64,000 nucleotides of DNA, from assembly GCA_004173475.1 (NCBI GenBank), contig SEBU01000003.1, forward strand, positions 248,001-312,000, in the 5' to 3' direction. Below are positions 1 to 64,000 of the stretch, one piece after another. The position numbers were made by a program, and so were the translations under genes. Positions within the stretch are counted from its first letter, which is position 1; the number at the start of each line of letters is the position of its first letter. Below the pieces are notes generated by a model, which did not search any database, was not told the DNA's origin, and worked only from the letters and a program-made list of their open reading frames with translations. Origin of the DNA: Gammaproteobacteria bacterium (lineage in GTDB: Bacteria; Pseudomonadota; Gammaproteobacteria; Pseudomonadales; Cellvibrionaceae).

Positions 1-1
1 C

Positions 2-418
2 GCGATTAACCCGCCCGAACAGTCCGAAGAGTGGGATTCAACCCGCGTAACAAATTCAGATGAAGACGTGGTCATTTCGCACAACTGGGACGAGCTACGC
101 CGTTTTATGTGGGACTACGTTGGCATTGTGCGCACTCACAAACGCCTTGAGCGTGCATTGCACCGTATTGAATTATTGAAAGCAGAAATTGCGGATTATT
201 ACAGTAACTATAAAATCAGCAGTGACTTAATTGAATTGCGCAATTTGGCGACAGTGGCAGAGCTAATTATTGACTCAGCTCTCGAACGAAAAGAAAGCCG
301 TGGCTTGCATTACTCTCTCGATTTTCCGAACAAATCCAACATTGCTCGCGATACAATTTTGGTTCCTACCAACTTTGCTGCACAGAATATAGTCGTCAGC
401 ATTGATGGAAACGATTAA
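2..418 (+). CDS. nadB: L-aspartate oxidase NadB, C-terminal part (5' end outside window)
   Basis: C-terminal 138 codons of the flavoenzyme that oxidises L-aspartate to iminoaspartate, the first step of bacterial NAD synthesis. The reading frame is open from base 2, so the start lies left of the window. What is visible is the helical C-terminal domain of the succinate dehydrogenase/fumarate reductase flavoprotein family, with the characteristic stretch [19 protein letters not shown] and the downstream [11 protein letters not shown] helix. The FAD-binding and catalytic domains are not in the window. A GTG inside the frame at 68 would give a shorter product but is not a plausible start, because the conserved domain begins before it. 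The neighbours (cptA, sdhE, ygfZ) match the usual pseudomonad arrangement. Confident identification. Confidence 0.93.
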
Positions 419-433
419 CTTAAGCAAACAGAG

Positions 434-482
434 TCGCCTAAATATTCTTTTGCTGGTTGTACGCAGTTAAATATTTAGGCGA
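434..482. other. 13-bp perfect inverted repeat after nadB
   Basis: tcgcctaaatatt (434-446) is repeated inverted as aatatttaggcga (470-482) around a 23-nt loop, starting 16 bases after the nadB stop. There is no run of T on either side, so it is not a standard intrinsic terminator. It may be a transcript-end hairpin or a protein-binding palindrome. Confidence 0.5.
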
Positions 483-665
483 TATCAATTTGAAGATTTG
501 CTTCGTGCCTTTTAAATAATCCAAACGCAAATTTGTTTTGCAAATTTTTCGCGCAAGTTAACAAATTAATAGATTTTTTTGATCGCAAAAAACGAAAACT
601 TGCTGCGAATATCCCGCTGACATATTCTAGACCGCTTCGACTTCACTTTACTCAAGGAACTCAAC

Positions 666-1178
666 GTGGATCTTCATCGCCCAAAAATCGCTGCTATTTA
701 CAACACCACTTATGACTGGTTCAACAATGTGGGAGCGATTCAATATGTTGCTCACGCCATTACAAACGCGAACACTGCAATTTTATTACGCGGCGCAATT
801 CAAATTGGTGCTGGTGGCGGCCCAAGTGAGCACCCGGATCAGCAGTATTGGCTGAATCATAATTTTTCGGTCGCGATCGCTACTGCAGGTGGTTTAGGGC
901 AAATTCGACGCATCGAAATTGACTGCACACTAACACCATGCGCAGGCCAATTTAATGGCTGTCTGTATCGTGTCCCTCAATTAGTAGCGGCAGCTGGTTT
1001 TACCGGAAAACCACTACGCATTTTTTCTCACCGTAACGAAGGAATGGGTCGCGTTGGTTCACCAACAACCAAGCGTTACATCGAATGTATGTCGAACGGA
1101 AACCAACTTTCTATGACGCAGGCTATGAATGCGCATGAAGGATGGAGCTGGGCGCCATGGGCCGGCGTGTACGCTTGA
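666..1178 (+). CDS. hypothetical protein, 170 aa
   Basis: I do not recognise the family. The start is a GTG with a good ribosome site (AAGGA, 7 nt upstream). An in-frame stop at 618-620 limits any longer version, and no ATG lies between. The protein has no signal peptide or membrane segment, is rich in Asn, Gly and Trp, and has three cysteines close together (DCTLTPCAGQFNGC), which could hint at metal binding, but I cannot place it in a deaminase or hydrolase family. The C-terminus is aromatic (HEGWSWAPWAGVYA). It is a single gene between nadB and the convergent cptA, and a 10-bp hairpin follows its stop. Codon use looks similar to its neighbours, so it is probably a real gene, but its function is unknown. 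Confidence 0.6.
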   Translation: MDLHRPKIAAIYNTTYDWFNNVGAIQYVAHAITNANTAILLRGAIQIGAGGGPSEHPDQQYWLNHNFSVAIATAGGLGQIRRIEIDCTLTPCAGQFNGCLYRVPQLVAAAGFTGKPLRIFSHRNEGMGRVGSPTTKRYIECMSNGNQLSMTQAMNAHEGWSWAPWAGVYA

Positions 1179-1211
1179 TAGGCTGTTAAAACTTCCAAGT
1201 TGGATTTCAGT

Positions 1212-1234
1212 AGCAGTTAAATTCTTTAACTGCT
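1212..1234. terminator. weak bidirectional hairpin between convergent genes
   Basis: agcagttaaa (1212-1221) pairs perfectly with tttaactgct (1225-1234) across a 3-nt loop and is followed by a short T stretch on the plus strand. It overlaps the cptA stop codon and lies between two convergent genes, which fits a shared weak terminator. Confidence 0.45.
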
Positions 1235-1735
1235 TTTGCGTAGTTCTATTCGTAACCATACTCGCAAACGTCGCCAATCCTCTGGTGTCATTGAGTCGGG
1301 CAAAGCCACTATTCGGTGCTTACGCCCGCTCAGCGTCTCTTTAACAGGCAAGATAATTAATTTAGTCCACACCACTATTTCGTTGCAGGGTTCAACAGCA
1401 AGGCTCCCGGCAGATGTTTGCAAGTGCCAAACTTTTTGCGTAATACATAAATTAATGGATGGGGACTTTTTACTTTGTAGACTTTTCCTAAGTGCAGCAA
1501 TAATCATAACCAGAAAAGTTAGCCATAATAAAGGCCAATAAAAAGCAGTAAATATAAACGGGAAGATCGCGACGCTTGCGGAAAGCAGCATGAACAAATA
1601 AACAAAAACTTCCAGGCGATACAGCAGCAACGAAGGACTAAATACCACCGGCGCAAGATCGACACCGGAAGTAATTTGCTGCGGAGTTTTATGATTGAGG
1701 TTGAAGTCCGGTATTTTTTCTAACAATGTCGACAA
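1226..1735 (-). CDS. cptA: CptA/YgfX family membrane protein
   Basis: Small inner-membrane protein of the YgfX/CptA family, described in Escherichia coli as the partner of SdhE (CptB), with a proposed toxin-like effect on cytoskeletal proteins. Two close hydrophobic segments (about residues 40-80) form a transmembrane hairpin, followed by a soluble C-terminal domain with the family-typical tail [16 protein letters not shown]. It overlaps the end of sdhE in the same direction, which is the conserved arrangement. The start is uncertain: the only upstream candidates are a TTG at 1735, whose purine-rich stretch is too close to serve as a ribosome site, and internal GTG codons. The true product may be 20-25 residues shorter. 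Confidence 0.8.
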
Positions 1736-1940
1736 TCCTTTTCAATTCGTTATCTTCCGGGTCTTCACGGCGTAAAAACCAGGCAAACATGTCCTGATCT
1801 TCGCACTCCAATAATTTCCAGTAGCGCTCTTTATCTTGTTGGTTCAAACCGGGATAAATATTTTCCAAAAAAGGTAGCAGCACCAAGTCCAATTCCAACA
1901 TGCCGCGCCGGCTACCCCAAAACAAACGATTTCTTTCCAC
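1689..1940 (-). CDS. sdhE: FAD assembly factor SdhE (CptB/YgfY)
   Basis: Small helical protein (83 aa, the usual length) that promotes covalent attachment of FAD to the flavoprotein subunit of succinate dehydrogenase and fumarate reductase. The family's RGMLELD motif near residue 12, needed for flavinylation, is present, followed by [18 protein letters not shown] and the acidic loop around residue 60. It is first in a two-gene unit with cptA, overlapping it by up to 47 nt, and divergent from ygfZ. Very secure identification. Confidence 0.93.
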
Positions 1941-2142
1941 ACTAAATACCTACACCAGAACTTCAGAACTTGTGCGATTGTACCTGAAGACAAAGGCCGC
2001 TTCAGCAGCTTTCTCGACCCTCAATCGACATACTAGGAAGATAGACTTTTAATAGCTAAGGATTAGGGTATTGAGCTTCAGAAGTTTTTCATAATAATAA
2101 TGCGATACACTAACTTCTACCAACCACCCAGAGTTTTTTGTT

Positions 2143-3171
2143 ATGTCTGACTGGAACGATTTTCTCGCATCGGCTACTGCTACTGCTACTGAAATACAGG
2201 GTGCTGAAGATTTTAGCGCTGCGGAACAAACCTTCGAAAACACCTTCTTGATGCTTTTACCACAAGGAATACTAAGTATTACCGGCCCCGATGCCGCCAA
2301 GTTTTTGCAAGGTCAGGTGACTTGCGACGTACGTGAGCTAGCCGACAACAAAAGTTTGCTGGGCGCGCAATGCAATATCAAGGGCCGCATGTTGCTTTGC
2401 TTTCGTGCGTTGCAATCAAATAATGAACAAATTCTACTTCGCGTGCATCAAGGGCTCGTGTCCCATGGGCTCGCTAGCCTCGGAAAATACATTGTTTTCT
2501 CAAAAGCAAAACTCGCGGACGCCACACCTGATTACATCTGCCTGGGTATAGCTGGACCAAATGCTGCGCAAGTTGTTAAAGATGTTTTTGCAGTAGAAAT
2601 AGGAACAGACAGTGATTGGCAAGCTGCGGAAAATCACAAAATTATTCGTATCGACGAACAAAGGTTTGAATGTTGGCTTGCCGCCACAGAAGCCGAAAAA
2701 GTCTGGCAACAGCTAAAAGGTCAAACTACCTGTACACATCACAACCTGTGGACGCTGCTAAATATTCGCGCGGGTGTAGGCGACATAACGCCCGAAACTT
2801 ACGAGACTTTTACGCCGCAGGCGATAAACTTCCAGCTTATTAATGGCATTAATTTTCGTAAGGGTTGTTACACAGGTCAGGAAATTGTTGCGCGTTTACA
2901 CTATCGCGGCACGTTAAAGCGCCATATGTATCGTTTTGAATTTTCAAAAAATAACGCACCCTTACCACTGCCAGGCACATCGCTTCTTAATGCAGACGGT
3001 AAAGTCGTGGGCGAGGTGATTTTGGCTGCGAGTAAGAATACGTCTTCGGGTGAACTGCTTGCCAGTGTCGTGGATGATGAACGCGTCGCGATTTATCTCG
3101 CAAATAACCCAGAAAAACTCAGCCTCCTATCGCTACCCTATGCTATACCTACTCCAAATGAGGCGGATTAA
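2143..3171 (+). CDS. ygfZ: YgfZ-like folate-binding iron-sulfur cluster protein
   Basis: Tetrahydrofolate-dependent protein of the GcvT fold that supports assembly or repair of certain Fe-S enzymes, such as MiaB. The family signature KGCYTGQEIVAR, with its essential cysteine, is intact near residue 245, and the N-terminal half has the expected LQGQVTCDV motif. Length (342 aa) is normal. The N-terminus contains three GCT-ACT repeats encoding Ala-Thr. It stands alone, divergent from sdhE, and precedes the HDOD gene, the same order as in Pseudomonas. Confidence 0.92.
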   Translation: MSDWNDFLASATATATEIQGAEDFSAAEQTFENTFLMLLPQGILSITGPDAAKFLQGQVTCDVRELADNKSLLGAQCNIKGRMLLCFRALQSNNEQILLRVHQGLVSHGLASLGKYIVFSKAKLADATPDYICLGIAGPNAAQVVKDVFAVEIGTDSDWQAAENHKIIRIDEQRFECWLAATEAEKVWQQLKGQTTCTHHNLWTLLNIRAGVGDITPETYETFTPQAINFQLINGINFRKGCYTGQEIVARLHYRGTLKRHMYRFEFSKNNAPLPLPGTSLLNADGKVVGEVILAASKNTSSGELLASVVDDERVAIYLANNPEKLSLLSLPYAIPTPNEAD

Positions 3172-3271
3172 TCCGCCCTTCAAAACACTGACGCTCGAAC
3201 GCATACGCACGTCGAAAAATCACAGTGTGTTGTTTTGATCAAAATCATAATCCAAATAGAGCAGGTAGCTT

Positions 3272-4111
3272 ATGAGTCAAATTGCCGAGCGTGTACGCAG
3301 CGATATTATTAACGCCATCAAAACTGACCAGCTAGTTTTACCCACCTTGCCAGAAGTAGCCCTGAAAGTTCGTGAAGTTGCCGACGATCCAAATGCCGAT
3401 ATCGACAAACTCGTTGGTGTTATTGGGGGTGATGCTGCGCTGAGTGCACGGATTATTCGTGTTGCGAACAGTCCTTTACTACGCGCCTCACGCGCGATAG
3501 AAGATTTAAAGACCGCACTTATGCGCCTGGGGATTTCATACACATGCAATATAGCGACGGGTTTAGCGATGGAACAAATGTTCCAGGCAACATCGGATTT
3601 GGTAGATATGCGCATGCGCGAAGTTTGGAGTCGTTCCAGTGAGGTCGCGGGCATCAGCCATGTTTTGTGCAGACACTACACAAAAAAATTGCGGCCAGAC
3701 CAAGCTACTCTCGCCGGGCTCGTCCATAAAATTGGTGTATTACCGGTGCTGACTTACGCCGAGGATCATCCCTTTTTACTTAACGACAGTCTGACGTTGG
3801 ACAAAGTCATTGATGAATTAAACGCGCCACTGGGCGACATGATTTTACGCGCGTGGGGCTTTCCGGAGGAGCTTGCACACATCCCGTCACAACACATAGA
3901 TTTTCAACGCAAGGTTCCCAAGGCGGATTATGCCGATGTAGTGACTGTTGCCATGCTGCAAAGCTATGCCGGCTCAAACTCACCGCTCGCTCAAATTGAT
4001 TGCTCCAACGTTACTGCTTTTGAGCGCTTGGGGCTTGATCCGGACATTCAATTCTCCGAATCGGAAGATTTATCGGCGGACATGGAAGCTGCAATGTCTC
4101 TGCTGCTTTAA
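3272..4111 (+). CDS. HDOD domain protein
   Basis: Cytoplasmic signalling protein consisting almost entirely of one HDOD domain (HD-related output domain, about residues 15-215). The opening motif LPTLPEVALKVREVADDPNAD and the core helix LVGVIGGDAALSARIIRVANSP are typical. The metal-binding His-Asp pair of true HD phosphohydrolases is not conserved, as is normal for HDOD, so it probably acts as a protein-interaction module rather than an enzyme. It follows ygfZ by 100 bases with its own ribosome site (GAGCAGG). An FNR-like sequence lies just upstream but is too close to the start for ordinary activation. Family is secure, role unknown. Confidence 0.85.
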   Translation: MSQIAERVRSDIINAIKTDQLVLPTLPEVALKVREVADDPNADIDKLVGVIGGDAALSARIIRVANSPLLRASRAIEDLKTALMRLGISYTCNIATGLAMEQMFQATSDLVDMRMREVWSRSSEVAGISHVLCRHYTKKLRPDQATLAGLVHKIGVLPVLTYAEDHPFLLNDSLTLDKVIDELNAPLGDMILRAWGFPEELAHIPSQHIDFQRKVPKADYADVVTVAMLQSYAGSNSPLAQIDCSNVTAFERLGLDPDIQFSESEDLSADMEAAMSLLL

Positions 4112-4150
4112 AGAATTGAAAATTTTTTAACCGCTCACATCTCGCCGGTT

Positions 4151-4205
4151 ACTCTGAGCCGATCGAAACGCCGGTACAAACCCTTCGACAAGCTCAGGAT
4201 GAACG
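4151..4205. repeat. REP-like imperfect palindrome
   Basis: The right arm cttcgacaagctcaggat (4183-4200) pairs imperfectly with actctgagccgatcgaaa on the left (4151-4168). The core resembles a short interspersed sequence that recurs between genes in many proteobacteria. It sits between the convergent HDOD and ung genes. Only one copy is visible in this window. Confidence 0.45.
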
Positions 4206-4219
4206 GGGTTAGATATTAA

Positions 4220-4942
4220 TTAAACATTTTGCGGTAAACGCCAATCAATCGGTGTTTGCCCTTGCTCCTCTAAATATTGATTGGCTTTGGAAAAATGTCC
4301 ACAACCTATAAAACCGCGATGTGCGGATAAAGGAGATGGATGCGGCGCGCGTAAGATCAAATGCTTGCGTCCATCAATAAATTGCCCTTTTTTCTGCGCA
4401 TAACTTCCCCACAAAAAAAACACCACATGCTCGCATTCCTGATTAACAACTTGAATTGCGCGATCCGTAAATTGTTCCCACCCCTGCCCTTGGTGCGAAC
4501 CTGCTCGTGCTTGCTCCACCGTTAAAGTTGCATTGAGCAAAAATACACCTTGATTTGCCCAGGTCTGTAGAAAACCGTGGGCGGGAATGGGGATATGCAA
4601 ATCGCGGTGAATTTCCTTGTAAATATTTTGCAGTGAAGGTGGCGTTGGAATTCCAGGCTGAACCGAAAAACATAGCCCATGCGCCTGGTGCGGACCGTGG
4701 TACGGGTCTTGCCCCAAAATAACCACTTTCACTTCATCAAGCGGAGTGCTATTAAATGCATTAAAAATATTTTTGGATTCCGGATAGATAATTTTACCCG
4801 CTTGCTTCTGCTCCAATAAAAATTTCTTGAGATGCTTCATATAAGGCAACTCAAATTCCGGTGCCAAATGCGCCAGCCAGCTTGGGTGTAAATCGATAGC
4901 TTTTTTAGATGTCATGAGAAAAAGTGTGCCCGGCAAATGCAT
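4220..4942 (-). CDS. ung: uracil-DNA glycosylase
   Basis: Family 1 uracil-DNA glycosylase, which removes uracil from DNA as the first step of base excision repair. The water-activating motif GQDPYHG and the uracil/DNA-binding motif [11 protein letters not shown] are intact, and the region between ([20 protein letters not shown]) is typical. I chose the ATG at 4942 because a GGAG stands 7 nt before it. Homologues suggest the ATG at 4915 (starting MTSKKAID), which lacks a clear ribosome site; the extra nine residues may not be used. Monocistronic and convergent with the HDOD gene. Confidence 0.95.
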
Positions 4943-5110
4943 TGAAAGTCTCCGCAATTTACCACTTAACACTTAAAACGCAAATTCGTTTGCGGTTTAC
5001 CTACTATCCCGGCACCGCTGTGATCGGACCTAAAAAGGTACGTTTAACGGAACATTGTTCGCATCATCTGGCGTTTCGCGCCGGATAATTTTCGTAATAG
5101 CGAAAAATAA

Positions 5111-5137
5111 AAAACCCGATATCGCTATCGGGTTTTT
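5111..5137 (-). terminator. intrinsic terminator of the peroxiredoxin gene
   Basis: aacccgata (stem) - tcgc - tatcgggtt forms a compact hairpin. On the minus strand it is followed by TTTTTTATTTTT, 24 bases after the peroxiredoxin stop codon. Confidence 0.85.
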
Positions 5138-5160
5138 AAATTCTAATTCAACAGTTTGAA

Positions 5161-5763
5161 TTAAAGTTTATCGCCGTGCTCAGCCAAGTATTTAGCAACG
5201 CCTGCTGGCGAAGCGTCCATACCTGCATCACCTTCTTTCCAACCTGCAGGGCAAACTTCGCCATGTTGTTCGTGGAAAATCAAAGCATCAACAGTACGAA
5301 GAGTATCATCAATGTTACGACCGATTGGTAAATCGTTAACGATTTGCGAACGTACTACGCCCGCCTCATCAATCACGAAAGTACCGCGGAATGCAACGCC
5401 GTCTGGAGACTCAACATCGTAAGCTTTTGCAATTGAGTGAGTAATGTCTGCAACCAATGTGTAACGGACTGGACCAATACCACCAGCGTTAACTGGTGTG
5501 TTACGCCACGCGTTGTGAGTGAATTGTGAATCTATAGAAACACCAATTACTTCTACATTGCGCTTTTTAAATTCTTCAACACGGTGATCAAATGCAAGCA
5601 ACTCTGAAGGACATACAAAGGTGAAGTCCAATGGGTAGAAAAACACGACAGCTTTTTTACCTTTGGTAGCAGATGAGAAAGAATAACCATCTACAATTTC
5701 ACCATTCGCCAATACGGCAGATGCAATAAAATCCGGTGCTTGCTTACCAACTAATACGCCCAT
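5161..5763 (-). CDS. 2-Cys peroxiredoxin (AhpC/Prx1 type)
   Basis: Thiol peroxidase that reduces hydrogen peroxide, organic hydroperoxides and peroxynitrite in the cytoplasm. The peroxidatic cysteine lies in FTFVCPSEL (Cys51) and the resolving cysteine in EVCPAGW (Cys171), so it is a typical 2-Cys enzyme. Length is 200 aa. The ATG at 5763 is preceded by AGGAG at 7 nt, which decides the start over an upstream ATG. No ahpF-type reductase gene lies next to it, so thioredoxin or a reductase encoded elsewhere must recycle it. An OxyR-like half-site stands upstream. It ends at a strong terminator. Confidence 0.93.
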   Translation of the reverse strand: MGVLVGKQAPDFIASAVLANGEIVDGYSFSSATKGKKAVVFFYPLDFTFVCPSELLAFDHRVEEFKKRNVEVIGVSIDSQFTHNAWRNTPVNAGGIGPVRYTLVADITHSIAKAYDVESPDGVAFRGTFVIDEAGVVRSQIVNDLPIGRNIDDTLRTVDALIFHEQHGEVCPAGWKEGDAGMDASPAGVAKYLAEHGDKL

Positions 5764-5867
5764 TTCGTTTCTCCTGTTCATTCAACAATTAACTTAAGGT
5801 GACGATTACAGCCAAGACTGACACAACTGACTTAACGATGTGAAATTTGATCGTCTTGGATTTATCG

Positions 5868-5882
5868 ATAGTGCGGAGCTAT
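5868..5882. promoter_or_regulatory. possible OxyR half-site
   Basis: ATAG-N7-CTAT, about 105 bases upstream of the peroxiredoxin start, matches one dyad of the OxyR consensus (ATAG-N7-CTAT repeated with a 7-bp gap). The second dyad is not evident on either side, so the match is only suggestive. Confidence 0.3.
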
Positions 5883-6041
5883 CATACACACGCAGTTTGT
5901 TATGTCCTATTGATTTTTTATATGGCAACTTCAGGGCTATAGCTATAGGACGCGAGATGATGATTTACATGAATAGCTCGGTAAAAATTAATAGTCTGCT
6001 ACATTTATTGGGTCATCACATAAAATCGGGGACATTGCATT

Positions 6042-6938
6042 TTGAATAAATCAATTCCTGTTCAATTAGTAATCATCCTCTTGTCAAACCTCATGGCCGC
6101 AACCTGTGTGTTTGCGCAAACTGTTTTTACACATCAACTCCCTGAAGCCTACGTACAAGCGTCTCCTAATTTTGAAGTCTCTGCATTCAAACTCGCGCTG
6201 GATAAGACTGTCGCTGAATATGGCGCTTATGAAATCCGAACAGCACCGCAAACAAATGTAAATCGAATTGTTCAAAGCATTAAAACCAACGCATATCCCA
6301 ATTATTTTGCAAGCCTTGGTTACAACGAAGGCTATAAAAGCACGAAAGAAATGGATTACGTTCCTTTCCCGGTGGACCTTGGGGTACTAAGTTATAGAAC
6401 CTGTTTTGCGCCCAAATCTATGATGGATAAGTTAGCGAAAGTGAATTCGCTCGATGATCTGCGCCAATTTTCGATGGGGCTTGGTCGGGATTGGGTGGAC
6501 GTTGCAATATTGCGCAGCAATGGCTTTACCGTTATGGAAGTCGCGCAATACTCGGCGCTATTCAAAATGACAGCAGCACACAGGTTTGATTTGTTTTGTC
6601 GTGGCGTAAATGAAATAAAAGATGAATATGATCACTTCGGTTCCATCAAAGGTTTGGGTTACGACTTACACCTGCTTATTTATTACCCAATGCCAATTTT
6701 GTTCTATACCAACCCAAGTAATAAGGAAGCAAATGCGCGAGTCACTAAAGGCTTGCAAATGGCTTTTGCGGATGGCTCCCTCATAGCACTCTGGAGAGAG
6801 CAGCACCAGGCAAGCGTGGATTTCGCGCGCCTGAAAAAACGTAAAGTGTTCCGTTTGGAAAACCCCCTCGTCAAATCCATAGACTTCGATTACACCAAAT
6901 ATTTTTACAAATTGGATACGGACTACCCTACACGGTAA
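6042..6938 (+). CDS. periplasmic substrate-binding-like protein
   Basis: Secreted protein of 298 aa with a signal peptide (hydrophobic core about residues 7-24, cleavage near VFAQ-T). The remainder resembles the solute-binding domain family 3 of amino-acid ABC transporters, as seen in many orphan periplasmic proteins of gammaproteobacteria. It is standalone, with no ABC permease or ATPase nearby, so it may be a sensor or scavenger rather than a transporter subunit. The start is TTG, with GGGGA about 9 nt upstream; an ATG further in would destroy the signal peptide. Ligand cannot be predicted. Confidence 0.65.
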   Translation: MNKSIPVQLVIILLSNLMAATCVFAQTVFTHQLPEAYVQASPNFEVSAFKLALDKTVAEYGAYEIRTAPQTNVNRIVQSIKTNAYPNYFASLGYNEGYKSTKEMDYVPFPVDLGVLSYRTCFAPKSMMDKLAKVNSLDDLRQFSMGLGRDWVDVAILRSNGFTVMEVAQYSALFKMTAAHRFDLFCRGVNEIKDEYDHFGSIKGLGYDLHLLIYYPMPILFYTNPSNKEANARVTKGLQMAFADGSLIALWREQHQASVDFARLKKRKVFRLENPLVKSIDFDYTKYFYKLDTDYPTR

Positions 6939-7078
6939 ATCGGGTAAATAGCCCGTCGCCAATTGCCCATGCTGTCTCAAAATTGGTACCATAGCGACCT
7001 TTTTAGACGAGCCGAATCCCAAGGGGTTTTGGCCGCTTGCCCCGCCTTCCTCATAATTTCCATTTACAGAGAACACCT

Positions 7079-9970
7079 ATGTCAGTTGATTTGCGTTCGG
7101 CTTCCCTCAACCTTTTGGCTTACAACGATGAGTTTGTTGCTCGCCATATAGGACCTAATGCGCAGCAGACCGCAGAGATGCTAGCTGCGCTCGGCGTGAA
7201 TTCAATTAAAGAGCTGATCGACAAAACCGTACCAGACAACATACGTCTAAAAAGCGAACTCAACCTTGGTGCCGCAGTAAGCGAGGCCAACGCATTAACG
7301 CAACTCAAAGCGATTGCCAGCCAAAACAAAGTTTTTAAGAGCTACATCGGCATGGGTTATCACGACACCCTTGTTCCGCTCGTGGTGTTACGCAATGTAT
7401 TGGAAAACCCAGGTTGGTATACCGCTTACACACCTTATCAACCGGAAATTGCCCAGGGTCGTCTGGAAGCTCTGCTCAACTATCAACAGATGATCATCGA
7501 CCTCACCGGCATGGAAATGGCGAATGCCTCTGTGTTGGATGAAGGCACGGCCGCCGCCGAAGCTATGGCAATGTGCAAACGCCAAAACAAAAAGAGTAAA
7601 TCCGATGTATTTTTTGTCGATGCAGATACACATCCACAAACTATTGCAGTAGTAAAAACTCGCGCGGAACATTTCGGTTTTGAAATAGAAATTTCCGCTG
7701 CCGATGAAGTTGTGAATGGCGATTATTTCGGTGCACTTTTGCAATATCCTGGTTCAACCGGCGCAGTGCGCGATCTAACATCATTGATCGACGTTGCTCA
7801 TAAAAATAATGCACTGGTAACTGTGGCAACAGATCCAATGGCGTTGTTGTTGATTAAATCTCCAGGAGCAATGGGCGCAGATGTTGTAGTAGGAACAAGC
7901 CAACGTTTCGGCGTGCCCATGGGTTTTGGTGGCCCGCACGCAGGTTTCTTCGCATTCCGCGATGCATATAAACGCTCTGCTCCAGGCCGTATTATTGGTG
8001 TGTCAATTGATTTGCGCGGCAAGCAAGCATTACGTATGGCAATGCAAACCCGTGAACAACATATTCGCCGTGAAAAAGCCAACTCCAACATTTGTACATC
8101 GCAAGTATTGCTAGCGGTGATGAGTGTGTTCTATGCGATCTATCATGGTCCCGACGGCTTAAAACGTATCGCTAATCGCATTCACCGCTTAACATCCATT
8201 GCGGCAACAGCGCTGCAACAAAAAGGCTTTGCGCTCACGAGCAATAATTTCTTTGACACAATCAATGTACAAGTGGGCGAAAAACAAAACGAAATTTATC
8301 AAGCTGCGCTCAATGCAGAAATTAATCTGCGTTTAGTTGGCAATGGTGCAATTTGTATTAGCTTCAACGAAACCACAAGCATTGATGATGTAGCACAATT
8401 GCTCAGCGTGTTCGGCGTAACCGATGTGGATCTCGCGAGCATTGACGATGTACTTTCTGTCACCAACAAAGCAATTCCGACTGAATTATTGCGCAGCGAT
8501 GCGGTATTAACGCATCCAATATTTAATAGTTTCCACAGCGAAACTGAAATGCTGCGTTATTTAAAGCGCTTGGAATCGAAAGACATTGCGCTCAACAACG
8601 CGATGATTCCGCTCGGCTCTTGCACTATGAAATTAAATGCGACGGCGGAAATGGTTCCAGTAACCTGGCCAGAATTTGGCAAATTGCATCCCTTTGCGCC
8701 TATCGATCAAGCGAAAGGCTACAGCCAATTGTTTGAAGAATTACAAGACATGTTAAAAGCATGCACCGGTTATGACGCAATTAGTTTGCAACCTAACGCA
8801 GGTTCACAAGGCGAATATGCTGGCCTCGTCGCCATTAAAAAATATTTTGAAAGTAAAGGCGAGCACCGCGATATTTGTTTAATTCCATCATCGGCACACG
8901 GAACAAATCCCGCGTCCGCACAAATGGTAAGTTATAAAGTTGTGGTGGTCGCCTGTGATAACAACGGCAACGTTGACCTCCACGATCTTGCAGAAAAAAT
9001 TGCAACGCACGGCGAACAAATCGCCTGCATTATGGTGACCTATCCCTCCACCCATGGCGTGTTTGAAGAAGGCATTATCCAATTATGCGATATGGTTCAT
9101 GCAGTCGGCGCGCAAGTGTATATCGACGGCGCCAACATGAATGCACTCGTTGGTGTCGCAGCACCGGGGAAATTTGGTGGCGATGTTTCGCATTTAAATT
9201 TGCACAAAACATTTTGTATTCCTCACGGCGGCGGCGGTCCCGGTATGGGCCCCATAGGTGTTGGAAAACATTTGGCTCCATTCCTGGCCGGCCACAATGT
9301 TCAATCTGTTCCAGGCACTGATCCCGCAAACGGAACCATTTCTGCAGCGCCCTGGGGATCGGCAAGCATTCTTCCGATCAGTTGGATGTATATCAAGATG
9401 ATGGGTGCAGTAGGTATGCGCCAAGCAACTGAGTACGCAATGTTAAATGCAAACTACGTTGCGAAAAAACTCGAAGACGCTTACCCGATTTTATACAAAG
9501 GCACCAATGGATTTGTTGCTCACGAATGTTTGTTGGATTTGCGTCCGTTAAAAGAAGCGAGTGGTATTAGCGAAGAAGATATCGCAAAACGTTTGATGGA
9601 TTTTGGTTTCCATGCTCCCACCATGTCATTCCCGGTTGCTGGAACATTAATGATCGAACCCACCGAGTCAGAATCAAAAGTGGAACTCGATAAATTCATC
9701 GAAGCCATGCTGATTATTCGTAAGGAAATTTCGCAAGTCATCAGCGGAGAAATTACTGCTGAAGCAAGCGCGCTGCATAACGCACCGCACACACAAGATG
9801 ACGTGCTCGAAGAAAATTGGACTCGTGTTTACTCACGCGAGGTAGCAAGCCGCCCTGCTCTTTGGTTGAAAAACCATAAAGTATGGCCAAGCGTTAATCG
9901 CATCGACAATGTTTACGGCGATAGAAATTTAGTGTGTTCTTGTCCGAGCATTGAGAATTACGTGGAATAG
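7079..9970 (+). CDS. gcvP: glycine dehydrogenase (decarboxylating), P-protein
   Basis: Pyridoxal-phosphate subunit of the glycine cleavage system. It decarboxylates glycine and passes the aminomethyl group to the lipoyl H-protein. It is the single-chain form (963 aa), with two homologous halves. The PLP lysine is in NLHKTFC (Lys710), followed by the glycine-rich loop [10 protein letters not shown]. The N-terminus FVARHIGPN is family-typical. The ATG at 7079, with AGAGAA upstream, is preferred to an upstream in-frame ATG at 7037. The gene is alone here: gcvT and gcvH are not adjacent. I looked for a glycine riboswitch in 6939-7078 and saw none. It ends in a very strong terminator. Confidence 0.96.
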
Positions 9971-9999
9971 TTTTGCAGCAGAAAATAAAAAAAATCTCA

Positions 10000-10036
10000 C
10001 TAAATAAAAAAGGGCCTTTCGGCCCTTTTTTATTTA
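10000..10036. terminator. strong bidirectional terminator after gcvP
   Basis: A 17-bp perfect stem (10000-10016 with 10020-10036 region, GC core gggcc/ggccc, loop tttc) flanked by A-rich and T-rich arms, so it can stop transcription from either direction. The left-facing small ORF ends within its right arm. Confidence 0.93.
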
Positions 10037-10204
10037 GTCATTGACCACTCGGTCTGACACTAAAAATTCTAATCCCTCGCCAGGATCCTCCTCCCCGCAC
10101 ACCGCCATATCATCTGGGCTGGCAGCTTGCGCCTCTTTGTGAGAGAGCACAAAATTGTTTTCTATTTTTTCATCGACTACAGAAGACTGGTTGAAAGTAT
10201 TCAT
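10034..10204 (-). CDS. small acidic ORF, 56 aa
   Basis: An ATG at 10204 with GGAA seven bases upstream opens a 56-codon frame that ends exactly in the gcvP terminator. The product begins MNTFNQSSVV and is strongly acidic, with ...CGEEDPGEGLEF near the C-terminus and one cysteine. No signal peptide or membrane segment. No recognised family. The stop codon inside a bidirectional terminator and the reasonable ribosome site support a real gene; the short length leaves doubt. It could also be a small regulator or peptide precursor, but no modifying enzymes are nearby. Confidence 0.4.
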   Translation of the reverse strand: MNTFNQSSVVDEKIENNFVLSHKEAQAASPDDMAVCGEEDPGEGLEFLVSDRVVND

Positions 10205-10443
10205 AATATTAATTCCACTTCAAAGTTTAAAAATTGGAATTTAGACGTCCATATTTGACTTGCTACTCAAGCGATCCAAAAAAAGCTACACATTACTAAA
10301 CGCCCAAATTTTCCTAAGGCATAAGTTTTAATCGCTATAACGATATTCGCGTAACTACACACTGCCTGTTCGCTGACGCACATATTACTTCGCTTCACGT
10401 GAGTGACAATCTCAATCAAACCAGCGAGAGCGGGGATTAGCCT

Positions 10444-11223
10444 ATGTATAACTTTGACCACATTAGCGGACAAACATTCCAAATTGATGATGCGAAGATT
10501 TATTGTGAAATAATCGGTAACCTCGATGCTCCACCCTTATTAATGCTTCATGGTGGATTAGGAAATATTGAGGATTTCAATGACATTGTCCCTGATCTCG
10601 CGAGAGACTTTAAGGTCATTGGCATAGACAGCCGGGGGCAAGGCAAATCTACCCTTGGCACACAGAAACTCACTTATGAGCGCATAGAAAAGGATGTCGC
10701 AGGCGTGCTTAAGAAGCTGAGCATCAGAAGCTTGAATATCCTAGGATTCAGTGATGGAGGTATTGCTGCTTACCGTCTTGCCGCAACCAACCAATTACAA
10801 ATTAATAGACTCGTTACTATCGGTAGTAAGTGGCAATTAAAGAATGATGATCCCAACATTTCGATTTTCAAAAAAATAACCGCAAAAAGTTGGCGAGAAA
10901 AATTTCCAGAAACCTATGACGCTTACATGCGGCAAAATCCTAATCCAGATTTTGATCGATTGGTGCCAGCTATAGTTAATATGTGGTTAGACCAGACAGA
11001 AACGGGATACCCTGGAGGCAAGGTGGAGAATATTAGCTGCCCTTTACTTCTCATTCGGGGCGATGACGACCATCTTGTAGCCTTGCAAAGTATTGTAGAT
11101 CTGCGCGGTATTGTTAAAAATGCAAAATTTATGAACGTTGCGTTTGCGGGACACGTTGCTTTCGAGGAGCAGAAGAATATTGTTGTATCAACCATTAAGC
11201 AGTTCATTACGCAACCATTGTAG
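10444..11223 (+). CDS. alpha/beta hydrolase
   Basis: Cytoplasmic alpha/beta-hydrolase fold enzyme, 259 aa. The triad can be read: nucleophile Ser103 in GFSDGG, an acid in RGDDDH (Asp207-209) and His237 in AGHVAF. The oxyanion loop HGGLG is at residues 36-40. The arrangement is that of small esterase, lipase or C-C hydrolase family members; the substrate cannot be read from the sequence. Monocistronic, with a small 8-bp hairpin directly at its stop codon. The spacer to the next gene is AT-rich and empty. Confidence 0.85.
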   Translation: MYNFDHISGQTFQIDDAKIYCEIIGNLDAPPLLMLHGGLGNIEDFNDIVPDLARDFKVIGIDSRGQGKSTLGTQKLTYERIEKDVAGVLKKLSIRSLNILGFSDGGIAAYRLAATNQLQINRLVTIGSKWQLKNDDPNISIFKKITAKSWREKFPETYDAYMRQNPNPDFDRLVPAIVNMWLDQTETGYPGGKVENISCPLLLIRGDDDHLVALQSIVDLRGIVKNAKFMNVAFAGHVAFEEQKNIVVSTIKQFITQPL

Positions 11224-11239
11224 ACTTCCATGAAGTCTA
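11221..11239 (+). terminator. short hairpin at hydrolase stop
   Basis: tagacttc and gaagtcta form an 8-bp stem with a 3-nt loop beginning at the stop codon, followed by a weak T-rich stretch. Possible weak terminator. Confidence 0.4.
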
Positions 11240-11573
11240 ATTCTTGTTGGCCATAGGTTTTATTATCATTTGTTCTACATCACAAAAATCTCCGTTAACT
11301 CCGCAGCGCAATCGCATTTCAGGCATTTCGCACACGTCTTTTAGGCATCGGCCATATTCCTATGCTAACATTCACCGACTCAAGATTGAGTTACGAATTT
11401 TTTGGCCGGAAGGCTGAAGTGAAGTAAACGAGCCGTATAGTCTGTTCGGATCACACAGCCCCGTGGAATGTAGATATTGAAAAATCTCGTTGGGCATTTT
11501 TATAATCAGCACACAAATATAAGCAAGTTTTACTATCTTAATTTTTGATCTTACTAGATGGGGGAAGGTACAA
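11240..11573. other. intergenic region without recognised gene
   Basis: AT-rich spacer with no convincing coding frame on either strand. It presumably holds the promoter of the following small membrane-protein gene, but no clear promoter motif stands out. Confidence 0.5.
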
Positions 11574-11873
11574 ATGCTAAAAAACTTAGTTAGAGTAGAT
11601 TTAGAGAGTCAATACAGAGGTTTTAATATTTGCTTCTGGACCATGTTGATCATTGCCATCATCGCATCTTTAGCTGGTCAGTCAGAAATTGCTATCGCCT
11701 TGGGTACCCTGGGTTTAGTGAGCGGCGCAATTGGCCAATTGAAACTAATATTGATCAATCAACAACGCTTTCTGGCAAATCAGGAAATATTTTTAGCTAA
11801 CCAAGAGACTTTTCTGGCAAACCAAAAATTGTTTTTGGAGCAGCTTGAAGTAATTAAAGCAAAGTCTCAATAA
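11574..11873 (+). CDS. small membrane protein with heptad-repeat tail
   Basis: Unrecognised protein of 99 aa. Two hydrophobic stretches (about residues 18-34 and 38-60) form a membrane hairpin. The C-terminal 35 residues are a near-perfect heptad repeat, FLANQE-type units three to four times over, ending FLEQLEV, so a short coiled coil is likely and the protein may oligomerise. The ribosome site GGGGGAAGG upstream of the ATG is very strong, which argues for real and efficient translation. It stands alone between two hairpins. Function unknown. Confidence 0.7.
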   Translation: MLKNLVRVDLESQYRGFNICFWTMLIIAIIASLAGQSEIAIALGTLGLVSGAIGQLKLILINQQRFLANQEIFLANQETFLANQKLFLEQLEVIKAKSQ

Positions 11874-11890
11874 AAGCTCCGAGCTCCACC

Positions 11891-11922
11891 TCAGCTATAG
11901 CCCGCTCCAAGGCTATAGCTGA
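11891..11922. terminator. 12-bp perfect hairpin after small membrane-protein gene
   Basis: tcagctatagcc and ggctatagctga pair perfectly around an 8-nt loop, 18 bases past the stop codon. There is no T-run, so it is either a Rho-independent terminator of poor type or an mRNA-stabilising hairpin. Confidence 0.5.
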
Positions 11923-12114
11923 CGAGTCTTAACACACATTACGCACTATGTTCACGTTTTCTTCAGCACTATAAAAATAAAAATGAAAACTCCTTGTATA
12001 GTAGATACCCGCTTTTTTTCATAAATAAATTTTATAATGCGAGCTAATTACGTTAGTTGTTCATTATAAAGTCTTTTGAAATCTCCACACCAATCAATAA
12101 GACAGGATCATTTC

Positions 12115-13239
12115 ATGTTAAATAGAAAACATATTTTAAATTACACTTTAAGTCTTGCGCTTAGTTTTGGTTTTGCGGCTAAGGCTCTCAGCTCAACAAA
12201 TTTGGATCTTGTTGTAGGAGGTTATACCGATAAAGGTGGTGAAGGTATTTACAGCGTAACACTCGATACAACAACCAATAAATTCGGCCCCGTAACAACG
12301 TTGGCTAAAACCGCTAACCCCTCATTCGGATTAAAGAATAAAAATCTTTGGTATTTTGTTGACGAGTCTGCCGAAGGTCAGCTCTCAACTTATAGTCAAA
12401 CTGACAAGGGTGAGTTAAATTTTTTACAGAAAGTATCTGTTAGTGGTAAATCACCCTGTTTCATATCAAAACGAAATGATGATAAATATATCGCCGTTGC
12501 CAATTACAACTCTGGAAGCCTTGCTGTATTTGAGCTGGACTCAAAAGGTCTACCCAAAGGAAAGCCTCAATTAAAACAACATGAAGGTAGCGGACCTAAA
12601 GGCAAACGTCAGGATTCAGCTCATGCTCATTGGGCGGGCTGGTCTCAGCTAAATGATGACAAAAAATCTACAGGTATTTATGTTGTGGATTTAGGTGTAG
12701 ATAAAATATTTTGGTATCCACAAAACGCAAAAGGAAAACTAGGTGATGCCCAGGTCGCTTACAACGCAACGCCCGGTGACGGTCCACGTCATTTGGCATT
12801 TCATCCTAAAAATCCTTGGGTGTACGTTGTAAATGAATTGAGCAACACTGTGTCATTTACGCAGCAAGCTGCTGATGGCCGTTTAACAGAAGTGCAAAAA
12901 ATTTCTACCGTCCCTAACGGATTTAACGGTAATAACACTGCAGCACATATAGTTATCAGCGCAGATGGAAAGCATCTTTATGTATCGAATCGCGGAGATT
13001 TTAATACCATTGAGGTATTTGATATTGCTGACGACGGGCGCTTAACGGCGGTTCAAAGTATTAGCAGCCAAGGCAGAATACCTCGTTACTTTGTATTGCT
13101 TGACGACGCGAAAAAAATGCTCCTTACTAATCAGGAGTCTAACAATCTTGTAGTTATGAATGTATTACCAAATGGTCAACTAGCTTACTTTGGCGTCCAA
13201 ATAAGTATTCCAAGCCCTACTTTTGTTGCGCTTAAATAA
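12115..13239 (+). CDS. secreted lactonase-family beta-propeller (6-phosphogluconolactonase type)
   Basis: Protein of the PF10282 lactonase family (YbhE-like), a seven-bladed beta-propeller. The recognisable repeats include HLAFHPKNPWVYVVNE and HIVISADGKHLYVSNRG. Unlike the cytoplasmic E. coli Pgl, it carries an N-terminal signal peptide (MLNRKH followed by a hydrophobic stretch to about residue 28), so it acts in the periplasm, which makes 6-phosphogluconolactone an unlikely substrate; another sugar lactone is more plausible. The ATG at 12115 has AGGA 8 nt upstream, preferred over an earlier ATG at 12076. 374 aa, monocistronic, followed by a terminator. Confidence 0.85.
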   Translation: MLNRKHILNYTLSLALSFGFAAKALSSTNLDLVVGGYTDKGGEGIYSVTLDTTTNKFGPVTTLAKTANPSFGLKNKNLWYFVDESAEGQLSTYSQTDKGELNFLQKVSVSGKSPCFISKRNDDKYIAVANYNSGSLAVFELDSKGLPKGKPQLKQHEGSGPKGKRQDSAHAHWAGWSQLNDDKKSTGIYVVDLGVDKIFWYPQNAKGKLGDAQVAYNATPGDGPRHLAFHPKNPWVYVVNELSNTVSFTQQAADGRLTEVQKISTVPNGFNGNNTAAHIVISADGKHLYVSNRGDFNTIEVFDIADDGRLTAVQSISSQGRIPRYFVLLDDAKKMLLTNQESNNLVVMNVLPNGQLAYFGVQISIPSPTFVALK

Positions 13240-13261
13240 TAATATTTTGCTTAAATACAAG

Positions 13262-13283
13262 CGGGCCTTTTGGCCCGTTTTTT
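13262..13283 (+). terminator. intrinsic terminator of lactonase gene
   Basis: cgggcc-tttt-ggcccg followed by six T, 22 bases after the stop codon. Confidence 0.92.
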
Positions 13284-13341
13284 GTTTTACAAGTCCGGAT
13301 TTGTTAGTCTGTATTTTTTCCAAAACTAATCAGTGACTTTT

Positions 13342-14129
13342 ATGACGACGAATTTTTCCGAGCACGATTTAAAAGAGCTCCAGGTTGCAAAAAATTTATT
13401 GGAAAACCCTGGTGTAGCAGCAAAAGCAACTAATTTCATCGGTATGCCAATAGAAAAGGGATTAGCGTTGCTGCCCAAAAGTTGGGATGCACGTATAGGC
13501 GACATCACGCGTTCCGCTCTACTCAAAGCTTCAGACGCAGCAATCTTCACGATGAAAGATATTCCTGGCGAGGAGTCATCTAATACCTGGCACAAACTTG
13601 GTGTCGCGGTAACCGGCGGTGTCGGTGGCTTTTTCGGTATTGCAGCTATGGCGATCGAATTGCTTCTATTATGTTGCGCTCAATAGCTGACGTCGCGCGC
13701 AGCGAGGGCGAATCAATTACATCAATGGAAACAAAACTAGCTTGTCTCGAAGTATTTGCTTTAGGTGGTAATAGCAAATCAGACGACAGCAGTGACAGTG
13801 GTTATTACGCGGTGCGCGCAGCCCTCTCAAAATCTTTAGCCGATGCTTCTGAACTTTTTGTAAAAAATGCGCTATCGGACAAAGGCGGACCGCTTTTAGT
13901 TAAATTCATTGCAAAAATTGCGGAGCGGTTTGGCATACAGGTTACCGAAAAGGCCGCTGCACAAGCTATACCCACCATAGGTGCGGCTGGTGGTGCGATT
14001 ATCAACATTATTTTTATGGATCACTTCCAGGATATGGCGAGAGGACATTTCATCGTAAGAAAACTGGAGAGAAAACACGGTAAAGATCTCGTAAAAAAAA
14101 TATACGATGAACTTCCAAAACTTGGTTAG
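13342..14129 (+). pseudogene. EcsC family protein gene, frameshifted
   Basis: Two overlapping frames encode the two halves of one EcsC-family protein (PF12787). The first (13342-13686) ends abruptly after ...GFFGIAAMAIEL with a nonsense tail. The second resumes at 13671 with MLRSIADVARSEGES, which in intact members follows within about six residues (usually ELP-x-TTT-I-M). Here only 8 nt separate the Leu codon from that Met instead of about 18, so roughly 10 nt have been lost, shifting the frame. The C-terminal half is otherwise intact to the end, with hydrophobic segments typical of the family. Function of EcsC proteins in proteobacteria is unclear. Either a young pseudogene or an assembly error. 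Confidence 0.8.
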
Positions 14130-14178
14130 AAGTTCATCGTAAATTTATACGAAACCGGTATTACTTAACCGCCGTTCC

Positions 14179-16611
14179 TTAAGCCTCGCTTAGTATTTCA
14201 TTAGTAGCTGAATTTACCGACGATAACCGTTTAAACTGCGCAATTGGATTAGGTAGGTTTCCAGCGAACTGCAGGCTATCTGCTTGCTCCATTAAATCGC
14301 TGATCATTTGTTGATTGTTAACCAACTGCAAGCGATTCAAGCAAGAGTGCGCGAACTCAGGCATAAAAAAATCGTAACGTTTAAATTTTTCCTCCAATGC
14401 AGGGTGTTGATCCTGATAAGTATAAATACATTGCGCTACGAGCTTCCAAAAATGCTGCTCTGGAAAATCCATATGTTCTACAAGAATCTGATTTAGGTAA
14501 CGAAAGAATCCATCGAATACGTCAATAAAAATTGAAAGTACTTTCATTTCTTCCGGTACGGCAATTTGAACGCGTTGGACCATTTCCGGTAGTACGAGGT
14601 GCTCATTCATTATTGCGATTTCTTCTGCAATATCTTTAATGATTGCATGAACGGGAACGTGATTTTCCATTACCAAAATCAGATTTTCACCGTGCGGCAT
14701 AAACACCAGGTCATGCTCATAAAAGCAATGGATGAGTGGGCTTAGATAGGCCGTTAAATAACGGTGCAGCCAGGCGCTGGTGGTTAGCCCTGACGCGCCA
14801 ATGATTTTCGGTAAAAGTGCAACGCCCTCGGAATCCACATGCAATAGCGCCGCCATAGTCATAAGCCGCTGTTTCGGTTTGATGATAGTTATGGGACTCT
14901 CACGCCACAGAGCGGATAACATTTTTTTATAGGGAGTTTCCTTCACAGGCAAATTTTCGTAGTAAGGGTTGCGATATCCTACAGACGCAAGCTCACGCAA
15001 CATGTAAAAACCATTTCGTTGTAAATAGGAATCCTTGGCTAATAGCTTTCCGACCCAATCATTAATCCCTGGTGTACCACCCATATAATAAGGGGACAGG
15101 CCACGCATAAATCCCATGTTTAAAATAGACAAAGACATTTTTACGTAGTGGCGTTCCGGGTGCGATACGTTATATAAAGTACGAATGGATTGTTGCGCAA
15201 CGTATTCATCCTCCGCATACCCTAGAAACAATAAATATTGCTGCGCTATATCTGCCGAAAAAATAGTGACCAATTTATTAAACCACTGCCAGGGATGAGC
15301 TGGCATAAAAAGATATTCTTCCGGTTTTAAATTTCGATTAATAAGCTGCTGACGAAATTCGTTTATTTGAACTTCGCCCAACTCTGACAACATTAATCGA
15401 TTGAAATCAAGCTCTTCAGAACACGCAAAATGCGCTTTTTTTGTATGCACAGCCAACCACACTGGTTTGAATTTCTTTGCGCATTCCGGAGCGAAATTGA
15501 AATAATCTTTTCCATCAAATCCAACGCGGCCATTATTAGCGACAAACGCAGGGTGCCCTTCCATCATCGCAGATTCTATAGTTTGGAAGTCTGCATCGAC
15601 TAATGCATCTGAACTGACTCCCAGCTTCGTATGTTTATAGGCACTGCCATAAAGCGTATTACTGATTTCTTCGATGTAAGTTGGCAACTTATGCGGATCT
15701 ATTCCGAGCTGACGATTAAATTCGATTATAAATTGCGGGGCATCGAGTAGCGATTGCTCCTGATTTACTAATTTGTTAATAGAATCTTCTTTAATGAACC
15801 AATGATTTAAACATAAACGTTGTGCATGAAATTGATAAACAGCATCTGGTGAATCAGCAACTATCTCGTAAACGCCCCAAACCCCTTCATAACCCATTAA
15901 TGTAGGGTTGATAATCGATTCATGAGCGAACTCGCTAATTGCTTTGCGTATTAGCGAACGATTTATCTTGCTCCATAAAACTGGTTGTAAATGTAGGACG
16001 GCCTGATGTTCCGGTGACTCGTGTGCGACTGAATTATGCATAGAATTTTCCTGTTGGATTGCGGTAAAAAATTGTGTACGCGTACAAAAAGCGAGATGAG
16101 CTAGCTTGTGAGGAAGCTGTATTAACTTTTGATAAACAAAACCCGCTCGTTCGTTTAAACGATGAATTTTTTCATTGCGCGCATCGGGTTCAACTACAAC
16201 CCGCTTTATCTGCGGTTCATCAAACAAAAACTCCATAACGAAACGAAAAATATGCCAACTGAATTGTGCGATTGGCGTCTGTGGAGGCGCTAATAAGATA
16301 TGCATTCCTACATCCCCTGCTTCCACGCGGTAATGCTGCGACAAGCTATCCAGTTGAGGGTCATATACCTCTATTAAAAATGCCGGACGTTGCTGATAAA
16401 AACCAAGATAAACCTGGCCGTGTTTTTGTAATTTTTCATATTCGGCACGCACCTTTTCCAAAGAGTAATCTTGCATTCCCCAGAATTTCGCATACTCGCG
16501 ACCTACCCAATCGTGAATTACTATTGAGTCTTCCTGAGTATTAAAGGGACGTAAATACAAATTTCCAAGCGCAGGAATATTTTTCTGATAGTAGACTTTT
16601 TCAGAAATCAT
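14179..16611 (-). CDS. acyltransferase-NIS synthetase fusion for hydroxamate siderophore
   Basis: Two enzymes in one 810-aa chain. Residues 1-190 are a GNAT-type acyltransferase of the IucB/AlcB/MbtK group (note EPDARNEKIHRLNERAGF), which would acylate an N-hydroxylated diamine or amino acid. Residues 200-800 are an IucA/IucC-type NRPS-independent siderophore (NIS) synthetase, with the family motifs MPAHPWQW and MPHGENLIL, which would join the acylated units by ATP-dependent amide formation. The same fusion is known from the bisucaberin enzyme BibC, so a succinyl-hydroxydiamine macrocycle is a reasonable guess, but the diamine is not fixed by the sequence. Last gene of the operon, overlapping the MFS gene by 11 nt, with AAAGGAG before its ATG. 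Confidence 0.9.
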   Translation of the reverse strand: MISEKVYYQKNIPALGNLYLRPFNTQEDSIVIHDWVGREYAKFWGMQDYSLEKVRAEYEKLQKHGQVYLGFYQQRPAFLIEVYDPQLDSLSQHYRVEAGDVGMHILLAPPQTPIAQFSWHIFRFVMEFLFDEPQIKRVVVEPDARNEKIHRLNERAGFVYQKLIQLPHKLAHLAFCTRTQFFTAIQQENSMHNSVAHESPEHQAVLHLQPVLWSKINRSLIRKAISEFAHESIINPTLMGYEGVWGVYEIVADSPDAVYQFHAQRLCLNHWFIKEDSINKLVNQEQSLLDAPQFIIEFNRQLGIDPHKLPTYIEEISNTLYGSAYKHTKLGVSSDALVDADFQTIESAMMEGHPAFVANNGRVGFDGKDYFNFAPECAKKFKPVWLAVHTKKAHFACSEELDFNRLMLSELGEVQINEFRQQLINRNLKPEEYLFMPAHPWQWFNKLVTIFSADIAQQYLLFLGYAEDEYVAQQSIRTLYNVSHPERHYVKMSLSILNMGFMRGLSPYYMGGTPGINDWVGKLLAKDSYLQRNGFYMLRELASVGYRNPYYENLPVKETPYKKMLSALWRESPITIIKPKQRLMTMAALLHVDSEGVALLPKIIGASGLTTSAWLHRYLTAYLSPLIHCFYEHDLVFMPHGENLILVMENHVPVHAIIKDIAEEIAIMNEHLVLPEMVQRVQIAVPEEMKVLSIFIDVFDGFFRYLNQILVEHMDFPEQHFWKLVAQCIYTYQDQHPALEEKFKRYDFFMPEFAHSCLNRLQLVNNQQMISDLMEQADSLQFAGNLPNPIAQFKRLSSVNSATNEILSEA

Positions 16612-17869
16612 GTTTTGCTCCTTTAAACTCAGTGATCGATTGAGATGTGATTACCGAAGATAGATTTATTTCTGAGGCCGATGTCGTCTTTCCAGATAGC
16701 AGATGTGACTTCATGAACCAAAACGTAACTCCAGTTAGTATCAAAAAGAATGAGCCCACGTAGAATGTCATCTGCACGTTGGCGTGATCTACTAAAACCC
16801 CCGCACAATAAGATGAAAACACCACTCCCATGCTTTGAAAAAAATAAACGCGACTAACATCCGTTGCGTAGGCGTCTTTATTGCCACCGTGAAATATTAG
16901 TAATTCCAAATAGATGCTTGCGTAATAAATACCAATACCGAATAAGATCCGCCCAATAATCACGGAAGTTTCCGTGGACACATTTTGTAATGAATAACCC
17001 ACCACACTTAGCACCAACACGCTACCAAGCGTGAACATTGTAGGAATGGCTATATTTTTTTTATGGGTAACCCAAAGTACGCACAAGGCCATGATGCCAG
17101 GTATGGAATAAATAACGCCTGACCAAAAAGTGGATTGGTGTTTCGAAATGCTTTGCCAAAAGGTCACAAAAAACGGACAGGTAACGTTGGCACCGAAGTA
17201 AAAAAATAACATGACCAGACCTAATCTATAGGTTCGCCATGAGCTTGCAGGTTCGCGATTTTTTTGGTCAACCTCAAGTTTAGGGTTAGTTACAGAGTCG
17301 CTAGTTTGAAGATGTAATCCGAAATTTTTCCACAAGTAAACACAGAAAAACATGGCAATAAAATCACTTGCGGCCATTATCCAATAAATTTTACTCACGT
17401 CAGCTATTTGTAAAACTGAACCTCCAAGAAGCGCTCCAAGTATCGCGCCGAAATGGATAATGATTGATACAAACCCGATTACACGTGCGTGATTTTCTTC
17501 TGGCTCCAGTTGCATCAATAAGGGATATATTAATAAGTACCCTGCTTTAAACGTAAACATGGCCAGGCTTAAAATCCAAAATAGTTCCCATGACTTTACC
17601 CAAAAACAAGATAACGCTAATAAACCCGCTAGGGCTTGAGTGATGAACATAATGAACAGGGTCGGGATTGTTTTAGCTAAATATGCCCAGATCGGAAACG
17701 CCCACATTACTGTAAAGCAAATTGCAGCGAGGTAAATTCCTGCACTTTTCGGATCTAGAACGCCGAATCGTTGCGAAAAAAACTGCGGATAAAATGGCAT
17801 TAAAAGCGCGTCACCAATGACAGCCATAGTTGTCATTAACAACAATGAGAAACGAATTTTTACAGACAT
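16601..17869 (-). CDS. MFS transporter, probable siderophore exporter
   Basis: Major facilitator superfamily membrane protein, 422 aa with about twelve hydrophobic segments and a central charged loop around residues 195-215. Its position between the N-monooxygenase and synthetase genes makes siderophore export the likely role, as for AlcS in the alcaligin locus; uptake cannot be excluded. Its ATG follows the stop of the monooxygenase gene by two bases, and its end overlaps the next start, so translation is probably coupled. Confidence 0.82.
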   Translation of the reverse strand: MSVKIRFSLLLMTTMAVIGDALLMPFYPQFFSQRFGVLDPKSAGIYLAAICFTVMWAFPIWAYLAKTIPTLFIMFITQALAGLLALSCFWVKSWELFWILSLAMFTFKAGYLLIYPLLMQLEPEENHARVIGFVSIIIHFGAILGALLGGSVLQIADVSKIYWIMAASDFIAMFFCVYLWKNFGLHLQTSDSVTNPKLEVDQKNREPASSWRTYRLGLVMLFFYFGANVTCPFFVTFWQSISKHQSTFWSGVIYSIPGIMALCVLWVTHKKNIAIPTMFTLGSVLVLSVVGYSLQNVSTETSVIIGRILFGIGIYYASIYLELLIFHGGNKDAYATDVSRVYFFQSMGVVFSSYCAGVLVDHANVQMTFYVGSFFLILTGVTFWFMKSHLLSGKTTSASEINLSSVITSQSITEFKGAKHDF

Positions 17870-17871
17870 AG

Positions 17872-19308
17872 TTAGGCTCGCACTGACGCAATTGAAAATA
17901 TATCGTCAGGTGCAGAAAAACACTGGAACGCGATATTTTGTTCAAGGGAATAATAGGTATGACCCAAAATAGTATTGATAATGCTTGCATTCCGGTATGC
18001 GGCCATACTCACATCGGGAGTTATAAAGCCATGGGAATCCAACCCTAAATTTTGAGCAAAAATTTCGCCGCCTGCTTGATCGATAGAGTAATTACGCGAA
18101 ACTTTCGGTTTCACGTAATTATTTTCACTCTCTTCCCACACAATCCGTTTTTTTATATCGTTTAAAAATCGTGGAAGGTGATATTCATAACCCGTGGCTA
18201 AAATTAAGGCGTCACAATCCGTTGAAAACGCTTGATGTTGCTGCTGATGGAAAAAATCAAGCCTAAATTGCTGAGTGGATGGATTGTAAAAGGCGTCATC
18301 CAGGGAGCTATTGGTATGTAAATTAACGACTAGACCGGAATGCGTTAGATGTTTAACGTAGAGTAAGTCGTAAATACTATTAATCAAATCAGCATTTATG
18401 CCTTTGTAAAGATGTGCCTGTTGTTTTATTAACTGATGACGTTGTTGATGCGGCAAGTGATAAAAATATTCAAGGTAGTCAGGCGAAGTCATTTCCAGAC
18501 TTAACTTTGTGTAATCCATTGGTGAAAATTGCGCGGCTCGTGTGTACCAGTGTAATTCGTAATTATGCTGATCAATAGCTTGCAACAAGTCATAAAAAAT
18601 TTCAGCCGCACTCTGCCCGCTTCCGACCACAGCTATTTTATTTTTCTTAAGTAATTCATTTTTTCTGTGGATGTATTTTGCAGAATGTACAAATTGGTCG
18701 TGAAGCTTGTTACAGAAAGCTGGAGTGCTCGGTTGAGTACCTGTACCCAAAACCAAACGTTTTGCAAAATAAAATCCAGAGCGTCCGCTTTTAGTATGTT
18801 TAATTTGAATCCGGTAGCAGGCTGCCTCCGACAAATAATCTATGTGCGTAACCTCCGTATCAAATTTCAAGCTCGACAATTGGTCTATTACCCATCGACA
18901 ATAAAAATTGTATTCCTGGCGCAATAAAAAGAAGTTTTCACGAATACAAAACTGGTACAACCTTCCATTTTGCTTCGCATAATTTAAAAAACTAAATGGG
19001 CTGGTCGGATCAGCCATGGTAACCAGGTCGGCCATAAACGGCGTTTGCAAACGCACATTCTCCAAAAGCATTCCAGGATGCCAATTGAACTCAGATTTTT
19101 GCTCTAAAAATAAGCCGCGTAACTCATCAATAGGTTGCGCCAGACATGCGAGACCTAAGTTAAAAGGTCCAATACCTATACCAATAAAATCGTAAATATC
19201 ATCGGTGTGCGGCTTGATATTGCCTTCGATCAAGGAAAATGAACCGGATCTCATGGCGCTATGATGAAACTGGGTGGCCCGTTTGAGCACAGATAAAGGG
19301 TCGGTCAT
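17872..19308 (-). CDS. lysine/ornithine/diamine N-monooxygenase (IucD/AlcA family)
   Basis: Flavin-dependent N-hydroxylating monooxygenase, which makes the hydroxylamine that becomes the iron-binding hydroxamate. The FAD motif GIGIGPFNLGLACL (about residue 42), the NADPH motif VVGSGQSAAEIFYDL (about residue 227) and the C-terminal ATGYEYHLP are all intact. It is 478 aa, with an N-terminal extension of about 35 residues compared with IucD. Substrate could be lysine, ornithine, cadaverine or putrescine; no decarboxylase gene is adjacent to help decide. First gene of the operon; GAGGAG precedes the ATG, and a Fur box overlaps its promoter. Confidence 0.92.
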   Translation of the reverse strand: MTDPLSVLKRATQFHHSAMRSGSFSLIEGNIKPHTDDIYDFIGIGIGPFNLGLACLAQPIDELRGLFLEQKSEFNWHPGMLLENVRLQTPFMADLVTMADPTSPFSFLNYAKQNGRLYQFCIRENFFLLRQEYNFYCRWVIDQLSSLKFDTEVTHIDYLSEAACYRIQIKHTKSGRSGFYFAKRLVLGTGTQPSTPAFCNKLHDQFVHSAKYIHRKNELLKKNKIAVVGSGQSAAEIFYDLLQAIDQHNYELHWYTRAAQFSPMDYTKLSLEMTSPDYLEYFYHLPHQQRHQLIKQQAHLYKGINADLINSIYDLLYVKHLTHSGLVVNLHTNSSLDDAFYNPSTQQFRLDFFHQQQHQAFSTDCDALILATGYEYHLPRFLNDIKKRIVWEESENNYVKPKVSRNYSIDQAGGEIFAQNLGLDSHGFITPDVSMAAYRNASIINTILGHTYYSLEQNIAFQCFSAPDDIFSIASVRA

Positions 19309-19369
19309 CGAAACTCCTCTGGACTCGCCCTACCAGACAAATCCAACTCTTTATGAGATTGTTTAATTT

Positions 19370-19398
19370 ATGTTAATGATAATCATTATTATTAACAA
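19370..19398 (-). promoter_or_regulatory. Fur box over siderophore promoter
   Basis: GTTAATGATAATCATTATT (19372-19390) matches 17 of 19 positions of the classical Fur consensus. On the minus strand it covers the spacer of a possible promoter, TTGTTA - 17 bp - TAACAT, about 65 bases upstream of the N-monooxygenase start, so iron-replete Fur would block transcription. Confidence 0.88.
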
Positions 19399-19705
19399 CT
19401 CATAACGAAGTCAATAGCTGAGAAAAATTTTGACGCCTAGGAATGCGGAACGAAACATTAATTATTTTTTTATGCGCCACCAAACCGTTCAGCTCGGAAT
19501 GAAACGGAAGTTTGAGCTTAGGAGATTTCTACAAACGGAAGGTTTTATGCGGAGACTAGGACACAGCATGGAAATTATTTTCGACAGGCAAATACGGTAG
19601 CGTACCTGGTCGCCAAATTTAGAAAATAATTAAGAATTCCCGGACCAAAAAAGAAAACTTATTAACAAGAAGATTAATGATTTAACGGAAGCAAAAAGAA
19701 GTTGA
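19399..19705. other. intergenic region without recognised gene
   Basis: Lies upstream of the Fur box and downstream of the dehydrogenase terminator. No credible coding frame, repeat or RNA was seen on either strand. Confidence 0.5.
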
Positions 19706-19747
19706 TTTTAAAAAACACCGCCGAATAGTTTTGAATACTCAGCGGTG
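19706..19747 (-). terminator. intrinsic terminator of PQQ-type dehydrogenase gene
   Basis: On the minus strand, caccgctgagta pairs with tattcggcggtg (12 bp with two G-T pairs, 8-nt loop) and is followed by TTTTTTAAAA, about 65 bases past the stop codon. Confidence 0.75.
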
Positions 19748-19812
19748 CGTTACTAAAACTTTAAAAGACTAGACGCTGAAAACGTCCTTCATTAATTAAA
19801 GCAGTAAAAAAA

Positions 19813-20931
19813 TTAGGGCTTTTTATAACTAATCCGATAAATCGCATTGGCGTAATCATCAGAAACCAATAGCGATCCGTCGGGCATAACGAGAATATCC
19901 GCTGGTCGACCCCACACATTTTCGCTTTTATCTAGCCACCCTTCTGCGAAAATCTTATAGGGATTATTTTTGTTAGCGGGATCCACGCTTAAAATTTTGT
20001 AACCGACTCTTTTTGTCCGATTCCATGAGCCGTGCTGAGCGATAAATATTTTATTGTGATATTCCGCTGGAAAATTCTTGCCCGTATAAAAACGCATACC
20101 TAGACCAGCAGAATGGGCTTGAAATTTTACTTCTGGCGCGGTGAACTCACTGCATTTTCTTTTACTACCAAATTCAAGATCAACAATATCGCCACCGTGG
20201 CAATAGGGGTATCCAAAATGTTGGCCGGCTTTACTTGCGCGATTCAATTCTTCGGGTGGAACATCGTCTCCCAGCATATCGCGGCCATTTTCAGTGAACC
20301 AAAGTTCTTTGGTTTGTGGATGCCAATCAAACCCTACGCTGTTGCGAACACCGCGCGCGAAAATTTGTGGCTTCGCGTTGGGTGTATCGACATTTATGCG
20401 GGTAATGCTTGCGTAGGGATCGCCCGGCTCACAGATATTGCAGGGGGCTCCGATCGGAACGTAAAGAGAACCGTCTGGACCAAAGCGAATAAATTTCCAA
20501 CCATGCGCTTTGTCGCTAGGGAATTGCGTGCTAACAACAACCGGCTCAGGTGGTTTTTCCAATTGTTTTTCGATGTTATCGTAACGCAGTATTCGATTTA
20601 CTTCAGCCACGAATAACGAACCCTTGCGATACGCAACACCATTAGGTTGATTTAAACCGGAAGCTAAGGTAAAAACTTTTTGTGCTTTGGTGCCATCGTG
20701 CTGGATTGCGTAAACTCGACCGTCGCTACGCGTGCCTACGAACAACGTTTGATTGTCCCCTAATACCATCGAACGAGCATTAACAACATTTTCCGCAAAG
20801 ATACTGATTTCAAAACCGGGGGGTAGTTTAATTTGATCGATGGGTAAAGCTGCTGATACACATGTGACGCGAAGCAAGCCTATGACCATAAAAAAAGATA
20901 TGAATATTTTTCGTTGAAAAAATATTTTCAT
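19813..20931 (-). CDS. secreted PQQ-dependent sugar dehydrogenase family protein
   Basis: Periplasmic six-bladed propeller of the L-sorbosone/soluble glucose dehydrogenase family. Signal peptide in the first 28 residues (ends CVSAALP). Family landmarks include LPPGFEISIFA, the Cys-containing loop GAPCNICEPGDPY, DWHPQTKELWFTENGRD, the GYPYCHGG motif, IAQHGSWNR and the final MPDGSLLVSDDYANAIYRI. The ATG at 20931 has GGAG 7 nt upstream, chosen over an ATG at 20943. It would oxidise an aldose or related sugar with PQQ as cofactor; actual substrate unknown, and many homologues are untested. A decayed cupin gene ends 39 bases upstream, suggesting a former two-gene operon. Confidence 0.85.
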   Translation of the reverse strand: MKIFFQRKIFISFFMVIGLLRVTCVSAALPIDQIKLPPGFEISIFAENVVNARSMVLGDNQTLFVGTRSDGRVYAIQHDGTKAQKVFTLASGLNQPNGVAYRKGSLFVAEVNRILRYDNIEKQLEKPPEPVVVSTQFPSDKAHGWKFIRFGPDGSLYVPIGAPCNICEPGDPYASITRINVDTPNAKPQIFARGVRNSVGFDWHPQTKELWFTENGRDMLGDDVPPEELNRASKAGQHFGYPYCHGGDIVDLEFGSKRKCSEFTAPEVKFQAHSAGLGMRFYTGKNFPAEYHNKIFIAQHGSWNRTKRVGYKILSVDPANKNNPYKIFAEGWLDKSENVWGRPADILVMPDGSLLVSDDYANAIYRISYKKP

Positions 20932-20970
20932 TAAAGACTCCAAAAAATTAAAACTATTTTCGTTCGTGTA

Positions 20971-21444
20971 TTATTTTCGATCGTATAAATGTTCAGTGAT
21001 AACCGGCCCTATTCCGCTCACTTGAATAATCGCCTCCTCATTCTTTGCGCCACACAAAATGTGTTTGCCCGCCTTTTTGTGTAACACAGCTACCCGCAGG
21101 GACAGGCATTGTCTCATGCGTATCAAACTTATTACCCGTGTCTACCCACCATGCACCAGATATTACAACAAAAAAGCGGTCTGAATTATGAAAATCCAGC
21201 TTGCCGAAGTTACCAGAAGTCACTGTATACGCATAACATGAGGCTCCGGCTTGAATGGACCATAAATAGAATTATCTGCTCGTTTGTACCTGCGACGTTA
21301 CGAACCTATTTAATATCTTTCGGTGTTTTAACCTCTCCGGATTCAGAATTTAACGCAACCTTTTTTAGCTTCATCCGCCGTGGAGTAATTTACGGTAGTC
21401 GTAACTATAACAACAATTAGCCATACAGTTTTTTTCAATTTCAT
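20971..21444 (-). pseudogene. decayed periplasmic cupin gene
   Basis: Remnant of a secreted cupin. An ATG at 21444 opens a good signal peptide (MKLKKTVWLIVVIVTTTV, then STADEAKK). After it the coding sense continues only by changing frame: VALNSESGEVKTPKDIK, an in-frame TAG where Trp is expected, YGPFKPEPHVMRI in another frame, then the long intact cupin core NSDRFFVVISGAWWVDTG ... MPVPAGS ... QTHFVW, and after a final shift EEAIIQVSGIGPV and a terminal TAA at 20971. At least four frameshifts and one nonsense codon are needed to explain it, so it is a true pseudogene and not a single read error. It lies directly upstream of, and in line with, the sugar dehydrogenase gene. Confidence 0.82.
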
Positions 21445-22095
21445 TCCCGTTCCCTACCCTTGTTAACCAAACTTATCATTAAGGAGGCCGCCCTCCTAGC
21501 AAAGTGTGTGCCGCGCGATTTGGCGAACCTTGCCAAATATTGGAGCATCCTTGAATAATAATGCTCGAAAACACGCACCCTCTTTTTCTACGATGTTTAT
21601 ATCGCAACACTAGCTTTGTTGCATGTAGAGGAAAAATGAAATTATTGCCTAAAGTTAACGATCAAATGAGTGAGCTCCGGTTGAAAACTTAACTCATGGC
21701 GATCTGAAAATTACTAATCCAGATGTACAAAAATAAGGGATTAATTTCGGCTTTTAACCCTCCCAAAAGCCAGCTCAACGAGAATTCCTAAAATAGATTA
21801 GTGAATTCCATTTTGCGATGAGCATTTACAATCGATATTGCGAAGGCGCGTGTACCGTTGGAAACAGCAAAAATTGTTAACCGGTTAGCACTCCGAAATA
21901 ATTTCCGTTTTATTTCACTTATGCTGGTTAGCGAACAGAGTAAAATTTGGTAAACGATAATCTAAGCACGCAGTGAGATCTGACTTATCTCATAAAGACG
22001 TAAAGATAACGCTTGTTGCAAGTGTATAAAAATTACTATCAGTTCAAAAATGTGGAAGAGAGTGGCATTTAAATATAATTAGTATGGAGAAGATT
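21445..22095. other. 651-bp region with no recognised gene
   Basis: Between the decayed cupin gene and cbpM. A GC-rich hairpin (aggaggccgccctcct, about 21482-21497) and a 43-codon plus-strand frame with no family likeness are present, but nothing convincing. It may be further degraded DNA plus the cbpM promoter. Confidence 0.5.
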
Positions 22096-22425
22096 ATGGC
22101 CTTATCATCGAAAGTTATCGCTCACGATTTCTCGATAAATTTTACGGAGCTGTGTGAATCGGCGAATATGACTCCCGATTATCTGTCAGAACTAATTACT
22201 TATAATATTATTAAACCGGTCGCGGGGAAAACACCCGACGATTGGCGCTTTTCCACCAATGCTGTAAAAATCGTTAACAAAGCTATACGACTTCATCAAG
22301 ACCTCGAAATCGAATGGGCTGACATTGCATTAGTCGTGGATTTATTGGATGAGATCGATCAATTGGAAAGTGAAAATCGACAACTAAAGAAACAGATGAA
22401 TCGATTGTTAGCTTTTAAACTTTGA
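22096..22425 (+). CDS. cbpM: CbpM-like chaperone modulator
   Basis: MerR-like helical protein of the CbpM family. In E. coli, CbpM binds the J-domain of the DnaJ homologue CbpA and inhibits its co-chaperone and DNA-binding activity. The central match (DDWRFSTNAVKIVNKAIRLH, then the predicted IEWADIALVVDLLDEIDQL) and a C-terminal coiled coil (ESENRQLKKQMNRLL) are typical. The ATG at 22096 has GGAG upstream and is preferred to the ATG at 22084. Unusually, no cbpA gene is next to it. A terminator follows at once, so it is monocistronic. Confidence 0.82.
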   Translation: MALSSKVIAHDFSINFTELCESANMTPDYLSELITYNIIKPVAGKTPDDWRFSTNAVKIVNKAIRLHQDLEIEWADIALVVDLLDEIDQLESENRQLKKQMNRLLAFKL

Positions 22426-22473
22426 TCTGTCTAATCTAAATCTCAGTTTAACCATCTTAAGCTCCTAATATTG

Positions 22474-22508
22474 AAAAAATGCTGGCGCAAGATAGCCAGC
22501 ATTTTTTT
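22474..22508. terminator. bidirectional terminator between cbpM and kinase gene
   Basis: aaaaaatgctggc - gcaagata region - gccagcattttttt: GC-cored stem with A and T arms on both sides, between convergent genes. Confidence 0.92.
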
Positions 22509-22525
22509 CACTTACAAAGACATAT

Positions 22526-23650
22526 TTACTTCGGCATATTTTTAGGCAGCTGCACGCGAAACGTTGTGCCATGTTCTTTCGTCGATAAAACTGAAATATC
22601 ACCGTGGTGAGCAGTAACGATTTCACGAACTATATATAAACCTAATCCGAGATTCTTTTTCAAATTACGCTCGTCTTCAACGTGTGGAATACGGTGCATA
22701 AGGTTAAAGATGTAATGTTGGCTTTCTAAGGGAATAGGTGTTCCGTCATTCTGAACGGTGAAAACAATATGATCGTCAAATGCCGTTGTAACAACCGTAA
22801 CAGCGGAATCAGCGGAGCCGTATTGCAATGCATTGCTAATAAGATTTTGATAAGCCTGGCTTAGCCTTCCTGCATCCCAACTTCCGGTGCAGTCTCCATG
22901 TACTTCGTTGTGAATGATTCGATCAGAGTGGGATAAACGAAACTCTTCAACAACTTGTTTCGAAATTTGAGCAAGATCAATCTGATCATAAATAATCTTT
23001 AATCCACCGCCAATCCTGCTCTGGGTGAAATTCAAAAGATTGTCGAGCATTTTGTCCATTCGCAAAACACTGGCGAACATTTGCGATCCTAATCTTGCCG
23101 AACGAGCATCGGATTCAGCACCGTACATGAGTAGCTGAGCACCTGCGCCAATTGAATTAAGAGGGTTACGTAAATCATGGCCGAGCACTCCGAGGAAAAT
23201 ATCCTGCGACAGTACTATGGATTCCATGTAACGAGTGATGGACTCCGCCAATGCCTGATCCACACCTTCATTAAAGCGAATTAACTCGTTGACTCGATCC
23301 TGATTGTCACATTTACTGTCAACAAACCAGAGCTTTAAAACACTCGCTCGCAACGCACGATACTCAGATGCAAGCAAGTCGATTGAGAAACCAGAACTCA
23401 ACCGGCAGTCCGCATGAATTTCTGCTGGTGTATCGCCCTCAACACGCAATTGGCGGCCTTTTGATTTTTCGCTGCGCTCGAATTCTGTTTGTGGTGTTGC
23501 CATATCCTCGGCAATCGTTTTTAGCATTTCCTCCGCATGATCACGCAATTCCTTTGTCGTCATTTCCCCAGGCTGGATTGACCGCGCGAAACTTACCCAC
23601 TCCTGAAGGATTTGCTGCATGTTCTCCAATATAAATTGGTGAAGTTTCAT
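22526..23650 (-). CDS. histidine kinase with RsbRD-like N-terminus
   Basis: Soluble sensor kinase, about 374 aa. The N-terminal half (roughly residues 5-150) is helical and resembles the RsbRD N-terminal domain of stressosome proteins. The kinase half has the H-box LGHDLRNPLNSIGAG, N-box YQNLISNALQYG, and glycine motifs NDGTPIP and NLGLGLYIVREI. The ATG at 23650 is preferred to a TTG at 23665. It is divergent from rsbR, with about 280 bases between, and shares the stressosome-like sensory module, so it probably belongs to the same signalling group. No membrane segment or receiver domain. Confidence 0.85.
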   Translation of the reverse strand: MKLHQFILENMQQILQEWVSFARSIQPGEMTTKELRDHAEEMLKTIAEDMATPQTEFERSEKSKGRQLRVEGDTPAEIHADCRLSSGFSIDLLASEYRALRASVLKLWFVDSKCDNQDRVNELIRFNEGVDQALAESITRYMESIVLSQDIFLGVLGHDLRNPLNSIGAGAQLLMYGAESDARSARLGSQMFASVLRMDKMLDNLLNFTQSRIGGGLKIIYDQIDLAQISKQVVEEFRLSHSDRIIHNEVHGDCTGSWDAGRLSQAYQNLISNALQYGSADSAVTVVTTAFDDHIVFTVQNDGTPIPLESQHYIFNLMHRIPHVEDERNLKKNLGLGLYIVREIVTAHHGDISVLSTKEHGTTFRVQLPKNMPK

Positions 23651-23933
23651 ACGAATATTTTCCAAAGAGGTGGCGGATTAAGCCGGCAACATTAACATTC
23701 TTAGTGATGCATAACAAATGCGCACGCGGCGTTTAAATTGCTATTAAAGCGTTTTTCTAACAATTCGCAAAGTTGCTATGAGCGCCAGCGCACCGACGAA
23801 TCGGTTTTTACATCGATACTATAAGGTAGTTACACGCCAGCCATTCCCACGGCACTGGACACGCCCATGACAGTAGTTCAGTTGTAGCGGTTTAATCCTA
23901 CACTTTCGCTTTAGCTTATTTTTGAGGACAATT

Positions 23934-24800
23934 ATGAGTGATAATAAGAACGCTCACTTGGAACATATATTAACTACCTACCACGCCGAATTACTTGAAA
24001 GTTGGGTACCCGATTTAATTGGCCGCCTCACCAGGCGCGATAAGCGAGCCGAAAATGAGCTCCATCAACAAGCAGCACAATTTCTTCCGTTACTGGCTAG
24101 CACTTTAAAAAAAACCTCCCTTGAAAATATCAATGATCCAGGCTGGGATGACGTAAGGCACCTATTGAGCGACATGTCCCAAGCTCGCGCTCGTCAAGGT
24201 TTTTCACCGATTGAAACAGCAAATTTTGTATTTTCACTAAAAAATCCTTTGTTCAATTATCTACGACTTGCATTGAACGATGATCCTGCGCAGCTCAGTG
24301 AATTAGTCTCAAGCACAGGCACTTTATTTGACAATCTTGGCCTCTACACCATTGAAGCCTATCAAAAGACCCGCGAATTAATTATCCAACGCCAACAGCA
24401 AGAATTATTAGAGCTATCAACTCCCGTTGTGCAGTTGTGGAAAAACATTTTAGCTCTGCCTTTGATAGGCACGCTCGATAGTGCGCGTACGCAAGTGGTA
24501 ATGGAAAATTTGTTACAAAAAATTGTTGATACGGGTGCATTGATTGCCATCATCGATATCACCGGTGTGCCAACTGTGGACACGCTAGTAGCGCAACATT
24601 TGTTAAAAACTATTGCAGCTGCCCGATTGATGGGTGCTGACTGCATTATCAGCGGGATACGCCCGCAAATAGCGCAGACCATTGTGCATCTCGGTGTGAA
24701 TCTTGAAGATGTTATTACCAAAGCAACGCTTGCTGATGCGTTTGTAATCGCTTTACAGCGCACTGGATCGAACGTAAACCAAATAGACAATGAGCGTTAA
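23934..24800 (+). CDS. rsbR: stressosome protein RsbR
   Basis: Scaffold and sensor subunit of the stressosome, which with RsbS holds the kinase RsbT until stress releases it. Residues 1-150 are a variable sensory domain. The C-terminal STAS domain (about 165-275) is very close to Bacillus RsbR, including PLIGTLDSAR, DITGVPTVDTLVAQH and GIRPQIAQTIV. The threonine in VDT corresponds to one of the sites phosphorylated by RsbT. The ATG at 23934, with GAGGA 6 nt upstream, beats an earlier ATG at 23922. First gene of a tightly packed six-gene operon; rsbS follows after 6 bases. Confidence 0.93.
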   Translation: MSDNKNAHLEHILTTYHAELLESWVPDLIGRLTRRDKRAENELHQQAAQFLPLLASTLKKTSLENINDPGWDDVRHLLSDMSQARARQGFSPIETANFVFSLKNPLFNYLRLALNDDPAQLSELVSSTGTLFDNLGLYTIEAYQKTRELIIQRQQQELLELSTPVVQLWKNILALPLIGTLDSARTQVVMENLLQKIVDTGALIAIIDITGVPTVDTLVAQHLLKTIAAARLMGADCIISGIRPQIAQTIVHLGVNLEDVITKATLADAFVIALQRTGSNVNQIDNER

Positions 24801-24806
24801 TTTTTT

Positions 24807-25208
24807 ATGGAACGCATTCCTATTTTAAGGATGGGTCGACTTCTTCTCGTCACCATTCAAGTCGATATGCATGACCGGTTAGCAATGACATTACAGGATG
24901 ATTTAACAAATCGTATTGTAAGTGATCGCGCAACCGGCGTTCTTATTGATATTTCAGCGTTAGATATTGTCGATTCTTTTATCGGTCGCATGATCAGCAA
25001 TACAGCAGCTATGGCTAAGATTTTGGATGCACGCACCGTTTTGGTCGGCATGCAACCTGCAGTTGCTATAACGCTGGTTGAACTCGGTTTAACACTGGAA
25101 GGTGTGAGTACAGCACTCAATGTTGAATTGGGTATTAAATTGCTGCAGCAGCAAGTCGATATGACAGCGTTGAATCGACAAGCTGTTACGCGCCACTGGA
25201 CGCGATGA
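24807..25208 (+). CDS. rsbS: stressosome STAS protein RsbS
   Basis: Single-domain STAS protein of 133 aa, slightly longer than the Bacillus protein because of the C-terminal tail. The phosphorylatable serine lies in the conserved LDIVDSFIGR, and VGMQPAVAITLVELG matches the stressosome family. In known systems RsbS phosphorylation by RsbT triggers release of RsbT. It sits between rsbR and rsbT, one base before the latter. Confidence 0.93.
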   Translation: MERIPILRMGRLLLVTIQVDMHDRLAMTLQDDLTNRIVSDRATGVLIDISALDIVDSFIGRMISNTAAMAKILDARTVLVGMQPAVAITLVELGLTLEGVSTALNVELGIKLLQQQVDMTALNRQAVTRHWTR

Positions 25209-25209
25209 T

Positions 25210-25626
25210 ATGACGCCAGCCCAACCGGCATCTCATGTGCTGCCACTTAAAAGTGACGAAGATGTTGTTCGTCTGCGAAAACAAGTTCGTGAAGATTTAG
25301 TTGCTTTAGGTTTCAGTTTAATTGAGCAAACTAAAATGGTCACCGCTGCCAGTGAGCTCGCGCGCAATACCTTACGCTACGGCGGAGGTGGTGAAGCTCA
25401 TATAGATCAAGTAGAAGATGGTAGTCGTCGCGGGTTATCACTTAGCTTTATTGACCAAGGTCCAGGTATTGAGGATATAGGCTTGGCACTTACCGATGGT
25501 TACACCAGTGGTAACGGGTTGGGCTTAGGATTGAGTGGCGCAAAACGCCTTGCCGATGATTTTGCTATAGACACAGCGCCGGGTAGAGGCACTACCGTTA
25601 AAATTGCTAAATGGAAACCATTTTGA
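25210..25626 (+). CDS. rsbT: stressosome serine/threonine kinase RsbT
   Basis: GHKL-type switch kinase, 138 aa, which phosphorylates RsbS and RsbR and, once free, activates a downstream partner. Motifs: N-box ASELARNTLRYGGGG, G1 DQGPGI, and G2 GLGLGLSGAKRL. It starts one base after rsbS and overlaps the next gene by 16 bases. In Bacillus its target is the RsbU phosphatase. Here no rsbU, rsbV/W or sigB gene follows; the next genes encode an ATPase-PP2C protein and kinases instead, so its downstream target probably differs. Confidence 0.93.
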   Translation: MTPAQPASHVLPLKSDEDVVRLRKQVREDLVALGFSLIEQTKMVTAASELARNTLRYGGGGEAHIDQVEDGSRRGLSLSFIDQGPGIEDIGLALTDGYTSGNGLGLGLSGAKRLADDFAIDTAPGRGTTVKIAKWKPF

Positions 25627-26639
25627 TTCATTTCGGAGCACAACAAGCATTCCATATTGGCGACCCCAGTGAAATTTTTGCAGCGCGACGCGCTGCAACT
25701 TATTTAGCGAAAAGTCTAGACTTCAATGATCTGCGCAGAGCGCAACTTGAGCTCGTGATCACCGAAGCCGGTACCAATATTATTAAACACGCACAGCGGG
25801 GTGAATTACTTCTGCGTGCACTTACCCATGAAGATAATTTCGGAATTGAAATTATCGCAATAGATAACGGCCCCGGCATTTCCAATATTAATTTTCAAAT
25901 GGAAGATGGCAATTCCACCACCGGCACTTACGGCGGTGGCCTCGGAGCCATGAGCCGTCTCTCACAGGAATTCGATATTTATTCCAACGGCCAAAACGGC
26001 GCCGCTTTAATCATGGTGATATGGGCAGACACAATTCCAGCTCCAGACGAACAGTGGAAAATTGGTGCAGTGTGTTTACCGATGGAAGGTGAAGAAGTGT
26101 GTGGCGACGCGTGGACTGTGGAAGTCTGTGACAACAGCTTAACTTTATTAGTAGCAGATGGTTTAGGTCATGGCCCTGAAGCAGCCAGAGCGTCGCAAGC
26201 AGCAGTTACCGCGATCGCTACGAATCCAGGTAAATCGCCTGCGGCCCTAATGGATTGTGCACACAAAGCATTGTATGGAACGCGAGGTGCAGCGGTCGCT
26301 ATTTCAAAAATTAATGAAGCACGTAGCGAATTAAAATTTGCTGGCGTCGGTAATATTGCTGTTAGTGTTTTTATTAGTGCTGGACGTAAACATTTACTGT
26401 CACACAATGGAATTGTGGGTAGTAATTTGCGCAAGCTGCAAGAAATAAATCAGGCGTGGGAAGAGGATGCTTTGCTCATCGCCCATTCTGACGGTTTGGG
26501 AACACGCTGGGATTTGGATCAATATCCGGGTTTAGCGCAAGCTCATCCAGGTTTAATTGCAGCAATTTTGTATCGTGATTTTAGCCGTGGCCGTGATGAC
26601 GTCACAGTCATAGTGGTAAGAGATATTACGGAATTTTAA
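25611..26639 (+). CDS. RsbT/RsbW-like ATPase fused to PP2C (RsbX-like) phosphatase
   Basis: Two-domain protein, 342 aa. Residues 1-135 are a GHKL ATPase like RsbT/RsbW (N-box ITEAGTNIIKHAQ, G1 DNGPGI, G2 GTYGGGLGAM). Residues 150-340 are a PP2C-type serine phosphatase like RsbX, with VADGLGHGPEAARA and HSDGLGTRWD. Such proteins are commonly found after rsbT in stressosome loci and are thought to reset RsbS and RsbR by dephosphorylation. The opposing kinase and phosphatase activities in one chain suggest a bifunctional switch, but the catalytic competence of the N-terminal domain is inferred only. Overlaps rsbT by 16 nt; 1 nt gap to the next gene. Confidence 0.9.
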   Translation: METILIHFGAQQAFHIGDPSEIFAARRAATYLAKSLDFNDLRRAQLELVITEAGTNIIKHAQRGELLLRALTHEDNFGIEIIAIDNGPGISNINFQMEDGNSTTGTYGGGLGAMSRLSQEFDIYSNGQNGAALIMVIWADTIPAPDEQWKIGAVCLPMEGEEVCGDAWTVEVCDNSLTLLVADGLGHGPEAARASQAAVTAIATNPGKSPAALMDCAHKALYGTRGAAVAISKINEARSELKFAGVGNIAVSVFISAGRKHLLSHNGIVGSNLRKLQEINQAWEEDALLIAHSDGLGTRWDLDQYPGLAQAHPGLIAAILYRDFSRGRDDVTVIVVRDITEF

Positions 26640-26640
26640 A

Positions 26641-28437
26641 ATGACTATCCGCATTTTAACAGTCGCCATAAAAACTGAGCTCGATATAGTTGCTGCACGC
26701 CAACGTGCGCGTGAAATTGCGAGTATTTGCGGTTTTGCTTCGCAAGACCAGGCGCGAATAGCGACATCGATTTCAGAATTGGCCCGCAACGTCTATAACT
26801 ACGCCGGCAATGGAAAAGTGCATTTCACCATTGAAGGTGAAACAGCACCGCAAATCCTCACTATTTATGTGGAAGATAAAGGTCCGGGAATCGACAATCT
26901 CGATGAAATTCTTTCCGGTAATTATGTTTCTGCTACGGGCATGGGCAAAGGAATTTTAGGTGCACGACGTTTAATGGACAGGTTTGATATTAAAACCAGT
27001 CAGCGCGGCACTGAAATTATTTTACAAAAACTTTTCCCGCGCGATGCAAAACTCATTACCCCAAAAATGAGCGGTAGCATATTTTCCCAACTTTCAATTC
27101 TTTCCCCTGAAGCAACCATTGCAGAAGTTTTACACCAAAACACTGAGCTGCTTCATACGCTGGCGGAATCAAAAGCGCGTCAAGACGATTTAATACAACT
27201 CACCCGGGAGCTTGAAGATACCAACCGAGGAGTTGTAGCGCTCTACGCCGAACTGGATGAAAAAGCCGAACATTTACGCCGAGCAGACGCAATGAAATCG
27301 CGTTTTCTCTCTAATATGAGCCATGAGTTTCGCACTCCATTAAGTTCAATTCGCGCACTCTCCAAATTGCTGCTGGATCGTATTGATGGCGATTTAACCA
27401 TTGAGCAAGAAAAACAAGTATTGTTTATTTTGCAAGGTGCACTGGGGTTAACGGATCTCGTTAATGACTTACTGGATTTAGCGAAAATTGAAGCAGGAAA
27501 AATTGATATTCGCCCACATACGTTCAATGTTGCTGAAATGTTTAGCGCATTGCGTGGCATGTTGCGGCCACTGCTTATATCCGAATCATTAGATTTAAAT
27601 TTTGTGGAACCAAATTTTCATTTGGAAATGTTTACCGATGAGGCCAAGCTTTCACAAATTTTACGAAATTTTATTTCCAATGCGTTGAAATTTACGGAAG
27701 CCGGTGAAATCACGGTGAATGTGAGTTTCATGGAACGCGAAGGCCTCGTTAAATTCACGGTTAAGGATACCGGCCTTGGTATAGATGAAAATGACCAAAA
27801 GATTATTTTCGAGGAATTCAGTCAGCTGGAAAATTCTCTACAACAAAAAGTAAAAGGTACCGGTCTGGGTTTGCCACTCTGTAAAAATTTGGCAACTTTG
27901 CTAAATGGCAGCGTAGCGGTTGAAAGCACACCGGGCGTGGGTTCTATTTTTTCAGTAACCTTGCCACAACATTACTCCCCACCGACACCTAAGAAAGATT
28001 TGAATAGACCTGAACCGACAACGTCGAAAAAAGATGATCGTTTACCGATTCTCGTTGTTGAAGATAATGCTTCCACTCAACTTCTCTACCAAAAGTTTTT
28101 TGCAGACACAGAATTTCGCGTGGTAATCGCCAATACTGTTCGCCAAGCCAAAGAACTTTGGTCTTCCGTTAAACCTTTAGCGGTTATTCTCGATATATTC
28201 CTCCAAGGAGAGACCGCGTGGCCCTGGCTCGCAGAAATTAAAAATGATCCGGTATTGCGTCGCGTACCAGTAATTGTAGCGACTGAAATAGAAGATAAAC
28301 GCAAAGGCTTGTCATTGGGTGCCGATGCCTACTACGTAAAACCTATATTTAAACAGCAACTTATTTCGACAATTAGAACACTGATCGGCGGCTCTCTATC
28401 ACAACCGCCAACTGCTATTGCTGCACAGCTAAAATGA
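26641..28437 (+). CDS. RsbT-like ATPase + histidine kinase + receiver hybrid
   Basis: A composite protein of 598 aa. Residues 1-135 are an RsbT-like kinase domain (N-box ISELARNVYNYAGNG, G1 DKGPGI, G2 MGKGILGARRLMDRF). A coiled coil (about 150-215) leads to a complete histidine kinase: H-box SNMSHEFRTPLSSIRA, N-box RNFISNALKFTEAG, G motifs DTGLGI and GTGLGLPLC. A receiver domain (about 470-590) has its phospho-acceptor Asp in AVILDIF and the conserved lysine in YYVKP. It therefore contains two different ATPase domains, one of partner-switching and one of two-component type. Tightly packed: 1 base after the previous gene. Confidence 0.92.
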   Translation: MTIRILTVAIKTELDIVAARQRAREIASICGFASQDQARIATSISELARNVYNYAGNGKVHFTIEGETAPQILTIYVEDKGPGIDNLDEILSGNYVSATGMGKGILGARRLMDRFDIKTSQRGTEIILQKLFPRDAKLITPKMSGSIFSQLSILSPEATIAEVLHQNTELLHTLAESKARQDDLIQLTRELEDTNRGVVALYAELDEKAEHLRRADAMKSRFLSNMSHEFRTPLSSIRALSKLLLDRIDGDLTIEQEKQVLFILQGALGLTDLVNDLLDLAKIEAGKIDIRPHTFNVAEMFSALRGMLRPLLISESLDLNFVEPNFHLEMFTDEAKLSQILRNFISNALKFTEAGEITVNVSFMEREGLVKFTVKDTGLGIDENDQKIIFEEFSQLENSLQQKVKGTGLGLPLCKNLATLLNGSVAVESTPGVGSIFSVTLPQHYSPPTPKKDLNRPEPTTSKKDDRLPILVVEDNASTQLLYQKFFADTEFRVVIANTVRQAKELWSSVKPLAVILDIFLQGETAWPWLAEIKNDPVLRRVPVIVATEIEDKRKGLSLGADAYYVKPIFKQQLISTIRTLIGGSLSQPPTAIAAQLK

Positions 28438-28448
28438 GGAATAGAAAA

Positions 28449-29954
28449 ATGCCCAATTTCTACCTGGACGCACTCATCCTCAATGTTGATGACAATGACG
28501 GTGCCCGCTATGCAAAGACACGTATTCTCACTCTCGCAGGATTTAAAGTCATTGAAGCTAATTGTGGTGCGGAAGCACTCTCAAAAACACGAAGCTATTC
28601 GCCCAATTTAATTTTGCTCGACGTTAAGTTACCGGATATTAATGGCCTAGAGGTTTGTCGCCAGATAAAAGAGGACGAAAATACAAAGCACATATTAATA
28701 TTACAAACATCCGCCTCTTTTATCGGTTCTGCGGATAAAATTCGCGCGCTTGATGGCGGCGCCGATAACTATTTGGTTGAACCTATAGAGCCCGATGAAC
28801 TTCTAGCTAACGTTAAAGCGCTCTTACGCTTGGGCAGGTTGGAACGCGAACTGCGCGATGTTGACCGTCGTAAAGATGAATTCCTTGCGACACTCGCCCA
28901 CGAGCTGCGTAATCCGTTAGGGCCCATTAAAAATTCTGTTGAGTTGTGGCGCAGGCTGGAGCCGACGCTGCAACCTCCGCTCGAAAGCATTCGTAATACC
29001 ATCGCACGTCATTCGAATCATCTCGCGCATTTGGTAGATGATTTATTAGATGTTTCGCGTATCTCGAAAGGAAAAATTTCCCTACGCTGGGAAAAAGTTG
29101 AGTTAAAGAATTTCATTAACAGCGCTGTTGAACAAAGCGCGCAAGCAATCGAAAATCGAAAACACACATTAAATATAAATTTACCGCAAAAAAATATTTG
29201 GGTAGCCGGTGACCAGGTTCGTCTTTCGCAAATAGTCGTTAATCTTTTATTAAATGCCGCTAAATTTACCGAACCAGGCGGAAACATAGACCTGTCTGCG
29301 GAGGAGATTGACGATAGCGTTGTCATTCGTTTGAAAGACAACGGAATAGGAATTGCAGACAACAAAATAAATTCAATTTTTGAATTATTTGAGCAAAGCG
29401 GCCACGTCACTGATCGTGTTCAGGATGGGCTTGGAATAGGCTTGTCGCTGGTGCGTGCATTGGTGAGGTTACACGGCGGTGAAGTGCACGCCGAAAGTAA
29501 TGGTATAGGTCAGGGCAGTATTTTTGAAATAAAACTTCCCATTGAAACTGAAAGCCTCGATATCCCCACCGAAGAGCCAGCGCCTACCGAAGAAACAATG
29601 AAACGGATTTTAATTGTAGATGATAACGAAGACGGTGCTATTACCCTTGCGCAACTTCTCGAATTAAAAGGTCACGATGTTCAGACCGCTTTTACCGGTG
29701 CCTCTGCCGTTGAAAATGCCAGCCAATTCAATCCAGATATTATATTTCTCGATATAGGTCTCCCTGATTTCAGCGGCTACGAAGTCGCGAAAAGATTACG
29801 TGCCCTACCCCAAGGTAAAGTTTTTTCTTTGATTGCATTGACCGGCTATGGACAGGCACATGATCGTCAAACAGCGCTGGACTCAGGCTTCGATGATCAT
29901 TTTGTGAAGCCTATCGATTTCAAAAAATTAGAGGCGATGGGGATTTTGATTTAA
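28449..29954 (+). CDS. receiver-histidine kinase-receiver protein
   Basis: Last gene of the stressosome operon. Domains: receiver 1 (about 5-120), HisKA with H-box ATLAHELRNPLGPIKN, HATPase (N-box VNLLLNAAKFTEPGG, G motifs KDNGIGI and GLGIGLSLVRAL), and receiver 2 (about 385-500; acceptor Asp in IIFLDIGLPD). Receiver 1 has the acceptor Asp in ILLDVKLPD, but the conserved lysine after beta-5 reads Glu (YLVEPIEP), so its response to phosphorylation may be altered. I place the start at 28449, preceded by TGAGGA, rather than at the ATG 28434 that overlaps the previous stop. Probably the output or relay stage of the pathway. Confidence 0.9.
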   Translation: MPNFYLDALILNVDDNDGARYAKTRILTLAGFKVIEANCGAEALSKTRSYSPNLILLDVKLPDINGLEVCRQIKEDENTKHILILQTSASFIGSADKIRALDGGADNYLVEPIEPDELLANVKALLRLGRLERELRDVDRRKDEFLATLAHELRNPLGPIKNSVELWRRLEPTLQPPLESIRNTIARHSNHLAHLVDDLLDVSRISKGKISLRWEKVELKNFINSAVEQSAQAIENRKHTLNINLPQKNIWVAGDQVRLSQIVVNLLLNAAKFTEPGGNIDLSAEEIDDSVVIRLKDNGIGIADNKINSIFELFEQSGHVTDRVQDGLGIGLSLVRALVRLHGGEVHAESNGIGQGSIFEIKLPIETESLDIPTEEPAPTEETMKRILIVDDNEDGAITLAQLLELKGHDVQTAFTGASAVENASQFNPDIIFLDIGLPDFSGYEVAKRLRALPQGKVFSLIALTGYGQAHDRQTALDSGFDDHFVKPIDFKKLEAMGILI

Positions 29955-30086
29955 GTAAGTGCTTGTTAGTCGATTAATATTTTTTTGCAAAAAAAATTGA
30001 TTGTGTTCGCTCAGCGACAACCGTTAGCGGCAATATACGAACAGCTCAACAAATTATCATCTTGTTTAAACTGAACTTTTTTAAAG

Positions 30087-31058
30087 TTATTTGGACTTTA
30101 CTGCGGCCGAAGGTATACGTATTTCAAAACGACTGCCTTTTACACCTTCCGCACTAAATGCAGCAACAGAACCGCCGTGCTTCTCTACGATATTTTTAAC
30201 AACAGCCAAACCTATTCCCAACCCATGATTAAGATGACCAAAATTTTGGGATGCGGGCCCGAAGAGATCGAAAATTTTCGGCAATAGCTCTGGTGCTATA
30301 CCACTACCATCATCTATAACATTTATAATTACCTGATCATTGGCAGAACTTAATTTCACCCATATGTTGCCGCCTTGCGGAGTATATTTCGCGGCGTTAC
30401 ACAATAAGTTTTTTAAAACCTGCAACATTCGCTTGTGGTCACCGATAATATATAAATCATCCACAGGAGATTCCACGTTAATGGAATGATTACGCGCGCG
30501 AATAATGGAGTCATTTTGCTCCAATGCTTCCGTCACCAAATGCTTCACATCCAGCAGTCGCATATCATTGCCTACCAACCCACGGGCAAAATGCGATATG
30601 TCTGAAAGATCGTCAATAAGCCCTACGAGCAGATTTATTTGACGTTGGATAACGCTTGTCATTTTCTGCAGACGAGCGGGATCCGGTTTGGCGATACTCA
30701 ATATTTCAGCCGCAGCGTTAATTGAAGATATAGGATTACGTAACTCATGGGCGAGATGGGCGAGCAACTCATCTTTGTACTGCGCCTCTAGTTGTAAATT
30801 TTTGAATTCGTGCGCTGAATTGTTTAAATGCACAAGCTCATTGCCATCCCCTGCAGAATCTTCCGCATGCTGAATCACAAAAACCGGTTTTAATTCTCGA
30901 TCTGTTTCCATATAGGTCGTACTCAGAATTTGATCACTCGCGCGCTTCTCGAGCAATTGGTTAATTTCGGTATACTTTATTATTTCGATGTACCTGGCGT
31001 TCTTCACCAAAATATCTATTACATACTTTCCTATGACGGTTGACCTTTCGACACTCAC
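30087..31058 (-). CDS. histidine kinase, PAS domain interrupted by frameshift
   Basis: As it stands the frame opens with a GTG at 31058 that lacks a ribosome site, and encodes the second half of a PAS domain (STVIGKYVIDIL ... ETDRELKPVFVI) followed by an intact kinase: H-box AHLAHELRNPISSINA, N-box KNLLCNAAKYTPQGG, G motifs DDGSGI and HGLGIGLAVVKNI. The missing first half of the PAS domain lies in another frame immediately upstream (to 31159). A single-base change in a run of six A (31059-31064) would restore one continuous protein of about 357 residues. It is convergent with the stressosome operon. The kinase core may still be made from an internal start. Confidence 0.82.
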   Translation of the reverse strand: MSVERSTVIGKYVIDILVKNARYIEIIKYTEINQLLEKRASDQILSTTYMETDRELKPVFVIQHAEDSAGDGNELVHLNNSAHEFKNLQLEAQYKDELLAHLAHELRNPISSINAAAEILSIAKPDPARLQKMTSVIQRQINLLVGLIDDLSDISHFARGLVGNDMRLLDVKHLVTEALEQNDSIIRARNHSINVESPVDDLYIIGDHKRMLQVLKNLLCNAAKYTPQGGNIWVKLSSANDQVIINVIDDGSGIAPELLPKIFDLFGPASQNFGHLNHGLGIGLAVVKNIVEKHGGSVAAFSAEGVKGSRFEIRIPSAAVKSK

Positions 31059-31159
31059 AAAAAAGCATCGTTAACATCCATTCCGACTAATTGTTGGTCC
31101 ATAACCATGTGTGGATATGGCGAGGCTCTGAAGAGCGCCTCAACTTCAACAATTTTCAT
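31058..31159 (-). pseudogene. out-of-frame first half of PAS domain of the kinase gene
   Basis: ATG at 31159 opens MKIVEVEALFRASPYPHM and continues to NDAFL, then stops. This is the typical start of a PAS domain (FRASPYP ... NDAF). One added base in the homopolymer T run on the coding strand would fuse it to the downstream frame as NDAFFVSVERSTVIGKY. Likely one gene with the kinase at 30087-31058. Confidence 0.75.
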
Positions 31160-31605
31160 AAAGGTGGGACACACCATTTTAAGGAAAGAAATTTTTAAAA
31201 AAAAGTTCAAGCCTAAGTTGTTAACCACCGAAAGATAATCGTGAATAATCTACAGGTCTGTGCGCTAGCGAGCCTAAAACCCTCGCGTCACGGTTTTTCT
31301 TATTCCGATACCTATTCAATGCAACTCAACATTCGGAAGGCTTGGGTGCCACTACCAAATAGTAAAATTGAAAGCTTAAAATTTTTCACTTCCATTTTGC
31401 TAACGGCCTGTTGTTTGATTACGCACTGCAAAAAAGCGAAATTTACCTCTCCAACCCGTCAATAAATTCTAAACACTGAAATAGTGGCGCAAAGCACAAC
31501 ATTGTCGAACGAATATTTTTTCAGTTTCCTATACTAGTTTGAACAACTATGTAGAAAAACAGGTCTTAATAATAAATAGGCTGCAGTAGATAACAGGAGG
31601 TGGCC
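31160..31605. other. 446-bp region with no recognised gene
   Basis: Spacer between the divergent kinase gene and the GGDEF/EAL gene. A 74-codon frame at 31241 has no ribosome site and no family likeness. It probably only holds promoters for the two divergent genes. Confidence 0.5.
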
Positions 31606-33804
31606 ATGAAATGCCCCGCAATTTTTGCGAACGAATCAGAACGATTAAAAGCATTAACAGCTTATGGTTTGGATGATGAGCAAACCATTCGAAGCCTCGA
31701 TCCTGTTGTGCATATTGCTTCACGTATGTTCGATATGCCAGTAGCCGCCGTCAATATGATTGGCAGTGACCACGTATTTTTTGCTGCAAGCGTTGGCGTG
31801 GGTGAAGTGGACATGAGCCGAGATGTTTCTTTTTGCGCACATGCTATTAATCAAACCGACGTGATGGTAGTAGCCGATGCAACTCAAGATGATCGCTTCC
31901 ACGATAATCCTTTGGTAACCGGGCCTAGTCACGTGCGTTTTTATGCGGGGGTTCCCCTATTCTCACCGGAGGGTTTGGCACTGGGAGCACTTTGTGTGTT
32001 AGATGATCGCCCTCACCCGGAGTTTTCAAAGGATGACTGCAAGCGTTTGGCTGAGCTGGCTAAAATGGCCGCTGATCGACTCGAACTAAGGCGTATTGAA
32101 ATTTCAAGTGAACGAAGCCGGCCCAAGTTTGAAGAATATGCGGGAAATTCAGCTACTCCGGTCGTGTGGTTTGATGAACAGGGAAAAATTATTGAATGGA
32201 ACCAGGCTGCAGCCAGTGCCCATGGTTATGAGTTGAGTGATAAGGAGAGCCTTTCGTTTGAACAGCTGCTTGTGGAATCTGAACGGTCAGACTTTCGCCA
32301 ACTCATTCAGGGCGCTGTAGCCACAGGATCGCTTGATCAACTGACAATTCCAAGCGAGCTGACCGGTCTTCGTAAAAGCGGTTCTGAATTTCATTTTGGT
32401 TTTGCACTTTTTGGCTGGCATGACGGCAATCAAATGAAATTTGAAGCAGTGCTTAGGGATCGGTCGGCAAAAGAACGTGAAGAGCAGGAACTCCGTCAAC
32501 AAGCGAATCTGGATACGCTAACGGGTCTCGCCAATAGAGGTAAATTTTATCGCAGTGTTGAGGAAGTTCTTATTAAAGCAACTCCCGCAGCTGTCGTAAT
32601 GATTGATCTGGATGGATTCAAAGACGTAAACGATACCTTGGGCCATACGCTAGGTGATGGAATTTTGCAGGAGGTCGCGCGCAGATTGTCGGCGCTGGCA
32701 GAATCCTACGACGTTGTAGCTCGCATAGGCGGCGACGAATTTGCGGTGCTATTAGTCGATGTTACAGATTCGCAAATTGCCCTGCAGTTGGCCAATACCA
32801 TGATCGCCCACATTGCCCAACCAATTGATGTAGATGGCCATATGGTAAGAGTGGGCGCCAGTTGCGGTGTTGCCCTTGCACCGACGCAAGCGCAGGAAGC
32901 ACTGGAGTTGGTCAGTAATGCCGACCTCGCACTCTTTAAAGCGAAACGCTCAGGTCGTAGCCAGGCGTGCCTTTTCTTGCCCGCCCTGCGAATGGAAGCT
33001 ATGGCCCGTCGCCTCTATGGTCTTGAACTGCATCGCGCTGTTGACGAAGGCGAATTTCTACTTTTCTATCAACCACAAATTAATCTTACCGACGGTTCGC
33101 TAACCGGAGCCGAAGCTTTGATTCGTTGGCACCACCCTGACCGTGGCTTACTGGTGCCCGCCAACTTCTTATCCGCGCTTGAAGGTGGGCCGCTCGCCGC
33201 GACTGTCGGTAGCTGGGTGTTAGACGAGGCCTGCGCACAAGCTGCTTATTGGCGGCGTAACGGAGCGCCCGCTTTCCGTATGGGTGTTAATCTTCTTGGA
33301 GCGCAGTTCCGTGTGGGCGATTTATATAAAGAGGTGATGGAAAATCTCGAGCGTCACGGTTTGCCGCCCGAAGCAATTGAACTGGAAGTAACTGAAAATA
33401 TTGTGCTCGATAACGATGAGATTGTGTTGGAAGTCTTACAACGTTTGCATGACGCAGGAGTTGGTATCGCGTTTGACGATTTCGGAACCGGGTATGCTTC
33501 GCTGAGCTTGTTAAAAAGCTATCCACTGACATGCATTAAAATCGACCAAACGTTTGTGCGGGGGATGCTCTCATCCAGACGCGACGCCTCAGTGATTCGG
33601 GCAATCCTGGATATGGCGCGCAGCTTTGATTTGGAAACCATTGCGGAAGGAATCGAGACCGAAGAAGCGAATCGCTATTTAATGCAAGAAAATTGCGATG
33701 AAGGCCAAGGTTACTTATTTGGTAAACCTATGCCCGCACGTCAATTTGAACTGCTATTTGAAATTGGCAGTGCTGCCAAATCGCAATCAAAAGCAAGTGC
33801 CTAA
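31606..33804 (+). CDS. GAF-PAS-GGDEF-EAL cyclic-di-GMP enzyme
   Basis: Soluble dual-domain protein, 732 aa. A GAF domain (about 18-160) and a PAS domain (about 185-285) form the sensory part. The GGDEF domain (about 300-455) has the intact active motif RIGGDEFAV. The EAL domain (about 465-715) has GAEALIRWHHP, EVTENIVL, DDFGTGYASLS, KIDQTFVRG and EGIETEEA, so both diguanylate cyclase and phosphodiesterase activities are possible. AGGAGG lies 5 nt before the ATG at 31606; an upstream GTG overlaps that site. Monocistronic. Net activity cannot be told from sequence. Confidence 0.93.
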   Translation: MKCPAIFANESERLKALTAYGLDDEQTIRSLDPVVHIASRMFDMPVAAVNMIGSDHVFFAASVGVGEVDMSRDVSFCAHAINQTDVMVVADATQDDRFHDNPLVTGPSHVRFYAGVPLFSPEGLALGALCVLDDRPHPEFSKDDCKRLAELAKMAADRLELRRIEISSERSRPKFEEYAGNSATPVVWFDEQGKIIEWNQAAASAHGYELSDKESLSFEQLLVESERSDFRQLIQGAVATGSLDQLTIPSELTGLRKSGSEFHFGFALFGWHDGNQMKFEAVLRDRSAKEREEQELRQQANLDTLTGLANRGKFYRSVEEVLIKATPAAVVMIDLDGFKDVNDTLGHTLGDGILQEVARRLSALAESYDVVARIGGDEFAVLLVDVTDSQIALQLANTMIAHIAQPIDVDGHMVRVGASCGVALAPTQAQEALELVSNADLALFKAKRSGRSQACLFLPALRMEAMARRLYGLELHRAVDEGEFLLFYQPQINLTDGSLTGAEALIRWHHPDRGLLVPANFLSALEGGPLAATVGSWVLDEACAQAAYWRRNGAPAFRMGVNLLGAQFRVGDLYKEVMENLERHGLPPEAIELEVTENIVLDNDEIVLEVLQRLHDAGVGIAFDDFGTGYASLSLLKSYPLTCIKIDQTFVRGMLSSRRDASVIRAILDMARSFDLETIAEGIETEEANRYLMQENCDEGQGYLFGKPMPARQFELLFEIGSAAKSQSKASA

Positions 33805-33809
33805 AAAAA

Positions 33810-33839
33810 CGGGAAAACTTCCTTTCTGAAGTTTTCCCG
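33810..33839 (-). terminator. terminator of RND operon
   Basis: cgggaaaacttc - ctttct - gaagttttcccg, a perfect 12-bp stem, followed on the minus strand by a run of seven T. It lies between the convergent GGDEF/EAL and RND genes. Confidence 0.88.
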
Positions 33840-33882
33840 CCGAAGCACAGTTAGAATTTCTGTAAATTTTTACGACACAGAT

Positions 33883-36800
33883 TTAAAAATGCATCTCTTT
33901 CAAATCTTTCGCTGACATCAAATTTTCGTAGGAACCGTTCGCATTTGAATTGCCTTTTTCATCAAACTTGCCTTTCTCATCCAACTTGTAGTTGCGTTTG
34001 CCTTCGAGTTTACGCAACAAGACGTAAAACATTGGAGTAAAAAATAACCCAAAAAATGTCACACCCAACATACCTGCAAACACCGCAATTCCCATTACGC
34101 TACGCATTTCTGCACCAGCGCCGGTTGAAAACACCATTGGCAACACACCCATAATAAAAGCAAAAGATGTCATCAAAATTGGGCGCAAACGCATGCGACT
34201 AGCAGTGATTGCCGCTTGGAAGGTTGCCATCCCACGCTGCTCCAGTTCACGCGCAAATTCTACAATTAAAATCGCATTTTTACTTGCAAGCCCCGCCAAT
34301 ACAAACAAACTTACCTGCGTAAAAATATTGTTATCGCCTCTAGTTATCCACACACCGAACAGCGCCGAAAGAATTGAAAGCGGCACTATTGAAACGACAA
34401 CTAGCGGTAGAGCCAAACTTTCATATTGCGCTGCGAGAACCAAAAACACGAGTAACAAACACAATGGCAATATGTAAATAGCTGTGTTGCCGGCCAGAAC
34501 TTCCTGATAAGTTAAATCAGTCCATTCAAATACAATTCCGGTGGGCAAGGTTTCATTTAGAATTTGCGTTATAGCATCTTGCGCTTGGCCGCTCGAATAC
34601 CCAGGCGCTGCATTACCGTTCAAATCTGCCGCGAGGTAACCGTTGTAATGTGCGGCGCTTTCGGGACCATAACTTTCTTTCATGGTTAAGACCGCACCGA
34701 GAGGCACCATATCGCCCTGGTTATTACGCACTTTCAAATTAAGCGCACTGGCAGACGTGCTTCTATATGCGGAATCCGCCTGCGCAATAACTTGATAGGT
34801 ACGACCAAACTGATTGAAATCATTTACATATAAGGACCCTAAGTAGATTTGCATGGTGTCAAAAATTTCTTTTACATTCAGCCCTAATTGCTTGGCCTTG
34901 GTACGGTCAACATCGGCATAAAGTTGCGGTACATTAATTTTGTAGTTTGAAAATACGCTGGCAAGTTCAGGGCGTTTTGCGGCCTTTTCTTGCACCTGCT
35001 TCAATACATCTGCAAGCGCTTCATAACCCAAGCCGGCACGATCTTCAATTTGCAATTTAAAACCACCCGTAGTTCCCAAACCGCGAACCGGTGGTGGTGG
35101 AAATACCGCGATAAACGCCTCTTCAACACCTGCAAATTTGGCTTGCAACTTTTGTGAAATTGCAGCAGCAGAAAGTTCTTTTCCTTTGCGCTCTTCAAAC
35201 GGTTTTAAGGTCAAAAATACAATGCCTGCGCTTGAGCTATTAGTGAAACCATTAATACTCAACCCAGGAAATTGCACGGCACTTTCCACACCAGCTTCCG
35301 CTAAACCAATCGCACCCATTTCACGAATAACTTTTTGAGTGCGCTCAAGTGTCGCACCATCGGGTAATTGCGCGAAGGCGATAAGATATTGTTTGTCCTG
35401 CGCGGGAACGAAACCTTTCGGAATAATACTAAAGCCCACAGCCGTAATTCCTAACAACATTGCGTACACACCTACAGCAATCGTTTTGCGGCCTAATATT
35501 TTTCCAACCTTTGTTGAGTAATTTCCAGATGCACGTGCAAAGGTGCGGTTAAACCAACCGAAGAAGCGGCCAAATATTTTATCCATGCCACGTGTTAAAG
35601 CATCTTTAGGTTCATCGCGACCTTTTAATAACAGCGCTGCAAGCGCGGGGCTTAAAGTTAACGAGTTGATCGCTGAAATGACGGTAGAAATTGCAATGGT
35701 CAATGCAAATTGTTTGTAGAACTGCCCGGTCAAACCGCTTACAAATGCGATAGGAACAAATACCGCGATTAAGGTTAATGAGATAGCGATGATGGGCCCA
35801 CTCACTTCTTGCATTGCTTTATAAGTTGCCGCAACGGGTGACAGGCCTTCATGAATATTTCGTTCTACGTTTTCTACCACAACTATAGCGTCGTCAACCA
35901 CAATACCGATCGACAAAACCAATCCAAATAGCGATAAAGTATTGATAGAAAAACCGAATGCCCACATCAACGAAAAGGTACCCACAATGGAAACCGGTAC
36001 CGCAAGCAGTGGAATAATAGATGCGCGCCAGGTTTGCAAAAATAAGATGACAACCACAACGACCAGCGCGAGCGCTTCAAGCAACGTTTTTATAACGGCT
36101 TTAATCGAACTTTTTACGAAGATAGTTGGGTCATAAACTACGTGATAGTCAACACCTTGTGGAAAACGTTTCTTCAATTCTGTCATGGTTGCGCGCACAC
36201 CATTTGAAATTTCTATGGCATTTGCACCTGGCGATTGAAAGATAGGGATCGCAACTGCATTTTGATTGTTCAGCATGGAATTTAAACTGAACTCTGCGGC
36301 ACCCATCTCAACGCGAGCAACATCCTTCAAGCGTGTGACTTCGCCGGTTGAACCAGCACGCACTATAATCTCACCAAATTCTTCGGGGTTATCCAAACGA
36401 CCTTTAGCATTTACCGGTAACTGTACATCGACCATATTGGAGACCGGAGCGCCACCAATAATACCTGCAGCTACCTGAACATTTTGTTCACGAATAGCAG
36501 CGATCACTTCGCTTGCACTCAGATTTTTTTCTGCAATTTTTTCAGGGTTCAACCAAATACGCATTGCGTAATCGCCCGAGCCAAACAAACGCACCACACC
36601 CACGCCAGGAACTTTAGCGAGCTCGTCCTTCACATTCATTAAGGCGTAGTTACGCAAATATAATTCATCGTAACTTTTATCCGGCGAAACCAAATGCACA
36701 ACCATGGTTAAATCCGGTGAGCTTTTCACCACGGTCACACCCGCCTGACGCGTTACATCCGGTAATCTTGGTAGAGCTTGGGATACGCGGTTCTGCACCA

Positions 36801-37122
36801 TTTGTTGCGCCAAATCGGCATTGGTACCAATTTTAAAAGTGACAGTTAAGGTTAGGCGTCCGTCGGTAGTTGCCTGCGAAAACATGTACAACATATTTTC
36901 AGTTCCGCTCAACTGTTCTTCTAACGGTGTTGCCAAAGTTTCTGCAATCACTTTCGGATTAGCACCGGGATAGGACGCATTCACTACCACAGACGGCGGT
37001 GATACTTCGGGATATTCCGAAATTGGCAATTGAAACATGGAGAGAAAACCGGCAATAAAAATCAATAGCGAAATTACGCCGGCGAAAATTGGACGATCCA
37101 CAAAAAATTTGGATATGTTCAT
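33883..37122 (-). CDS. RND multidrug efflux transporter, inner-membrane pump (HAE1)
   Basis: Proton-driven drug exporter of the AcrB/MexF family. Typical start FFVDRPIFAGVISLLIFIAG, twelve transmembrane segments, two large periplasmic loops, and the proton-relay pair Asp-Asp in GIVVDDAIVVVENVERN (TM4). The overall sequence looks closest to the MexF type rather than AcrB. At 1079 aa it is slightly long because of a hydrophilic C-terminal tail with two related KGKFDEKG-like segments. Second gene of an operon with its membrane-fusion partner; no outer-membrane channel gene follows, so it must borrow a TolC-like protein. Ends at a clear terminator. Confidence 0.95.
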   Translation of the reverse strand: MNISKFFVDRPIFAGVISLLIFIAGFLSMFQLPISEYPEVSPPSVVVNASYPGANPKVIAETLATPLEEQLSGTENMLYMFSQATTDGRLTLTVTFKIGTNADLAQQMVQNRVSQALPRLPDVTRQAGVTVVKSSPDLTMVVHLVSPDKSYDELYLRNYALMNVKDELAKVPGVGVVRLFGSGDYAMRIWLNPEKIAEKNLSASEVIAAIREQNVQVAAGIIGGAPVSNMVDVQLPVNAKGRLDNPEEFGEIIVRAGSTGEVTRLKDVARVEMGAAEFSLNSMLNNQNAVAIPIFQSPGANAIEISNGVRATMTELKKRFPQGVDYHVVYDPTIFVKSSIKAVIKTLLEALALVVVVVILFLQTWRASIIPLLAVPVSIVGTFSLMWAFGFSINTLSLFGLVLSIGIVVDDAIVVVENVERNIHEGLSPVAATYKAMQEVSGPIIAISLTLIAVFVPIAFVSGLTGQFYKQFALTIAISTVISAINSLTLSPALAALLLKGRDEPKDALTRGMDKIFGRFFGWFNRTFARASGNYSTKVGKILGRKTIAVGVYAMLLGITAVGFSIIPKGFVPAQDKQYLIAFAQLPDGATLERTQKVIREMGAIGLAEAGVESAVQFPGLSINGFTNSSSAGIVFLTLKPFEERKGKELSAAAISQKLQAKFAGVEEAFIAVFPPPPVRGLGTTGGFKLQIEDRAGLGYEALADVLKQVQEKAAKRPELASVFSNYKINVPQLYADVDRTKAKQLGLNVKEIFDTMQIYLGSLYVNDFNQFGRTYQVIAQADSAYRSTSASALNLKVRNNQGDMVPLGAVLTMKESYGPESAAHYNGYLAADLNGNAAPGYSSGQAQDAITQILNETLPTGIVFEWTDLTYQEVLAGNTAIYILPLCLLLVFLVLAAQYESLALPLVVVSIVPLSILSALFGVWITRGDNNIFTQVSLFVLAGLASKNAILIVEFARELEQRGMATFQAAITASRMRLRPILMTSFAFIMGVLPMVFSTGAGAEMRSVMGIAVFAGMLGVTFFGLFFTPMFYVLLRKLEGKRNYKLDEKGKFDEKGNSNANGSYENLMSAKDLKEMHF

Positions 37123-37203
37123 GATGCGCCTTCCTGTAGATGGCCTATTAATGTAGATGGCTTTTGTATTGATGAAACTTTTTTCAGGATGCGAGGATCC
37201 TGC

Positions 37204-37223
37204 GCTGGTGAAGAATCACCAGC
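37204..37223. other. 8-bp hairpin between efflux genes
   Basis: gctggtga and tcaccagc around a 4-nt loop, in the 131-bp gap between the fusion-protein gene and the pump gene. It could modulate mRNA stability or relative expression. Confidence 0.4.
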
Positions 37224-37253
37224 CATTAAAATAATGTTAAAAGATATTAGGGT

Positions 37254-38438
37254 TTAAGGATTTGAAGCGACCTGAGCAGGTGTTTTTTCAACCGACGGAT
37301 CTACCACTGTGTTAGGTCGAACGTGAGACAAACCATTCACAATAATTTTGCTGCCCGCGGTTATCCCAGAAAGAATTACACGTTGACCTTCGTAATGATT
37401 GCCTAAGGTAATTTCCTGATAGTTAGCAACATTTTTTTCATCGACCACTAACACGAATTTTTTACTTTGATTAGTTCCTATGGCGCGCTCAGGCACTAAT
37501 AATGCGGATGTTTTTTCTGCGGAACCCAAACGAACATTAGCAAACATTCCCGCTGTTAAGGCTCCATCGTTGTTGTCAAACACCGCGCGCGCACGAATGG
37601 TTCCGCTAGTGGTATCGAGGCGATTATCAAAAGAGGTGATGTAACCTTTATACGCAACACCCGAAGGCGCTGCAGCTTCACTCGATAAGGTTAATTCAAC
37701 CGGCATTTGCTCGGCATTTTTATTGTTGCGGACAAATTGGATATAAGTAGATTCATCTACATTAAATTCTGCATAGAGTTTGTCGTTCGCAACAATTTGC
37801 GCAAGCTGCGGCGCGTTCGGCCCTGCTTCAACAACATTACCCACCGTTAATTCCGCACGACTGATGCGCCCATTAATGGGTGCGCTTATGTGAGCATACT
37901 CCAAATTTAATTTTGCCTGACTCAAGGCAGCTTCCGTTTCCTGTACAGCCGCTTGCGCCACTTGATCAGCGCTTAACGCAGATTCATAAATGCTCTGCGA
38001 TACGAGTTTTGCGGTTATCAATTGTTGCGCGCGTTTCAATTCATCGTGCGCTAATTTTGCGCGGGATTGGGCAGTAGCTAATTGTGCTTGAGCACGCTGA
38101 ACAGACGCTTGGTGCGGACGAGGATCTATCACGAATAGAGGCTGACCTTTTTTAACTTGCTGACCATCCTTAAAAAGCACTTGCTGAATAGTGCCACTAA
38201 CCAAAGGTTTGATAGCGGCGCTCTCAACCGGTGATAACCGACCGGAAAAATTTGCCCAGCTACGAATTTCTTGCGGCTGAACCACCACCACATCGACCTT
38301 TGGCGCTGGAGCTGTAGCAGCAGGCGCAGCGGCGTTAGCGGTAGTAACGTAATAAAAACCAGCGATACCACTCAGTATGGCGACCAGGGTGAGCTGGAAA
38401 GATTTACGAACAGCGAGGTTGGTATAGGTAAAGTTCAT
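37254..38438 (-). CDS. RND efflux membrane-fusion protein
   Basis: Periplasmic adaptor (394 aa) of the AcrA/MexE family, linking the pump to the outer-membrane channel. N-terminal membrane anchor (about residues 15-37; no lipobox), then split lipoyl domain (VSGTIQQVLFKDGQQVKKGQPLFVID and the later AHISAPINGRISRA region), an alpha-helical hairpin between them, and a beta-barrel domain. First gene of the operon, about 69 nt after the predicted transcription start; promoter and operator lie upstream and are shared in design with the divergent TetR gene. Confidence 0.93.
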   Translation of the reverse strand: MNFTYTNLAVRKSFQLTLVAILSGIAGFYYVTTANAAAPAATAPAPKVDVVVVQPQEIRSWANFSGRLSPVESAAIKPLVSGTIQQVLFKDGQQVKKGQPLFVIDPRPHQASVQRAQAQLATAQSRAKLAHDELKRAQQLITAKLVSQSIYESALSADQVAQAAVQETEAALSQAKLNLEYAHISAPINGRISRAELTVGNVVEAGPNAPQLAQIVANDKLYAEFNVDESTYIQFVRNNKNAEQMPVELTLSSEAAAPSGVAYKGYITSFDNRLDTTSGTIRARAVFDNNDGALTAGMFANVRLGSAEKTSALLVPERAIGTNQSKKFVLVVDEKNVANYQEITLGNHYEGQRVILSGITAGSKIIVNGLSHVRPNTVVDPSVEKTPAQVASNP

Positions 38439-38513
38439 GGCGATCTCCTGATGCTCAATGGTAAATCAACGATTGCGAGTCTTTGAGACGCCGCGTAGGC
38501 ATCGTTTTGAAAA

Positions 38514-38543
38514 ACTATACATACCGGTAGGTATGCTGGTCAA
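38514..38543 (-). promoter_or_regulatory. efflux operon promoter with TetR-type operator in spacer
   Basis: Reading on the minus strand: TTGACC - 18 bp - TATAGT. The spacer holds the palindrome catacc-N4-ggtatg (38520-38535 region), the same motif found in the promoter of the tetR-type gene. Binding there would exclude RNA polymerase. Confidence 0.82.
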
Positions 38544-38694
38544 TCGGATTTTCGCCGTAAACTCAGGAAGACGTGTATTTTGATTTGCGCTAGAATAGCC
38601 TAAAGCCTTTATGTACAAGGGTTTTGTAGCGATTTATGACATTTGTACTTAATTTATAAAATCCTGCTCCCCGGTATGTATTTTAAAATACGGG

Positions 38695-38724
38695 TTGAAA
38701 AACATACCGTTCGGTATCTATACT
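38695..38724 (+). promoter_or_regulatory. tetR promoter with operator in spacer
   Basis: TTGAAA - 18 bp - TATACT, with atacc-N4-ggtat (38704-38717) in the spacer, about 30 bases before the regulator's start. It matches the operator of the divergent efflux promoter, indicating autoregulation. A further 14-bp perfect palindrome, gtattttaaaatac, lies at 38678-38691. Confidence 0.82.
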
Positions 38725-38753
38725 GACTCCATCAATTGTTGAGAAGAAAACAT

Positions 38754-39389
38754 ATGAACGCGCTGGATACCCGTACTTTGCTGCTTGAAACCGCTCTCGA
38801 CCTGATTTGGCAGAGCAGCTACAACTCCGTAGGTGTAAATGAAATCTGCAAACAGGCGGGCGTTACCAAGGGCAGCTTTTATCACCACTTTGAATCAAAA
38901 GCGGAGCTGTTTTGCGAGGCCTCTGATCACTATTGGGAGACTATCAGGCAAGACCTGGACGCAATTTTGTCCCCTGTGCATGCGCCGCTTGAACAACTTG
39001 AAAACTGGATAGAGTTTATTTTTATCAACAAGATCGGCGAGGACGCAACGAACATTCCCGGTTGCGCTTTTTTCAGTGCAGGCACGCAAACCGGCTGTGT
39101 CGATACGCTAGTCACCCAGTCTCTTCAAACGATGACAGAGCGTAGCGGCAAATATAATTTGGCCCTTATGCGAACTTTGAAAAACGAAAATTATTTGGAA
39201 GAAAATGTGGATCCTGAACAAGCCGCACGTCTCATGCAGCAATACGTTCAAGGGGCCATTATGCATACGAGGGTACGTCGCTGCCTGAACTACATTAAAC
39301 GCGATTTACCCGAAGGAATTTACAGAGTAATTGGTTTAAAACCAGAGTATTGGTTTACCGTGAAAGCAACCTGGCCGCAAAAAAAATAG
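38754..39389 (+). CDS. TetR family transcriptional regulator
   Basis: Repressor-type regulator of 211 aa. Residues 5-52 are the TetR DNA-binding domain (helix-turn-helix VGVNEICKQAGVTKGSFYHHF). The C-terminal ligand domain is variable, with a Cys at IPGCAFFSAG that might sense a reactive compound, though that is only a guess. The ATG at 38754, preceded by GAGAAG, is taken over a TTG-led upstream frame. It is divergent from the RND operon and shares an operator motif with it, so it most likely represses both the pump and itself and is released by a pump substrate. Confidence 0.92.
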   Translation: MNALDTRTLLLETALDLIWQSSYNSVGVNEICKQAGVTKGSFYHHFESKAELFCEASDHYWETIRQDLDAILSPVHAPLEQLENWIEFIFINKIGEDATNIPGCAFFSAGTQTGCVDTLVTQSLQTMTERSGKYNLALMRTLKNENYLEENVDPEQAARLMQQYVQGAIMHTRVRRCLNYIKRDLPEGIYRVIGLKPEYWFTVKATWPQKK

Positions 39390-39435
39390 TTATTAAATTC
39401 AAAGCTAATTTAAAAACATATTTTTTAATATCTGA

Positions 39436-39813
39436 TTATTTTTCAGGTTCCGTTGAATCGAGATCCACAACAATAACTTCATTTTTACCGTTTGCTGTGG
39501 CTTCTGGTCCTACTCTTGGCTCTAAGTGAACCTGCATTTCCAGTGCGGCTATACCGATATTAACAACAGCGGTAAGTGATATAGGCCTATCGGATAAAGG
39601 CCGATCTTTCAGCTCTTCTATCGCAATTTCCAGAATTCGATAAACCTGTCCCGCTGATGCACGAACCGCTTTTTCGTTGAGCGATTCAGTCATGGAACTT
39701 GCCGCATTAGAAAACGATCCCATTCCATCTTTAATCGTGGAAGATAACCCACCGATTGCATCGGTAGCCTTGTTAGCGGCTTGAGAACCTAGGTCTTTCA
39801 TTTTGTCCAACAT
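39436..39813 (-). CDS. hypothetical protein, 125 aa
   Basis: Not recognised. The first 50 residues are Ser/Ala/Gly-rich and amphipathic (KDLGSQAANKATDAIGG, repeated loosely), resembling membrane-surface or late-embryogenesis-like helices. The second half is more ordered, with RASAGQVYRILEIAIEELKDRP and an acidic C-terminus. No signal peptide. A strong AGGAG precedes the ATG. It is followed in line by no close gene, and the lipoprotein gene lies 71 bases upstream on the same strand, so the two may be co-transcribed. Function unknown. Confidence 0.65.
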   Translation of the reverse strand: MLDKMKDLGSQAANKATDAIGGLSSTIKDGMGSFSNAASSMTESLNEKAVRASAGQVYRILEIAIEELKDRPLSDRPISLTAVVNIGIAALEMQVHLEPRVGPEATANGKNEVIVVDLDSTEPEK

Positions 39814-39884
39814 AGGAAACTCCTGGATTTTTTGATTAAAAATTATTTAGTGTAAAACGGAAAATCCCTTTTCATCATAAAAAA

Positions 39885-40508
39885 TTATTTGTCTTGATTG
39901 GTAGCGACACCGGTATTTTTATAAGAAATACTTTGCACAAAAAAGTCTATGTATTTGGTTTCTTTTGCGATATCCGCTTCGCTGAGATGAGTCACTGCAT
40001 ATATTGCTACCGGAGCTTCAGAAACAGTAACAATAGTGAGTTCAAACTTGGTTGAACCGACGGCTTTATCAACCCACGAAAGTTTTTCAGCTTTATATTG
40101 GCCGAACTTTGTAGGCGCTCGCGTATAGTCGCTCGCGATATTATTTGACTTGAGTTGTAGCTCTTTCTCAAAGCGGTCCGCTAATGCGGGAAGCTTCAAT
40201 GATTGGCTTGGATCGATCAAAAGCCTTACGTTAGAGAATTCAGATATTTGGAAACCAACCCCACGAAAAGCGTAAAGGTCTGGTTCATTATCGTAAAGAA
40301 ATTCCCAATTCGCGGGATACTTCATGGCCAAGCCATTTTTCTCATACGACTTTAAGTCCGCAGGTGTTTCAGCTGGTGGTCGTGCCGCTTCCGGAGTTGG
40401 TTCCGGCTCTTTGCTACAGCTCGTCACTACCAAAGACATTACAAAAATTAACGCTACGCAAACGTTATTTTTTGCATTTTTAAGGGACAACAATTTATTT
40501 AAGATCAT
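39885..40508 (-). CDS. predicted lipoprotein
   Basis: Lipoprotein of 207 aa with a lipobox ending VVTSC (Cys31); Ser follows the cysteine, which predicts outer-membrane sorting. After a Pro/Glu-rich linker (KEPEPTPEAARPPAETPAD) comes a compact domain that begins GLAMKYPANWEFLYD, resembling PsbP/DUF1795-type secreted folds in which a short MKYP-x-NW motif opens a beta-sheet domain; that likeness is weak. Same strand as the preceding and following small genes. Function unknown. Confidence 0.72.
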   Translation of the reverse strand: MILNKLLSLKNAKNNVCVALIFVMSLVVTSCSKEPEPTPEAARPPAETPADLKSYEKNGLAMKYPANWEFLYDNEPDLYAFRGVGFQISEFSNVRLLIDPSQSLKLPALADRFEKELQLKSNNIASDYTRAPTKFGQYKAEKLSWVDKAVGSTKFELTIVTVSEAPVAIYAVTHLSEADIAKETKYIDFFVQSISYKNTGVATNQDK

Positions 40509-40685
40509 TCTGCAACACCTCTTTTGTTTATATAGTTATTAAGGCGTTTAGGTTAACAGACGCCAACCCTGCGGAGAAGCTACGCGATTGTTAAATTGGG
40601 AAAACCCATACGTTTAAACTCAAGTATTATGGTCAATAGCATTCCGTTCGCATAGCCTTAGAGAAAATCGCGACATTCATATTTT

Positions 40686-40952
40686 TTATCTCAGTTGACT
40701 ATCCTTGCTTCCACGTCGATTAATCGTCGTATAAACGGTCTCTTCCTTATCATGTTCCTCCTGACACTTTACACATAAGCGAACACCAGGAACCGCTGCC
40801 CGTCGCGCCTCCGGAATTTTCGCATCGCATTCTTCGCAATGCGTCAAACTCGCACCACTGGGCAAACGACTGCGCGCCAAGTTAATTGCGTCTTCTACGC
40901 TCGCATCAATTTGATCTTGCACCGCACCATCGCGCGACCAACCGCCAGCCAT
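40686..40952 (-). CDS. DksA/TraR family C4 zinc-finger protein
   Basis: Short (88 aa) member of the DksA/TraR family similar to E. coli YbiI. The zinc finger is complete: Cys-x2-Cys in HCEECDAKIPEARR and Cys-x2-Cys in LCVKCQEEHD. The N-terminal coiled coil of full-length DksA is largely missing, so it may still reach the RNA polymerase secondary channel poorly or act otherwise. GAGCAAG-like ribosome site. Stands alone. Confidence 0.88.
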   Translation of the reverse strand: MAGGWSRDGAVQDQIDASVEDAINLARSRLPSGASLTHCEECDAKIPEARRAAVPGVRLCVKCQEEHDKEETVYTTINRRGSKDSQLR

Positions 40953-41143
40953 AACTTGCTCCTAAAAAATTGTCAGACAAAACTTAGGGCTCGGGAAATT
41001 GGAAAAGTTCGGAATAAAGTTTTTATGGAGGGTCACGTATCTATTGAATCGGTAAATGTCACCAAGGATCCACCAACTTACTTCAGGTAGGACAAGGTTC
41101 CATTGGGGATGAGCCCCTGGGAACTCATTTTAAGAGACATAAT

Positions 41144-41629
41144 CTATGCAGAAGTTGTAAACACTCGTTCCGGAAAAATTGTATTAATCTTTTTGATCAA
41201 CCACATGATTAGAAGAGAATGCACAATGCTGCAGGCTGCAATTACAGGAATGGCCATATAGATAATTTCACGCGCTGACAAACACACATACGACAGCAAC
41301 ATTACAGCGGTAACACTTGCAGGAAAAGTAATATACAAAGGTGTACTAAATTTTTTTAACAGAAAATAGATAGGAATGATGATGAAAAAATAAATGGGTA
41401 TGCCAACAAGCCCAAAAACAAAACCTATTGCAAACAAACCCTCAGCGTCAAAAGATGTTCCCTTGAATATCAAGCCAGCTAAACCTACCACGGCGAAAAA
41501 CGCCGTGGGGACAAAAAATATGGCGATTAAAAAGGCAGTAATATCCTTCCACCCATAAAGTTTCATCGCCAAGACAATAGGTAATAGAAAAAAGATAAGC
41601 AGAAAAATACTTGGAACTATGCTATCCAT
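41144..41629 (-). CDS. small integral membrane protein, possible immunity factor
   Basis: Hydrophobic protein of 161 aa with about five membrane segments. No family recognised. It begins 6 bases after the lipoprotein gene of the T6SS accessory module and is its last gene, so it may be a second immunity protein or an associated membrane factor. That role is inference from position only. AAGG lies just ahead of the ATG. Confidence 0.6.
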   Translation of the reverse strand: MDSIVPSIFLLIFFLLPIVLAMKLYGWKDITAFLIAIFFVPTAFFAVVGLAGLIFKGTSFDAEGLFAIGFVFGLVGIPIYFFIIIPIYFLLKKFSTPLYITFPASVTAVMLLSYVCLSAREIIYMAIPVIAACSIVHSLLIMWLIKKINTIFPERVFTTSA

Positions 41630-41635
41630 AAAACC

Positions 41636-42496
41636 TTAGGGCTCCACGGGATCGGCCGAATGAATTTTTGGTTCTTCGTAATCAGTGAAAATTGTGTAGC
41701 CTCGTTTAACTAATTGTTGTTCCTTTTCGTATCGCTGCTTTTTAAGTGATTTAATTTTATCTACCCAAAGGTCTTGCCAATGGTCGCGGTCGTCGCCTTC
41801 GAATTGAGCTTTGGCTTTTTCTTCTTTGCTTTGTAAATTAAAACTAAATAGATAGGCTCCAGGCTGATTTGGGTTCATTTTTGAGGAATCGCGCTGAAAA
41901 TTTATTTCTAGAAAAACACCATCTGCATACAAATACCAACGTGCCGTTGAAATCCGCATCCATTGTTCCAATGTTGGACTGTAATTTATAGGGACCGCGT
42001 AATAATTATCTTCTTCGTAGTATCTGTATGCCTGCTCACCGGATAATCGCGGGTCTTCATAGGCAATGAAAGGCTTCCAACCTGACCTAATTAAATTTTG
42101 AAGTACGGTGACAAATTCTTTTCTAGCTTCGTCGTGCATTATCGTATCTGCGGGTGAAATGCCCGCTCTAATACTGAAATCGGCGATGCCATCACTTATT
42201 TTATCAGCATCCTCTGTTCCTACGACGCCAAGCGCAAAGGGAATTTCAAAGCTATGGGTACCATGTTCAACCTTCACAACGCCAGGCACTTTAGTGCTCC
42301 AATCGTGTTCATAAAAGTTTAACCCCGCTGGCTGCTTATCTATATGGCCTTTTGCGGGCAAATTATTACGCTGCAAAAATTGTGCACCCAATTCTCCAAC
42401 TTTAATTTTTATTGTCATTGGGTTCATATTTTGTTCTCCACTTTGATTTCCACAACTAGTTAAAAAAAATAGGAAAGCTACGATTAGTTTTTTCAT
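41636..42496 (-). CDS. predicted lipoprotein, candidate T6SS immunity protein
   Basis: Periplasm-facing lipoprotein, about 286 aa, beginning MKKLIVAFLFFLTSC (lipobox Cys15, then Gly-Asn, predicting outer-membrane location). Not recognised as an enzyme. Two repeated-looking segments around YEDPRLSGEQAYRYYEEDNYYAVP and a C-terminal YTIFTDYEEPK. Its ATG follows the stop of the preceding gene by one base (TAATATG), so the pair is translationally coupled. Lipoproteins in this position after a DUF4150 gene and an orphan gene are often immunity proteins against a periplasmic effector; here this is inference. Confidence 0.65.
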   Translation of the reverse strand: MKKLIVAFLFFLTSCGNQSGEQNMNPMTIKIKVGELGAQFLQRNNLPAKGHIDKQPAGLNFYEHDWSTKVPGVVKVEHGTHSFEIPFALGVVGTEDADKISDGIADFSIRAGISPADTIMHDEARKEFVTVLQNLIRSGWKPFIAYEDPRLSGEQAYRYYEEDNYYAVPINYSPTLEQWMRISTARWYLYADGVFLEINFQRDSSKMNPNQPGAYLFSFNLQSKEEKAKAQFEGDDRDHWQDLWVDKIKSLKKQRYEKEQQLVKRGYTIFTDYEEPKIHSADPVEP

Positions 42497-42497
42497 A

Positions 42498-43517
42498 TTA
42501 ATAAACCAGAAATGCATCTGGTGAGTTAACCCACCTGGCCATAGTGTTCAACTCTGCCATCATGTGCGCATTTTTTGTATTCATTAATTTATGGAATTTT
42601 CCAGCAGCTTTTACAATCCATCCCATACGACTTTTAAAATCTTCCACTATTAAATCATCAGGTGCTACAGATTTAAGTTCAGGATCGCGTGTTGTGCACT
42701 CGTGTGTAAAAACAAGCTCGTAGGTAGGCGCAGCCCAGTGAATTAGCCACCAACGCTCTCTGGCAGTCCATCTATTGAACTCAGGGTCTTCATAGATAAG
42801 TGGCTGCAATACCTCTCCTTGTTCGTGATTCGCGATAGCAAGTAGATGATCAAACTGAGCAGATCTACGTCTTTCAGAGGGCGCCATATTTTCAATTTTA
42901 ACGACGAACTCAAAACCTTTAATCAAATACGATGACGCTTGAAAATTTTTTATTTTCCCAAGCGATTTATCGGCCCAAGGCAATGCTTTAACTTTGCTTT
43001 TAACCGGTTCAACCAATTTGTCGCAGTGCCGTTTATGGATGCAATCCATACCGTTAAAAAAATGATCTGGGTATTTACTGTAAAACCAGTGCGCAGGAGC
43101 TATATCGCCGAATAACCATAAGTTACCTTGGCCCAAGCCATTGGCAATATTGCGTAAGCTCAATATATTAAATGTTAGTGCTCCTACTGCGTAACCACTT
43201 TGAACTTGAAATTTATCTAACAAACACGCCACTGTTTTACTTGCAAATGCACCAAGGGCCATCCAGTAATAACGGCCCAATTTACTCGTATCTCCACCCT
43301 GCTCGGTCTCGAGGTAGAAGCGTGCGTAGGTTGCGGAAATACGGCGTGCGCGCGCTGCGTATAAGCCGATGAGTTTGTATTCATCGCCTTTTTTATCTGA
43401 CAGGCGAACGTAAGAAAATTGCTGCGCCTGGGTCCAGAGTTCGTTGCAACCTATGGTAATTGTGTGGGTTTTATTGGGTGTATCATTTACCGCATTGACC
43501 GGTTTTGGTTCATTCAT
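42498..43517 (-). CDS. candidate T6SS cargo protein (DUF2515-like)
   Basis: Protein of 339 aa directly after the DUF4150 (PAAR-like) gene. The region ARARRISATYARFYLETEQGG ... YYWMALGAFASKTVAC loosely recalls the DUF2515 family, but I am not certain. No signal peptide or obvious catalytic motif; a short Cys/His pair (CIHKRHCDK) lies near residue 165. Position between a PAAR-like protein and a lipoprotein, with 9-nt and 1-nt gaps, is where effectors are usually found, so it may be an effector delivered by the type VI secretion spike. Function unproven. Confidence 0.6.
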   Translation of the reverse strand: MNEPKPVNAVNDTPNKTHTITIGCNELWTQAQQFSYVRLSDKKGDEYKLIGLYAARARRISATYARFYLETEQGGDTSKLGRYYWMALGAFASKTVACLLDKFQVQSGYAVGALTFNILSLRNIANGLGQGNLWLFGDIAPAHWFYSKYPDHFFNGMDCIHKRHCDKLVEPVKSKVKALPWADKSLGKIKNFQASSYLIKGFEFVVKIENMAPSERRRSAQFDHLLAIANHEQGEVLQPLIYEDPEFNRWTARERWWLIHWAAPTYELVFTHECTTRDPELKSVAPDDLIVEDFKSRMGWIVKAAGKFHKLMNTKNAHMMAELNTMARWVNSPDAFLVY

Positions 43518-43526
43518 TTTCTTTCC

Positions 43527-44189
43527 TTAGTGGGTATCAGCTGTGGGATCAAATTTTTCCCAAATTAGGTAACAGTCCACGCTTTCATTCTGTTCGGTGG
43601 ACACTATGTGTGTCTTGCCATAAACATTTGTTTTTGCATCAGCGATATGAAGATCTTCTTTTTTACCAGCGGGGACAGCTTTGTATTCAAGGCCTTTAAT
43701 TTGCTGGCCCAACTCATCAACGAATTCAAAACGCAGCGTGTAGATGGGATCTTCTTTCGCTTCGTCAGTTTTAATATTTGTAGGAGCAGTAGGAGCGCCC
43801 AAATTTGTACCGAGCGTATTTTTACTGTTCATGGTCGTCAGATCCATGTGACGAACTATGCCCTCTCCTTCTGCCTTGACATCAAACGAGTAGCTTACAA
43901 ACTCCGTTTTGTTAGCCACAGTGCTGGATATAATTCCCGTGGCTACACCAGCCTGGTCGCCGCTACACTGGGTGTGGATCGAGCTTGCAATCGCCGTTGG
44001 ATTTCCATCGATAACCACGCTGCTCGTTGCTTGTGAAAGCGTAGCTGCCTGGCTTATCACGGGATAAGGAATTGGCGGTGTAGCTGGGCCCATTGGGGTT
44101 TTACAAACATCAGGTGCGCTGCAAACAGATTTATCACCGCTGCCTTTATGGCTGAAGTTACGGCTATTTGCAAAAACAGTACGTGACAT
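43527..44189 (-). CDS. DUF4150 (PAAR-like) protein with C-terminal extension
   Basis: PAAR-like protein that caps the VgrG spike of type VI secretion and couples effectors to it. The N-terminal 130 residues have the family pattern: SVCSAPDVCKTPMGPATPPIPYP and the later SGDQAGVATG. The remaining 80 residues form a beta-rich extension (FEFVDELGQQIKGLEY ...), which could be an adaptor or small effector domain. It is followed immediately by the candidate effector gene. No vgrG gene is in the window. Confidence 0.85.
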   Translation of the reverse strand: MSRTVFANSRNFSHKGSGDKSVCSAPDVCKTPMGPATPPIPYPVISQAATLSQATSSVVIDGNPTAIASSIHTQCSGDQAGVATGIISSTVANKTEFVSYSFDVKAEGEGIVRHMDLTTMNSKNTLGTNLGAPTAPTNIKTDEAKEDPIYTLRFEFVDELGQQIKGLEYKAVPAGKKEDLHIADAKTNVYGKTHIVSTEQNESVDCYLIWEKFDPTADTH

Positions 44190-44213
44190 AGAAGCTCCTC
44201 TAGTCCATTAAAT

Positions 44214-45251
44214 TTATATGGCGGATACACAAATGGCGCCGCGAGGCCCGCCATCTGATGATGCGCAAATCAAAGTTGTGGCGCCGCCAGATTTTTTTAT
44301 ATCAACGCTCGCCAAGCCAATTGCGACGGCACCAAAAGCTGCGCCTAAATCGCCGAAACATTCGGCGGGCCGATAAATTTGTCGCGTTGGTAGCAAGTTA
44401 TGTTGGTTGCGTATTGTGGCGATGGAGAGTTCTTTTGTGTAGTGCATTTCGCCATTTTCGGAGGAGTATAAAACTCCAACGCGCGACACAGCTCCCGAAA
44501 TTGCATTTTTACACGCAGTGCTCAACGCCTCTGCTGTATAAGGCGCGCTTTCTAACAAATGTCCTGGCTCACGAACTAATACGGGTTGATGTAACTTCAG
44601 CGAGCTATTTTGTCGTATTGATTCGGGAGCGAAGGGCGACGCTAATAACAGAAATCCGGCGCCCTCTCCTGGTACAAACCCATCGACACTATTGCTACCC
44701 AGCAAGCGCTTGCGCTCTTCTAGAATTCCAATAGTGCGAATGTCATAAAAGCTGTCAATTCCACCGACAAGTGCGTAGTGCGCTCCGGTCGATTGAAAAT
44801 ATTTAAACGCCGTGGCGATCGCCTCTATAACCCCTGAGCGACCGGTTGCAATGTAACGACTGTTGGCGTGATCAATATTTACGCCAGATGCAATAACTAA
44901 ATTTTGAATAAATTTTTGATTGACGCCTATTTGTTGGTAATAAGGTTCTGGGCCAGCGAGAAAAAGTGGTAAGTGTTGCGCGGGTAATTGAGTCGCGATA
45001 TCAGCGAGCGCGAAGCTGGCAATCTGAAGCAAACGAATTTGCGGAACACTTAATCCTGGAAGTGAATTAGGGAGGCGAATTTTTAACGCACCATCCGGTA
45101 CTGGGGAAAATTTTATGGAAGGCTCATCCGCCCCCAACACATCGCATTCCTGATAGCTACTCATGCCCGAATCGATAGCTGCTTTTACAGCACGAGCATC
45201 GGCTCCGAGCGGGGTTAACATACTCAAACCACACAGGTAGACTTCTTTCAT
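44214..45251 (-). CDS. beta-ketoacyl synthase-like protein of T6SS accessory locus
   Basis: Thiolase-fold protein of 345 aa similar to the N-terminal part of ketoacyl synthases, as often encoded with DUF2169 and DUF4150 proteins. The opening VYLCGLSMLTPLGADARAVK and the closing GDLGAAFGAVAIGLA are KAS-like. The nucleophile region reads ATGRSGVIEAIATA, without the usual active Cys, so it is probably not a working condensing enzyme. Its end lies 24 bases before the DUF4150 start; its start overlaps the preceding gene by 4 bases (ATGA). Confidence 0.75.
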   Translation of the reverse strand: MKEVYLCGLSMLTPLGADARAVKAAIDSGMSSYQECDVLGADEPSIKFSPVPDGALKIRLPNSLPGLSVPQIRLLQIASFALADIATQLPAQHLPLFLAGPEPYYQQIGVNQKFIQNLVIASGVNIDHANSRYIATGRSGVIEAIATAFKYFQSTGAHYALVGGIDSFYDIRTIGILEERKRLLGSNSVDGFVPGEGAGFLLLASPFAPESIRQNSSLKLHQPVLVREPGHLLESAPYTAEALSTACKNAISGAVSRVGVLYSSENGEMHYTKELSIATIRNQHNLLPTRQIYRPAECFGDLGAAFGAVAIGLASVDIKKSGGATTLICASSDGGPRGAICVSAI

Positions 45252-46498
45252 TTATTACCCGTAAAACGCAACGCAGATTTCAGATTAGGATAAGCATGAG
45301 TGCCATCCAGTAACGCATACTCCAGTGCAGCGGCTAAACGCTGGCCTTGAGCACCTTGGTTCATCACCTGTTCTACATTATTTTTATTAATGGATTTCCC
45401 CAAAAAATAACGTTGTCCAGAAACAAACGCGTGTCGTATTTGTTGCCAGTATTCACTGACTTTTTTTGCGTCGGGAGCCGGTAAATTTTCATAACCAGTA
45501 ATCACTGGAATTTCATCTTCTTCGATGTCATCGTCAGTTGGTGCTTGCGTAAGCACAAGCTTTTTTTCCGCCAAATCAACTCCGGTAATCATATTGAACG
45601 CATAACCGGAAATTTTTGCGTGAACAGGTTCTTCCATACGCGCTAGCAACCAATTAATTCCATGAGGATCACCCAGTACAGATAGCGCTATTATCGTATT
45701 AGCCATCTGCCCTGGCTGTTTAATAAGTTTATTAATCCATTCCCATGACTGACTTTGAGCTAAGCAGCGGAATACCACCGAAATTGCGCGCGATTGAAAT
45801 GGCCCGGGCGCCATAACATAGGTTTCCAAACCTGACAGTGAAGATTGATCTCCCAGCATCAATGCAGACCAATGCGCCCAAAATACAACATCTTTATGGT
45901 TATGCCTTTGTGCTTTTTTTAATTCATGCAAAAGGTCATGCCGTTTTAACTCGCCAACCAATCGCAACATGCGACACATCAGTGGAATATTTTTCACATG
46001 TTGTGAGTCATTAAATAAATGGTTTAAAAATAATTGCGGATCCATTCGCCTCACACTGCAAGCAACTACAGCTAAATGTTTGTGTAAAACATCATTGCTT
46101 TCTATCCATTGCCTGAGCATTACGTTTACATAAGCGTCTGGCGCCCATCCCAGCGCAGAAACCAGGCCTTTGAATGTTTCTTTATCATGAGAAGCAAATT
46201 CAATCGCACTATTTATTTTTTCATTGTTGCCACTCATCAACGCAAGCATTGCCAACACAAAAACTTCACCGCTCTCATTGAAATTTGCCGCCTCCACCGC
46301 AAACTCCCACGCGGCTTCCGGATTCAAGGATAGGCCGGTCAAATGATTGTTAATTCGCTGTTCCAATTTGCGAATGTAGGTAGGACCATGGTGCGGTTGC
46401 ACCACAGCTTGCGAGCGGAGTAGCCAAAGGAATGCAGCTTCATTAACATGTTTTTCAATGAGATGTCCGAATATTTTTGTTTTATCAAGAGTGAGCAT
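45248..46498 (-). CDS. TIGR02270-like HEAT-repeat protein
   Basis: Helical repeat protein of 416 aa matching the TIGR02270 family, which is regularly found in T6SS accessory loci. Starts with an N-terminal HVNEAAFLWLLR segment, has LTGLSLNPEAAWEFA and repeated helical pairs through about residue 330, and a typical SGQRYFLGKSI near the end. Likely an adaptor. Overlaps the ketosynthase-like gene by 4 nt. Confidence 0.78.
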   Translation of the reverse strand: MLTLDKTKIFGHLIEKHVNEAAFLWLLRSQAVVQPHHGPTYIRKLEQRINNHLTGLSLNPEAAWEFAVEAANFNESGEVFVLAMLALMSGNNEKINSAIEFASHDKETFKGLVSALGWAPDAYVNVMLRQWIESNDVLHKHLAVVACSVRRMDPQLFLNHLFNDSQHVKNIPLMCRMLRLVGELKRHDLLHELKKAQRHNHKDVVFWAHWSALMLGDQSSLSGLETYVMAPGPFQSRAISVVFRCLAQSQSWEWINKLIKQPGQMANTIIALSVLGDPHGINWLLARMEEPVHAKISGYAFNMITGVDLAEKKLVLTQAPTDDDIEEDEIPVITGYENLPAPDAKKVSEYWQQIRHAFVSGQRYFLGKSINKNNVEQVMNQGAQGQRLAAALEYALLDGTHAYPNLKSALRFTGNK

Positions 46499-46552
46499 AC
46501 AAATCGTCTTACATTTTTCCGAAGGATCACGAGCTACTTAACTTAACCAATT

Positions 46553-47548
46553 TTAGCGTACAAGTTGAATTGTGATTGAACGAAGCAGAGGCAAAGAATT
46601 ATTACACTGACATGATGTTTTCCAATCCAACGTTAGCCGCTCATTATCGACATCAATGACAAGTGTTTCCATTACGAATTGCAATGATTGAGAAATTTGC
46701 CCGTGAAATTGAATTTTACCGCTTAATACAATTTGCGGAATTATGAATTCTATTGGACCGCCCGGATGCATGTTAGTCAGGTTGACAGCTTCCCCGCCTG
46801 TCAAATAACCGCTACTTATAAGATCCGGATGTGCAGAGTTTTGGAATCGGGGTTGATAATCTAACGGTAAATAAGGAGCGCGGTTTTGTTTCCATTGCTC
46901 ATCGTAAGTTCCTGCGTATAAAAATCGCGGATGCCAGTTTGGCGCGATAAAACCAAATCCTGCTGGAGCAGGTGAATCATTGACATTACTAATTAATTGC
47001 GCGTGATCTTCAATATTGGGGAGCATTTGTCCATCCATTTTTTCTTCAGGACGCATCCCTTTAAATCCTTTACCTAATGGATTTCGGGATTCTATCGCGA
47101 GCAGCTGATTATTTTCCCAATATTGTCCGCCAAATGCATTTTCATACCCTATGGGCATTTGAACAAATTCAGTTGCACTGCTAATACGCCCGCGATCCCA
47201 AACGCGGTCGCCAAAAACACGTAAGGTTTTTTGATTGCCGCCGATTCGTGCACTTACATCAAGGTGGCGCACAGATTTATAATCGGGCGCACATGCAGTA
47301 GCCAGCAAACCTATATCTGTAGTTGGTTTGCCTTGATGAGCAGAGGTCGGAAATTTGATGCTTGAAAAACCTGGTTCGCCCCAGTAAACATCTTCAAAAA
47401 ATGGTTGGGTTTGCTCGTCGCATAACGTCCAACTTTTTCCTAAATTAAAAGATGCTTTAACATTTACATAAATCGTGTCTATTCCTTGCGCATTCGGCAG
47501 AACTATATAGTTAGCCGCGAAAGGCGTATTATTTTTTAACTCTGACAT
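46553..47548 (-). CDS. DUF2169 family T6SS accessory protein
   Basis: Protein of 331 aa of the DUF2169 family, known as adaptors that load particular effectors onto VgrG/PAAR-type spikes. Family-typical pieces are LKNNTPFAANYIVLPN near the N-terminus, WGEPGFSSIKFPTSAHQGKP, GDRVWDRG and YENAFGG. First gene of the module, with AGGA 7 nt ahead. The CheR-like gene of the signalling operon ends 97 bases upstream on the same strand, so read-through is possible. Confidence 0.87.
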   Translation of the reverse strand: MSELKNNTPFAANYIVLPNAQGIDTIYVNVKASFNLGKSWTLCDEQTQPFFEDVYWGEPGFSSIKFPTSAHQGKPTTDIGLLATACAPDYKSVRHLDVSARIGGNQKTLRVFGDRVWDRGRISSATEFVQMPIGYENAFGGQYWENNQLLAIESRNPLGKGFKGMRPEEKMDGQMLPNIEDHAQLISNVNDSPAPAGFGFIAPNWHPRFLYAGTYDEQWKQNRAPYLPLDYQPRFQNSAHPDLISSGYLTGGEAVNLTNMHPGGPIEFIIPQIVLSGKIQFHGQISQSLQFVMETLVIDVDNERLTLDWKTSCQCNNSLPLLRSITIQLVR

Positions 47549-47645
47549 CCAACTTTCCTTAAATTCGCGCTCTTTTAGTTTTATTTTGTTTTAAACTTAA
47601 ACTTCAATTTTAATTCTTTACTCAGGATTTAACGCTCGTTAATTG

Positions 47646-48473
47646 TTAACGAGTTCTGCGATATAAACCATGTTCAGGTGAGGTGACATTATATTTGGAA
47701 ACAAAAGGTGCGACTTCTGCGTAATTTGTGCCGACGATACTCAACAAACCGAAGGTAGGCAGGCTGTCATAAAACAATTGCAAAACGCGACGACGCAAGC
47801 GTGACGCATATTCATTTAAACCACCGCGACAAACAATTAATTCAAATTCATTGAAGGATGCATCTGTACCGAGATTATATTGAGCCCAGGTAATGTTACG
47901 CGATAATTCGTCACGAAATACGGCGACGTCGTTGTGCTCACGGTAATAATCAGAAAGTGTTTCTGTGCCACCTGCGCGTACATAATTTTCTTCATATTGC
48001 GCTAATTTTTCTAACGAAAATTTAGCCTCGCGCGCTTCGCTCAAGAGCGTTGCGTTTGCGCCCGTCGCGAAAATTTTGGTCTTATGATAAACGCCTTCTT
48101 CCATCAACATTATCGCAGTTGCAAAAACATCTTCCGAAGATGCACATTCCGCAATCCATACCTTGGGCGCGGGGCAGGAACGCAGCCAGGGAATGAGCGC
48201 GCGACGCAGTTCTTTCATATGTTTTGGGTGATCGAAAAGTCCTGCGGGATGCGCATCAAACGCACACAAAAGTGCGTCTATGTAAGAAGGGTGATGCAGC
48301 ACGCGATCTTGCACGCACGACACGGTTGCAAGATCGTGCGCCAGCATAAAACTATGCAGCTTACGCCTGATAGCATTTTTCTGGTAGCCGCGGAAATCAT
48401 CGCCAAAACGCTGGTAGATAGCTTCCAGCAGCAAGGTGATTTCCAGGTCTTCAAGTGCGTTAGAAACTTCCAT
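47646..48473 (-). CDS. CheR-like protein, probably without methyltransferase activity
   Basis: Fold and layout of a CheR chemoreceptor methyltransferase: helical N-terminal domain (DDFRGYQKNAIRRKL, about residue 25), then a Rossmann-like domain. The SAM-binding motif, usually GCSTGEE, reads ECASSEDVFATA here, and the later CRN-x-L-x-YF reads CRGGLNEYA. Loss of these suggests it binds SAM poorly or not at all and acts as a regulatory or protein-binding subunit. It is third in a row after the response regulator and giant kinase genes (26 bases after the latter). Confidence 0.8.
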   Translation of the reverse strand: MEVSNALEDLEITLLLEAIYQRFGDDFRGYQKNAIRRKLHSFMLAHDLATVSCVQDRVLHHPSYIDALLCAFDAHPAGLFDHPKHMKELRRALIPWLRSCPAPKVWIAECASSEDVFATAIMLMEEGVYHKTKIFATGANATLLSEAREAKFSLEKLAQYEENYVRAGGTETLSDYYREHNDVAVFRDELSRNITWAQYNLGTDASFNEFELIVCRGGLNEYASRLRRRVLQLFYDSLPTFGLLSIVGTNYAEVAPFVSKYNVTSPEHGLYRRTR

Positions 48474-48498
48474 CAGCTCGCCTCAACCGACAGACAAG

Positions 48499-55356
<6,858 letters not shown>

Positions 55357-55464
55357 AGATGTCTCCGAACTTTTACATTATTAAAATATGAAGTGGTTGA
55401 TCACATGAAGCTGAATGCAACTGCTCAAACCACGCATTAAATAATCCAGATTGGTTAGTGCAGA

Positions 55465-57378
55465 TTAAGCAACACGCGCTAATTGCAAATGACGTATCAG
55501 CTCGTCTGCGGGCAGCGGCTTGCTAAAAAGTGATCCTTGATATTCATTACAACCCAAGGCTTTTAACGCGTCGAATTGCGCCTGGGTTTGAACTCCCTCT
55601 GCGACAACATCCAAATGCAAGGCTTTCGCCAAGGCATGAAGGGCGGCCACCAGGGACGTGTCTTCTGGAAAGACCGCGAGAAGCGAATTATCCGCCTCTT
55701 TTTCCGTAATTTTTTTTGTAGCTGTCTGGCTACCCTGAATTTTTTTACCGTTTTGCATAAAACAGGGCGCGATTTTTACTTTGCGAAGGGGTAAAGTTTT
55801 CAAAATCGACAAGGATGAAAAATCCGCGCCGAAACTATCCAAATTAATTTTGATATCCTTTTCATTCAGGAATTGAAAAACATCTTTCAATTTACTGAAA
55901 TCGCGGACAACTGCAGCTTCAGCTACTTCAATTTCAATTGCTGATGGATTCAGGTTATGAGCTGCAATGGAATCTGAAATAGTTTGAAAGAAGTCTGACT
56001 GTAAGTGCTGGATATCCAAATTTACCGTTACTGGCAAATTAAAGGTGTCATCGGCCGATTTCCATTTTTGCACTTGCGCGCAGGCAGCATTTATCACCCA
56101 CTCACCGATTGCGGATATATGTGTGCTTTGGGTGACGCGCGATAAAAATTCAGAGGGGCCAAGCAAACCATTTCGCGGATGATGCCAATATAGAAGGGCC
56201 TCAAGACTGGTAGCTTTACCAGACGTCATACTTATGACCGGTTGATAAAAAAGCTCCAACTCATTGTGTTCCAACGCGTGTTTTAAATCCTGCTCAAATT
56301 CGTTGCGAAGTCGCTCATTAGCGTTAAGCTCTTCGTGAAAAAACTGGATGGAGCCGCGCTCTTTTTGTTTAGCATGGTACATCGCCAAATCAGCATTTTT
56401 TAATAAATCCTCCGCGGTGTTGCCATCCTGTGGATAGAAACTTATGCCAATGGTTGCGGAGCTTTTAAATTGTTGCGAACCGACAAGGTGTGGTTCAGAG
56501 TTTGTCTGGACAATTTTTTTCGCAATTTTTACAACATCGCTAGTGTCAGGAAAACCTTCCAATAAAATAACAAATTCATCACCGCCCAAACGCGCCACCA
56601 TGTCGGATTCGCGCACAACGCTTGTCAAATGCTCGGCAACTTGTTTAAGTAATTCATCGCCCACTTCGTGGCCGTAAGTATCGTTAATTTCTTTGAATTT
56701 ATCCAAATCCAAAAACATCAATGCGAGACCTTCTTTACGACGATTCGCATGAATAATTGAATGCTTCAAACGCTCGAGTAAAGAACGGCGATTAAACAAA
56801 CCAGTGAGGGTATCGCGAGTAGCGAGTTCAGTAGCACGCTCTTCCGCCAGCTTGCGCTCCTGGACTTCAGTTTTTAGCGCAGCATTAACACTTTCCAGAT
56901 CTTGCAATCGGCGAATACGCAAATCGCCATTAATTGCCTCAAGCTCACGAGTCTTTCGTTCAAGCTCAAGATTTTTTTGATTTAACTCAACAAACACGGC
57001 CACTTTGGCTTGAACTACTTTGGGAATAATTGGAGCGAATAAGTAATCAGCAGCACCTTTTTGGTAGCCCTTCAAGCGATTGAATTCATCACCGTAATAA
57101 GCGGTTACGAAAATAATCGGAACTGACGCAGAACGCGGGTGAGAGTGAATGGCCTCTGCCGTTTCGAAGCCGTCCATAGTGGGCATACTGACATCGAGCA
57201 AAATAACAGCGAAATTATGCTTAAGTACTTTTCGCAAAGCCTCTTCACCGGACTGAACGGTAAAGACTTCATATTTAGGATTTTCAGACGGATCCTCTAG
57301 CAGCCCTGACAGCGCAAGCAGCGTGGAGGCATCGTCATTGACGATGAGAACTTTCGGGAGCGAATCATCATTGCTCAT
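55465..57378 (-). CDS. response regulator with GGDEF and degenerate EAL domain
   Basis: First gene of the signalling run, 637 aa. Receiver (about 8-125; acceptor Asp in VILLDVSMPT), coiled coil (about 130-175), GGDEF domain (about 180-345) with intact MVARLGGDEF, and an EAL-like domain (about 355-632). The EAL part keeps SLEALLYWHHP and AEGVQ but reads LDSFGADFSSLS in place of DDFGTGYSSL and VKIAP for the KID motif, so metal-binding residues are lost and phosphodiesterase activity is unlikely. It probably makes cyclic-di-GMP under control of the neighbouring kinase. Confidence 0.9.
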   Translation of the reverse strand: MSNDDSLPKVLIVNDDASTLLALSGLLEDPSENPKYEVFTVQSGEEALRKVLKHNFAVILLDVSMPTMDGFETAEAIHSHPRSASVPIIFVTAYYGDEFNRLKGYQKGAADYLFAPIIPKVVQAKVAVFVELNQKNLELERKTRELEAINGDLRIRRLQDLESVNAALKTEVQERKLAEERATELATRDTLTGLFNRRSLLERLKHSIIHANRRKEGLALMFLDLDKFKEINDTYGHEVGDELLKQVAEHLTSVVRESDMVARLGGDEFVILLEGFPDTSDVVKIAKKIVQTNSEPHLVGSQQFKSSATIGISFYPQDGNTAEDLLKNADLAMYHAKQKERGSIQFFHEELNANERLRNEFEQDLKHALEHNELELFYQPVISMTSGKATSLEALLYWHHPRNGLLGPSEFLSRVTQSTHISAIGEWVINAACAQVQKWKSADDTFNLPVTVNLDIQHLQSDFFQTISDSIAAHNLNPSAIEIEVAEAAVVRDFSKLKDVFQFLNEKDIKINLDSFGADFSSLSILKTLPLRKVKIAPCFMQNGKKIQGSQTATKKITEKEADNSLLAVFPEDTSLVAALHALAKALHLDVVAEGVQTQAQFDALKALGCNEYQGSLFSKPLPADELIRHLQLARVA

Positions 57379-57608
57379 GTATTAGACTCTTAAATGATTG
57401 TTAATCCCAGGAATCCGATAAGGTACTTGAGTTGCATGTTGATTTCCACGAAAAGATAGGTTTTTACCATGCGTAAAAAAACAAATAATGAAATTAGATC
57501 ATTTTTTACAATGATAGTACGGCAATGCGGGAGTGCCCAATAACGAGGTTACGTAAACTGCAAAAAAATGAAAATTTAGGCGACATTAAATCATCATGGG
57601 ATGTTTAT

Positions 57609-58727
57609 CTATATGCAGACAATTTTTTCTTTTTCAAGAATATCCATAAGTACCTTTTCTTCACTAGTAAGAGCGTGCGTTTGGCTATTATTTTTATCAT
57701 CGTTCGGTTGCGATTCTTTGAGGTGTTCGAGGTAAGGCATGAGCCTGCCCTCTTCATAGAGTGCAATAATGGCCGGGTGTACGTAATATTTTTTACATAC
57801 GGTTCGGGTATTGCCTAAATGTTTAGCAACCCGATCAAGCACGGTAATTATGTTATTTTTTATTTCCGTTTTGTTTTCTCCCTGCCCTACACTTTTAAAT
57901 TCCACAATTGCCTGCACAGTACCCGCCCAGGTTCTGAAATCTTTTGCAGTAAAAGCCTCACCGGTAATTGATTTTAAGTAGGCATTTACCATTCCCGAAT
58001 CAATACTTTTGTGATCGCCCTCCTCATCGTAGTACTGAAAAAGTTCCTTACCTGGAATATCGCGACATTGCTTTACTATTTTTGCCAAGCGTTTATTTTT
58101 TATACCAATCTTGTGCGCTATTCCTTTTTTGCCAACAAACTGAAACTGTATTTGGTCCGCGGTAACTTTTACGTGGCGATTTTTTAAGGTTGTAAGTCCA
58201 AAGGACCCATATAATTTTTCGTAAGCGCTGTTGCCAATGCGGATACTGGTTTGCTCCATAAGCGAAATAACCGTGGCCAATACTTTTTCTGCTGGCATCC
58301 CCGGTAAGGCCAAATCCTGCGCAAGTTGCTTACGAATACTGGGAAGACTTTTGCCAAAATTGTGCAGGCAATAAAATTTGGTTTGATTACGCAAGGCATT
58401 CCAGTGCGAATGATATTTATATTGCTTGCGCTTTTTTACGTCTATACCGGTTGCTTGTAAGTGGCCGTTTTCAAGGTTACAAATCCACACATTCTCCCAA
58501 GCAGGCGGAATCACCAATTTTTTGATGCGTTCAAGAGTAGTTTTATTGCTCAGCTGTTTTTTGCCACAAAAATAAATGAAAGTGTCACCTTTTTTAACAC
58601 GGCTTATACCTGGCTGATTGTCCTGCACGTATATTAAATTGACGGCCTTAGCGGTTTTTTCAGCGTCACGCTGAATAGATTTTATTTTTTTAGCGGAAAT
58701 CTTAATTTCCTTCACATCAGCCGTCAT
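57609..58727 (-). CDS. DNA topoisomerase IB
   Basis: Poxvirus-type (eukaryote-like) topoisomerase I, 372 aa, which relaxes supercoils by a 3'-phosphotyrosyl intermediate. Recognisable features: VIPPAWENVWIC, SIRIGNSAYEK (catalytic Arg), KDFRTWAGTVQA (catalytic Arg), and the nucleophile tyrosine in KKYYVHPAI near residue 315. The C-terminal tail after that is charged and specific to this protein. It is monocistronic and precedes moaE on the same strand with a 216-base gap. Bacterial homologues are patchily distributed. Confidence 0.93.
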   Translation of the reverse strand: MTADVKEIKISAKKIKSIQRDAEKTAKAVNLIYVQDNQPGISRVKKGDTFIYFCGKKQLSNKTTLERIKKLVIPPAWENVWICNLENGHLQATGIDVKKRKQYKYHSHWNALRNQTKFYCLHNFGKSLPSIRKQLAQDLALPGMPAEKVLATVISLMEQTSIRIGNSAYEKLYGSFGLTTLKNRHVKVTADQIQFQFVGKKGIAHKIGIKNKRLAKIVKQCRDIPGKELFQYYDEEGDHKSIDSGMVNAYLKSITGEAFTAKDFRTWAGTVQAIVEFKSVGQGENKTEIKNNIITVLDRVAKHLGNTRTVCKKYYVHPAIIALYEEGRLMPYLEHLKESQPNDDKNNSQTHALTSEEKVLMDILEKEKIVCI

Positions 58728-58943
58728 AGTTATTTTCCGTATGTGGCGCCTTAAAGCAGCTATTGAATACAGATAAAAACAAAAAGTATCGTTCGTTAGG
58801 CAACCTAACTACATTTATTTCATCTTTAAGCTTGAGTGAGAGGGACCAATATGAGGATCGCAAAGCGGGGAAGTGTTTAGAGGAATTCAAAGAACTAATG
58901 CACGAAAATAAGATATTAGTGAAAGAAGGCAGTACTTTAAGAA

Positions 58944-59393
58944 CTATTGCTCCCATCGTTTGGCAGCCTGCTCGTCCTTTAGTTGCGACTCAATCCAAAG
59001 GCTACCTTGCACCGTTAATTCTTTTTTCCAGAAAGGCGCACGCGTTTTCAAATAGTCCATTAAAAACTCTGCAGCATGAAACGCATCTTCACGATGCGTG
59101 CTGGCAACTCCCACGAATACAATATTTTCACCCAGTTTTAAGTCACCAATACGATGAATTATTTTGTAACGCAAAATATTCCAGCGAGTTTTCGCTTCAT
59201 CGATGAGCGCTTGCAGAGACTTTTCCGTCATGCCGGGATAATGTTCTAAATGCAAACCTAAAACATCGCGGGATAAATTCATATCGCGCACACGCCCTAC
59301 GAAAGTGACTACCGCACCTGCTGTCGTGTCGTGTTCAACAAGCGCTTGATATTCTGCACCCACGTCGAAATCCGCCATTTGAATAGAAATCAC
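58944..59393 (-). CDS. moaE: molybdopterin synthase large subunit MoaE
   Basis: Catalytic subunit of molybdopterin synthase, which with MoaD adds the dithiolene sulfurs to precursor Z. Motifs GAVVTFVGRVRD, LEHYPGMTEKSL and KTRAPFWKKE are typical. A GTG at 59393 with AGGAGG just upstream is the proper start; an ATG at 59438 would overlap moaD. The ribosome site is formed by the final Gly-Gly codons of moaD. Last gene of moaCDE. Confidence 0.94.
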   Translation of the reverse strand: MISIQMADFDVGAEYQALVEHDTTAGAVVTFVGRVRDMNLSRDVLGLHLEHYPGMTEKSLQALIDEAKTRWNILRYKIIHRIGDLKLGENIVFVGVASTHREDAFHAAEFLMDYLKTRAPFWKKELTVQGSLWIESQLKDEQAAKRWEQ

Positions 59394-59394
59394 A

Positions 59395-59643
59395 TTATCC
59401 TCCTGTAACAGGTGGGAAAAATGCCACCTCGTCGCCATCTTTAACCAAGTGATGTGCTTTGACTAGAACCTGATTAACTGAAAACAATAATTTATCATTA
59501 GCTAAAAACGTTTCCCAAGCGGGGTTTTTCGTTACCAAAGTTTCACGCAGCAAAGAAATGCTCACCGGGGCGTCAATTCCCAAATCGGTTTTGTCACAAT
59601 TTAATTGCTCACGCAATTGAGCAAAAAATAAAATAGTAATCAC
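59395..59643 (-). CDS. moaD: molybdopterin synthase sulfur carrier MoaD
   Basis: Ubiquitin-like sulfur carrier, 82 aa, ending in the obligatory Gly-Gly (PPVTGG) that is thiocarboxylated. Start is GTG at 59643, with GGAG six bases upstream that spans the moaC stop. It is between moaC (3-base gap) and moaE (1-base gap), so all three are translated as a unit. Confidence 0.93.
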   Translation of the reverse strand: MITILFFAQLREQLNCDKTDLGIDAPVSISLLRETLVTKNPAWETFLANDKLLFSVNQVLVKAHHLVKDGDEVAFFPPVTGG

Positions 59644-59646
59644 CTC

Positions 59647-60123
59647 TTACTCCACCCGTTGGTAATGACCGCGACGTCCGCCAGATTTCTCCAACAAACA
59701 AACATCGTCGATAACCATATCCATATCAACGGCTTTGCACATATCGTATATGGTTAAGGCTGCAATGCTGGCCGCGGTGAGCGCTTCCATTTCAACGCCG
59801 GTCTGCCCGGTTAATTTGCACAGCGTAAAAATATCCACTGAATTTTCTCGTTGATTAACTTCAAAATCGACGCTGACTTTGCTCAACATTAAGGGGTGAC
59901 AAAGTGGAATCAGATCAGAACATTTTTTTGCAGCTTGAATTCCAGCAATACGAGCTACTGCAAGTACATCGCCCTTTTTTAAAGTGTTAGCGCTAATTTG
60001 CGCCAGCGTTTGCGGTTGCATACGCACTCGAGCAAATGCGCGTGCCTCACGCACCGTTGATGCTTTTTCGCTAACATCCACCATGCTGGCTTTGCCATGG
60101 GAATCTATGTGAGTCAAAGACAT
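59647..60123 (-). CDS. moaC: cyclic pyranopterin monophosphate synthase MoaC
   Basis: Enzyme of the first step of molybdenum cofactor synthesis, acting after MoaA. 158 aa, the normal length. Diagnostic features: [17 protein letters not shown] at the N-terminus, [29 protein letters not shown] and the terminal KSGGRRGHY. First gene of moaCDE; moaA and moaB are not in the window. Confidence 0.95.
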
Positions 60124-60335
60124 AAGTTTTTCCAGTTCTTCAATTTATTTCTAAAAATGTAATTGCATGATAAGCGAAAATAAAAAAAGACCAACCTCTT
60201 TCGATGTAGGGCAGAAGCGGGGATTTAATCAAACGCAAATACATGTGGCCAACGAGGCATGCTTTTCGATTTTCAACTTTGGTTTAAAGATTCCACGGTA
60301 TAAACTAGCTAGCCTCAATCTGACCGACGAAGAAC

Positions 60336-61340
60336 ATGGCTAGAAAATCCCTCAATCGCCGTTTTACCGCAGCTCCCATGATGGAATGGTCAGACACGCA
60401 TTGCCGCAGCTTTTGGCGCTTGCTTACCAAAAAAGCGGTGCTTTATAGCGAAATGGTTACTACTGGCGCGCTCATTCACGGCGACCGCAAACGTTTTTTA
60501 GATTTCAATGCTAGCGAACATCCGTTAGCACTCCAGCTAGGGGGGAGCGACCCAAAGGCATTGGCCGAGTGCGCAAAAATAGCTGAGGATTGGGGTTATG
60601 ACGAGGTTAATCTGAATTGCGGATGTCCTAGTGACCGCGTACAGAACAATATGATTGGCGCCTGTTTGATGGCTGAACCCAAACTTGTTGCTGAATGTAT
60701 CGCGACCATGCAAAACGCAGTAAAGATCCCGGTGACGATTAAACACCGTATTGGCATTGACGACATGGATGATTACGCGGGCATGCTGGATTTTGTGCGG
60801 ACGGTGGCTGAAACAGGGTGCAAGACGTTCATTGTCCATGCGCGTAAAGCCTGGTTAAAAGGGTTAAGCCCGAGAGAGAATCGCGAGATTCCGCCATTGC
60901 AATACGACAAAGTGGCTCAGCTTAAAAAAGATCATCCGGAACTTGAAATCATCATTAATGGCGGCATTACTACTATTGAGCAATCGCTAAATTTACTTAA
61001 TGAGATCGACGGCGTAATGCTCGGGCGCGAGATTTATCACAACCCTTACCTTCTCGCCGAAGTCGATCAACGAATCTATGGAATTGATAGGCCGATAATA
61101 AGTCGTGAGGGCGTTATTGAGGTCTTTATGGCGTACGCAGAAGAGCAACTCGCGAAGGGTATCCGTTTAAATTACATGACACGCCATATTTTAGGCTTGT
61201 ATCAAGGCTTACCGGGCGCACGGCGATTTAGAAGAATTATCTCCGAGCAAGCCCATAAACCTGGTGCTGGAATCGAGGTAATTAAATCAGCCGTAAATGC
61301 TTTAAATGAGATAACATCGACCCAAGAATTGACCGATTGA
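60336..61340 (+). CDS. dusA: tRNA-dihydrouridine(20/20a) synthase DusA
   Basis: FMN enzyme that reduces uridines 20 and 20a of the tRNA D-loop. 334 aa. RFTAAPMMEWSDTHCRSF and SEMVTTGALIHGDRKRFL at the start, the catalytic cysteine in NCGCPSDRVQN, HARKAWLKGLSPRENREIPP, and INGGITTIEQ are DusA-specific rather than DusB or DusC. Divergent from moaC and monocistronic. Confidence 0.95.
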   Translation: MARKSLNRRFTAAPMMEWSDTHCRSFWRLLTKKAVLYSEMVTTGALIHGDRKRFLDFNASEHPLALQLGGSDPKALAECAKIAEDWGYDEVNLNCGCPSDRVQNNMIGACLMAEPKLVAECIATMQNAVKIPVTIKHRIGIDDMDDYAGMLDFVRTVAETGCKTFIVHARKAWLKGLSPRENREIPPLQYDKVAQLKKDHPELEIIINGGITTIEQSLNLLNEIDGVMLGREIYHNPYLLAEVDQRIYGIDRPIISREGVIEVFMAYAEEQLAKGIRLNYMTRHILGLYQGLPGARRFRRIISEQAHKPGAGIEVIKSAVNALNEITSTQELTD

Positions 61341-61501
61341 AGCCAGTCAATGTAATCGTAAAGCTTCCATCGAAAGCGTAAATTAGTTACACAGATTCAG
61401 CTTTGTGGAAAAGATATCTTTCAGCTAAGAGTCAAAAAGACTATAATATCTTTACGACAAATCAGAAATATCAACTTCAACTCCGTTATAGGAAAACTAT
61501 T

Positions 61502-62458
61502 GTGACCAGCAAACTTGAACAACTGAAGCAGTTTACCGATGTGGTTGCCGACACTGGCGATATTGAAGCTATCCGTTTATACAAGCCCATAGACGCGACT
61601 ACAAATCCATCTTTGGTGTACAAAGCCGCGCAAATGCCGCAGTACCAGGAACTACTTGCTTCTTCTATCAAAGCTGCAAAAAGCATTACTAACAGTGCAG
61701 AGCAATTAAGTGCAGCGAGCGATAATCTGGCCGTTGGTTTGGGTCTTGAGATTTTGAAGCTCGTTCCTGGCCGTATCTCCACCGAAGTAGATGCACGCTT
61801 ATCTTTCGATACCAAATCCAGCATCGCCAAAGCTCGTCACTTGATCGAACTTTACTCTAAAGGCGGAGTGGATAAATCACGCGTTTTGATTAAGTTAGCG
61901 TCAACGTGGGAAGGTATTCGTGCTGCCGAAGTACTTGAGAAAGAAGGCATTAACACCAACCTGACCTTGTTATTTGGCTTTGAGCAAGCAGCAGCTTGTG
62001 CAGACGCCGGGGTGTTTTTGATTTCTCCATTTGTGGGCCGTATTTTGGATTGGTACAAAACCAATACCGATAAAAAAGAATACACTGCTGAAGAAGATCC
62101 AGGCGTAGTGTCGGTTCGTCGTATTTACAATTATTACAAACAAAACGGTTACAAGACTGTTGTGATGGGCGCAAGCTTCCGCAACATTGGAGAAATCGAA
62201 GCCCTCGCTGGTTGCGACCGTTTAACTATCAGCCCTAACCTTCTCCAAGAACTCGAACAAGATCAAGGCAAACTGGAGCGCGTGCTGTCTCCTTCAAATC
62301 CGGGTGAGAAGATTGCAAAGGTTATTGAGACTGAGCCAAGCTTCCGTTTTGGTATGAATCAAAATCAAATGGCTAATGACAAATTGGCTGAAGGTATTCG
62401 CGGCTTTGTAAAAGATCAACTAAGCCTTGAAAAACTTCTTAAAGAGCTCGCTCTTTAA
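61502..62458 (+). CDS. tal: transaldolase
   Basis: Class I aldolase of the pentose phosphate pathway (318 aa), which transfers a dihydroxyacetone unit. The Schiff-base lysine is in [12 protein letters not shown], with DATTNPSL near the N-terminus and [14 protein letters not shown] following. GTG at 61502, with AGGA 9 nt upstream, is the start that matches homologues; an ATG at 61403 would add 33 unrelated residues. Confidence 0.96.
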
Positions 62459-62485
62459 TCTGCTTAAGTTGAGAGTAGCTTAATT

Positions 62486-62950
62486 TTGCTAAGTAAAATC
62501 TCTGCGTTTTTTGAACGTCACCTGCAACCCGCAGGTGACGTTTCTGCCGCTTTATCCCATTCACAGAAGCAGTTAGCTATTGCAGCTTTGTTAATTGAAG
62601 TCGCCATGGCAGACCATGTTTTTAGTGAAGGCGAAATGCTGTCACTACAGCATCATCTTAAACAAAAATTTACAATCACAGATGCGCAACTCGCGGAGCT
62701 TATCGATTTAGCAAGAGACGAAAGTGCTGAAGCTACATCAATCCATCAATTCACAAGCCTGATACATCAACATTGCACACCGCAAGAAAAGTTTGAGTTA
62801 TTGGTATCCATGTGGGAATTAGCGTTTGCTGATTTGGAGTTGAGCAAATACGAAGAATATGTAATTCGCAAAGTAGCTGATTTAATTTATGTATCCCACG
62901 CGGAATTCGTGCGCGCCAAGTCAATTGCGAAAAGCAAAACACATACTTAA
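62486..62950 (+). CDS. TerB-like protein
   Basis: Helical protein of 154 aa of the TerB/DjlA-type family (tellurite-resistance-like). Recognised by LLIEVAMADHVFSEGEM near residue 35 and the paired MWELAFADLELSKYEEYVIRKVADLI near residue 115, two halves each with an acidic metal-binding-like helix. The start is TTG with GAGAG about 10 nt upstream, 28 bases after tal, so co-transcription is likely. Function is not known for such standalone forms. Confidence 0.8.
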   Translation: MLSKISAFFERHLQPAGDVSAALSHSQKQLAIAALLIEVAMADHVFSEGEMLSLQHHLKQKFTITDAQLAELIDLARDESAEATSIHQFTSLIHQHCTPQEKFELLVSMWELAFADLELSKYEEYVIRKVADLIYVSHAEFVRAKSIAKSKTHT

Positions 62951-62978
62951 AAAAGCAAGGCGGGAAACAGCTAGCGGA

Positions 62979-63461
62979 TTAGGAATTTTCCAACATGGTG
63001 ACGAGATTTTTAAAGGTTTCGTGATTTTTTTCGTTAAGACCCATCAAAATCCTATGAGCTTCAAGCACTTTTTCCTTAACTTCGTGCTCATCACATTCAA
63101 TTGTTTTTAAACAGTTTTCAGGCGCAATATCCACGTTCAACTTGCTAACTATTTTAAAAATATCGGCAAATCCCATGGTGTCCAGAATTCGCTTAATACT
63201 GCTATTGGTAGCTAGTATTACAGGCATTACATTGCGTTTTTCCTGGGACAAAATTGAAATTTTTGCCATCAATCCGAGCGTGGTGCTATCAACCGCCTCA
63301 GCTTCTGACAAATCGAATAAAACTGAAGAAAAATTTGGTGAGATCAACATACTATCGATAAATTGATCGAAGGAAATACATAATGTAAGACGAACGTCCC
63401 CCGTCATCTTAATGATGTAAACCCCATCATGGTCTGCAACTAATATCTGACCGGGACGCAT
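62979..63461 (-). CDS. STAS-domain anti-anti-sigma-type protein (HsbA-like)
   Basis: 160 aa. STAS domain in residues 1-105 with the phosphorylatable serine in AEAVDSTTLGLM. The C-terminal 50 residues are a helical extension like that of Pseudomonas HsbA. It is preceded by the PP2C phosphatase gene with one base between, so the pair forms a partner switch in which the phosphatase would dephosphorylate the serine. A kinase partner is not in the window. Confidence 0.85.
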   Translation of the reverse strand: MRPGQILVADHDGVYIIKMTGDVRLTLCISFDQFIDSMLISPNFSSVLFDLSEAEAVDSTTLGLMAKISILSQEKRNVMPVILATNSSIKRILDTMGFADIFKIVSKLNVDIAPENCLKTIECDEHEVKEKVLEAHRILMGLNEKNHETFKNLVTMLENS

Positions 63462-63462
63462 G

Positions 63463-64000
63463 TTACTTACCTCTCACAATCGTAAGGATGGCTATATCGT
63501 CAGGCGTTTCGCCATCATCCTTAACATGTAAAGTATTGCAGATGGATTCAAGGCTGCCAGTGGATTCGGCAACTTTTTGCAGCAATTCCGCTTCTTTATC
63601 CTGAATCGCATCTGATGGCAAAATTTCTAATACACCATCAGAAAAACAAGAGAGCGTAAAAACTTCAGGAAGCTGTAATTGATAGACATTCCATGTCACA
63701 TCTTTAAAAATTCCAACTGGTTTTCCTATACCGTCAAGGTAATGACATTCAGTCTGGGTCTTTAAAATAGGCATGGGTAAATGACCGGCCACGGAATAAT
63801 TCATTAATTGTGTGTGCGTATCAATCACACCTACAAAAAATGTTAAATGATGATTCAAACGTGTTTCTTTAATTTCTCTATTCACGGTCTGAAGCAATAA
63901 ATCTGAACCTGTAGTAAATGATTCTTCATCACCAAACAATCCTTCTTCACGCACCATTCGACTCACGAGGTGTTTTAGCCAAATAGTTACGAAGGCAGAC
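63463..64000 (-). CDS. PP2C-type phosphatase (SpoIIE/HsbR-like), 5' end outside window
   Basis: C-terminal 178 codons of a PP2C-family serine phosphatase. The frame is open to the right edge, beginning ...VTIWLKHLVSRMVREEG, and an internal GTG at 63966 is not a credible start. Family motifs are VAGHLPMPIL, CFSDGVLEIL and DDIAILTIVR. In Pseudomonas the related HsbR protein also has an upstream receiver domain; that part would lie beyond base 64000. One base separates it from the STAS gene. Confidence 0.88.
   Translation of the reverse strand, partial: SAFVTIWLKHLVSRMVREEGLFGDEESFTTGSDLLLQTVNREIKETRLNHHLTFFVGVIDTHTQLMNYSVAGHLPMPILKTQTECHYLDGIGKPVGIFKDVTWNVYQLQLPEVFTLSCFSDGVLEILPSDAIQDKEAELLQKVAESTGSLESICNTLHVKDDGETPDDIAILTIVRGK

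Follow-up and report, generated by a model that had tools for sequence, protein, structure and literature searches.

For Gram-negative bacteria it is still an open question how a stressosome passes on its signal where RsbU and SigB are missing. In a 64,000-nucleotide stretch of DNA (the window) from a Cellvibrionaceae genome (assembly GCA_004173475.1, contig SEBU01000003.1), six tightly packed open reading frames (23934..29954, forward strand) follow one another in the order RsbR, RsbS, RsbT, X, TK and RK. Successive frames are spaced, 5' to 3', by +6, +1, -16, +1 and -4 bases. X is an ATPase-PP2C fusion, TK an RsbT-like-HisKA-HATPase-REC kinase and RK a REC-kinase-REC protein. The Pfam domains, RsbRD_N and STAS in RsbR, STAS in RsbS, HATPase_c in RsbT, HATPase_c_2 and SpoIIE in X, HATPase_c_2, HisKA, HATPase_c and Response_reg in TK, and two Response_reg, HisKA and HATPase_c in RK, agree with the initial annotation, which had described rsbR-rsbS-rsbT followed almost without gaps by three further genes.

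The initial annotation had also proposed a search for the same gene order elsewhere. We compared 85 loci, comprising the window, four plasmid loci and the 80 loci whose RsbS is closest to that of the window; ranked in this way, the set is not a census of stressosomes. The six-gene order was kept in 81 of the 85, among them loci from Deinococcus, Pseudomonadota and a cyanobacterium. The order is kept beyond chance expectation, although the 80 loci were chosen by RsbS nearness, and the idea that the locus is unique was rejected. Among the exceptions, L061 has RsbR, RsbS and RsbT with unrelated genes at the X, TK and RK positions, which is not a contig-end effect, while L070 lacks both the TK kinase core and the first RK receiver in a single chimera. 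The 6 kb flanking the unit on each side, scanned on both strands in 82 loci (L070 and its wrongly picked RK included), yielded no seventh conserved gene; the largest neighbour family was present in 14 of these loci. In the window, the unit is flanked by two histidine kinase genes on the reverse strand that lie outside the conserved unit. The divergent one (22526..23665; HisKA, HATPase_c) has an RsbRD_N-type sensor (PF14361, 27.1 bits), for which no match of at least 30 bits was found in the 84 other loci. We rejected homology between this sensor and that of RsbR, as both exceed the Pfam cut-off but show no pairwise BLAST similarity. The convergent kinase (30087..31058) carries HisKA and HATPase_c. 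Promoter-like sites were no more frequent than in shuffled sequence, and terminator-like sites showed no clear excess (11 against 7.7 +/- 2.9 in shuffles).

The first three genes are consecutive and encode a sensor-STAS RsbR, a single-STAS RsbS and a GHKL RsbT; RsbS has the phosphorylatable Ser and the RsbR STAS domain the two Thr expected of a stressosome core. The rsbR gene (23934..24800; PF14361 87.9 bits, PF01740 48.7 bits) starts with ATG at 23934, directly preceded by GAGGACAATT. Both predicted phospho-Thr positions, T217 and T249, hold Thr throughout the complete loci (81/81), the set to which all residue counts refer. RsbS (24807..25208; PF01740 31.8 bits) is 39-80% identical to six RsbS proteins from other loci, and its predicted phospho-Ser position S57 is Ser in 81/81. 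We take S57 and T217/T249 to be equivalent to the B. subtilis phosphosites. RsbT (25210..25626; HATPase_c, 3.3e-10) is a free kinase with an intact ATP site (E49, N53 and D82) and an Arg pair, R23/R27, each residue being present in 81/81.

X (25611..26639) combines an N-terminal GHKL ATPase (PF13581, 41.5 bits) with a PP2C phosphatase (PF07228, 33.1 bits). All 81 complete loci, the window among them, have this fusion in place of the single-domain PP2C that follows rsbT in RSTX modules; its N-box residues E52/N56 and four PP2C metal Asp are each conserved in 81/81. The initial annotation had recognised an RsbT-type N-box in three consecutive genes. The E...N pattern is indeed present in RsbT (SELARN), X (TEAGTN) and TK (SELARN), but the version in X has diverged further, and the second Arg of the first RsbT helix is missing from X in 81/81 complete loci, so that the term RsbT-type suits RsbT and TK more than X.

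The fifth gene, TK (26641..28437), begins with an RsbT-like ATPase domain (the head; residues 1-135, 26641..27045; PF13581, 50.5 bits) that is 34% identical to RsbT. In the window its ATP site is intact (N50, D79, G81, G83, G100, G102), and its Arg pair R20/R24 aligns with R23/R27 of RsbT. Across the 81 loci, the ATP site is intact in 35, degenerate in 38 and absent together with the head in 8. Degeneration was reconstructed as three changes on both an 81-row and a 44-row tree (5-95% range 3-3 over 200 bootstrap trees). In the decayed heads N50 is lost in 37/38, and R20 and R24 are each kept in 38/38. The N-box Glu46 is also retained (38/38), as mostly are Arg49 and Asp113, so retention is not limited to the partner-binding helix of RsbT, to which the Arg pair belongs and in which only 72% and 50% of consensus residues match the intact heads in the two decayed clades. 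One more distant locus, L126, has a head without a Pfam family that aligns to the RsbT profile with 93.9% probability (hhalign), making it a candidate for a fourth, distant pseudokinase head. A PDB search with the single TK head or RsbT sequence gave no match at 0.01, whereas a profile search found SpoIIAB and RsbW and aligned TK R20 with SpoIIAB Arg20. Foldseek with the TK model was uninformative on the head: among the 50 matches listed, all were histidine kinases or relatives. The fused ATPase had been proposed as a messenger in its own right; as a general rule an essential role was rejected, as the operon persists where the ATP site is damaged or the head is missing. The head is most likely a helper or built-in stand-in for RsbT, judging from these sequences. 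In the openly accessible article text that we searched, no description of an RsbT-kinase fusion was found, and TK with its fused head looks like the new part of the system.

Downstream of the head lies a predicted signalling helix (the linker; residues 157-216, 27109..27288) with the core LEDTNRGVVALYAELDEKA, which runs on into HisKA (AF2 helix 157-245). Linker residues L191, N195, L201, E204, A209 and L212 are each conserved in 81/81, and T194 in 79/81. With a dN/dS of 0.05-0.16 the linker was the slowest-evolving region measured (kinase core, 0.14-0.29; head, 0.25-0.63). In four clades it fell below RsbT as well as below the other two TK regions, with values from a simple Nei-Gojobori script applied to short, divergent regions. 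In an even draw of 398 Pseudomonadota genomes there were 17 linker matches other than the operon's own, and 14 of these fell between X and RK. Mutual exclusion of linker and RsbU_N, the known dock of RsbT, was considered in the same genomes and dropped; 18 and 9 genomes, respectively, with no overlap, are too few to mean anything.

The remainder of the window TK is a hybrid histidine kinase, with a HisKA-HATPase_c core (27289..27984; predicted phospho-acceptor H228, 81/81) and a C-terminal receiver (28048..28374; PF00072, 42.9 bits) containing D518 and K567. Over the 81 loci the receiver Asp position is Asp in 27, Ala in 7 and unaligned in 47 (one of these, L052, being a broken frame), leaving 54 in which the receiver is missing or lacks the Asp. 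The Asp occurs in 27/35 loci with an intact head and in 0/46 others; a link between head decay and receiver loss was not significant when counted by independent pairs (3 of 4 agree, p 0.25, L052 set aside). RK (28434..29954) consists of a first receiver (REC1, 28473..28838), a kinase core (28872..29546; H156, 79/81) and a canonical second receiver (REC2, 29607..29936; D440, Asp in 78/81 with 3 gaps; K492, Lys in 77/81). REC1 has D63 in 81/81 but the canonical receiver Lys in 0/81, so that it may not accept phosphate in the normal way.

Asking whether a sigma cascade could take up the signal, we searched the genome, whose assembly is 99.8% complete. No RsbU_N domain was found and no sigma factor exceeded the SigB/F/G cut-off, so that neither half of a sigma-B cascade, an RsbU_N phosphatase and a SigB-type factor, was recovered. 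Four sigma factors match that profile below the cut-off, which could hint at a conventional RsbU/RsbV/RsbW/sigma cascade elsewhere using the RsbT of this operon; the same profile also gives matches in 10/14 control genomes, and such a cascade is mostly refuted and extremely improbable. The initial annotation, which reported that no rsbU, rsbV, rsbW or sigB homologue follows, thus holds for RsbU_N and an over-cut-off SigB-type factor, but other PP2C, STAS and ATPase genes are present in the genome, so partner-switching parts as such are not absent. Among them, the flagellar region carries a set made up of REC-PP2C-ATPase, STAS and Hpt genes, which presumably resembles the HptB-HsbR-HsbA partner switch of Pseudomonas.

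More distant operons show what can occupy the TK position. In five of seven, the kinase directly after the PP2C gene carries RsbU_N (E-values: L119, 3.6e-16; L120, 1.2e-7; L122, 2.9e-10; L123, 2.8e-6; L124, 2.2e-18); in the window TK, Pfam gives HATPase_c_2 there instead. A LuxR-type response regulator follows the RsbU_N kinase in L122 and L123. The two parts that X unites, ATPase and PP2C, are encoded by a gene each in L119, L120, L121 and L124.

From the observed gene order, domains, conservation and independent head decay, and from the negative searches for RsbU_N and a SigB-type factor, we infer a chain of interactions and phosphotransfer. We slightly favour a Gram-negative stressosome with a histidine-kinase output, in which RsbT acts on the TK linker and TK passes phosphate to RK. 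RsbR and RsbS, given their conserved phosphosites, would form the core and hold RsbT at rest; RsbT would be freed once it phosphorylates RsbS, and the PP2C part of X may reset the core, by analogy with RsbX. Released RsbT would then act on TK, its presumed target being the conserved helix before HisKA, much as RsbT of B. subtilis, on binding RsbU, orders the coiled-coil linker of that protein; as TK lacks RsbU_N, direct binding to this helix is drawn by analogy, and coiled-coil mechanics alone could account for the conservation of the linker. The head, sitting directly on the helix, may be a copy of RsbT built into the kinase for its regulation. Since the operon has outlasted repeated damage to the ATP site of the head, the head would in many species act by binding (as dimer partner, lock or decoy) and not by catalysis, and it may be dispensable where RsbT alone acts in trans. 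Phosphate would pass from His228 of TK to RK, most likely to Asp63 of REC1, because so many TK receivers are missing or lack the Asp; as the second kinase, and one whose REC2 is canonical, RK might carry it on to an Hpt or regulator. Speculatively, the REC-PP2C-ATPase/STAS/Hpt set could receive it, although it is unlinked to the stressosome operon. The initial proposal of His-Asp signalling in place of a sigma factor remains the best reading of the sequences, given the conserved unit, the negative searches for RsbU_N and a SigB-type factor and the five RsbU_N kinases; a fused copy that is itself an essential messenger is not supported.

Other arrangements of the same parts were weighed against this output. 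TK could be a client of the stressosome, its head docking on RsbS/RsbR as an RsbT mimic and tethering the kinase, with TK switched when RsbS is phosphorylated or when RsbT displaces it. The retention of the Arg pair after ATP-site damage would fit, as would the alignment of its first Arg with SpoIIAB Arg20, a residue that contacts both the STAS partner and sigma-F. However, the 8/81 headless loci keep TK and its linker, so the tether would have to be dispensable, and STAS-binding and linker-binding faces are inseparable by sequence; we regard a client role as unlikely. It is quite unlikely that TK and RK are an independent two-component pair sharing the operon, with RsbT acting on X or on other PP2C/STAS sets such as that of the flagellar region. 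Such sets exist, and the checked residues of the X ATPase are intact in 81/81 loci, but RsbU_N was not found in the genome, TK and RK hold their places in the gene order from Pseudomonadota to Deinococcus and a cyanobacterium, and RsbU_N sits on the kinase in five more distant operons. Switching of TK or RK through Ser/Thr phosphorylation by RsbT appears very unlikely. It would suit the invariant catalytic residues of RsbT, a TK without RsbU_N and candidate residues such as linker T194, and is proposed for Vibrio in the available text of Heinz 2022 (PMC9237108); known stressosomes, however, already require RsbT catalysis to act on RsbS/RsbR, and the conserved catalytic residues are therefore no pointer to TK.

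Within the favoured histidine-kinase output, a tentative and rather doubtful extension is that the kinase internalised its activating messenger: the built-in RsbT would grip the signalling helix, and the stressosome would be read as an exchange between free and built-in RsbT, with pseudokinase heads that kept the Arg pair in three lineages. If true, a kinase fold was turned several times into a binding-only regulator. The operon family offers natural experiments, since some loci have an intact head and others a decayed one or none, while RsbU_N takes its place in further operons and L070 joins it to another kinase. These variants suggest that RsbT likely targets one short helix and that phosphotransfer likely runs from TK to RK.

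The RsbRST-RsbU-RsbVW-SigB system of B. subtilis shares RsbR, RsbS and RsbT, the conserved phosphosites and the ATP site with the window operon, but has the RsbU_N and SigB that were not found in the window genome. Closer relatives are the RSTX modules (PMC9237108) and the RSTX-VvD1-VvD2 operon of V. vulnificus (PMC10014275), which, as far as the accessible text of these papers goes, likewise contain rsbR-rsbS-rsbT, an RsbX-like PP2C and kinase/receiver genes a few bases downstream, lack sigB and have a proposed two-component or phosphorelay output. Stressosome-to-phosphorelay wiring, with an RST module feeding HisKA/REC proteins, has thus been published in general terms (Heinz 2022). According to the parts of that paper available, its survey covered globin-sensor RsbR, no positive RsbT-VvD1 interaction was obtained in Vibrio vulnificus, which counts against the output favoured here, and Ser/Thr phosphorylation of downstream proteins by RsbT was hypothesised for operons without RsbU_N. 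In contrast to the RSTX modules described there, the window operon has an RsbRD_N sensor, an X with an extra N-terminal ATPase and a kinase with an RsbT-like head and no RsbU_N. The RsbU_N-histidine kinases in the accessible text of Heinz 2022 and Baral 2025 (PMC12143880) share the TK position directly after PP2C, with RsbU_N preceding the kinase domain; the latter text describes RsbT R19, R23 and N24 in RsbU binding and RsbT contacts with the RsbU linker. These kinases carry the receptor fold (hhalign of the RsbT profile against the L124 head, probability 0.1%), whereas the TK head has the RsbT-like ligand fold.

All six open reading frames that the initial annotation placed at window positions 23934–29954 (+) are present there, separated from RsbR to RK by +6, +1, −16, +1 and −4 bases. 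Pfam assigns RsbRD_N and STAS domains to RsbR, STAS to RsbS, HATPase to RsbT, HATPase_c_2 and SpoIIE to X (an ATPase–PP2C fusion), HATPase_c_2, HisKA, HATPase_c and Response_reg to TK (RsbT-like head, signalling-helix linker, kinase and receiver), and Response_reg-HisKA-HATPase_c-Response_reg to RK (REC1–kinase–REC2). In the assembly containing the window (4.73 Mb, 60 contigs, 99.8% complete), RsbU_N, the RsbT-binding domain of RsbU, was not found and no sigma factor passed the SigB/F/G cut-off.

Only two RsbRD_N domains were found in this genome, both inside the window. The one outside RsbR lies in the RsbRD_N-type sensor of a histidine kinase (window 22526–23665, −), which is divergent from rsbR and was not seen in 84 compared loci. 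Another partner-switch pair, a STAS protein and a PP2C phosphatase, runs off the window end (62979–64000, −). On a further contig of the genome (C58, about 28–30.5 kb; positions 5012–7496 of the stretch L127), genes for an Hpt protein, a REC–PP2C–ATPase and a STAS protein adjoin apparent flagellar genes, a set that we take to resemble HptB–HsbR–HsbA. This Hpt is a possible, if unsupported, receiver of phosphate.

The initial annotation proposed a search for the same gene order in other genomes. Among 85 compared loci, comprising the best 80 among 586 relatives confirmed in a named scan that used an RsbS alignment, four plasmid loci obtained by tblastn with TK against plasmids, and the window, 81 have all six genes in order. 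The same arrangement occurs in Deinococcus radiodurans MP1, on a Caballeronia and a Variovorax replicon and on a Xanthomonas vasicola plasmid. Two loci (L074 and L103) are incomplete where contig ends cut the operon, and one (L070) is rearranged. A 4.7 kb contig of Noviherbaspirillum malthae (L061, 2058–4697) is a true exception, with RsbR, RsbS and RsbT followed by about 2 kb of unrelated ORFs in the position of X. No conserved neighbour extends beyond the six genes, the largest neighbour family, counted on both sides and both strands, reaching 14 of 82 loci. When 398 evenly drawn genomes of Pseudomonadota were searched with a TK linker–HisKA profile (1e-15), 18 matched, our own included. Outside our own genome, 14 of 17 matches lie directly between X and RK; the fused head was detected in 6 of these 14 (in L130 weakly, at 42 bits) and not in 8. 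For the three weakest matches (1e-16 to 1e-17, ORFs of 962–1402 aa) no X was visible in the fetched stretch, most of which the ORF itself takes up, leaving the neighbouring genes out of view.

In a mixture-model tree of 44 loci, the window forms a group with two MAGs, one of Cellvibrio and one from another gammaproteobacterium (support 100/99), and this group is nested in a clade that is otherwise Oxalobacteraceae (99/99). Because of this position, and because two same-family genomes of the 398-genome draw gave no linker match, the sequences suggest horizontal transfer of the operon from betaproteobacteria. The GC content of the operon is similar to that of its surroundings.

Across the 81 complete loci, RsbS S57, RsbR T217 and T249, RsbT E49, N53, D82, R23 and R27, X E52, N56, D85 and four PP2C Asp residues, TK H228 and RK D63 in REC1 are each present in 81/81, with RK H156 in 79 and the RK REC2 Asp in 78 (three gaps). 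The TK receiver has its Asp in 27 loci and Ala in its place in 7; the other 47, in which no residue aligns there, include Janthinobacterium sp. TND4EL3 (L052, 11840–13700), where TK is split into two overlapping frames by a frameshift or sequencing error. Counting this broken frame, TK is without a usable receiver of its own in 54/81 loci and would there have to rely on a separate protein to accept its phosphate. The sole receiver Asp found in all 81 is RK D63. A simple picture of this step is challenged by REC1 itself (window 28473–28838), an atypical receiver in that the canonical Lys is absent from every locus (E in 44, A in 27, H in 9, Q in 1). In the rearranged locus L070, from a Herbaspirillum MAG (6685–8913, −, and 8874–9992, −), rsbRST lies on one strand and X on the other with a chimera, a single ORF that joins the TK head and linker to the PAS, kinase and REC2 of RK. 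The TK kinase core and RK REC1 are jointly missing from this one MAG contig, in which an assembly fault is possible; such a joint loss is as expected if the two form a transmitter–receiver pair. A PAS-sized insert in RK (REC1 Asp to HisKA His spacing >150) accompanies 37/38 decayed TK heads, 8/8 headless TKs and 4/35 intact heads.

With a complete ATP site defined as the N-box Glu and Asn, the G1 Asp and Gly and two G2 Gly, the TK head is complete in 35/81 loci, damaged in 38 and absent in 8 (Variovorax, Xanthomonas and Pseudomonas). Trees were built from RsbS, RsbT, X and TK linker–kinase columns, excluding the head. On the 81-locus tree the head states need four changes, and decay needs three: in Massilia/Duganella and kin (27 rows), in Caballeronia/Paraburkholderia (10 rows) and in Mycetohabitans (L098), where the N-box Asn and G1 are still present. 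The mixture-model tree, built from a 44-row subset of the 81, gave the same three decays (5–95% range 3–3 over 200 bootstrap trees). As the root was not inferred, absence of the head could be ancestral.

Of the decayed heads, 37/38 have lost N50, while R20 is Arg in 73/73 heads and R24 in 70/73, including 38/38 decayed ones. Retention extends beyond the first helix, as N-box Glu46 is kept in 38/38 and Arg49 in 37/38 decayed heads. In two decayed clades, the consensus matches intact heads at 72% and 50% of residues 13–30, at 17% and 0% of G1 and at 9% and 18% of the lid/G2. A decayed head (L065) and an intact head, compared as separate models by the order of their elements, share the predicted strand/helix order short of the lid helix; the L065 lid is poorly predicted (pLDDT 53 for residues 81–90, 44 for 91–100). 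In the alignment, R20 and R24 fall opposite R23 and R27 of RsbT, and Arg20 of the SpoIIAB chains 1til, 1l0o, 1th8 and 1tid aligns at R20; in X, the second Arg is missing in 81/81 loci. From the spacing and the B. subtilis sequence, we take R20/R24 to be equivalent to residues implicated in partner binding by B. subtilis RsbT. Baral et al. (2025; PMC12143880) implicate R19, R23 and N24, among other RsbT residues, in RsbU binding, and show that RsbU is activated by RsbT through contact with the RsbU linker.

Selection was compared as median dN/dS, by a simple method on short regions, in four clades of 26, 10, 9 and 9 rows (54/81), for RsbT and for the head, linker and kinase core of TK. Values were 0.05–0.16 for the linker (residues 157–216), 0.14–0.29 for the kinase core and 0.13–0.32 for RsbT; the head gave 0.26 where intact, and 0.37 and 0.63 where decayed. 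An AF2 model of TK shows a single continuous helix from 157 to 245, running into HisKA (pTM 0.47, head placement unreliable).

The idea of a stressosome feeding a phosphorelay is already published. We found no description of an RsbT–kinase fusion in the literature text searched; Pane-Farre 2005/2017 or figures may list one. In a class search of 369 genomes, 16 had a TK-head match, our own included, and longer stretches were obtained for 8 of the other 15. One (G311, L125) holds an operon of the window's type. In 5 of the remaining 7 (L119, L120, L124, L122 and L123), the kinase directly after the PP2C carries RsbU_N; in L126 the RsbT-like head of the kinase in this slot is decayed, and a contig end cuts L121. 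The L126 head matches the RsbT profile (78 columns, 93.9%) with the N-box Asn gone, and a Pfam scan of it scores no family. In L122 (9892–11526, −) and L123 (8670–10237, −), an RsbU_N–HisKA_3 kinase follows rsbRST and the PP2C and precedes a REC–LuxR regulator, a compact stressosome-to-transcription two-component layout. This regulator is the plainest sign of a two-component output for such operons. RsbU_N kinases in stressosome operons have been noted before by Heinz (2022; PMC9237108) and Baral (2025; PMC12143880). Compared across this slot, the kinase would thus be coupled through an RsbT receptor domain, a fused RsbT copy, a decayed copy or the helix alone.
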